Position numbers and translations under genes: made by a program
Notes under the pieces: model-generated
Told to the model about the DNA's origin: nothing
Database searches by the model: none
What the model saw: only the letters and a program-made list of their open reading frames with translations
In this document: positions 1 through 23,268 of the stretch, in pieces
How the letters are laid out: every line of letters begins with the position of its first letter
Position numbering within the stretch: the stretch's first letter is position 1
IMG/VR virus record: IMGVR_UViG_3300024294_000063
Location: 1-23,268 of that record
Direction: 5' to 3' (one strand)
Length of the DNA stretch: 23,268 nt
DNA from: a virus

Positions 1-279
1 ATGATCACCGTTGCCATTGCTAAATGTACAATAGTTCCATACTCTTGCTACTACGGGTAAGTGGGTCATACCTAATTTAGGTAATAAGTATATTCTGTGG
101 TTGCCTGTGTCTAGTCTTACTTGTCTACTGTAAACTCCTACACCTAGTATTATAGGATCTTGTATGCCATTTTGCATTATATCTTCTATAAGTTCCAAAT
201 CATTGTTTGGACTAGGTGTAGGATTTTTCCATTGGTCTAAAAGTTGTACAGGCATTTGCTGTATTAGACCTTCGTACAT
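1..279 (-). CDS. ParB/sulfiredoxin-like domain protein (partial, C-terminus outside window)
   Basis: The frame is open from an ATG at 279 to the window edge, 93 codons, so the C-terminal part is missing. The start overlaps the clpP stop as TAATG, which suggests translational coupling. Early residues give a leucine/DQW stretch, then an 'I..GIQDPIILGVG' segment and 'DTGNHRIYLLPKLG'. This follows the pattern of ParB N-terminal-like domains, where a 'GI..PI.V' strand is followed by a 'DG.HR..A....G' box. Members of this fold bind or cut DNA, hydrolyse CTP, or act as nuclease-like phage proteins; which of these applies here cannot be told from the fragment. The assignment rests on the short motif pattern only. 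Confidence 0.55.
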   Translation of the reverse strand, partial: MYEGLIQQMPVQLLDQWKNPTPSPNNDLELIEDIMQNGIQDPIILGVGVYSRQVRLDTGNHRIYLLPKLGMTHLPVVARVWNYCTFSNGNGDH

Positions 280-917
280 TAGTAAGTGTCTACAATAGCA
301 TCCGCAATTCCGTGCTTGACGGCTTCTTCGGCAGTTAGCCAAACATCTTCTGCTGGTAGTAATATTTCACGGATCTTCTTTTCAGATAATCCAGTACATT
401 TTTTATAATGTTCTAGCATACGAGCTGATGATAATTCAAACTCTTTAACACGAGCAAATAGTTCGTGTTCTTTACCGCCTGAACCCCATGAATATTGGTG
501 TGACAAAATACTTGTGTTGTTTGTTAACACACGCTTGCCTTTAGTACCTGCCATAAATGTAAGTACACCACATGATGCAATCATTCCTAAGCCTACAGTT
601 TTAATAGGCAATGCAGAACCTTTCATTACATCAATAAGACCAAATGCGGCGTGTACGCTACCACCTGGGCTATTAATAATAAGTGTAAGTTCCTTAGGAC
701 GCTCACTGTCTGGCAGTAAGTTTTTCTCAATAATCCAGTTTACTACTGGCTTTGTTGATTCATATGTAAAGCCATCAGCGAAATAATAAATACCTGATTC
801 ATATAATACTTGTCCTGGTGGTTTTGATGGTCCTGTTGGTTGTGGACTTGCTGCACCTTTTTCTTCTAACGCCTGGCCCATTGCACCAATGGCTTGTTGT
901 AGTTTTTCAATATTCAT
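279..917 (-). CDS. clpP: ClpP-like serine protease
   Basis: This 212-residue protein fits the ClpP/crotonase-fold protease family. The first ~35 residues are a variable, proline-rich extension. The core has 'INSPGGSV' (about 81-88), the nucleophile region 'GMIASCG' with Ser115, His140 in 'LSHQ', and Asp191 just before 'LTAEEAVKHG'; together these match the Ser-His-Asp triad of ClpP. ClpP forms a barrel that degrades proteins delivered by a Clp ATPase. No ATPase is seen in this window, so it would have to use a host unfoldase or act alone, for example as a phage maturation-type protease. It lies directly downstream of a GroES-like gene, so the two protein-quality genes are probably co-expressed. 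The ATG at 917 has AAAGGA upstream. Confidence 0.85.
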   Translation of the reverse strand: MNIEKLQQAIGAMGQALEEKGAASPQPTGPSKPPGQVLYESGIYYFADGFTYESTKPVVNWIIEKNLLPDSERPKELTLIINSPGGSVHAAFGLIDVMKGSALPIKTVGLGMIASCGVLTFMAGTKGKRVLTNNTSILSHQYSWGSGGKEHELFARVKEFELSSARMLEHYKKCTGLSEKKIREILLPAEDVWLTAEEAVKHGIADAIVDTY

Positions 918-938
918 TATTTTGAATTTCCTTTTAAA

Positions 939-1319
939 TTATAATGTGTGTCTAGTCATATCATTTGACGGACGCTTTGGTATCGCTTTAGAATGTACTC
1001 TAAAGTTTGTATCGTTTGACGGATCTGTATCAGACACCATTAAACAATCTTTGTTATCCAGTAAATGAACTGTTAAATCTTCATCAACTTTCATTCCTGT
1101 ACTCCAGCGACCATGTGCGACTAACACATAAGCACCTTCATTTATCCATTCAATGCCTTCTCCGATACTATACACTTTAAACCAACGAGGTTTAATTGCT
1201 TCTTCTGTACCATCTTTCTCAGTGAGAATGATTCCACCAGCAGTTGTTTTTTCTGTGCCGATCTTTTCAACCATTTCTGCTAAGATTTTCTCTCGCATTG
1301 CTTTTATTTTTCTAGCCAT
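939..1319 (-). CDS. GroES/gp31-like co-chaperonin
   Basis: This 126-residue protein matches the GroES fold in outline: 'MREKILAEMV' near the N-terminus, a mobile-loop-like 'TTAGGIILTEKDG' (about 26-38; the IIL triplet is the part that docks on GroEL), a 'VYSIGEGI' strand, and 'GAYVLVAHG' followed by a C-terminal 'LLDNKDCLMVS' strand similar to GroES 'IDNEEVLIMSE'. It has about 25 extra C-terminal residues compared with GroES. T4-like phages need gp31 or a relative to fold the major capsid protein with host GroEL, and that is the likely role here. It sits between clpP and a disordered small protein in the same operon. The identity as a co-chaperonin is well supported; the assignment to gp31 is by analogy. 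Confidence 0.75.
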   Translation of the reverse strand: MARKIKAMREKILAEMVEKIGTEKTTAGGIILTEKDGTEEAIKPRWFKVYSIGEGIEWINEGAYVLVAHGRWSTGMKVDEDLTVHLLDNKDCLMVSDTDPSNDTNFRVHSKAIPKRPSNDMTRHTL

Positions 1320-1331
1320 GTTACCTCCGGG

Positions 1332-1724
1332 TTAGCTGTCAATGTCTTGCATGCTACCATCACTATATTCGACTTCAAAATATTGTGTTCCATCGTCTCT
1401 AGTTCTAGCAGTTCTGCCAACTTCTGTTACTTCTGGTGTAGTTGTTTGTTTTTTAGCAGTCGGCTTAGGTGGTTCAACAACAGTTTTCTTTTCTGTTTTT
1501 GTTTCTTCAGCTTTAATGCTTATAGTTTCTTTTTCACTTGGTGCATTCTTTTTATAGAATTCTTTCTGTATCTTTTCTCTTGGAATTTCTACATTTCCTC
1601 TATTATCAATAATGTCACCGCGAGCATTCATATTTAAATTACTGACTGCTCGAGTCTTTTCGTTTTTTGCTGCTAAGGCACTCATATCCATGATGCGGCC
1701 TCTAGCTGTCTTTACTGTTTTCAT
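1332..1724 (-). CDS. Hypothetical protein, mostly disordered
   Basis: This 130-residue protein is not assigned to a family. The N-terminal ~45 residues are basic and look ordered ('MDMSALAAKNEKTRAVSN', 'NARGDIIDNRGN'). The middle (about 60-105) is rich in Lys, Glu, Thr and Pro and is probably disordered. The last ~20 residues ('GTQYFEVEYSDGSMQDID') could form a small beta hairpin. The start ATG at 1724 has GGAG eight bases upstream and overlaps the stop of the preceding DnaE-like gene by four bases, so it is translated as part of the operon. Its position next to co-chaperonin and protease genes hints at a virion-assembly link, but nothing in the sequence shows this. Confidence 0.7.
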   Translation of the reverse strand: MKTVKTARGRIMDMSALAAKNEKTRAVSNLNMNARGDIIDNRGNVEIPREKIQKEFYKKNAPSEKETISIKAEETKTEKKTVVEPPKPTAKKQTTTPEVTEVGRTARTRDDGTQYFEVEYSDGSMQDIDS

Positions 1725-2221
1725 TTTAAAAACTCCTTGATATCAAGTTCATATTTTATGCTGTCTATATGATGTATACCCAGCAAGTACAAACAGTAGC
1801 TAGCTACACTACTGCCTCTTCCTACACCTAACACAATATCATGTTGTTCACATGTGTGTACCAAGTGTAGTAAAAATTTAAGCACAATTATCATACCACG
1901 CTTTTCGTATTCGAGAAGTTCGGTATATACTCTATCACGTTGTTGTGCATTTGTGCAACGTTCCATTAACCATTCTTGTATATTTATATCCATATACTTG
2001 TCTGGCATATTCCAATTACGTAAACAATCTTCTACATATGTATCAGTTGTGTTTTCCGTCTTAGCGTCAATAAATTTATCTAAGTCAAAAGTTTGACACC
2101 ATTCGTTATATATATTTATGGGTTTTGTATCGTCCATAATTACAGTATCAAATGTATTACCACTTAACCAGCCATTAACGATATCTTGTTCAGAAACAAC
2201 GTATTGCTTATTTTTATTCAT
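1721..2221 (-). CDS. Stand-alone fragment resembling the DnaE (PolIII alpha) palm entry region
   Basis: This 166-residue protein ends in a stretch that follows C-family DNA polymerase alpha subunits closely: 'R.YTELLEYEKRGM' (~97-110), a hydrophobic helix, 'IVLGVGRGSSVAS' (~129-141), 'LLGIHHIDSIKYELDIKEFL' (~146-165). In DnaE the same order is 'RLEYEL..I..MGF', 'VGPGRGSGAGS', '[24 protein letters not shown]'. In DnaE the GRGS loop contacts incoming nucleotide phosphates. The catalytic aspartates of DnaE follow just after this segment (PDFD), and this protein stops before them, so it cannot be a polymerase by itself. The first ~95 residues resemble nothing I recognise. I chose the ATG at 2221 because AGTAGG sits six bases upstream; an ATG six bases earlier has no room for a ribosome site. 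Confidence 0.6.
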   Translation of the reverse strand: MNKNKQYVVSEQDIVNGWLSGNTFDTVIMDDTKPINIYNEWCQTFDLDKFIDAKTENTTDTYVEDCLRNWNMPDKYMDINIQEWLMERCTNAQQRDRVYTELLEYEKRGMIIVLKFLLHLVHTCEQHDIVLGVGRGSSVASYCLYLLGIHHIDSIKYELDIKEFLK

Positions 2222-2239
2222 GTGCATCCTACTATTATA

Positions 2240-2539
2240 TTACTTTTTCTTGTAAAAGTCAAGTATTTCTTCAACTGATTCTACAGGTGGTGGAAGGGGT
2301 ATTTCGCCTATTTCTAGAACTGAACCGTCTTCTTTTTCACCTTGCTTATATATTGCCGCCTGCGACAATTGTGTTTTGTGATCTCTTATTAAAGTGATAA
2401 ACAGATTGATTTGATCCAACAAGCCCTCTGCCATTTGAGCTCTACTAGCCGCTAACACCTTTTTAAGCATTTGCTTTTCAAACTCAATAGTTTCTTTGAG
2501 ATCTAATTCTTCAAGTGGTTTGCCTTCGTATTGAATCAT
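2240..2539 (-). CDS. Hypothetical protein, helical with proline-rich tail
   Basis: This 99-residue protein is not recognised. The first ~65 residues are predicted by eye to be helical with heptad-like leucines ('LEELDLKETIEFEKQMLKKVLAASRAQMAEGLL'), then a short proline segment ('IPLPPPVESVEEILDFYKKK') closes the protein. Acidic and basic residues alternate, and there is no signal peptide or membrane segment. The start ATG overlaps the mazG stop as ATGA, so its translation is probably coupled to mazG. The coiled-coil character suggests a binding or structural partner, but no function can be assigned. Confidence 0.7.
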   Translation of the reverse strand: MIQYEGKPLEELDLKETIEFEKQMLKKVLAASRAQMAEGLLDQINLFITLIRDHKTQLSQAAIYKQGEKEDGSVLEIGEIPLPPPVESVEEILDFYKKK

Positions 2540-2958
2540 AAATCGCCATCTTGCCTATTTTCACTATAAAATGCATCAAACGATCCACCTGGATAACGCT
2601 TTTCTAATTTGTTTACATTTTCTGCAATTACATCGTTGGGATCAATGCCCAATGCAGTACAACTATTCATCCAATACCACATGATATCGCCTAATTCACG
2701 CATAGCATGAAACTGTGTTGCTTCGTCCATTGGTTTACCCTGAAATACACACTTCTTTACGATTTCCATAAACTCGCCACCTTCTGCACTAATGCCAATA
2801 GCACCAGTCATTAGCAATGACATGTTTACACCCATTTTGCTTTCAGTTGTTTCAATATCAACTATACGATTATACATCTGCATACTTGATAATGATTCAC
2901 CACTGGTTACTTCTCGTACGAAATCTTTGTATTTGTTTAGATCGATTTGCTTGGTCAT
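2536..2958 (-). CDS. mazG: MazG-like nucleoside triphosphate pyrophosphohydrolase
   Basis: This 140-residue protein has the all-alpha NTP pyrophosphatase signature. 'EGGEFMEIVKK' (about 59-69) supplies the ExxE metal-binding motif and 'RELGDIMWYWMNS' (about 87-99) the ExxD motif, with 'AENVNKLEKRYPGG' near the C-terminus. MazG-family enzymes hydrolyse (d)NTPs to monophosphates and PPi. Phage MazG was first proposed to lower host ppGpp, and later work on cyanophage enzymes favoured dNTP pool control; the substrate here cannot be read from sequence. It has a single MazG domain, shorter than the double-domain E. coli protein, as expected for phages. It lies next to Fe-S and purine-salvage genes in one operon. 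Confidence 0.85.
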   Translation of the reverse strand: MTKQIDLNKYKDFVREVTSGESLSSMQMYNRIVDIETTESKMGVNMSLLMTGAIGISAEGGEFMEIVKKCVFQGKPMDEATQFHAMRELGDIMWYWMNSCTALGIDPNDVIAENVNKLEKRYPGGSFDAFYSENRQDGDL

Positions 2959-2971
2959 TTTATTTCCTTAA

Positions 2972-3370
2972 TTAATTTTTAGTAGCATCAGTTACTTCTG
3001 GTAACTTAAATGCGTTTTGGTTTGCTTCTACTTTTTCCATGTCAAAGTTAATGCTCTCTCCACACCCACAACTGCTTGCGGCTGATGGATTAACAACTTC
3101 TAACATTGTTCCCATTAGATCTTGTTTCAACTCTAATGTTGTTCCTACTAGGAACATAATACTTGAACTGTCAACTGCCATCTTTTGTCCGTTATCCATA
3201 AGTATAACATGATCTGCTTTATTGTCAAGTTCATTTTCTTCTTTTAATTTCCATTCGTAACTAAAACCTGCACAGCCGCCGCCACGCAATCCTAGTACAG
3301 GAATTTTGTTATCGTTTGATTCACTAATTCCTTTTAAATGATTTGCTGCTTTTTCGGTTACTTTAATCAT
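2972..3370 (-). CDS. A-type iron-sulfur carrier (IscA/SufA/ErpA/HesB family)
   Basis: This 132-residue protein carries the full A-type carrier pattern: 'LRGGGCAGFSYEW' with Cys33 and 'NPSAASSCGCGESINF' with Cys101 and Cys103, giving the three conserved cysteines that bind a [2Fe-2S] or [4Fe-4S] cluster. The family passes clusters from the IscU or SufBCD scaffold to apo-proteins. The C-terminus has ~20 residues beyond the usual ~107-residue length. The start overlaps the stop of the upstream membrane protein as TAATG. Further upstream in the same operon lie Nfu-like, ferredoxin and SufT-like genes, so this appears to be one part of a phage Fe-S module. All key residues are present, so it is likely active. 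The subfamily (IscA, SufA or ErpA) cannot be settled by eye. Confidence 0.9.
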   Translation of the reverse strand: MIKVTEKAANHLKGISESNDNKIPVLGLRGGGCAGFSYEWKLKEENELDNKADHVILMDNGQKMAVDSSSIMFLVGTTLELKQDLMGTMLEVVNPSAASSCGCGESINFDMEKVEANQNAFKLPEVTDATKN

Positions 3371-3567
3371 TACTTGCTTCCTATATAACCTGCTATGATT
3401 CCTATCAATCCAGTTAGTGCCATTTTCATTAGTGTAATAACACTTTCATCTACTGGTCTGTTTTCTTGTAATGCTACATAGTAGTCACCTACAATAATAA
3501 CACCTAGTAGTGAAAGTACACCTACTACTAACGCCACTATAATTAAGTCTTTTAAATTTTTAATCAT
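3370..3567 (-). CDS. Small membrane protein with two transmembrane helices
   Basis: This 65-residue protein has two hydrophobic helices, about residues 8-29 ('LIIVALVVGVLSLLGVIIVG') and 45-62 ('LMKMALTGLIGIIAGYIG'), separated by a short polar loop with Glu/Arg/Asp. The N-terminus is basic and the last residues are 'GSK'. The start overlaps the apt stop by eight bases. The size and topology would allow a holin-like or virion membrane role, but there is no direct evidence, and its neighbours are metabolic genes, not lysis genes. Confidence 0.7.
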   Translation of the reverse strand: MIKNLKDLIIVALVVGVLSLLGVIIVGDYYVALQENRPVDESVITLMKMALTGLIGIIAGYIGSK

Positions 3568-4078
3568 TGTTTATCTCCACTGAAGACAAGAGCTCTAGCT
3601 CTCCATCGTTCAAGTATTTTAGGTTTACTATAGTAACCCCACCTAATACTAACGCACCAGCCTGTTCACATAAACGTTTACTAGCGTTCATACTACCACC
3701 TGTTGCTACTAAGTCGTCTGCTATAAGAACTCTGCTTGTATGACCCAATATACCCTCTTGTAGCGTGAGTGTATCTGTTCCATACTCTAGTTCATAACTT
3801 TCTTCTAACAACTTACCTGGGTATTTAGCCCCTTTTTTCCGTATCATAACAAAGGGTATATTTAATTCTTGTGATAATGCCGCTCCTAACACAAAACCTC
3901 TGCTTTCGATACCAACAATATGTGTTGGCATAAACTCAATGCTTTCTTTGATTGTTTGTGCTATATCTTCCACTTCGCTTGTCCATAAGTCACTAGCAAA
4001 CAAACTGTTTATATCATAAAAGTTTACACCCTTAATAGGATAGTCTGGTACTGTTCTTATATAGTCTTTTATATTCAT
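3560..4078 (-). CDS. apt: Adenine phosphoribosyltransferase
   Basis: This 172-residue protein matches Apt along its length: 'IRTVPDYPIKGVNFYDI' at the N-terminus, 'IVGIESRGFVLGAALS' in the middle, 'MIRKKGAKYPG', 'YELEYGTDTLTLQ', and the PRPP-binding loop 'VLIADDLVATGGSM' (about residues 120-133). Apt makes AMP from adenine and PRPP. In a phage infection this would salvage adenine released by nucleic acid breakdown. The start ATG at 4078 overlaps the kinase stop as TAATG and has GGGAG eight bases upstream; a TTG 15 bases earlier is less likely because it coincides with that ribosome site. Functional residues look intact. Confidence 0.92.
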   Translation of the reverse strand: MNIKDYIRTVPDYPIKGVNFYDINSLFASDLWTSEVEDIAQTIKESIEFMPTHIVGIESRGFVLGAALSQELNIPFVMIRKKGAKYPGKLLEESYELEYGTDTLTLQEGILGHTSRVLIADDLVATGGSMNASKRLCEQAGALVLGGVTIVNLKYLNDGELELLSSVEINND

Positions 4079-4704
4079 TATTTGTTCTCCCAAATATCTT
4101 GTAAGTAATTACTATCGTAATCTACAAGTCTTCCTTGTGTTCCAAGTCGACGCTTAATAAGGTTTATTTCTATTGCTCTTGGTGTATTAATTCCATATCT
4201 AATCGCTCCATCGTGATCAATATTAGTCCAATTTAAATCTTCATCTATCATAATGTTTCCCTGATGATAATCATTAAATACTAAATGTCTAAGGTTTGCA
4301 TATCTACGTTTTATATTATCTCTGTAATAAACTACATAATCTTCTATATTATTAAACTGGTTTATTAGTTCTTTGGAATGGAGTCTATAGTAAGTATCAA
4401 TTTTCTGTTGTTCTAAATACAAATAATAGTTAGGCTTATATTCGTAATCAGTAATACAATTATCTATTGAATTTATTATTTTAATCGCATCTTGTATACC
4501 TTCATCAACTGATGAATAGTTTTTGTTATAGTAGTCTAAGTTTCCTTGTTCAATTATCTTTGGCCCAAGAAATATTTTAAAAAACTTGTTTTCGTTTTGA
4601 ATTATTGTTTTAGAAAAAGATACAAATCCACGATATCCAGGTTTGATATTCATGCCTTTAAAAATTTGCTGAGCTTGTTCAGTATATAAATTCTTATAAT
4701 CCAT
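4078..4704 (-). CDS. APH/choline-kinase-like small-molecule phosphotransferase
   Basis: This 208-residue protein has the catalytic signature of aminoglycoside/choline/sugar kinases. 'LVFNDYHQGNIMIDED' (about 141-156) matches the catalytic loop H-G-D-x-H-x-x-N, with Asp145 and Asn150 in place and Phe-Asn replacing the usual His-Gly. 'TNIDHDGA' (about 160-167) matches the metal-binding 'IDWE/IDFD' motif, and 'FFKIFLG' near residue 41 could hold the nucleotide-binding lysine. Family members phosphorylate sugars, amino alcohols or antibiotics; the substrate here is unknown. The ATG at 4704 overlaps the upstream stop as TAATG with GGAG six bases away. Its place beside two glycosyltransferase-like genes makes a role in modifying a glycan or sugar plausible (inference). 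Confidence 0.6.
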   Translation of the reverse strand: MDYKNLYTEQAQQIFKGMNIKPGYRGFVSFSKTIIQNENKFFKIFLGPKIIEQGNLDYYNKNYSSVDEGIQDAIKIINSIDNCITDYEYKPNYYLYLEQQKIDTYYRLHSKELINQFNNIEDYVVYYRDNIKRRYANLRHLVFNDYHQGNIMIDEDLNWTNIDHDGAIRYGINTPRAIEINLIKRRLGTQGRLVDYDSNYLQDIWENK

Positions 4705-5615
4705 TATATACTCCACTCTTTATTTAATTTATTACCACTTGGACCGTTTCCTGTGGTTATATCTGGCAACACTGGAAGAATACTAAGGCCAAAATCATCT
4801 AGCCAATTGAACCATAAATTATGTGCTGCTGGAAAACAATCGCCTTTTATTTCCTTTGATATGTTACTAAATGGGATAGCTACATTTTTTGTTGCAAGTT
4901 TTCTTTGCAAAAATGGAAGAGCTCGAAACACAAATATATGATCATTTATAAATGGAATACTACCGTCTGGCTTCAACACAACTTGATTTGTGGATAAGAC
5001 ATCTGCTGTATCATCAGTGAAAAAATATCTATGGTCTTTATTATTACTCCACCAAAGATGTAATATTTTTTTAAATAACTCTATATGTTTATTAGGATCC
5101 TTACTATCAGGATCATAGTTATTATGATGTAAAATGTTATTATCCCATCTTAATCTAACTATTAGTTCATATTTCTCCCATCCTGCGCCTACGTCTATTT
5201 GTTGGAAGCATCTATGTGCTGACCAGACTTGACCAATACCTCCATATATACGTTGTTTGGCAAATTCAATAAAATTACCATTATCATTTAATATTTCTTG
5301 ATATTCTTTTTTATCATGCCATTCTGAACGCCAAGGTATAAATTGAGAAAAATGTTGATTACGCTCTCTTAGTGTGGGATTTGTTGTTAGTTCTTCCCAA
5401 ATAGTAGCTTGATCTTCTTTTTCAAAGTTTTTGAAGTTATTTAGTATATGCTTATTTGGTGTTTCTTGATCTGCCCAGGTATGTCCATATAGGTCATAAT
5501 CAAACTCACTAAACAAATCAAGTACATTAAAAAAATCTTGTGTATATAAAGGATCACTATTTAAATGTCTAGTTTGACCACTTACACAAATTGCTATTTT
5601 TGGTTTATCACTCAT
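4704..5615 (-). CDS. Glycosyltransferase-like protein, downstream tandem copy
   Basis: This 303-residue protein begins 'MSDKPKIAICVSGQTRHLN', an N-terminal beta strand plus loop of the kind seen in GT-A/GT-B-like sugar enzymes. It continues with 'DYDLYGHTWADQE', 'FIEFAKQRIYGGIGQVWSAHRCFQQID' and 'LIVRLRWDN', where the aspartate after the strand could be metal-binding. The family is not firmly identified; it resembles polysaccharide-biosynthesis glycosyltransferases. It is clearly a duplicate of the preceding gene, with near-identical N-terminal ~50 residues and a diverged C-terminal half. The start at 5615 is one base after the previous stop region and matches the paralogue's start; the frame is open for 27 more codons upstream, but that would overlap the paralogue. 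Confidence 0.6.
   Translation of the reverse strand: MSDKPKIAICVSGQTRHLNSDPLYTQDFFNVLDLFSEFDYDLYGHTWADQETPNKHILNNFKNFEKEDQATIWEELTTNPTLRERNQHFSQFIPWRSEWHDKKEYQEILNDNGNFIEFAKQRIYGGIGQVWSAHRCFQQIDVGAGWEKYELIVRLRWDNNILHHNNYDPDSKDPNKHIELFKKILHLWWSNNKDHRYFFTDDTADVLSTNQVVLKPDGSIPFINDHIFVFRALPFLQRKLATKNVAIPFSNISKEIKGDCFPAAHNLWFNWLDDFGLSILPVLPDITTGNGPSGNKLNKEWSI
5452..5527. repeat. 76-bp perfect direct repeat, copy 1 (in downstream paralogue)
   Basis: Positions 5452-5527 are identical base for base to 6329-6404 (offset 877). The repeat covers the codons for the shared 'VLDLFSEFDYDLYGHTWADQETPN' region of the two tandem paralogues. Similarity continues on both sides with scattered changes. This points to a recent duplication or to gene conversion, because silent positions have not diverged. 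Confidence 0.9.
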
Positions 5616-5616
5616 A

Positions 5617-6492
5617 TTATGTTTTCCATTTTTTATTTGTTGGCGTAACACCATTACTGGTGGTGTATAAACCGACAGGCAGAATAGGATAAACACTCCA
5701 ATTCATATGTTTTAGCCAGTATGCCCATAGTGTATGAGATGATGGAAATGCACCACCACTACGATATATTAATCTATTACTTTTATTATTAGCCATTTCA
5801 GTAAATATCTTTACTGGATTATGTATTATTAGTTCTCTTACTTTATTTGTATTAATAACAAAAAGAAAATCATCAATAAATGGTAACTCAGGTTCTATAT
5901 AGCTTTGATTAGTTGCTAACACATCTAATGTATGTCGCTGCATTAACACATTATCGAGCATTCCTGCAAACGATTTAAGAAGTTTTCTAAATTCTGCATG
6001 GTCTGTACTTTGAGTATCTATTAGGAGATCCCATCTTAGTCTAACTACAAATAAATATTCTGTACTAAAATCAATTTGTTGAAAGCATTTATGTGCTGAC
6101 CAAATTTGTCCAAGGTTGCCGTATATACGTTGTTTAGCAAATTCAATAAAATCTCTTTTGCCGTTTAGTGTATCAGTGTATGCATGCTCATTATACCATT
6201 CTGAACGCCAGGATATGAATTCAGAAAAATGAATATTTGCATCTTTTACTACTTTATTAGTTGTTAGTTCTTGCCAAATAGTGTCTTGATCTTCTTTTTG
6301 AAAATCAGTAAAAAGTTTTAATACTTTATTATTTGGTGTTTCTTGATCTGCCCAGGTATGTCCATATAGGTCATAATCAAACTCACTAAACAAATCAAGT
6401 ACATCAAAAAAGTCTTGCATAAACTTAGGGCTTTGGTTTAAATGTCTAGTTTGCCCGCTTACGCAAATTGCTATTTTTGGTGTATCACTCAT
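5617..6492 (-). CDS. Glycosyltransferase-like protein, upstream tandem copy
   Basis: This 291-residue protein is the paralogue of the next gene: 'PKIAICVSGQTRHLN', 'DYDLYGHTWADQE', 'FIEFAKQRIYGNLGQIWSAHKCFQQID' and 'VVRLRWD' are shared in the same order, and C-terminal features such as 'FPSSHTLWAYWL' parallel 'FPAAHNLWFNWL'. The copies differ mainly between residues ~185 and 250, which may mean different acceptor specificity. A role in decorating a glycan on the virion or the host surface is inferred from resemblance to glycosyltransferases and from the neighbouring kinase; no definite catalytic motif was recognised. The start overlaps the end of the Nfu-like gene by eight bases. Confidence 0.6.
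   Translation of the reverse strand: MSDTPKIAICVSGQTRHLNQSPKFMQDFFDVLDLFSEFDYDLYGHTWADQETPNNKVLKLFTDFQKEDQDTIWQELTTNKVVKDANIHFSEFISWRSEWYNEHAYTDTLNGKRDFIEFAKQRIYGNLGQIWSAHKCFQQIDFSTEYLFVVRLRWDLLIDTQSTDHAEFRKLLKSFAGMLDNVLMQRHTLDVLATNQSYIEPELPFIDDFLFVINTNKVRELIIHNPVKIFTEMANNKSNRLIYRSGGAFPSSHTLWAYWLKHMNWSVYPILPVGLYTTSNGVTPTNKKWKT
6329..6404. repeat. 76-bp perfect direct repeat, copy 2 (in upstream paralogue)
   Basis: This is the partner of the repeat at 5452-5527. The two lie in the same phase of two consecutive genes, so recombination between them would delete one gene body and leave a single chimeric gene in frame (877 is not a multiple of three, but each copy sits in its own gene's frame, so the fusion keeps frame). 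Confidence 0.9.
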
Positions 6493-6802
6493 CAGGTGGA
6501 AAATCCATTACTCCAGGATCGCTCATATAATATGGATCGCTGAACATTGGATCGTCTTCACTTGTTACACCTTTAATTTCTTCAATAAAATGCATTAGTG
6601 TGCTTTCAACACCCATTTTAAGTGTTTCTGTACTACTAGCACATCCACTACAACTTCCACTCATTTGTGTGTGTAGTATTCCAGTTTCTTCGCTGAAGCT
6701 TAGAATGTTTATTTGTCCACCGTGCATTGCTACATTAGGTGCAACGTATTCTTCCATAACTTCATCTACTTGTTTAAGTATTTCTTCTTTTGTTCTACTC
6801 AT
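6485..6802 (-). CDS. Nfu-type iron-sulfur carrier (NifU C-terminal domain)
   Basis: This 105-residue protein is a stand-alone NifU C-terminal domain. 'EYVAPNVAMHGGQINILSF' (about 18-36) matches the family's 'IRP.l..dGGdi.lv' start, and 'MSGSCSGCASSTETLKMGVE' (about 47-66) holds the CxxC pair Cys51/Cys54 that bridges a [4Fe-4S] cluster between two subunits. Nfu proteins deliver [4Fe-4S] clusters to late targets, including radical SAM enzymes. The acidic C-terminal tail (~20 residues) is extra. Its ATG overlaps the stop of a 50-residue membrane ORF. Together with the A-type carrier, ferredoxin and SufT-like genes it supports an Fe-S maturation role. Key residues are intact. Confidence 0.88.
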   Translation of the reverse strand: MSRTKEEILKQVDEVMEEYVAPNVAMHGGQINILSFSEETGILHTQMSGSCSGCASSTETLKMGVESTLMHFIEEIKGVTSEDDPMFSDPYYMSDPGVMDFPPDE

Positions 6803-6947
6803 ATCTGTACCTCGTTTTTTTAATATTCATCATATGAATACTACGTTCAATTTTATCTTCTTTACGTCTAGCAAACTTATAACCAGCGAAAAAAGATAGT
6901 GCCATTACTGTACCAATGGCTAGTAAATGCCATACTAAAAATGTCAT
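6795..6947 (-). CDS. Tiny membrane protein (50 aa)
   Basis: A short open frame from ATG 6947 to TAG 6795 encodes one N-terminal membrane helix ('FLVWHLLAIGTVMALSFFAGY', residues 3-23) followed by a very basic tail ('KFARRKEDKIERS'). It overlaps the preceding small ORF as ATGA and the nfu start by eight bases, and GGAG lies seven bases before its ATG. The tight packing in the operon and the clear membrane helix make it likely to be a real gene. Its function is unknown. Confidence 0.6.
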   Translation of the reverse strand: MTFLVWHLLAIGTVMALSFFAGYKFARRKEDKIERSIHMMNIKKTRYRYE

Positions 6948-7111
6948 ACTGTTTCTCCGTTGTTTATCACCTCTTCAATACGGTGATATGGATATGCCTT
7001 CGGGCGTACCTCTTTAATTTTTTCTAAATATTCCTGTGCGTCTGTTTCAGTATGGAAACGTGCAACAGAAATCTCATCGTGGATTCTTGGTGTATAGATT
7101 ATTTCGTACAT
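6944..7111 (-). CDS. Small hypothetical protein (55 aa)
   Basis: This open frame between the ferredoxin and the tiny membrane ORF encodes 55 residues starting 'MYEIIYTPRIHDEISVARFHTE', with a helical 'DAQEYLEKIKEV' segment and 'YPYHRIEEVI' near the end. The strand-helix-strand pattern suggests a small folded domain. Its stop overlaps the next ATG as ATGA. An in-frame ATG at 7120, overlapping the ferredoxin stop, would add three residues; an AGGGAAAGG site lies before both, so the start is uncertain. No family is recognised. Confidence 0.6.
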   Translation of the reverse strand: MYEIIYTPRIHDEISVARFHTETDAQEYLEKIKEVRPKAYPYHRIEEVINNGETV

Positions 7112-7112
7112 A

Positions 7113-7466
7113 TTATTCATCGCCTTTCCCTGGCTTATAAGATAAATGTTCTCTTTTATCTTTTACTTTTGCCCATTCTTCCGCATCAGGCGGAACATCG
7201 CTTGGCCGAGCTACCGTAATATTTGGCCACTCCTCGGACCTATCTGCATTAAACTTGTACCAGAAATCATATTCTTCTCCTTCTAATGCACTGTCTGGAA
7301 CAATAGCATCTACTGGACATTCTGGCTCGCATACACCACAGTCAATACATTCATCTGGATTAATTACTAAGAAGTTTTCACCTTCATAGAAACAATCTAC
7401 TGGACACACTTCTACGCAATCCATGTGTTTACATTTAATACATTCGTCTTTAACTAAATATGTCAC
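7113..7466 (-). CDS. fdxA: 7Fe ferredoxin ([3Fe-4S][4Fe-4S], FdxA type)
   Basis: This 117-residue protein matches alphaproteobacterial FdxA nearly residue for residue over its first 55 positions. Cys9, Cys17 and Cys50 fit the [3Fe-4S] site; Cys21, Cys40, Cys43 and Cys46 fit the [4Fe-4S] site; the extra Cys12 and Cys25 occupy the same places as the free cysteines of Azotobacter-type ferredoxin I. The C-terminal half ('[19 protein letters not shown]') is also typical. It is a small soluble electron carrier. The start codon is GTG (7466) with AGGAG six bases upstream. The close match to bacterial FdxA suggests acquisition from a host related to Alphaproteobacteria. It could supply electrons to the radical SAM enzyme or to host or phage reductases (inference). 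Confidence 0.92.
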
Positions 7467-7467
7467 T

Positions 7468-7770
7468 CTATACTCCTAAAATTAATTTTGCTTCTTCGCT
7501 CATTTTATCCGGCCCAAAAGGTGGATCAAATGTAATCTGGACATCACATGTATCAATGCCTTCAACCATACATACTGCTTCATGTACATCTTCTTTAATT
7601 TCATCTGCCATTGGGCAGAATGCACTTGTTAACGTCATTACAATAACAACGTGCGAACTTACTATATTTATTTCATATATTAATCCTAAGTCATAAACGT
7701 TTATGCTTATTTCTGGGTCATATACATCTCTTAAATTATCAATAATTGATTGTTTAATTTCTTTAATCAT
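7468..7770 (-). CDS. SufT/MIP18-family (DUF59) Fe-S assembly factor
   Basis: This 100-residue protein shows the hallmark segments of the MIP18/SufT/PaaD family in order: '[17 protein letters not shown]' (about 18-34), '[18 protein letters not shown]' (about 41-58, with the conserved Cys), '[16 protein letters not shown]' and '[11 protein letters not shown]' at the end. Relatives help mature Fe-S proteins (SufT, the eukaryotic CIA factor MIP18) or, as PaaD, assist a particular oxygenase. The ATG at 7770 lies one base after the aminopeptidase stop; a longer frame to 7800 would overlap pepA by 29 bases and is less likely. As the first Fe-S gene behind pepA it is probably transcribed from the promoter at 9153-9181. 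Confidence 0.88.
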
Positions 7771-7771
7771 A

Positions 7772-9121
7772 TTAGTAAGACATTTTTTCTTCAACTGCAA
7801 ACCACTGAAAACTATCAGTACTGTCTACAAAATTGAATAATGTTTTTACTCCAAATCCAACTGCACCCTTTGGTGTTATTGCGTTTCCACTTTTAGACCA
7901 GCACATACCTGCAATATCTAAATGTGCCCATGCTGTTTTCTTGTTTACAAATTTGTATAAGAACTCTGCAGCAGTAGTTGAGCCACCATATGGACCGCCA
8001 ATGTTTTGAAAGTCTGCAATTTCACTGTCAATCATTTTAGCCCAGTTCTTACCCATTGGCATACGATAAAAACCTTCACCGCCTAACTCGCCATTTTCAA
8101 TAATTGCTTTTTCTAATCCATCACTGTTAGTAAACAGTCCTGCCATTTCGTTACCTAGTGTTGCAACGATGGCTCCTGTTAGTGTAGCAAGATCAATAAT
8201 AGCACCTGGGTTGTATTCGCTTTGCACATATGTTAAAATGTCACCTAGCACAAGTCTACCTTCTGCATCAGTGTTTAAGTTTTCAACATATTGTCCACTT
8301 AATGATCTAACAACATCACCTGGCTTGATTGCTTTACCGTCTGGCATGTTCTCTACTAGTCCTACAATACCAATAACGTTTTTCTTTAGTTTTTTATCAG
8401 CAATAGCATGCATGGCTCCTACAACTGATGCACTACCACCCATGTCGTATTTCATATCGCCCATGTTACGTCCTGGCTTTAAACTAATACCGCCTGTGTC
8501 AAATGTAACACCTTTGCCTACTAGTGCAATTGGTTGTTCGCCTTCTGGTCCATGCAAGTGTTCCATTATAACCACCGCACTGTTATTCTCACTGCCTTGA
8601 CCTACGCTTAACAACATGTCCATACCAATGCGTTCTAGTTCACGCTGATAAATTACACGCACTTTAACACCAAGCGGTGTAAGTGTTTCATTAATACGGT
8701 CTGCATATTTCTCAGGATATAATGCGTTACCCGGCTCTGTAATTAAATCACGTGCAAAATTAATGCTTGTACTAATACCTGCTGGTTCTATTTGTAGTTT
8801 GTTTTCTTTTGGTTTTGTTTTATATTTGTTAAATTCATATGCCGCCAGTGCTGCACCTTCTTTAACATCATTTAATCTAGTAACATCAAATACAATTTCA
8901 TCTACAGTTGATTTGTATTTCTTTACCATATTTCCGCCCAACTCACGTGCTTCTTGTGAATTTTTTGGTGCGTCTTTGATTACTGTAATATAATCATATT
9001 CGTCATGTGCAAACGATAAAGTAATAGACTTTTCAGTCATGTCCTTAGTTGCTTTTTTAATATTGTTGCCTAGTTTGTTTGCCTGCTTACTGCCTGCAAG
9101 TACTATAAGTGCCTTAGCCAT
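7772..9121 (-). CDS. pepA: Leucyl aminopeptidase (M17 family)
   Basis: This 449-residue protein is a complete M17 metallo-aminopeptidase. The C-terminal catalytic domain carries 'LVGKGVTFDTGGISLKP' (about 201-217), 'MKYDMGGSASVVGAM' and the signature 'NTDAEGRLVLGD' (about 283-294), which hold the two-metal ligands and catalytic Lys/Arg. The N-terminal domain is shorter than in E. coli PepA (503 residues). The enzyme removes N-terminal residues from peptides; some PepA proteins also bind DNA in site-specific recombination and transcription control. In phage it could recycle peptides made by ClpP-type proteolysis (inference). It is the first gene behind a perfect sigma70-type promoter, with AAGGAG just before the ATG. 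Confidence 0.93.
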   Translation of the reverse strand: MAKALIVLAGSKQANKLGNNIKKATKDMTEKSITLSFAHDEYDYITVIKDAPKNSQEARELGGNMVKKYKSTVDEIVFDVTRLNDVKEGAALAAYEFNKYKTKPKENKLQIEPAGISTSINFARDLITEPGNALYPEKYADRINETLTPLGVKVRVIYQRELERIGMDMLLSVGQGSENNSAVVIMEHLHGPEGEQPIALVGKGVTFDTGGISLKPGRNMGDMKYDMGGSASVVGAMHAIADKKLKKNVIGIVGLVENMPDGKAIKPGDVVRSLSGQYVENLNTDAEGRLVLGDILTYVQSEYNPGAIIDLATLTGAIVATLGNEMAGLFTNSDGLEKAIIENGELGGEGFYRMPMGKNWAKMIDSEIADFQNIGGPYGGSTTAAEFLYKFVNKKTAWAHLDIAGMCWSKSGNAITPKGAVGFGVKTLFNFVDSTDSFQWFAVEEKMSY

Positions 9122-9152
9122 AGTATCTCCTTATTATTTAATTACTTTGTAT

Positions 9153-9181
9153 ATTATAAATGAGATTTGGTGTTTTGTCAA
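9153..9181 (-). promoter_or_regulatory. Sigma70-type promoter for the pepA/Fe-S operon
   Basis: Reading the minus strand, TTGACA (9181-9176) and TATAAT (9158-9153) are perfect consensus boxes with a 17-base spacer. The expected start of transcription near 9146 leaves a ~25-base leader before the pepA ATG. Such strength is typical of phage early promoters read by unmodified host RNA polymerase. Confidence 0.85.
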
Positions 9182-9200
9182 TATATATATTTAATAATTG

Positions 9201-9230
9201 ATACCACTTATCGTTTAAAATAAGTGGTAT
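9201..9230. terminator. Perfect 11-bp inverted repeat, probable terminator
   Basis: ATACCACTTAT (9201-9211) and ATAAGTGGTAT (9220-9230) are exact inverted copies around an 8-base loop. On the minus strand it lies after the 9282-9557 gene and just ahead of the pepA promoter, the same hairpin-then-promoter order seen near 13.55 and 14.9 kb. The run of T after it is poor, so it may be a weak terminator or a protein-binding site. Confidence 0.55.
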
Positions 9231-9281
9231 CTAATATTGCTTTTCCCACCGGTTGGGTGCATTTTTCAATGCTAAATTAAC

Positions 9282-9557
9282 TTATACAGTCTCGTTTGAG
9301 ATTACTGTATTAGTAAGGTCTGCTAATGAGTCATAAGCATTTTCTGATGATGCTCTGTGAGCATTTGCAGTAGCTTCATCGACGTACGTCATTACTACAC
9401 GTACTCCGTTTCCGCCGTCTAATAGTGTCATTGTTGCTTCAGAAACGAATGTTTCATTAAGTGTTCCACATGGACCATGTGCTGTAACAAACTCTTCTGT
9501 TGATGCATATGTAGTACCGTTTGATGATACTAAATCAATAGTTGATCTATAAGCCAT
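9282..9557 (-). CDS. Hypothetical protein, possible small alpha/beta barrel-like fold
   Basis: This 91-residue acidic protein starts 'MAYRSTIDLVSSNGTTYASTEEFVTAHGPCG' and has 'GVRVVMTYVDEATANAHRASSENAYDSLADL' in its second half. The strand 'VRVVMTYVDEATANAHRAS' followed by a helix recalls dimeric ferredoxin-like (ABM-type) folds, but this is only a pattern impression. It is a single-gene transcription unit between a hairpin on its downstream side and a divergent intergenic region upstream. Its base composition is less AT-rich than the neighbouring plus-strand genes. AAGGAG lies nine bases before the ATG. Its function is unknown. Confidence 0.7.
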   Translation of the reverse strand: MAYRSTIDLVSSNGTTYASTEEFVTAHGPCGTLNETFVSEATMTLLDGGNGVRVVMTYVDEATANAHRASSENAYDSLADLTNTVISNETV

Positions 9558-9598
9558 TGTATTTCTCCTTAAGGTATATATACTCTGTTATACTCTAT

Positions 9599-9606
9599 TA
9601 TTTATC
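9599..9606 (-). promoter_or_regulatory. Possible T4-like late promoter box for the 9282-9557 gene
   Basis: GATAAATA on the minus strand differs by one base from the T4 late -10 element TATAAATA. It lies 42 bases before the ATG at 9557, with no good -35 box in front. In such AT-rich DNA the match could arise by chance. Confidence 0.3.
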
Positions 9607-9622
9607 CAATAAAGAATTAATA

Positions 9623-9630
9623 GATAAATA
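9623..9630 (+). promoter_or_regulatory. Possible T4-like late promoter box for the plus-strand genes
   Basis: GATAAATA on the plus strand lies 30 bases before the ATG at 9660. It mirrors the minus-strand box at 9599-9606, so the two would form a divergent late promoter pair. A separate TATAAT (9635-9640) nearby could be a sigma70 -10 box instead, but no convincing -35 element was seen for it. Confidence 0.3.
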
Positions 9631-9659
9631 CTACTATAATAATTATATAGGAAGAAAAG

Positions 9660-10352
9660 ATGCGTAATTTAGTAATATGCCATCCAAGATGTGGATCGTC
9701 TGCATACATAGAACATTTATATACGTTAGAAAATATAAGACCAACTGGATTTAGTGAAATATTAAGTTTGAAAGAAGATAACCATTTCACAAACAATGAG
9801 TTTTTAAGAAAAATAAATTTAAAAGAAAATTATAATATACATAATGCACAAGATGTTAAAGAAATAATAAAGTTATGTATTAATAATAATGTTCCTCTAA
9901 ATTTAAAATTTTTCCCACAGTGGCAATGTCAATGGGACGAAGATATTTTAAGTTATATTATAGATCACTATGAATTTAATGTTACGTTACTGTATAGAGA
10001 GTCATTAGTAGAAACACTAACAAGTTATGTATTGGCAACATATACAGGACTATGGAGTAGTGATTTTCATACAACACATACACATAGTTTTTTTGCATTA
10101 GAAAAAGATATAACAAGGACAGTAAACGGCGTTCTATATGACAGTATAATTCCTTTTTTAGAAATAGCAAATAGTATGAATACAACAAAAAAAATTACAT
10201 ACGAAAAAGACATATATAACAAATTAAACCATATAACATTAAAAAAACTATATAAAAATGGAGAAAAAGAAATAATTCTGCATAATTACATGGAATTAAT
10301 TCTTTCATTAATTCATAAAGCAGGACTTGGAGAAAAAATATGCGTAAATTAA
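9660..10352 (+). CDS. Sulfotransferase-like protein (first of plus-strand pair)
   Basis: This 230-residue protein begins 'MRNLVICHPRCGSSAYIEHL', a strand followed by a P-loop-like 'PRCGSS' resembling the 5'-phosphosulfate loop (PRSGST type) of PAPS sulfotransferases. Further on, 'FNVTLLYRESLVETLTSYVLA' (about 106-126) resembles the 3'-phosphate site, where Arg and Ser bind the 3'-phosphate. Sulfotransferases move a sulfuryl group from PAPS to sugars, lipids or proteins. The C-terminal half is unrecognised and very rich in Lys, Asn and Ile. AGGAAG precedes the ATG. This gene and the next overlap by 13 bases and are the only rightward genes in the window; their A-rich codon use makes a separate origin likely. 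Confidence 0.5.
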   Translation: MRNLVICHPRCGSSAYIEHLYTLENIRPTGFSEILSLKEDNHFTNNEFLRKINLKENYNIHNAQDVKEIIKLCINNNVPLNLKFFPQWQCQWDEDILSYIIDHYEFNVTLLYRESLVETLTSYVLATYTGLWSSDFHTTHTHSFFALEKDITRTVNGVLYDSIIPFLEIANSMNTTKKITYEKDIYNKLNHITLKKLYKNGEKEIILHNYMELILSLIHKAGLGEKICVN

Positions 10353-11074
10353 AAGATAAACATATATTTGTTAGCTTTGAACAAGGAACAAATGGATACA
10401 AACTAGGAAGAGTCCTAGCATCATTGCCTTGCATGCATTGGTACAGTTGTGAAGAAAATGGCAAAGCGCCATGGAATATAGCTAATTCTGTTAATAAACA
10501 TAAATTTAGTGGAATAACTCCACATGGAGAACTTCCTCCTACACATGATGCAGTTGAAAAATATATGCCTAACGAAAAACAATACTATAAATTGTTTGAT
10601 GAGTTGTTTGAAAAGAATGGCGGTAGTGATATAATCAGCAACGGCGAAAGAGTGATATATTGTACTCACAGTATGCCTGCTAAGATATTAGAATATTTTC
10701 CTAACAGTGTAATTTTTAATATTGTACACGAGCCAAGAGATACAACTAACAATTACATAGAAGAAATAAAAAATACTCCTGCTTATGTTAGGTATGAAGG
10801 AATAGTTCCCGAAGATAATGAATATTTAAAATTTTTAGAAATTTTGAATGGTAGAAAAGAAGAGTTAACCTTAGCTGATGTATGGGCGTTTGAAAGAAAA
10901 AAGAAATTCTTTGAGCCTAAACTGGAAGATAAATTACAAAAAGAAGTGTATGCTAAAGTATTCTCAAATAGTATATTTCGTAGAACTTTTAAACATGACA
11001 GAGTGTTCAACACTACTTCAAAATTTAAGCCTAAAGAAATAAAAGACTGGTTAGATAGTTTAGAACTAGAGTAA
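10340..11074 (+). CDS. Sulfotransferase-like protein (second of plus-strand pair)
   Basis: This 244-residue protein starts 'KHIFVSFEQGTNGYKLGRVLASLP', a strand-loop-helix resembling a nucleotide-binding loop of sulfotransferase-type enzymes. 'VIFNIVHEPRDTTNNYIEEI' (about 124-143) resembles their 3'-phosphate binding segment. The C-terminal ~80 residues are charged and helical. The canonical loop sequence is not well kept, so a different P-loop-like fold is possible. GGAGAAAAAAT precedes the ATG, which overlaps the first gene by 13 bases and gives a two-gene unit. The 3' end overlaps the convergent gene at 11066 by nine bases with no terminator between them. The substrate is unknown. Confidence 0.4.
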   Translation: MRKLKDKHIFVSFEQGTNGYKLGRVLASLPCMHWYSCEENGKAPWNIANSVNKHKFSGITPHGELPPTHDAVEKYMPNEKQYYKLFDELFEKNGGSDIISNGERVIYCTHSMPAKILEYFPNSVIFNIVHEPRDTTNNYIEEIKNTPAYVRYEGIVPEDNEYLKFLEILNGRKEELTLADVWAFERKKKFFEPKLEDKLQKEVYAKVFSNSIFRRTFKHDRVFNTTSKFKPKEIKDWLDSLELE

Positions 11075-11890
11075 AGTATCAGTTGTACCAGTTCCAGTGT
11101 TACGGTGAACTTGTAATACTTTTCCTTTATGATCAAAATCAAAAGAAGTAGTTCCTATTTGTATATGATCATGTTGTAAATCTTGCCATGCATCAATGGC
11201 ATATGATCTCCACATATTTTTGTGTTCTAAAAATGTACTGCCTTCGCTAAATCTCATAAACTGCCAAAACTTATCTGTATGTATATGGCTCCAATCCCAT
11301 TCATGATCTTGTGCATGGGTTCGTATACGATCGTTTTCTGTTTTAGGAAAAGCAGCATATGTTTCCACTTCTAGTTTTTTTGCTAATACTTGATTAACAT
11401 GAAATTCTTTTTGAGCAGTTGCTCTATCTTTAATAATAAAACAATCACCTGGTGGCTGAAATCCTGGCTCATCAAAATGAATGTAAATTGTTTTTATTTT
11501 TTCATACCCACACAACCATAATGCCATAAGTCTACCACTTCCTGGATGTACTCTATATCGTTTGTTCCAAGGCTCGTGTAGTATTTGTGGGTGAAATATT
11601 AGTTCATTGTAGTTAATCATTTCACACAAGTAAAATATTTTACTTGCATCTTCCACAATGTCTCGGTATTCCATTGAGTTATCTGTAATGCCTGCATCAC
11701 TAAAATCTAGTACTGCTTCAAATGGAACCTGTCTAAACTGTTCTAGCTTGTGTACTATATCATGCAAAGGCGAATGTAATATGTCCCAATCCACGTAACT
11801 AGACGCAAGAAAACCACCCAATTTTTGGTGATTCTTTAGCCAGTGGTCAAACATATATTCTCCTACGTATTGTTTCATATATGTGGACAT
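11066..11890 (-). CDS. Hypothetical protein (274 aa)
   Basis: This protein is not recognised. It is rich in Trp, His and aromatic residues. The central 'RYRVHPGSGRLMALWLCGYEKI' (about 111-132) loosely recalls the 'DG.HR..A....G' box of ParB-like domains, with flanking strands 'TIYIHFDEPG' and 'FEAVLDFSDAG'. The last ~90 residues ('DWSHIHTDKFWQFMRFSEGSTFLEH') have no match I can name. It begins one base after the SGNH hydrolase stop with GAGG six bases upstream, so it is the last gene of the wall-hydrolase operon. It converges on the plus-strand sulfotransferase-like gene. Confidence 0.65.
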   Translation of the reverse strand: MSTYMKQYVGEYMFDHWLKNHQKLGGFLASSYVDWDILHSPLHDIVHKLEQFRQVPFEAVLDFSDAGITDNSMEYRDIVEDASKIFYLCEMINYNELIFHPQILHEPWNKRYRVHPGSGRLMALWLCGYEKIKTIYIHFDEPGFQPPGDCFIIKDRATAQKEFHVNQVLAKKLEVETYAAFPKTENDRIRTHAQDHEWDWSHIHTDKFWQFMRFSEGSTFLEHKNMWRSYAIDAWQDLQHDHIQIGTTSFDFDHKGKVLQVHRNTGTGTTDTLL

Positions 11891-11891
11891 C

Positions 11892-12596
11892 TTATGCCTC
11901 GCATATGATACCCGCTATATTAGTATGCCAGTCTTCGCCAGGATGATCGTTATCCCTTGCTGGCGGAAATTCTGATTTTGGTAAATCAAATATAGTTAAT
12001 TGATTTATCTTTATATCATTAACAACACAATATGAAGTTAACAACATCTTATTCTTTTTAAAGTTATATTCATCTGCACTGCTATTTGATAGCATTGCAT
12101 AATTGCTATTCCAAGTTGGGTTTTTAATTTCTTCTTTAATAGCACTTTCAGATAGACTTCTAAACTTATCTAGTCCACCATCAGCATTAATATGTTCTCT
12201 GCGTTCTTTGAAAGTCCATAACACATATATTTGCTCAGGCTTAAATGTTTTACAATATGTAATTGCCAGTCTTGCTATTTGATCGTTACTTGCACCATTT
12301 TGTCCAATATTTACAATACCTAGCATACTTGGCCAAGTAAAGTTAACACCATAACCAAATGTGTAACTACAACCAAATGCCGCGGTTGCTCCCATTTCAG
12401 GAACTCGTTTGCCTCTGTATCTCCAATCATTAATAAAGTATTCTACACTGTCTTTGTTATATCCGCCAGCACAACCTAGTTTTTCTTCACCCTCGTCTAT
12501 CCAATTTGTTTTACCAGGATCATCATGTCCCAATGTGAAGGTACTGAACCAATCTGATTCAGTATACCTTGCTTCTTTGAAATCCCCTGAGTTCAT
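11892..12596 (-). CDS. SGNH/GDSL-type hydrolase
   Basis: This 234-residue protein carries the SGNH blocks: block I 'AFGCSYTFGYG' (Ser77 as nucleophile), block II 'IGQNG' (Gly around 98-101), block III 'GASND' (Asn104), and a C-terminal 'DNDHPGEDWH' (Asp215, His218 or His224) as block V. SGNH hydrolases remove acyl groups, often O-acetyl groups from sugars, or cleave lipids and esters. The first ~60 residues form an extension rich in Asp and Trp. The gene lies directly after the SleB-like wall hydrolase (one-base gap), so it may help open or modify the cell envelope, or may be part of a virion enzyme (inference). No signal peptide is visible. Confidence 0.7.
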   Translation of the reverse strand: MNSGDFKEARYTESDWFSTFTLGHDDPGKTNWIDEGEEKLGCAGGYNKDSVEYFINDWRYRGKRVPEMGATAAFGCSYTFGYGVNFTWPSMLGIVNIGQNGASNDQIARLAITYCKTFKPEQIYVLWTFKERREHINADGGLDKFRSLSESAIKEEIKNPTWNSNYAMLSNSSADEYNFKKNKMLLTSYCVVNDIKINQLTIFDLPKSEFPPARDNDHPGEDWHTNIAGIICEA

Positions 12597-12597
12597 A

Positions 12598-13266
12598 TTA
12601 ATTCCATTTGTAAAAAACGTGTGTTCCTACTGTTGTTATTTTCATCATCCCACGACTATTAGCCCAATAAGGATTAATTGCAATAGTATGATAATGAGTT
12701 GATCCTTCTGTGATATCAACTGTGCCTTTGTTAGCATAATCTGTTAATACAATTGTTGCAATTGCTTTAGCAGTATTTAGCGACTGTTCGTTATACATAT
12801 CGTCTGCTTTTCCATCACAATACCAGCTAAACTGACACTTGTTTCGTACAGGATAAAAAATACGATCTTCTGTAGCAACATTTGGATTGTCTCGTGTTTT
12901 CCAACTTTCACGAACTGGTCCTTGTTTAACAACTTCACAAACTGTATTTGGATAACGAGAATCCATAACACGATTCATAACTACTAGGCTTGTAGCATAC
13001 ATACCTGCATATCCATCACTTCGTGCTTCAAAATACATATTAGTAGTTAAGCAATCAAAATCTGCTTGTGAAAAAAGTTCAAGATCAATTTGTTTGTCTT
13101 CCAAAAACAATTGCGAGTTAACTACTTCTGTATGTGGAAACTCTCCAGTAGTATCTGCCGCTATTGGCGTTGATGGCCAAATTGTTGACGCAAATACAAC
13201 AAGTGTAATGCCTAGTATTGTTAAGCCGTTCATTGTAAAGTTTAGAATTGATTTAATCGAGTTCAT
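12598..13266 (-). CDS. SleB-like cell wall hydrolase (endolysin candidate) with N-terminal signal/anchor
   Basis: This 222-residue protein has an N-terminal hydrophobic segment (about residues 13-30) ending in 'TPIAAD', which could be a Sec signal peptide or an anchor. The catalytic domain follows the hydrolase-2/SleB family: 'CLTTNMYFEARSDGYAGMYATSLVVMNRV' (about 72-100) with the catalytic Glu80 in 'YFEAR', then 'CQFSWYCDG' (about 144-152) and a C-terminal 'GSTHYHT' strand. SleB-type enzymes cut the glycan strand of peptidoglycan. Export by Sec would make it a holin-independent lysin. The ATG overlaps the end of the small 70-residue gene region (TAATATG) with GGAG upstream; both are probably driven by the promoter at 13515-13543. 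Confidence 0.85.
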   Translation of the reverse strand: MNSIKSILNFTMNGLTILGITLVVFASTIWPSTPIAADTTGEFPHTEVVNSQLFLEDKQIDLELFSQADFDCLTTNMYFEARSDGYAGMYATSLVVMNRVMDSRYPNTVCEVVKQGPVRESWKTRDNPNVATEDRIFYPVRNKCQFSWYCDGKADDMYNEQSLNTAKAIATIVLTDYANKGTVDITEGSTHYHTIAINPYWANSRGMMKITTVGTHVFYKWN

Positions 13267-13267
13267 A

Positions 13268-13480
13268 TTAAGCTCCTGTTGTTTCTACTTTTACTTCATC
13301 AACCATATAGTCGATAACATCTGTGATAGTTTCAAAGCCCATTAACTCCCAGGCCTCATGTGCATCTTCAAGTTCTTTTACTGCTTGACTTTGAGTTAAC
13401 TGTCCAAGTCTTACTCTGTCGATTGTGGTTTCTAATTTTTCTTCTGCTTTATCCCACGCCCACTGCATTGTTTTTGACAT
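13268..13480 (-). CDS. Small helical hypothetical protein (70 aa)
   Basis: This 70-residue acidic protein is almost wholly helical by eye ('WAWDKAEEKLETTIDRVRLGQLTQSQAVKELEDAHEAWELMGF'), with a short C-terminal 'VKVETTGA'. No family is recognised. The promoter at 13515-13543 with its spacer palindrome lies just upstream; AAGG precedes the ATG. It leads an operon that continues with the wall hydrolase and the SGNH hydrolase, so control at this promoter would set the timing of lysin synthesis. Confidence 0.7.
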   Translation of the reverse strand: MSKTMQWAWDKAEEKLETTIDRVRLGQLTQSQAVKELEDAHEAWELMGFETITDVIDYMVDEVKVETTGA

Positions 13481-13514
13481 TTAGTACCTTTCGTTTTATT
13501 GTTAATATAGTTAT

Positions 13515-13543
13515 ATTATAGCAAGAACTCTTGCTTTTGTCAA
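13515..13543 (-). promoter_or_regulatory. Sigma70-type promoter with palindromic operator in the spacer
   Basis: On the minus strand TTGACA (13543-13538), a 17-base spacer and TATAAT (13520-13515) form a perfect consensus promoter. The spacer holds the inverted repeat GCAAGAGTTCTTGC (positions 13534-13521), whose arms GCAAGA/TCTTGC abut the -10 box. A dimeric repressor bound there would block RNA polymerase. The extended -35 context AAAAGGTTGACA is shared with the promoters near 14.2 and 14.85 kb. The expected leader before the 13480 ATG is ~28 bases. Confidence 0.85.
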
Positions 13544-13559
13544 CCTTTTTATTAAGAAA

Positions 13560-13593
13560 AAACCCTTGTAAAACTGTTGTAATACAAGGGTTT
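13560..13593 (-). terminator. Rho-independent terminator after the 73-aa membrane protein
   Basis: Arms 13560-13570 and 13583-13593 pair over 11 bases (AAACCCTTGTA with TACAAGGGTTT) around a 12-base loop. Read on the minus strand the stem runs straight into six T residues, the classic terminator form. It lies ~30 bases after the stop of the 13621-13842 gene and just before the next promoter, so the two units are insulated from each other. Confidence 0.88.
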
Positions 13594-13620
13594 AGTTAGT
13601 AAATTGAAAAAACTTTACAT

Positions 13621-13842
13621 TTAGTCACGATCAAATAACTTCCACAACACTGCTGCAGCGATTAGACCAGTAAGACCAGCTGCACCTAGTTGACCAACTA
13701 TTCCGATTACAGTACCGATTACATCGCCACCTAAGAAAGGAACAGAACCACCGAATACGATTTGTAGAACGATAGCAAGGCCAATTAGCATTACGCCAAT
13801 ATCCATAGCGCCTGAAACGGCACCTTTGATTTTATCTAACAT
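13621..13842 (-). CDS. Small, very hydrophobic membrane protein (73 aa)
   Basis: This 73-residue protein has two long hydrophobic segments, about 15-32 ('IGVMLIGLAIVLQIVFGG') and 41-68 ('VIGTVIGIVGQLGAAGLTGLIAAAVLWKL'), rich in Gly, Ile, Leu and Val, with a basic N-terminus and a charged end ('FDRD'). It is a separate unit: a ~150-base untranslated leader lies upstream and a strong terminator follows. Its codons are less AT-biased than those of its neighbours, which often marks a highly expressed gene. A holin or a virion membrane component is possible, but there is no motif to decide. ATAGGAG precedes the ATG. Confidence 0.75.
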   Translation of the reverse strand: MLDKIKGAVSGAMDIGVMLIGLAIVLQIVFGGSVPFLGGDVIGTVIGIVGQLGAAGLTGLIAAAVLWKLFDRD

Positions 13843-13996
13843 AGTTTTCTCCTATATTTTATTTTTACGTGACCGACCTAATTCTTCGTCATTGCTTCTG
13901 CGATCACATCAGAGCAATTAATTTCTTAACCACTAGTGTATTTAAGTGATTTTTTCCCCTTTTTAACAGTTAAGTTTACTGTTAATAAAATTCTAT
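13843..13996 (-). other. 154-base intergenic leader with inverted repeats
   Basis: No gene is seen here. An 8-bp inverted repeat TTAACAGT/ACTGTTAA (13963-13970 and 13978-13985) with a 7-base loop follows the stop of the 13997 gene; it lacks a T run. Closer to the membrane-protein gene, GCTCTG and CAGAAGC on the minus strand (around 13895-13917) could pair with one bulged base. CTTAAATA (minus strand, 13939-13946 region) loosely resembles a late promoter box. The stretch probably carries the promoter and a structured leader for the 73-residue gene. Confidence 0.45.
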
Positions 13997-14188
13997 TTAA
14001 AAGTCTCCCGACTGTGCATCTAGGTATTCACCTAGTTGATCCGGAGTAGTAATTCCATATCCTGCCCAATGTTCAGGATCAGTAACTAATTTACCAACCC
14101 ACAAATCTGGATCTGCATCCATCATTGCTTGCCCTTTAGCATTGAGCCAGTTAATATATGCAACTAATTTTGTTGTATCTGTTACCAT
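13997..14188 (-). CDS. Small hypothetical protein (63 aa)
   Basis: This 63-residue protein, 'MVTDTTKLVAYINWLNAKGQAMMDADPDLWVGKL...', is acidic and Trp-rich and ends 'YLDAQSGDF'. No family is recognised. I chose the ATG at 14188 because GGAGAG lies four bases upstream and because the promoter -10 box at 14210-14215 sits within the longer frame that would begin at 14218, so the longer form could not be made from this promoter. It is a single-gene unit and probably an early-expressed host-takeover type gene (inference from the promoter). Confidence 0.7.
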   Translation of the reverse strand: MVTDTTKLVAYINWLNAKGQAMMDADPDLWVGKLVTDPEHWAGYGITTPDQLGEYLDAQSGDF

Positions 14189-14209
14189 TCTACTCTCCGT
14201 ATATTTAAT

Positions 14210-14237
14210 ATTATACATAAGTCAACACTATTGTCAA
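14210..14237 (-). promoter_or_regulatory. Sigma70-type promoter for the 63-aa gene
   Basis: TTGACA (14237-14232), a 16-base spacer and TATAAT (14215-14210) are read on the minus strand. It shares the AAAAGGTTGACA context with two other promoters but lacks their palindrome. Instead GTTGAC occurs twice, 12 bases apart (14238-14233 and 14226-14221), and could be a direct-repeat binding site. Confidence 0.8.
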
Positions 14238-14242
14238 CCTTT

Positions 14243-14344
14243 TTACCTGGCTATTTCTGAAATAACCCACAAAATAAACCAAATTATGAAATACCATTTA
14301 ATAAATCTAAAAATTGCAGTCCATATTAAGTCGCTTGTATTCAT
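14243..14344 (-). CDS. Tiny membrane protein (33 aa)
   Basis: A short frame from ATG 14344 to TAA 14243 encodes a single aromatic-rich membrane segment ('AIFRFIKWYFIIWFILWVI') with a few polar residues at each end. Its ATG overlaps the stop of the 60-residue gene as ATGA, which argues for translation by coupling. Without homologues its reality is uncertain. Its function is unknown. Confidence 0.5.
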   Translation of the reverse strand: MNTSDLIWTAIFRFIKWYFIIWFILWVISEIAR

Positions 14345-14523
14345 TTACTTGCTACTTCCACTTGATTATAAAATGTGTGTATTGCATCGTTGGCAAATGT
14401 CATTGCTAGTTTATGTGCTTCAATTTGTTCTTCCAACTTGTGTACTCGCTTTGCTTCAACACTGCTAACAAATGCAAATATAATTGCAAATGTTATTGCT
14501 ACTGCTATGATTATATTTTTCAT
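14341..14523 (-). CDS. Small membrane-anchored coiled-coil protein (60 aa)
   Basis: This 60-residue protein has an N-terminal membrane helix ('NIIIAVAITFAIIFAFVSSV', residues 3-22) followed by a helical, coiled-coil-like stretch ('AKRVHKLEEQIEAHKLAMTFANDAIHTFYNQVE'). This is the layout of inner-membrane spanin subunits, but also of many small phage membrane proteins. The hydrophobic segment ends 'SSVEAK', so it could instead be a cleaved signal. It overlaps the 33-residue ORF by four bases and follows the 95-residue gene by eight bases, in one unit driven from 14849-14877. Confidence 0.65.
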   Translation of the reverse strand: MKNIIIAVAITFAIIFAFVSSVEAKRVHKLEEQIEAHKLAMTFANDAIHTFYNQVEVASK

Positions 14524-14531
14524 ACTATTTC

Positions 14532-14819
14532 CTAGTTAAATGTGATACCAAAAAACTCATTAGCAATACCAATATCTTTTACTGATACTCTATCACAACA
14601 TTTTTCTTCAATACCAAACAAATCATCGCCTGCTGGTATAATATCTTTTACTGCATATTCTAAATGATCAACTGCTGCATCTACTCTGTTCATAGCATCT
14701 TGTAATCCAAATGCTTTTACATAAACATTATCAACATGTGAACATTCTGCATTAATAGGGCGTATTCCAACCATATATGTTGTTTTAAAACTGTTTAAAA
14801 ATACTTTAGAGTTTTTCAT
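14532..14819 (-). CDS. Hypothetical protein (95 aa)
   Basis: This 95-residue protein starts 'MKNSKVFLNSFKTTYMVGIRPINAECSHVDNVYVKAFGLQDAMNRVDAAVDHL' and ends 'DIGIANEFFGITFN'. The strand-helix pattern suggests a small alpha/beta domain. Four cysteines (including the CC pair in 'EKCCDRV') may be chance. No family is recognised. It is the first gene behind a consensus promoter carrying the spacer palindrome, with AAGGAAGG close before the ATG, so strong and regulated expression is likely. Confidence 0.7.
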   Translation of the reverse strand: MKNSKVFLNSFKTTYMVGIRPINAECSHVDNVYVKAFGLQDAMNRVDAAVDHLEYAVKDIIPAGDDLFGIEEKCCDRVSVKDIGIANEFFGITFN

Positions 14820-14848
14820 ATCCTTCCTTTATTGTTTAATATGTATAT

Positions 14849-14877
14849 ATTATAACAAGAGTTCTTGGTTCTGTCAA
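14849..14877 (-). promoter_or_regulatory. Sigma70-type promoter with the same spacer palindrome
   Basis: TTGACA (14877-14872), a 17-base spacer and TATAAT (14854-14849) are read on the minus strand. CAAGAACTCTTG (14867-14856) in the spacer has arms CAAGA/TCTTG and lies at exactly the same distance from the -10 box as the palindrome of the 13515-13543 promoter. The AAAAGGTTGACA context is also the same. The leader to the 14819 ATG is ~22 bases. Confidence 0.85.
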
Positions 14878-14896
14878 CCTTTTGGCCAGCACGAAA

Positions 14897-14915
14897 ACCC
14901 TTATGTAGCAAGGGT
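14897..14915 (-). terminator. Terminator-like hairpin after the 84-aa gene
   Basis: ACCCTT (14897-14902) and AAGGGT (14910-14915) pair around a 7-base loop; on the minus strand the stem is followed by TTTTC. It sits just before the promoter at 14849-14877 and resembles the stronger hairpin at 13560-13593 (CCCTT...AAGGG). The T run is short, so efficiency may be modest. Confidence 0.6.
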
Positions 14916-14956
14916 CTTAAATTTATTTTAATTTATTTTGGTTTTTTTAGGCTATT

Positions 14957-15211
14957 TTAGCCCCAATCTTTGAAATCACCGTCGTTTTCGTTGTCAAGAT
15001 AACCGGCTTCGTATGCTCTAATCTCTGCATCTGTCATATCACATTCTTCAATTCTGTTACTATTATGTGTATCAGCAGTATAATAATGTGGTCTACAACC
15101 TCGTCTATAGTAACTGTCGGCACCACCTCTGTCATAAGGACCGCCGTGTCTCTTATCCCATTCAGATAGTTTATCTAACTTTGTTTGTATATCGTGTCCT
15201 AGTGTTACCAT
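14957..15211 (-). CDS. Hypothetical protein (84 aa), Tyr/Arg/Gly/Asp-rich
   Basis: This 84-residue protein follows the DNA polymerase stop by one base (TAATATG). It begins 'MVTLGHDIQTKLDKLSEWDKRHGGPYDRGGADSYYRRG' and ends 'YEAGYLDNENDGDFKDWG'. It has a short helix, then a low-complexity Gly/Arg/Tyr stretch and an acidic tail. A TTG four codons earlier would overlap the polymerase; the ATG at 15211 is preferred. A small hairpin GGCTA/TAGCC overlaps the stop codon but is followed by A, not T. Its function is unknown; by position it is the last gene of the replication operon. Confidence 0.65.
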   Translation of the reverse strand: MVTLGHDIQTKLDKLSEWDKRHGGPYDRGGADSYYRRGCRPHYYTADTHNSNRIEECDMTDAEIRAYEAGYLDNENDGDFKDWG

Positions 15212-15212
15212 A

Positions 15213-17906
15213 TTAAAACTCAAACAAACTGTTAAAATTACTCTTAGCCGCTGCTTTATCTAAATCCCACTTTAACACACTAAGTAAGTTTTCTAATTTT
15301 TTACTAACCACTACGTTTTCCATATGATCATCATCAAATGGCAAGTCTAAAAACCACTGCGGAAGCCTTGTTTCATCTGTAGGATAACCTACACTTGTCA
15401 TTCCAAGTGGATTGTCTTTTAGTCTGCAAACAACAGTTTTCATACCATCAACAATTTCATTAGCATAGTTATCACTGTTAATCTCTCTTAACTTGTTCCA
15501 GTTAAGTGCAGCAGTAACATGCCCTGGCATTGCTGGTTTCTTAATGTCACCTGTTGTTTTGTTATTGTTGTGTGCTATTTTACGATCTCTTTCAAACTTC
15601 TTCATTTTGCCTTTATACGAAGTTAGGTTGTTAACACGCTTTGGAGAACCTTTTTCCCAACTAGGTTTTTCTCTGTATTCTTTACGGAATTCAACAATTT
15701 TATCAAGTATCTCTTGTTCTTCAGCACCCGTAAGTACTTCAAGCAATACATCTTTTAAAAAGTCTTGCATCCAAGGTGGTGTATCACTACGCTTTAGATC
15801 TAAGCCCATTGCTTTAATATAACCTGCTTTGCCGTCTACATCTTCTCGTTTACCTTCGTTGTCAACTACTAACATTGCATAACGCTTCTTTGTAATAAAC
15901 AAACCTGCACTACCTACCATTTCTCTACCAGCGGCAATAATTGTACCCAAGTCTAGTGTAGTATGAAATGTTCTACTCATAAAGCCAGGAAACGTTTTGT
16001 TTACTTCTTCGCATATTGCATCATAATAACTAATGATAGTATCAACATCCCAATTAATTTCTTTGTTTTTAATTTGATCTTTTAGCATAGGATACGAACT
16101 AAAATATGTAGAATCTGTATCACCATATACAATTGCTTTACCCTGATGATCATATTCGCCTGCAATAATCTTATTAAGCTCTGCGGCCATATGTTTAGCA
16201 ATACAACGACCAGTAAGTGTTGTACTTTGTCCTAGTCTACTGTCAAAGAATCTACTGCCAGGATTAAGTAACGCACCATACAAACTGTTCAAGTTAATCT
16301 TTTTAACCAACTGTCGTTTATCCCAAAACGCAAACTTATCTCCACCTTCTGCTCTAGCATCACGAGCCTTTGCTTGCAGTTCTTTACGCTCTGCATACCA
16401 ACGCTCTAGTAATCCAGGAATAATACCTTTTTTCTCATATGTAAAGATTGTACCATTAGCACTAATAATCCAAGGTTGTCCACTGTTAAACACAATTTCA
16501 TATATCTCTGCGCCAGTGGCTTCAAAACTAGTTCCATCCTCAAAGTCTAAGTGTAGCAATTCGTCAATGTTCTTATCCATTACAAGTTCATACTCTTGAC
16601 AAGCAAACTTTCCTTCCCATGCTTCAGCAACTGTACGAGCCTTTTGAATCATGTCTTTTGTGTAAGTGTGTCGCACTTGCCCAATAATAGTTTCAGTACT
16701 CATATTACAACTACGAATAATACTAGGATACAGTGAGTTCAAGTCAATACTTCCAACCCATTTGTGCATACCTTTTTTAGGTGTTGCAACGTAGGCACCT
16801 GCGGCTTGTGTTGAATCTCTGTCGTAACGCTTGTCAGGAACAATTAAGCCTTTAGTGTGTGCTTCGTTAATAATTGCTTGGTCTGTTTGTGCAACCGCAC
16901 CCATTGTTGTTTGTAGCAACACTGTGTTAGAATGTGCTAACACATTTGCTAAGTCAATAAACTGTAGCTTCTTGTCTAAGTTTACAAGCAAGTCAACATC
17001 TTGTCTTGAATAAGCAATAAACTTTTCAAAGTCATTGTTGTATAGTTGATCTAGTGTACCTTCGTAATCTACTTTGCGATCACCTAACTCATATTCACCA
17101 ATTGCATCTAGAGAATAACTGTGCATTTCGTGATATGTATACTTTCTATACAATTGCATATAGTCCATGTGTACACGACCATGTAAATCATATGTTTGTT
17201 GCTCTGCTCCAAAACGCTCAAACTTTCGTTCTTTGGGAAGCATGTCCCATAAACAGAACTTGCGTGTGTGACTTTTACTCATTACCCTAGATACTCTGTT
17301 TACAAGATACGGAATATCAAAGCCTTCACTGTTCCAACCTGTTAAAATATCTGCATCATCTATTAAGTCTAAAAACGCTTCAAGCATTTCTCGTTCTGTA
17401 TTAAACAGAATAGTATTCTCAAACTTATTAGTAACAGTTTCTGCTTCTTCAAATGTCATAGTTTTAGGACCAATAGCAAGACAAATTGTTGCATTCATCC
17501 AACTGTTGTGCAAACTAATTGCCGTTACAGCATTGAAAGGATCTTCGGGTGGAGCAAACCCTACTTCTTTGTTAAAGTCTGTCTCAATATCAAAGAAACA
17601 AACATTTAGTTCTGGAACTGATTGTGGATCATAATTCTCTGCGAATGTTTTAAAAATAACATTTACATCACTTTCATACAAGCCTTTGTGTCCATGTATC
17701 TTTTTCTCAGTGTTAAACTTTTTGCTTGTGTTACACACAATGCGTTCTAGCTTCTCACCAAAGATACTTGTAAATTTACCTTTAGGGTCTTTGTAATAAA
17801 ATGTGTACTTGGCAGGAATTTCTCTGAATTCTCTTTTGCCGTTGATTCGTTCTACAACTTGTACAATGTCTTTGTTTTTATCGTGGTGTGCGTCTACGTA
17901 GCTCAT
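15213..17906 (-). CDS. 43: Family B DNA polymerase, T4 gp43 type
   Basis: The 897 residues are almost the length of T4 gp43 (898). The 3'-5' exonuclease domain has 'FFDIETD' (Exo I, Asp106/Glu108), 'GWNSEGFDIPYL' (Exo II, about 190-201) and 'YSRQDVDLL' (Exo III, about 300-308). The polymerase domain has 'DLNSLYPSIIRSCNMS' (motif A, near 390-404), 'KKINLNSLYGALLN' (motif B) and 'VYGDTDSTYFS' (motif C with both catalytic aspartates). The short C-terminal 'FNSLFEF' resembles the sliding-clamp binding tail of gp43. It replicates the phage genome with high fidelity. The ATG overlaps the radical SAM stop as ATGA. All key residues are present and there is no intron, intein or split. Confidence 0.97.
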   Translation of the reverse strand: MSYVDAHHDKNKDIVQVVERINGKREFREIPAKYTFYYKDPKGKFTSIFGEKLERIVCNTSKKFNTEKKIHGHKGLYESDVNVIFKTFAENYDPQSVPELNVCFFDIETDFNKEVGFAPPEDPFNAVTAISLHNSWMNATICLAIGPKTMTFEEAETVTNKFENTILFNTEREMLEAFLDLIDDADILTGWNSEGFDIPYLVNRVSRVMSKSHTRKFCLWDMLPKERKFERFGAEQQTYDLHGRVHMDYMQLYRKYTYHEMHSYSLDAIGEYELGDRKVDYEGTLDQLYNNDFEKFIAYSRQDVDLLVNLDKKLQFIDLANVLAHSNTVLLQTTMGAVAQTDQAIINEAHTKGLIVPDKRYDRDSTQAAGAYVATPKKGMHKWVGSIDLNSLYPSIIRSCNMSTETIIGQVRHTYTKDMIQKARTVAEAWEGKFACQEYELVMDKNIDELLHLDFEDGTSFEATGAEIYEIVFNSGQPWIISANGTIFTYEKKGIIPGLLERWYAERKELQAKARDARAEGGDKFAFWDKRQLVKKINLNSLYGALLNPGSRFFDSRLGQSTTLTGRCIAKHMAAELNKIIAGEYDHQGKAIVYGDTDSTYFSSYPMLKDQIKNKEINWDVDTIISYYDAICEEVNKTFPGFMSRTFHTTLDLGTIIAAGREMVGSAGLFITKKRYAMLVVDNEGKREDVDGKAGYIKAMGLDLKRSDTPPWMQDFLKDVLLEVLTGAEEQEILDKIVEFRKEYREKPSWEKGSPKRVNNLTSYKGKMKKFERDRKIAHNNNKTTGDIKKPAMPGHVTAALNWNKLREINSDNYANEIVDGMKTVVCRLKDNPLGMTSVGYPTDETRLPQWFLDLPFDDDHMENVVVSKKLENLLSVLKWDLDKAAAKSNFNSLFEF

Positions 17907-19105
17907 TCTTTAATCCAATATTTCTCTAGTTCGGGTATATACTTAATTATACTTGTTTTTCTGTGTTTGTCAAGAATATCTATAGTTTTACAAAACAATT
18001 TCCAGTCATCTTCGTCTTGTTTTGTACGTGGTGTTCTCAAGTGATCTACTATCATATTAAGTCTTGATTCTTTGCCAAACTTTTGTTCTATTTCGTCTGC
18101 TAACTTATTTTTATATTCAATATCTGGATGTACAGATATACTTAAATATTTTGGCCCTGTTAGTGGGCTATTAAAATTAAATCCAATATCTTGCTTGGGT
18201 ACAAATGTTTCTAACCAAGTTATATAATCACTTATGTTATATACATTCATTAATTGTGGTGTATATGCAATTGACACTGTTAAGTGTTGATTATAATCTT
18301 TAATTCTATCTTGTATATCAGTTCCTTTGTACTTGCCAAACGGTATGCTTGGTCTTATATATTCGTATAAATTATTTACACCATCCATGCTTACAACCAA
18401 TGTAGAATTTAATGTTTTTATCTTTTCAAAGTATGCTTTGTCAACTAATGTAAGATTTGTTATTATTTTTAGTTTGCCTTTGTAGTTATGTTCTATTAAC
18501 TTATCAACTAGGTATTTGAATTGTGGCATATAAAAAGGTTCGCCGCCACTTACATCTATTAATTCTGTTTTAAGTATAACATCTAAGTTGTCATCTATAA
18601 AACTTATAGGTAACCCATACTCTCTATTTTTTGGATTGAAAACTACTTGGCTTACTTCTTCTTGAGTTAAATTATCTTCAATTACTTTTATATCTTTGTA
18701 CCAACCTGTACTTCTGTGTGGGCTACACATTGTACATCGTAAATTACATGCATTACTAAAATCTACTTTAAACTTTTTAATTTGTTGTTCTAGATTAGTA
18801 AAATCTACATTATTGTTTAGGTCTGATTTGTATTGAATCCAGTTATTGTAACGCATACTTGAATCTGCATACTGTTCTGATTTCTCGCATAGTTGGCACC
18901 CTGATGGCCAAATGTTATTGAGTGTTTGTTGTCTTGCTAATTTATAGTCCGGTCCATTAAATGTATCGCTAAATTTTACATCTTTTATATGTCCAACGAA
19001 CCCTTTGTGTACACAACAAAATCCTATTCTGCCTTCCTGGTCAACATGGACTTCTGTCCAAGGACTTATACAAAAGGTATTTGTAGGAGACGTTTTATTT
19101 TGCAA
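17903..19105 (-). CDS. Radical SAM enzyme with N-terminal auxiliary cysteines (twitch/SPASM-like)
   Basis: The core has 'CNLRCTMC' (CxxxCxxC at about 120-127, binding the SAM [4Fe-4S] cluster) and 'VSGGEPFYMPQF' (GGEP motif, binding the SAM amino group). Before it, 'TFCISPW' (Cys12), 'GFCC' (Cys30/31) and 'CQLC' (Cys70/73) form the N-terminal cysteine set seen in radical SAM enzymes with an extra twitch/SPASM-like cluster. Such enzymes often modify peptides; the substrate here is unknown. The start is likely TTG at 19105, because AAGGAG lies nine bases before it; a frame extended to TTG 19156 would overlap the methyltransferase by 62 bases and lacks a properly spaced ribosome site. It sits between a DNA methyltransferase and the DNA polymerase. 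Confidence 0.8.
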   Translation of the reverse strand: MQNKTSPTNTFCISPWTEVHVDQEGRIGFCCVHKGFVGHIKDVKFSDTFNGPDYKLARQQTLNNIWPSGCQLCEKSEQYADSSMRYNNWIQYKSDLNNNVDFTNLEQQIKKFKVDFSNACNLRCTMCSPHRSTGWYKDIKVIEDNLTQEEVSQVVFNPKNREYGLPISFIDDNLDVILKTELIDVSGGEPFYMPQFKYLVDKLIEHNYKGKLKIITNLTLVDKAYFEKIKTLNSTLVVSMDGVNNLYEYIRPSIPFGKYKGTDIQDRIKDYNQHLTVSIAYTPQLMNVYNISDYITWLETFVPKQDIGFNFNSPLTGPKYLSISVHPDIEYKNKLADEIEQKFGKESRLNMIVDHLRTPRTKQDEDDWKLFCKTIDILDKHRKTSIIKYIPELEKYWIKE

Positions 19106-20216
19106 AAACGTATACTCCTTCCCACTTTTGTCTGCCTTCTTTACGATCGTTACCAACTCCAGGTCGTGTACTTAGTAACATTTTTATTGTGTTGGTATGC
19201 TTGAATCCAATCTTTTCAGCAGTTTCAATCCAACGGTCTACAACTAAGATAGGTTCTTTTTGTCCATATGTTTTATAGTCTGCAATGTTTGTTGCAAATA
19301 TTCCATCACTGTTTAATCCATTGTATATGTTTTGCATTGTTGGTACTGCATAACCTTCAAACCATTGATCAAGGTTGTCAAACTCTACCATGCATTGCGT
19401 AGGTTCATCACTGTACTTTTCTAAGTTAAAATAAGGCGGGCTACTAAATGCCAAGTCAATATCTTCGCATTGATAATCTTGACTTGTGCTACAATATAAT
19501 TCATTGTCTTTTCCAGGCCCGCCTAGTAATTCATTTAAGTATTCTAAATAAGCAAATGTTTCTGTATTAGGATCTGTTCCAATATAAGTGTAGTTCATAT
19601 TACTTGCACTTACTCCTAGTAGTCTGCCACCGAATCCCATACTGTAATCATATACTCTGCCCCACATAACAGGACACAAATGTTCTACAATACTTCTGGC
19701 ATGTTGAGCTTTGAAGTTAGTAACATTTTCACCAGTAACTAATTCTAATGCAGTTCTCAATGACATTGGGTACACAAGTTTGTTACTGTCTCTGAATTCA
19801 AAACAAATACGTATTGCTCTTTTAAGTTTTTTCTCATCTAGGAATCTATCACGTAAACTATTTGAACCTCTGCCTTTTGGTTCGGCAGTCATCATATTAG
19901 GAAACAAAAATCTTCCAATAGAAGAACCTGCGTTATTACCTAGTCCTTGCACATTGTCTGTTACATGATTATAGCCTCTGCTTTTAAAGTGCTTGAGCTC
20001 ATCAATCATTCCTTGTTCTGTAAAGTATGTGATTGGAACAAGATTTACACTACGATATAAATCATAGACTTCTTGTATTGTTTGTTCTGGATTTGCGTAG
20101 TATACTTCTTTGGTATAAGTATCAAACTTATCGTACAAGTGTTCATAGCCTGTAAACTTATCTAAGTCACTTGTATTGTTGTTTATGCCCCAAATTGCAT
20201 TTATCTTATCAATCAA
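19095..20216 (-). CDS. DNA methyltransferase (SPPY-type, probable N4-cytosine or N6-adenine)
   Basis: This 373-residue protein carries the catalytic 'FSSPPYFN' (about 257-264), the SPPY form usual in N4-cytosine enzymes and seen in some adenine enzymes. 'DYSMGFGGRLLG' (about 190-201) fits the SAM-binding FxGxG motif and 'IGTDPNTET' (about 212-220) the following acidic strand. Motif I precedes motif IV. The first ~185 residues are unlike common methyltransferases and may hold target recognition. No partner nuclease gene is adjacent, so it is probably a solitary phage enzyme that protects or marks phage DNA. The start codon is TTG at 20216 with GGGG eight bases before it; no ATG or GTG lies nearby. 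Confidence 0.8.
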   Translation of the reverse strand: MIDKINAIWGINNNTSDLDKFTGYEHLYDKFDTYTKEVYYANPEQTIQEVYDLYRSVNLVPITYFTEQGMIDELKHFKSRGYNHVTDNVQGLGNNAGSSIGRFLFPNMMTAEPKGRGSNSLRDRFLDEKKLKRAIRICFEFRDSNKLVYPMSLRTALELVTGENVTNFKAQHARSIVEHLCPVMWGRVYDYSMGFGGRLLGVSASNMNYTYIGTDPNTETFAYLEYLNELLGGPGKDNELYCSTSQDYQCEDIDLAFSSPPYFNLEKYSDEPTQCMVEFDNLDQWFEGYAVPTMQNIYNGLNSDGIFATNIADYKTYGQKEPILVVDRWIETAEKIGFKHTNTIKMLLSTRPGVGNDRKEGRQKWEGVYVFAK

Positions 20217-20218
20217 AA

Positions 20219-20527
20219 CTATGCCCCAAAGTAATAGTTTAATAATCCAGTAAAGATTAATGTAACTAGCACACCATTTAGAAATACCAATGCCCTATCG
20301 TGCCATAACATACCAACCCAAAACCAACCTATAGTTCCAAATAATCCAAACCATAAATCTACTTGTGGTATTGTTCCTGTTGCTCTGGCCGTTGTTGCTA
20401 TTAGTATTAATAGTACTGAAATCCACTTGACATACCAGGATAAATCACCCTTGGGTGTTATCTTTTTAAATACCCTGGTGCTGTCAAGTTCTTTTATCTT
20501 GTCATTGAGTTTCTTGCGTTGTTCCAT
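20219..20527 (-). CDS. Small membrane protein with basic N-terminus
   Basis: This 102-residue protein has a charged, helical N-terminus (residues 1-28) followed by hydrophobic segments at about 32-49 ('VKWISVLLILIATTARA'), 57-74 ('LWFGLFGTIGWFWVGML') and 80-98 ('LVFLNGVLVTLIFTGLLNYYF'), so probably three membrane helices. No family is recognised. The ATG overlaps the dsbA-like stop as TAATG. The position between DNA-binding and DNA-modifying genes gives no clear hint of role; membrane anchoring of replication or a host-interaction role can only be guessed. Confidence 0.7.
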   Translation of the reverse strand: MEQRKKLNDKIKELDSTRVFKKITPKGDLSWYVKWISVLLILIATTARATGTIPQVDLWFGLFGTIGWFWVGMLWHDRALVFLNGVLVTLIFTGLLNYYFGA

Positions 20528-20784
20528 TAATCAGGTCGTCCAATGCTTTCAAGTATAGTTTCAAGTGTATCAAAGTCATCTCTATGCTTGTGTAGTTCGC
20601 CCTTGTATGCTACCTTAATAGCTTTGTTAATGATTGCAGGCTTAATGCCCATTTCTTCTGCGATATGCTTTACAGTATCTCGTAGTCCTTCATTAAGTGT
20701 TTCCACTTCCTGACTTACTTGGATACCTTCTTGTATCAAAGTCTTAAGTTTTGCAATATCGTCTTGGTTAAATGTAATGCTCAT
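20527..20784 (-). CDS. dsbA: DsbA-like small double-stranded DNA-binding protein
   Basis: This 85-residue protein is helical and charged, with 'IAKLKTLIQEGIQVSQEVETLNEGLRDTVKHIAEEMGIKPAIINKAIKVAYKGELHKHRDDF'. The order 'helix / ...AEEMGIKP..... KAIKVA' agrees with the DsbA family of T4-like phages, which bind double-stranded DNA and are linked to late transcription in T4. T4 DsbA has 89 residues, close to this length. It leads the replication operon behind the promoter at 20814-20842, with AGGAG seven bases before the ATG. The identification rests on overall resemblance without a sharp motif. Confidence 0.65.
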   Translation of the reverse strand: MSITFNQDDIAKLKTLIQEGIQVSQEVETLNEGLRDTVKHIAEEMGIKPAIINKAIKVAYKGELHKHRDDFDTLETILESIGRPD

Positions 20785-20813
20785 AGATATTCTCCTAGGT
20801 TTAATTAGTTACA

Positions 20814-20842
20814 ATTATAGACTATAATTACACTAAAGTCAA
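20814..20842 (-). promoter_or_regulatory. Sigma70-type promoter for the dsbA-polymerase operon
   Basis: TTGACT (20842-20837), a 17-base spacer and TATAAT (20819-20814) are read on the minus strand. The -35 box has one mismatch and overlaps the last codons of the upstream gene. The expected start near 20807 gives a ~23-base leader to the ATG at 20784. It lacks the AAAAGG context and the palindrome of the 13.5 and 14.85 kb promoters. Confidence 0.75.
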
Positions 20843-21700
20843 TTGTTTTCTGATAGTTTTTTGTGTTTTGTCTACGATTTGTTGCAAGTCTATTATATCA
20901 TCTTCGGATCTAAAAGTCATAACAGAATCGTGTATTGCTATAGCAAATAGCTTTTTTGATTGATTTGTATGGAATAGTTTGTGATATGTTCCATATATGT
21001 AGCATATAGTTTTAAGTCTATTAGAAGTGTTTGTTACTCTCACATCCCATTCATTATAACTATTTGCTTGCTTGTATTCAGTTGTCCATACCTTCATATT
21101 TGCGTTAGGTTCAATTCCTAACTTAGAATATACGACAGCAGGATCATTTAACCAGTTATCCATTTCAAGTACGTAATCAGCATAAGTAGACCATTTAATA
21201 TCATTTGCAAGAAATTGATTATATAAATATTTCCAAGTATCAAATATATTAACAAATTTATTCATCTCATCACTGTATTCACGTTTTAAAAATAAGTCCA
21301 TATATGAATAACATTTATTTCCCATTATAGTAGTTACTACAGTTATTGGAAGATCAAACAGATTACTCCAGTTTATTATATCTTCCGTGTTAGTTGCATG
21401 TGTGAACAATGCAATATGTTTTCCTGTTTCTAATTGTTGCCATTCGCTACATAGTGTTTGCAGTGTTTCAAGTTTTATATTCTCATTATTTCTTACATCA
21501 TGATTATAAAAATTTGCAAATGTTTTTGGTATGTTCCACCAATCTTCTATTACTGTAGCATCTTTAAACTTTGACCCTGCTTCATCTAGCCATAAGTTTT
21601 TGTGTACAACATTATAAAATTGTGGACTTGAATTGATTATGTAAGTTAATGCACTGGCGCTGATGGCACTACGAGTACATACCAGATATATTTGATTCAT
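20828..21700 (-). CDS. Hypothetical protein with sulfotransferase-like N-terminus
   Basis: This 290-residue protein begins 'MNQIYLVCTRSAISASALTYIINSSPQF', a strand and Ser-rich loop that recall the PAPS-binding loop of sulfotransferases ('R..S..L...L...P'). The rest ('KHIALFTHATNTEDI', 'LPITVVTTIMGNKCYSYMDLFLKREY', 'TICYIYGTYHKLF') gives alternating strands and helices. 'WSTYADYVLEMDNWLNDPAVVYSKLGI' near 170-196 resembles the helix that in sulfotransferases follows 'v.yEdL...p....l..lG'. This supports a sulfotransferase fold with weak catalytic motifs. It may be a distant relative of the two plus-strand genes at 9.66-11.07 kb. Its substrate is unknown. Confidence 0.45.
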   Translation of the reverse strand: MNQIYLVCTRSAISASALTYIINSSPQFYNVVHKNLWLDEAGSKFKDATVIEDWWNIPKTFANFYNHDVRNNENIKLETLQTLCSEWQQLETGKHIALFTHATNTEDIINWSNLFDLPITVVTTIMGNKCYSYMDLFLKREYSDEMNKFVNIFDTWKYLYNQFLANDIKWSTYADYVLEMDNWLNDPAVVYSKLGIEPNANMKVWTTEYKQANSYNEWDVRVTNTSNRLKTICYIYGTYHKLFHTNQSKKLFAIAIHDSVMTFRSEDDIIDLQQIVDKTQKTIRKQLTLV

Positions 21701-21701
21701 G

Positions 21702-21998
21702 TTATTTTACTTTTCGTGTGGTGGTTTTTTCTATCCATGCTAAACGCTTTTCTAAATCTTCTATGCGTTTAGTAAGTTCTGGGTGTAATTTTTTCCAAGC
21801 ATTTGGATCTTGTTGGAACCATGTCCAACCATAGCGTGTAACAAAGAAGTTTAGTAATGCTGACCATTTGCTGAAAGCCCATGCACTAATTCTAGTTCCA
21901 CGTAAATATGCTACAAACAATGCACCGAATATACTTCCTACTAGAGCAGTGTATACCCATAAACGGTCTGTTGCCATTCTTTCAATTATTTCCCACAT
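21702..21998 (-). CDS. Membrane protein with C-terminal coiled coil (98 aa)
   Basis: From the ATG at 21998 the protein has 98 residues: 'MWEIIERMATDRLWVYTALVGSIFGALFVAYLRG', giving one membrane helix at about 13-30, then a Trp-rich stretch ('AFSKWSALLNFFVTRYGWTWF') and a C-terminal coiled coil ('LTKRIEDLEKRLAWIEKTT'). The frame continues to an ATG at 22055, but that would overlap the upstream gene by 53 bases; the inner start fits the tight spacing seen elsewhere. Neither start has a strong ribosome site. A holin-like or tail-membrane role is conceivable but not shown. Confidence 0.6.
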   Translation of the reverse strand: MWEIIERMATDRLWVYTALVGSIFGALFVAYLRGTRISAWAFSKWSALLNFFVTRYGWTWFQQDPNAWKKLHPELTKRIEDLEKRLAWIEKTTTRKVK

Positions 21999-22002
21999 AT
22001 TT

Positions 22003-23133
22003 TTAAAACTGAACGCCTGGCGCGAAGTCTCTAGGTTCAGCCAATGGTCCACCATTTTTATCTGTTACATAAATTCCAGGTACTTGACCGCCTGCTTTTT
22101 GAATTTGGTCAAATCCTTGTGAATAAAATACTACGTTGCTAGGTATATCCATTATTAAAATACCGTCTAATTTTTCATTTTCGTTTTTAGATTTTACTGC
22201 ATAATACTTATCGTGAATCATTTTAACAACATTATCTTGTAATGCTTGTGAGTTATTGTTTTGTATAGCAGTTGCTATGTTTCCTTTAAATTCAGGACCT
22301 AATCCATTAGTTATTGCACCAGCAAAGTCGTTTGCAAATTGTTGCAATTTTTCTGGTTCTATTTTTGATACAATACTGTTTTCTCCCTGTCCTGTAATAA
22401 AGTGTGTTGCTTTTCTCATACTAGCCTTCCCAACTAATGCTACTCTAGTTGATAATTCTGGATAATATTTTTTAATTACCTGAGACATTTTTCTTGGATC
22501 GAACTCTGCATAAATTTTTGAATCTGCAAATTTACCTGGGCTACCTGCACTCTTACCGTCTTTACTTGGTACTCGTGCTTTAACTTCAACTCTATAGTCT
22601 ATGTCACCCTTAACAATTATATCACCTACAGCTGCTTTACCGCCACTTGTTTTAAATATCCTAGGAGAAAGAATTGCAAGAGCAACTTCTCCTGTGCCTT
22701 CACCTTGAGCTTTGTAGTCTGATAGTAGCATTCTTTTAAAAACTCTATTAACAAACATTATTGATTGTTCTTCTTCGTTTGCAGGATCAATCTTTGCTTG
22801 GTTTTGTAACAATGCTTCCAATGAAGTTTTACTACCTTTGAGTAATTCACTTATATTAATAAAACCTTTTGAGTACGAATCAGCAAAGTGAATCTTTTCT
22901 GCTACTGTACCAGGAACATTCATTATATCAGCAACAATTTTGTCAACACCATAACTTTTAGCATCTGGGTCCTGTGCAAGAGCTTGGACAAGTCTTTCAT
23001 CTATTCCTGACGCTTCCATGGCATTCAATAGTTTTCTTAATAATGCTTCTTCGTCTGACGAAGTAATTTTGTTGATTAATAATTGTTTTATTTTATCAAT
23101 ATCGCCTGCTTCAAATAAATGTCTTAAACGCAT
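22003..23133 (-). CDS. PD-(D/E)XK nuclease-like protein
   Basis: This 376-residue protein opens with 'MRLRHLFEAGDIDKI' and a helical N-terminal part (1-140). The centre holds 'GTGEVALAIL' (about 146-155), 'AAVGDIIVKGDIDYRVEVKARV' with Asp171 and Glu183-Val-Lys185. A Glu in a helix, then Asp on a strand and E-x-K on the next strand, is the arrangement of PD-(D/E)XK endonucleases. The C-terminal part ('LDGILIMDIPSNVVFYSQGF') continues an alpha/beta fold. If it is active it would cut DNA; it might also be an inactive structural relative. It lies one base after a short gap from the partial gene at the right edge, with GGAACT before the ATG. Confidence 0.5.
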   Translation of the reverse strand: MRLRHLFEAGDIDKIKQLLINKITSSDEEALLRKLLNAMEASGIDERLVQALAQDPDAKSYGVDKIVADIMNVPGTVAEKIHFADSYSKGFINISELLKGSKTSLEALLQNQAKIDPANEEEQSIMFVNRVFKRMLLSDYKAQGEGTGEVALAILSPRIFKTSGGKAAVGDIIVKGDIDYRVEVKARVPSKDGKSAGSPGKFADSKIYAEFDPRKMSQVIKKYYPELSTRVALVGKASMRKATHFITGQGENSIVSKIEPEKLQQFANDFAGAITNGLGPEFKGNIATAIQNNNSQALQDNVVKMIHDKYYAVKSKNENEKLDGILIMDIPSNVVFYSQGFDQIQKAGGQVPGIYVTDKNGGPLAEPRDFAPGVQF

Positions 23134-23145
23134 GTTATTAGTTCC

Positions 23146-23268
23146 TTATTTCTTAATTGCTTTCCAAAGTTCGTTAACTAGTGCATCTTTCTTTTTTCTT
23201 TTATCAAGTTCTACACCGTACGTTCTGCCGATTTCTTCCATCTTGCCTTTGGTTAGTTTTGCTAATTC
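23146..23268 (-). CDS. C-terminal end of a gene with a SAP/Rho-N-like tail (partial)
   Basis: The frame is open from the right edge to a TAA at 23146, giving the last 40 residues. 'LAKLTKGKMEEIGRTYGVELDKRKKKDALVNELWKAI' has the helix-extended-loop-helix layout of SAP or Rho-N-like motifs ('L..LkV.eLk.lar..gI......Kk.eLI..I'), which usually bind nucleic acid. The rest of the protein lies outside the window, so its main function is unknown. The next gene starts twelve bases after its stop. Confidence 0.6.
   Translation of the reverse strand, partial: ELAKLTKGKMEEIGRTYGVELDKRKKKDALVNELWKAIKK

Follow-up and report, generated by a model that had tools for sequence, protein, structure and literature searches.

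We report a four-gene iron-sulfur (Fe-S) module in a marine phage operon. The DNA analyzed, hereafter the window, is a virus fragment of 23,268 bases (IMG/VR record IMGVR_UViG_3300024294_000063, positions 1-23,268), so the remainder of its phage is out of view. By comparison of gene content and order, the module is conserved among related phages and looks to be more than a stray acquisition, as a preliminary description of this DNA had claimed. We consider it reasonably probable that the operon supplies and maintains Fe-S enzymes, and that its main clients would be the phage's own radical SAM proteins.

The preliminary description had placed four Fe-S families within 2972-7770, on one strand and with key residues intact. 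This observation was confirmed: Pfam recovered all four, each gene lies at the position given, on the minus strand, and every named cysteine is in place. The surrounding features are listed in Table 1. Along the run that starts with the A-type gene and ends with the aminopeptidase, adjacent genes lie 1 base apart or overlap by no more than 8 bases, with one exception of 310 bases between the Nfu and ferredoxin genes, a gap in which two short possible ORFs can be read by eye. The operon also includes genes that had been omitted: those for an adenine phosphoribosyltransferase, a small membrane-like protein, a protein that Pfam does not match, a pair of PHROG 13607 paralogues, and, a single base upstream of SufT, an M17 aminopeptidase. 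Close to the locus are a DnaE fragment, a GroES-like protein, and ClpP. Note that the start codons of some window genes are chosen inner ATG or GTG codons.

Table 1. Features of the operon and the radical SAM gene in the window
Feature	Position	Strand	Basis
A-type Fe-S cluster carrier (IscA/SufA/ErpA superfamily)	2972..3370	-	PF01521, TIGR00049, C33/C101/C103
Small protein, membrane-like by eye, overlaps neighbors	3370..3567	-	ORF; no Pfam family over cut-off
Adenine phosphoribosyltransferase (adenine salvage)	3560..4081	-	NF002636 equivalog over cut-off
Protein without Pfam or PHROG match, in variable stretch	4078..4704	-	ORF
PHROG 13607 protein, paralogue of 5617..6492 gene, variable stretch	4704..5615	-	PHROG
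PHROG 13607 protein, variable stretch	5617..6492	-	PHROG
Free-standing Nfu-type carrier domain, CxxC at 51-54	6485..6802	-	PF01106, cysteines
FdxA-type ferredoxin, nine cysteines, 7Fe type by family	7113..7466	-	NF045490 FdxA_Protbact, cysteines
SufT-like DUF59 (MIP18-family) maturation factor	7468..7770	-	PF01883; TIGR02945 below cut-off
M17 leucyl aminopeptidase, one base upstream of SufT	7772..9121	-	PF00883; NF002075 over cut-off
Radical SAM protein, N-terminal SPASM/twitch-like part	17903..19105	-	PF04055, PF13186, NF033640

Each of the four Fe-S proteins scored above the curated Pfam cut-off for one or more of its defining models. The A-type carrier matched Fe-S_biosyn (E=3.2e-11, 43.9 bits vs. 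a cut-off of 26.3) and passed the general model TIGR00049 (73.1 vs. 58.8 bits), while its matches to the NCBIfam ErpA, SufA, and IscA models each fell below the equivalog cut-off. A-type carriers have three conserved cysteines, the last two forming a CxC motif, and all three are present here (C33, C101, and C103). In the tree, this protein belongs to a phage-only clade of 14 (SH-aLRT 91). The Nfu protein matched the NifU C-terminal domain (E=8.2e-20, 71.2 vs. 27 bits), with C51 and C54 forming its CxxC; at 105 aa and without the extra N-terminal domain it is not a full-length NfuA, and it aligns to positions 105-181 of TIGR03341, below that model's cut-off.

The ferredoxin matched DUF3470 (E=2.3e-12) and Fer4 in Pfam and passed FdxA_Protbact (148.1 vs. 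135 bits); its family and its cysteines (9, 12, 17, 21, 25, 40, 43, 46, and 50) point to an FdxA protein, predicted to be of the 7Fe type. The SufT-like protein, with cysteines at 52, 67, and 75, matched DUF59 (E=1.2e-16, 61.2 vs. 23.5 bits), and its best NCBIfam model was TIGR02945 SUF_assoc, at 115.3 bits, under the cut-off of 143.4. Its tree showed two changes between phage and bacteria in one run and one in the next, with low deep support. The adenine phosphoribosyltransferase passed NF002636 (163.6 vs. 125 bits) and none of four stricter apt models. The radical SAM protein passed N_Twi_rSAM (252.8 vs. a cut-off of 170 bits) and has the CxxxCxxC motif (C120, C124, and C127). Consistent with the preliminary description, the Pfam scan of 20 window proteins found no SufB, SufC, SufS, scaffold, or desulfurase.

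All four families occurred together in 22 of 240 stretches, which by contig name represent the window and eight other IMG/VR records, and gene order was nearly identical across those eight. The A-type carrier, ferredoxin, and SufT occurred together in 13 stretches (12 records). The preliminary description had held that independent carriage of the genes would speak against a module, and distant phages display this in part, with ferredoxin alone in 74 of the 240 stretches and SufT alone in 33. In nearer records, the SufT-ferredoxin and A-type-MazG-DnaE fragment-GroES neighborhoods are kept at ~50-97% protein identity. The phosphoribosyltransferase sits between ferredoxin/Nfu and the A-type gene in related records and was not seen in the distant SufT-ferredoxin-A-type loci L011-L013, L024-L027, L029, and L163. 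Relatives differ in the stretch that separates Nfu from the phosphoribosyltransferase, including the place of PHROG 13607; Nfu is located elsewhere in L004. The M17 aminopeptidase adjoins SufT in L002 and L003 too, and was not seen beside it in L004, L005, L007, L008, and L009. dN/dS was 0.03-0.23 across the A-type carrier, phosphoribosyltransferase (0.08-0.13), Nfu, ferredoxin, and SufT, based on five to six relatives each and with dS often above 1.

Records G004 and G006 are near-copies across the module. Local ORF calling missed the Nfu of G001 and the ferredoxin of G008, both of which other searches showed, so the local ORF lists are incomplete. SufT matches from a phage collection (11 records, <60% identity) were set aside as suspected host DNA; these were unannotated Listeria, Staphylococcus, Enterococcus, and faecal records. 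A tRNA scan of G001, G006, and G035 found a permuted tmRNA of alphaproteobacterial type in G006 and G035, which hints at an alphaproteobacterial host.

Radical SAM genes are unusually numerous in the relatives. Nine related records of at least 79 kb (G001, G002, G004, G006, G008, G031, G032, G035, and G038) contained 13-25 radical SAM matches each, compared with 0-4 in each of 14 named phage records, or 8.8-22.8 vs. at most 1.63 per 100 kb. Six of the records yielded 87 radical SAM ORFs, every one of which retains the CxxxCxxC motif, and most phage radical SAM proteins matched the N-terminal twitch family. Four records share a collinear array of eleven of the genes, with orthologues 49-94% identical and nearest paralogues 26-40%. 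Among ten proteins flanking the array, Pfam matches were over cut-off for three and weak only for two. The array is seen in the nearest relative, G001, rather than in the window, and the window's own phage presumably carries it as well. The preliminary description had proposed the protein at 17903-19105 as the client; this protein is likely one client, but a single client is too narrow given relatives with up to 25 matches.

The Fe-S genes follow this load unevenly. Nfu and the A-type carrier are present in all nine rich records and SufT (PF01883) in six, being absent from G031, G032, and G035. Shorter related records (24-60 kb) had one match (G003 and G007), three (G033 and G036), eleven (G039), or none (G037 and G045). 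No radical SAM match was found in several SufT records of other kinds (G010, G011, G013, G018, G025, G029, and G040), and records with ferredoxin and without SufT can be equally rich (G042 with 19, G044 with 20). Across 29 records of at least 60 kb, a selected sample drawn largely by SufT, with p-values that ignore relatedness, the presence of Nfu went with a higher radical SAM count (p=0.0067), but that of SufT (p=0.30) or the A-type carrier (p=0.61) did not.

Enzymes around SAM itself accompany the radical SAM genes. A SAM synthetase was found in 6/9 rich records (not in G001, G004, or G006) and a PNP-family nucleosidase in 8/9 (not in G006), where the records without them may be fragments. 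In the same selected set of 29, radical SAM counts were higher with SAM synthetase (p=0.0014) and with nucleosidase (p=0.0037); outside the nine rich records, the values were p=0.010 for SAM synthetase (4 with, 16 without) and p=0.066 for nucleosidase. In G001, G008, and G035, two radical SAM ORFs flank the nucleosidase ORF, each overlapping it or at most 1 base away. The G035 array nucleosidase exceeded the PF01048 cut-off and was below every NCBIfam nucleosidase cut-off matched. Together with the operon phosphoribosyltransferase and the radical SAM array, these genes look like a radical SAM supply line. 5'-deoxyadenosine is described as an inhibitor of radical SAM enzymes, from which MtnN frees adenine (PMC8102628). 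The relevant passage of a jumbo phage survey treats metK and mtnN beside a phage auxiliary gene, but places them in the bacterial genome, and its main text does not use the term "radical SAM" (PMC13037316).

The preliminary description also held that clusters are drawn from the host. This may fit the window's phage but not all relatives, because SufB or an entire SUF operon is encoded by some of them. Among other phage records, we found SufB, or a SUF pathway whose SufD is miniature, partly at the matching locus, and SUFBD_core was found in 2 of 50 other records. By Pfam, L331 has SufB, an ABC ATPase, a 143-aa protein matching SUFBD_core over 44 positions, and Aminotran_5, and so contains SufB, SufC, SufD, and SufS together; SufE and DUF59 were also over cut-off, its A-type protein was just under (26.1 vs. 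26.3 bits), and its SufS and SufC were below the cut-offs of TIGR01979 and TIGR01978, respectively. The L331 locus is near a clamp loader and PhoH. In phage SUF operons with a reduced SufD, this protein has about 145-155 residues. In SAR116 (L402, L406, and L434) and Pelagibacteraceae (L443), SufT and then the A-type gene start ~4.7-5.4 kb after SufB. A radical SAM match was absent from 10 of the 19 complete-SUF records searched.

Terminase PF03237 was found in 11 of 50 records, including the complete-SUF records G105, G109, and G118 and the related G006, and was absent from the six mini-SufD records searched (G102, G103, G107, G111, G113, and G114); for these six, the case for a viral origin is built on the clamp loader, PhoH, and the classification by IMG/VR itself. 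No host can be named, as the best 80 of at least 588 bacterial SufB matches reach no more than 69% identity to phage SufB and are spread over many phyla. Among phage-labelled SufB, 23 of 71 rows group with bacteria in eight small clusters, which may represent host DNA or recent transfers; the SufB evidence used here comes from the phage clades of 19 and 29. From these gene sets, an entire Fe-S cluster factory appears to be encoded in some other phages. A complete phage SUF operon was not named in the literature searched, whose coverage excludes most subscription journals and bioRxiv.

Prior work is richer than the preliminary description implied in writing that single carriers are known. Already in 2017, Nishimura et al. 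described TARA_ERS488813_N000010, a T4-like environmental viral genome of a 183-kb marine phage, in which an A-type carrier and a protein of the DUF59 family, reported as PaaD, accompany 12 radical SAM genes and further Fe-S genes, and proposed a role in Fe-S metabolism involving host and virally encoded proteins (PMC5332604). The likeness to our records lies in the combination of A-type carrier, DUF59-family protein, and many radical SAM genes in one phage; in contrast, the main text of that paper does not include ferredoxin, SufB, SAM synthetase, adenine phosphoribosyltransferase, or nucleosidase, and the portions of it considered here do not include operon order, Nfu, or a SUF operon (PMC5332604). 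The same carrier families occur as single Fe-S carriers in marine phages (SufA/ATC, IscU, and NifU in P-SSM2, whose nifU was matched at 33% identity), and sufA is noted in two metagenomic genomes of OM43-phage type (PMC10580990), whereas several linked factors and an electron carrier are found here. Compared with bacterial SUF (SufBCDSE with SufT and SufA), the window shares SufT and the A-type carrier but has only delivery factors, Nfu, and FdxA; L331 has nearly the full set, but its SufD-like protein is cut to 143 residues. SufT is described as most important when Fe-S demand is high, and as acting synergistically with Nfu (PMC4982691).

From these parts, we infer a cluster flow, its clients, an electron transfer, and a nucleosidase substrate as follows. 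Clusters would be made by the host scaffold, or by a phage scaffold in some relatives. The A-type carrier and Nfu, aided by the DUF59 protein, would hand them to new radical SAM proteins, of which the twitch-family recipients may hold extra clusters. The FdxA-type ferredoxin could donate electrons to the radical SAM cluster, or serve another redox step. A phage SAM synthetase would maintain the SAM supply, the nucleosidase would cleave 5'-deoxyadenosine and related by-products that inhibit radical SAM enzymes, and the operon phosphoribosyltransferase would recycle the freed adenine into the nucleotide pool.

Instead, the module might keep host Fe-S enzymes (respiration, the TCA cycle, aconitase) working under infection or oxidative stress, as a classical auxiliary metabolic gene set. 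Bacterial Fe-S carriers are not known to be client-specific, SufT and A-type presence does not track radical SAM number, and complete-SUF records without a radical SAM match exist, all of which agree with host support; we nevertheless consider it unlikely, as it leaves unexplained both the linked adenine phosphoribosyltransferase and the nucleosidase and SAM synthetase that accompany radical SAM number. A broad supply of phage Fe-S proteins (replication and repair nucleases, ferredoxin, tail proteins), with radical SAM only one part, would suit the proximity of the locus to a DnaE fragment, a GroES-like protein, and ClpP, as well as its position in L331 near a clamp loader and PhoH, but radical SAM matches are very numerous, in a comparison that covers radical SAM rather than other phage Fe-S proteins, and we judge this reading improbable.

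Lastly, the genes may be separate acquisitions in one gene-rich locus, without joint function. The variable stretch beside Nfu, its relocation in L004, and the many phages with just one or two of the four genes speak for such loose linkage, yet the two neighborhoods kept in nearer records and the low dN/dS on all module genes make it disfavored and very improbable. Supply of the phage's own radical SAM proteins is thus the reading we prefer, and the interpretation in the preliminary description is partly supported.

We also tentatively propose a wider reading, possible though falling somewhat short of probable: that this lineage of large marine phages largely supplies its own production line for radical SAM chemistry, in which a conserved, collinear pathway of about a dozen radical SAM enzymes would make a product during infection. 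Such a line would combine phage-encoded SAM synthetase, Fe-S delivery, ferredoxin, nucleosidase, and adenine salvage, to which some other phages would add complete SUF assembly, with SufD in miniature; the pathway would include aminotransferase, arginine-deiminase-like, and aspartyl-hydroxylase-like proteins.

Phage Fe-S genes have so far mostly been interpreted as helpers of host metabolism. The conserved operon described here accompanies a concrete phage-encoded demand, a radical SAM density above that of any of the 14 named phages, and tying the operon to such a demand makes a vague auxiliary role testable. The phage SUF operons with reduced SufD would be a natural minimal scaffold for studies of Fe-S assembly, and the radical SAM array draws attention to a radical-chemistry pathway of phages that is as yet unexplored. 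Most likely, the Fe-S loading genes equip the unusually large radical SAM collection of large uncultured marine phages, a client link that we infer.

The Fe-S delivery operon of this phage is real and conserved. The window is a virus fragment of 23,268 bases. Pfam bore out the four Fe-S genes placed on one strand by the preliminary description, all at the positions it gave, and every cysteine that it named was found in the window proteins. The ferredoxin scored over the cut-off of the proteobacterial FdxA model (NCBIfam); the SufT-like and A-type proteins were over domain or general models and under narrower equivalog cut-offs. Closely spaced genes on the same strand, among or beside these four, encode adenine phosphoribosyltransferase, a small membrane-like protein, three variable genes and leucyl aminopeptidase. 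The variable part holds a PHROG 13607 paralogous pair (4704-6492) in the window and a radical SAM-like gene or other genes in some relatives. Elsewhere in the window, a plus-strand gene pair (9660-11074) is flanked by minus-strand genes, and a fragment at 1721-2227 matches a portion of PF07733, the NTPase domain of DNA polymerase III alpha, and keeps its position in relatives even though the phage has a family B polymerase.

Features of the window, of related IMG/VR records (G) and of viral-contig loci (L)
Feature	Location	Strand	Basis
A-type carrier	window 2972-3370	-	Pfam
Nfu domain	window 6485-6802	-	Pfam
FdxA-type ferredoxin	window 7113-7466	-	Pfam
DUF59/SufT-like protein	window 7468-7770	-	Pfam
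Permuted tmRNA, alphaproteobacterial type, near tRNA genes	L245:4633-4979 (record G006)	-	
Permuted tmRNA, alphaproteobacterial type, near tRNA genes	L267:14817-15220 (record G035)	-	
SufD-like protein, 143 residues	L331:10065-10493	+	SUFBD_core and predicted fold
Collinear array, about a dozen radical SAM genes	G035:59640-86021		
Collinear array, about a dozen radical SAM genes	G001:43733-70737		
Collinear array, about a dozen radical SAM genes	G008:57168-85062		
Collinear array, about a dozen radical SAM genes	G006:3469-24629		

Five scans of viral contigs supplied loci on which local profiles were then run, giving 240 stretches (the window and 239 loci, including L001, a 3.3-kb piece of the window). 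Because the loci were retrieved by the module genes themselves or by DNA polymerase, counts over these stretches are not prevalences: all four families occur together in 22 of the 240 (the window and 8 other records by contig name, among which L005, L007 and L008 are mutually close), A-type, ferredoxin and SufT in 13 (12 records), A-type, ferredoxin and Nfu in 4 (2 records), other mixes of two or three families or Nfu alone in 16, ferredoxin only in 74, SufT only in 33 and none in 78. Gene order is largely conserved in the nearer records, running SufT-ferredoxin-Nfu-variable part-phosphoribosyltransferase-A-type-MazG-DnaE fragment-GroES-ClpP, with Nfu at a different place in L004. Pairwise dN/dS was 0.03-0.23 for the A-type, phosphoribosyltransferase, Nfu, ferredoxin and SufT genes, similar to 0.06-0.18 for DNA polymerase, with dS often saturated. 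Among the 75 phage and 46 bacterial sequences of a SufT tree, the window's protein fell in a part made up of phage sequences alone; the window's A-type protein belonged to a clade of 14 with phage members only (SH-aLRT 91). Bacterial sampling in these trees is narrow because the bacterial rows came along with SufB. With tblastn, each of the four proteins matched 8-14 of 50,697 phage records, none at 60% identity or more. The records matched by SufT include OR844991, OR847131, OR846662 and others that lack annotation, where host DNA in the deposits is possible. The tmRNAs of two relatives hint at an alphaproteobacterial host; the window itself gave no Rfam match. ClpP is present in the window and relatives.

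The likeliest job of the operon, and in our judgment a fairly probable one, is equipping the phage's own radical SAM enzymes; the main rival, that it supports the host, we consider rather unlikely. In a domain search of 50 records, the nine related ones spanning 79-205 kb had 13-25 radical SAM matches apiece, and seven shorter relatives had 0-11; fourteen named phage records (13 isolates or cultured phages and one single-cell contig) had 0-4 each, and polymerase-selected fragments (n = 36, 11-51 kb) had 0-3. Local profiles run on six fetched records identified 87 radical SAM ORFs, spread over five of them, and every ORF carries CxxxCxxC. Eleven genes of the array, which comes with aminotransferase, nucleosidase and hydroxylase-like genes, are collinear across G001, G006, G008 and G035. 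Orthologues are 49-94% identical vs 26-40% for the nearest paralogues, and 41 of 43 sampled proteins matched the N-terminal twitch family NF033640 (E 1e-5 or better); the set is therefore old and divided rather than a recent burst of copies. The G035 array also contains a PNP/UDP-family nucleosidase, an aminotransferase and an aspartyl-hydroxylase-like protein and, by matches under cut-off only, arginine-deiminase-like and ABM/DUF3291-like proteins.

Among the 29 records measuring 60 kb or longer, with p-values uncorrected for relatedness and for choice of records throughout, radical SAM number was tracked by Nfu (p = 0.0067) and not by SufT (p = 0.30) or A-type (p = 0.61). It was likewise tracked by SAM synthetase (10-25 matches with vs 0-19 without, p = 0.0014) and the nucleosidase (p = 0.0037); outside the nine related records the former link persists (p = 0.010; 4 with, 16 without) and the latter is weak (p = 0.066). 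SAM synthetase occurs in 10/50 records and 6/9 related ones, and the PNP/UDP nucleosidase family in 13/50 and 8/9. The G035 SAM synthetase is over the metK equivalog cut-off; its nucleosidase is over that of PF01048 and under all NCBIfam cut-offs. In G001, G008 and G035 the nucleosidase ORF is immediately flanked on both sides by radical SAM ORFs.

Scaffold genes occur in other phages. Of 50 records searched, G003 and G013 contained SUFBD_core, the latter with consecutive SufT-ferredoxin-SufB reaching past the record's end. The G003 SufB as query found 75 viral loci, 28 of them with SufB, SufC, a SufD form and SufS on one strand. The order in L331 is SufB, SufC, a SufD-like gene, SufS, SufE, SufT, a small ORF, A-type, DnaE fragment, GroES and clamp loader; PhoH is encoded on the opposite strand, and the A-type protein scores marginally under the Pfam cut-off (26.1 vs 26.3 bits). 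DnaE fragment and GroES follow A-type within about 2 kb in both L331 and the window, so the Fe-S genes lie at a corresponding place. A SufB tree (71 phage-record and 80 bacterial rows) contained phage-only clades of 19 and 29 (SH-aLRT 95 and 96); the remaining 23 phage rows formed eight small groups interspersed with bacteria. Complete-SUF records are not especially radical SAM-rich (0-13 matches; zero in 10 of the 19 searched, of 28), and thus the radical SAM array and the SUF genes are traits independent of one another, found together in some phages.

SufD-like proteins of about 143-156 residues (L331, L313, L322, L326, L332) take the place of a longer SufD, of which L310 has an example with 425 residues. 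The L331 protein matches SUFBD_core across 44 positions (E = 3.9e-7). Its model (five sequences) had mean pLDDT 82 (other four models, 56-69), and the first 11 PDB matches were chains of SufB/SufC/SufD entries or of 2zu0, a SufD, and 1vh4, which we take to be SufD (best E 2.3e-3, none <1e-3). The predicted fold is SufB/SufD-like.

The general idea is already published: Nishimura et al. 2017 (PMC5332604) describe A-type or IscU genes in 16 marine viral genomes; in one of these an A-type carrier occurs together with a DUF59-family gene, there named paaD, and 12 radical SAM genes. They propose a role in Fe-S metabolism, viral proteins included. As far as our literature searches go, the conserved operon combining Nfu, FdxA and adenine salvage, the SAM synthetase and nucleosidase link, the collinear array, and phage SUF operons with a miniature SufD are new.

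Radical SAM enzymes are inhibited by 5'-deoxyadenosine, from which MtnN-type nucleosidases release adenine (PMC8102628); adenine so freed could be salvaged by the phosphoribosyltransferase of the window operon. We infer from these parts a supply line through which Fe-S clusters, SAM and adenine would flow. Staphylococcus aureus needs SufT chiefly when its Fe-S demand is high, and nfu shows synergy with it (PMC4982691); such a role would suit a phage with some twenty radical SAM proteins.

Follow-up and report, generated by a model that had tools for sequence, protein, structure and literature searches.

A radical SAM enzyme of the N-terminal Twitch family NF033640 encoded by an optional gene beside the DNA polymerase gene of a marine giant-type phage

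The window analysed here, a 23,268-nucleotide stretch of viral DNA, carries a gene for a radical SAM (rSAM) enzyme with extra cysteines between genes for a methyltransferase and a DNA polymerase, and raises the question of what such an enzyme does at this site. The original prediction, made from the letters and their open reading frames, considered that it modifies a peptide or protein or, given its setting, a replication protein, a nucleotide or a host protein. The reading frame is encoded on the minus strand, a point that had been left unstated, and stays open for 417 codons; the plus-strand translation of the region is riddled with stops. The CxxxCxxC motif (C137-NLR-C141-TM-C144) and the GGEP motif were present and intact as described, and the neighbours were those named, the polymerase belonging to family B (PolB) and the methyltransferase being putative (Table 1). 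Written as a degenerate DNA pattern, the radical SAM motif matched once in the window and never in 100 shuffles. The TTG at 19105, which yields a 400-aa form, is probably a likelier start than 19156, because a ggaAAGGAG ribosome site lies in front of it with a spacer of 9 bases, a gene starting there shares 11 bases with the tail of the gene upstream, and the structure prediction gave low confidence to the ~20 residues that open the 417-aa form. Residues are numbered here by the 417-aa form, so that C12, C30, C31, C70 and C73 of the 400-aa form are C29, C47, C48, C87 and C90.

Table 1. Features of the window that bear on the radical SAM gene
Feature	Position	Strand	Evidence
A-type Fe-S carrier (PF01521)	2972..3370	-	43.9 bits (cut-off 26.3)
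NifU-like Fe-S scaffold domain (PF01106)	6485..6802	-	71.2 bits (cut-off 27)
Ferredoxin, candidate electron donor	7113..7466	-	DUF3470 47.1 bits (cut-off 23.2), Fer4 38.9 bits (cut-off 21.1)
Family B DNA polymerase, directly downstream of the rSAM gene; also found without it	15213..17906	-	profile matches
Radical SAM enzyme, N_Twi_rSAM family (NF033640)	17903..19156	-	profile match, Pfam, model, dN/dS
GGEP motif, residues 204-207	18536..18547	-	translation, relatives' alignment
Radical SAM motif CNLRCTMC, Cys137/Cys141/Cys144 (residues 137-144)	18725..18748	-	motif scan
N-terminal Twitch (auxiliary cluster) domain, Cys29, Cys47 (Cys48), Cys87, Cys90	18887..19072	-	Pfam SPASM, BtrN profile match
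Putative DNA methyltransferase, immediately upstream of the rSAM gene; optional	19095..20216	-	SSPPYF motif; N6_N4_Mtase match weak, below cut-off
phrog_639-type transcriptional regulator (dsbA-like); with PolB bounds the variable insertion junction	20527..20784	-	

The protein matched the NCBIfam family NF033640 (N_Twi_rSAM) at 252.6 bits (cut-off, 170; E = 6.9e-75) over positions 2-398 of the 398 in the profile, and the Pfam domains Radical_SAM (residues 133-271) and SPASM (residues 29-90) also scored above cut-off. With this end-to-end match it shares the N-terminal C..P(W/F)..CC..CxxC Twitch, the CxxxCxxC and GGEP motifs and the C-terminal LDxxR..PEL, and nothing excludes membership; the PolB-site genes form a clade of their own. 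In its architecture a Twitch domain precedes the barrel, which is what the family name expresses. Both family and architecture are already known to NCBI, and this gene is a further member. A subgroup with a clear, different role had been envisaged as a possible outcome; instead, the literature that we searched gave no role for NF033640 and only general mentions of the family in phages.

Structure prediction, suggested as a check, gave an AlphaFold model (pLDDT 89.8, pTM 0.88) in which the radical SAM barrel (a partial TIM barrel) was present. Its fold matches in the PDB included SkfB, MoaA, viperin, anSME, SuiB and CteB, and over its full length, with TM-scores of ~0.7, it also matched a large number of predicted radical SAM proteins from uncultured phages; those of KVP40-type phages matched less closely. 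The gene is under purifying selection: dN/dS was 0.067-0.081 against the genes of two related loci (L004 and L005; 97% identity) and mostly low among close pairs of radical SAM genes, one pair with few changes giving 0.50. Because the NF033640 and Pfam matches lie above cut-off, selection is purifying and the model has the radical SAM fold, we regard the ORF as confirmed, at the level of sequence analysis, to be real and functional rather than a chance frame, and to be a member of a named family.

The extra cysteines had been taken to suggest an auxiliary cluster. Of 122 relatives from phages and bacteria, all 122 had the three core CxxxCxxC cysteines and 117 had the complete auxiliary set (C29, C47, C87 and C90). 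A single-protein sequence search against the PDB gave no match, and relatives surfaced by profile only: with a profile of the N-terminal region alone, BtrN was the one relative of solved structure that matched convincingly (E = 1.5e-5), and the whole-family profile also matched BtrN, by its N-terminal part only (E = 2.2e-7). In the printed alignment, a comparison of sequences only, C29, C47, C87 and C90 were in register with C169, C187, C232 and C235 of BtrN, which we take to be the ligands of its auxiliary cluster and which agree with the alignment. The prediction that the N-terminal cysteines hold an auxiliary Fe-S cluster is therefore well supported for these four; the fifth (C31 of the 400-aa form, Cys48), kept in 110 of the 122 relatives, has no matching cysteine in BtrN and is not required. 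BtrN, the 2-deoxy-scyllo-inosamine dehydrogenase of butirosin, has one auxiliary cluster with four cysteine ligands (PMC9012708), as is predicted for the phage enzyme; however, its Twitch follows the barrel, whereas that of the phage enzyme precedes it, and full-length similarity between the two was not found.

The PolB is T4-type; at 44-48% identity, its nearest cultured relatives come from large phages, among them Agrobacterium phage Atu_ph07 and Escherichia phage 121Q; the source is a marine giant-type phage. In the loci of close relatives (43-100% identity), where these were long enough, the radical SAM gene always lay directly upstream of PolB; gene calls in the related loci were longest-ORF picks rather than curated annotation. 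Three loci with a PolB of 87-88% identity (L085, L086 and L087) had the methyltransferase followed by PolB without a radical SAM gene between them, and in more distant relatives the phrog_639 regulator preceded PolB with no radical SAM gene there. Elsewhere, the PolB junction was filled by other genes. The methyltransferase was rejected as an obligatory partner, since it occurs without the radical SAM gene in L085-L087 and is missing beside it in L007, L010 and L011. One locus, L012, encoded a radical SAM protein only 48% identical to that of the window, yet its methyltransferase and PolB proteins were 99% identical; the flanking DNA was 92-96% identical and similarity was lost over most of the radical SAM gene. 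This pattern looks like allele replacement, a chimeric assembly being the less likely cause. The radical SAM gene also diverges faster than PolB (45-58% versus 84-91%). Because it is missing in close relatives and its allele appears to have been replaced in L012, we regard the gene as an optional, swappable and mobile accessory gene rather than a replication factor, its PolB setting being incidental.

When loci that carry the gene were compared with loci that lack it, neither the small ORFs at 13.3-15.2 kb, named earlier as candidate precursors, nor any other neighbour tracked its presence or absence. The idea of peptide modification with a small partner was accordingly not borne out: a conserved short ORF was looked for in related phages and none was found, so that a RiPP-type precursor is unsupported. 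A further conserved neighbour (20828-21700) appeared sulfotransferase-like by eye, and this assignment was dropped because the best PDB fold match of its model, at E = 0.003, fell short of the threshold of E <= 0.001.

In a phylogenetic tree, the PolB-site radical SAM genes formed a single clade (support, 100), and their nearest relatives (support, 89) were other radical SAM genes of the same phages. The contig L003, whose genes are 100% identical to those of the window over the common part and which appears to come from the same population, carries two more NF033640 members as a tandem pair. Among larger contigs, G004 (184 kb) had 25 NF033640 matches, and contigs of 80 kb and 222 kb had 16 and 10, respectively; a 347 kb contig reached by way of PolB had 21, and the remaining large records that the family scan brought up had 6-19 each. 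The paralogues of related phages (6-25) are often arranged in arrays and sit elsewhere in the genome than the PolB site. The family is also frequent in Bdellovibrionota, where 54 of 192 genomes had matches above cut-off, often several in a cluster. Two accounts of marine phages describe comparable gene sets, in the passages that concern us: the 183 kb T4-like marine virus TARA_ERS488813_N000010 has 12 radical SAM genes together with an A-type carrier (PMC5332604), and the host-recognition clusters of pelagimyophages, rich in LPS-type glycosyltransferases, vary by radical SAM cassettes, which are thus variable cargo there as well (PMC7029224). Those passages contain no analysis of family, domain architecture or site, and the PolB-adjacent gene does not figure in their descriptions.

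The genes around other family members hint at sugar chemistry: further radical SAM genes, glycosyltransferase genes and genes for enzymes that modify sugars recur around cellular as well as viral relatives. Neighbours were counted as genes at most three positions away, with one Pfam scan per set. Among 98 neighbours of the bacterial relatives, 20 were other radical SAM proteins and 8 were GT2 glycosyltransferases, as against no more than one of each in a control of 98 genes taken from random stretches (one-sided Fisher p = 4e-6 and 0.017, respectively); the control covers just four of the neighbour genomes and the enrichment numbers are modest. The viral neighbours of the family included GT7, GT8, carbamoyltransferases, aminotransferases and nucleotide-sugar enzymes, as well as Asp/Arg hydroxylases, 2OG oxygenases, desaturases and lectin-like (Laminin_G_3) proteins.

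Our best guess, to which we give a probability of roughly 0.4, is oxidative (BtrN-like) modification of sugar-type substrates, serving virion or envelope glycan tailoring. We infer this from relatives at 21-30% identity, because the auxiliary ligands match those of BtrN, an aminocyclitol dehydrogenase, and because of the glycan-gene context of the relatives. The enzyme would be a radical SAM oxidase of the two-cluster type with its auxiliary domain ahead of the barrel. The CxxxCxxC cluster would reductively cleave SAM to a 5'-deoxyadenosyl radical that takes a hydrogen from the substrate, and the N-terminal [4Fe-4S] cluster on Cys29/47/87/90 would most likely accept the second electron, by analogy with the proposal for BtrN. 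The most likely substrate class would be sugars or glycan intermediates (nucleotide sugars or glycan residues), and each of the many phage paralogues would probably have its own site or substrate. Lodged between the phrog_639 regulator and PolB, the gene is probably co-transcribed with the replication genes and would be functionally separate from them. Against the sugar reading, no glycosyltransferase adjoins the copy in the window, and endolysin genes and a gene for a large protein, rather than glycan genes, are found near two tandem pairs of sister genes carried by the same phages. The large protein was considered as a tail-fibre substrate and rejected, as no such annotation was found. Twitch/SPASM enzymes in general cover many chemistries, and their function is poorly predicted by sequence similarity (PMC6231123).

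The main rival to the sugar reading is modification of a protein or peptide, which we consider unlikely: a SkfB-, PapB- or anSME-like enzyme would oxidize or crosslink side chains, whether in a structural protein of the phage, in a peptide or in a protein of the host. These radical SAM-SPASM maturases share the barrel fold and core motifs with the phage enzyme, and the closest barrel matches include RiPP maturases and anSME, some by fold (SkfB, SuiB, CteB and anSME) and others by NCBIfam equivalogs scoring far below cut-off (PapB, 31 versus 340 bits; GggB, 26 versus 650 bits); the Asp/Arg hydroxylases and Laminin_G_3 proteins among the viral neighbours might be substrates. The phage enzyme differs, however, in its N-terminal auxiliary domain, which occupies the region as a Twitch with no RRE-type leader-binding domain annotated, and in having no precursor; the gene is not followed by any small ORF, and the PolB site lacks a conserved structural-protein neighbour. 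Chemistry on a small molecule, nucleotide or cofactor (MoaA-, viperin- or QueE-like), yielding for example an altered nucleotide that would help replication or inhibit the polymerases of the host, seems quite unlikely, although the barrel is matched by profiles and structures of MoaA and of viperin-type enzymes and the gene adjoins a putative DNA methyltransferase and PolB. The viperin and MoaA equivalog scores (NCBIfam) were far under the cut-offs (34.8 versus 180 and 26.1 versus 284.05 bits, respectively), the four-cysteine Twitch is unlike the auxiliary cluster of MoaA, which has an open site (PMC9012708), the gene is optional beside PolB, and numerous divergent paralogues per genome suggest numerous substrates.

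The accessory position, the L012 allele replacement and the divergence faster than that of PolB would also suit a counter-defence or host-takeover enzyme acting on a host factor, the paralogue number and allele swaps then reflecting an arms race. We find this improbable, since such a role is unlikely in Bdellovibrionota, where the family is abundant, and dN/dS is mostly low in close pairs. Very improbable, and largely refuted already, is the replication-tied role raised at the outset, in which the enzyme would modify PolB or another replication protein: its position directly upstream of PolB in every sufficiently long locus of the close clade is offset by PolB junctions without the gene, both in L085-L087 and in more distant relatives, and by the paralogues elsewhere in the genome.

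Three genes in the window may supply the sugar-modifying enzyme that we favour. With its own Fe-S carrier, NifU-domain protein and ferredoxin, the phage may maintain its radical SAM enzymes in a loaded and reduced state, and homologues of these genes are present in G004. Because they lie more than 10 kb downstream of the radical SAM gene, past a plus-strand gene pair, they share a genome with it rather than an operon. They were rejected as obligatory companions and are clade-specific: of 37 large records, 10 had the A-type carrier and 2 had NifU, and two contigs with 10 and 7 radical SAM copies (G002 and G003) had no PF01521 or PF01106 match. A wider proposal, which we hold to be rather doubtful, is that some aquatic jumbo-type phages possess a private radical-SAM tailoring system, in which many N-terminal-Twitch paralogues would act serially on surface glycans with phage Fe-S delivery and ferredoxin, the PolB-site enzyme being one swappable member. 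To our knowledge, no virus has been described that encodes a radical chemistry pathway of several enzymes in this way.

The interest of the gene rests more in this multigene phage context than in the copy in the window. The family is large and multiplied within single phages and Bdellovibrionota, and one identified NF033640 substrate would open the whole set; if the glycan reading is true, phages would diversify their surface structures by radical chemistry. The question is testable in cultured phages with relatives beside glycosyltransferase genes. In Vibrio phage K566, a GT8 gene is sandwiched by radical SAM genes, and in Vibrio phage KVP40 the gene KVP40.0272 forms, with the neighbouring GT4 glycosyltransferase gene KVP40.0274 and a 97-aa ORF, an island opposite in direction to its surroundings; its product has a related N-terminal Twitch layout, about 22% identity to the window enzyme and an NF033640 score of 131 bits, below the cut-off of 170.

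The 376-aa gene of the window and its counterpart in the related phage L004 share 24% identity, while the adjoining DNA of the two phages is ~94% identical; judged from these identities, the pair is a further putative case of a swapped allele. The model predicted for the conserved 290-aa neighbour was good (pLDDT 88.5). The protein had no match in Pfam and its model no significant match in a PDB fold comparison; weak hints point to a sulfotransferase or P-loop kinase fold. The small glycine-rich protein was 96-100% identical among relatives whose family B DNA polymerase (PolB) is 85-99% identical, and the version in the related phages L085 and L086 showed 75% identity.

Features of the window and of related phages
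Feature	Location	Strand	Remarks
376-aa gene	window 22003-23133	-	counterpart L004 6053-7150
290-aa conserved neighbour	window 20828-21700	-	
73-aa protein	window 13621-13842	-	glycine-rich, hydrophobic
A-type Fe-S carrier	window 2972-3370	-	
NifU-domain protein	window 6485-6802	-	
Fer4/DUF3470 ferredoxin	window 7113-7466	-	
Phosphoribosyltransferase	window 3560-4093		
M17 leucyl aminopeptidase	window 7772-9121		
168-aa ORF	window 1721-2227	-	matches DNA polymerase III alpha NTPase domain model, N-terminal part
Tandem radical SAM gene pair	L173 9482-12340; L178 3212-6584		endolysin genes immediately before
GT4, 97-aa ORF, N-Twitch radical SAM gene	L211 4695-7017 (Vibrio phage KVP40)	opposite to flanking genes	three-gene island
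Several clustered N-Twitch radical SAM genes	L006 5534-12276 (Vibrio phage K566)		GT8 and GT4-like genes interspersed

The A-type carrier, the NifU-domain protein, the ferredoxin, the phosphoribosyltransferase and the aminopeptidase are combined in a single phage window, and the short polymerase III alpha NTPase-like ORF occurs in a phage that encodes its own PolB. The tandem radical SAM pair is conserved in the related phages L173 and L178, where it comes immediately after endolysin genes. KVP40, which carries the island with an N-terminal Twitch (N-Twitch) radical SAM gene, is a cultured phage.
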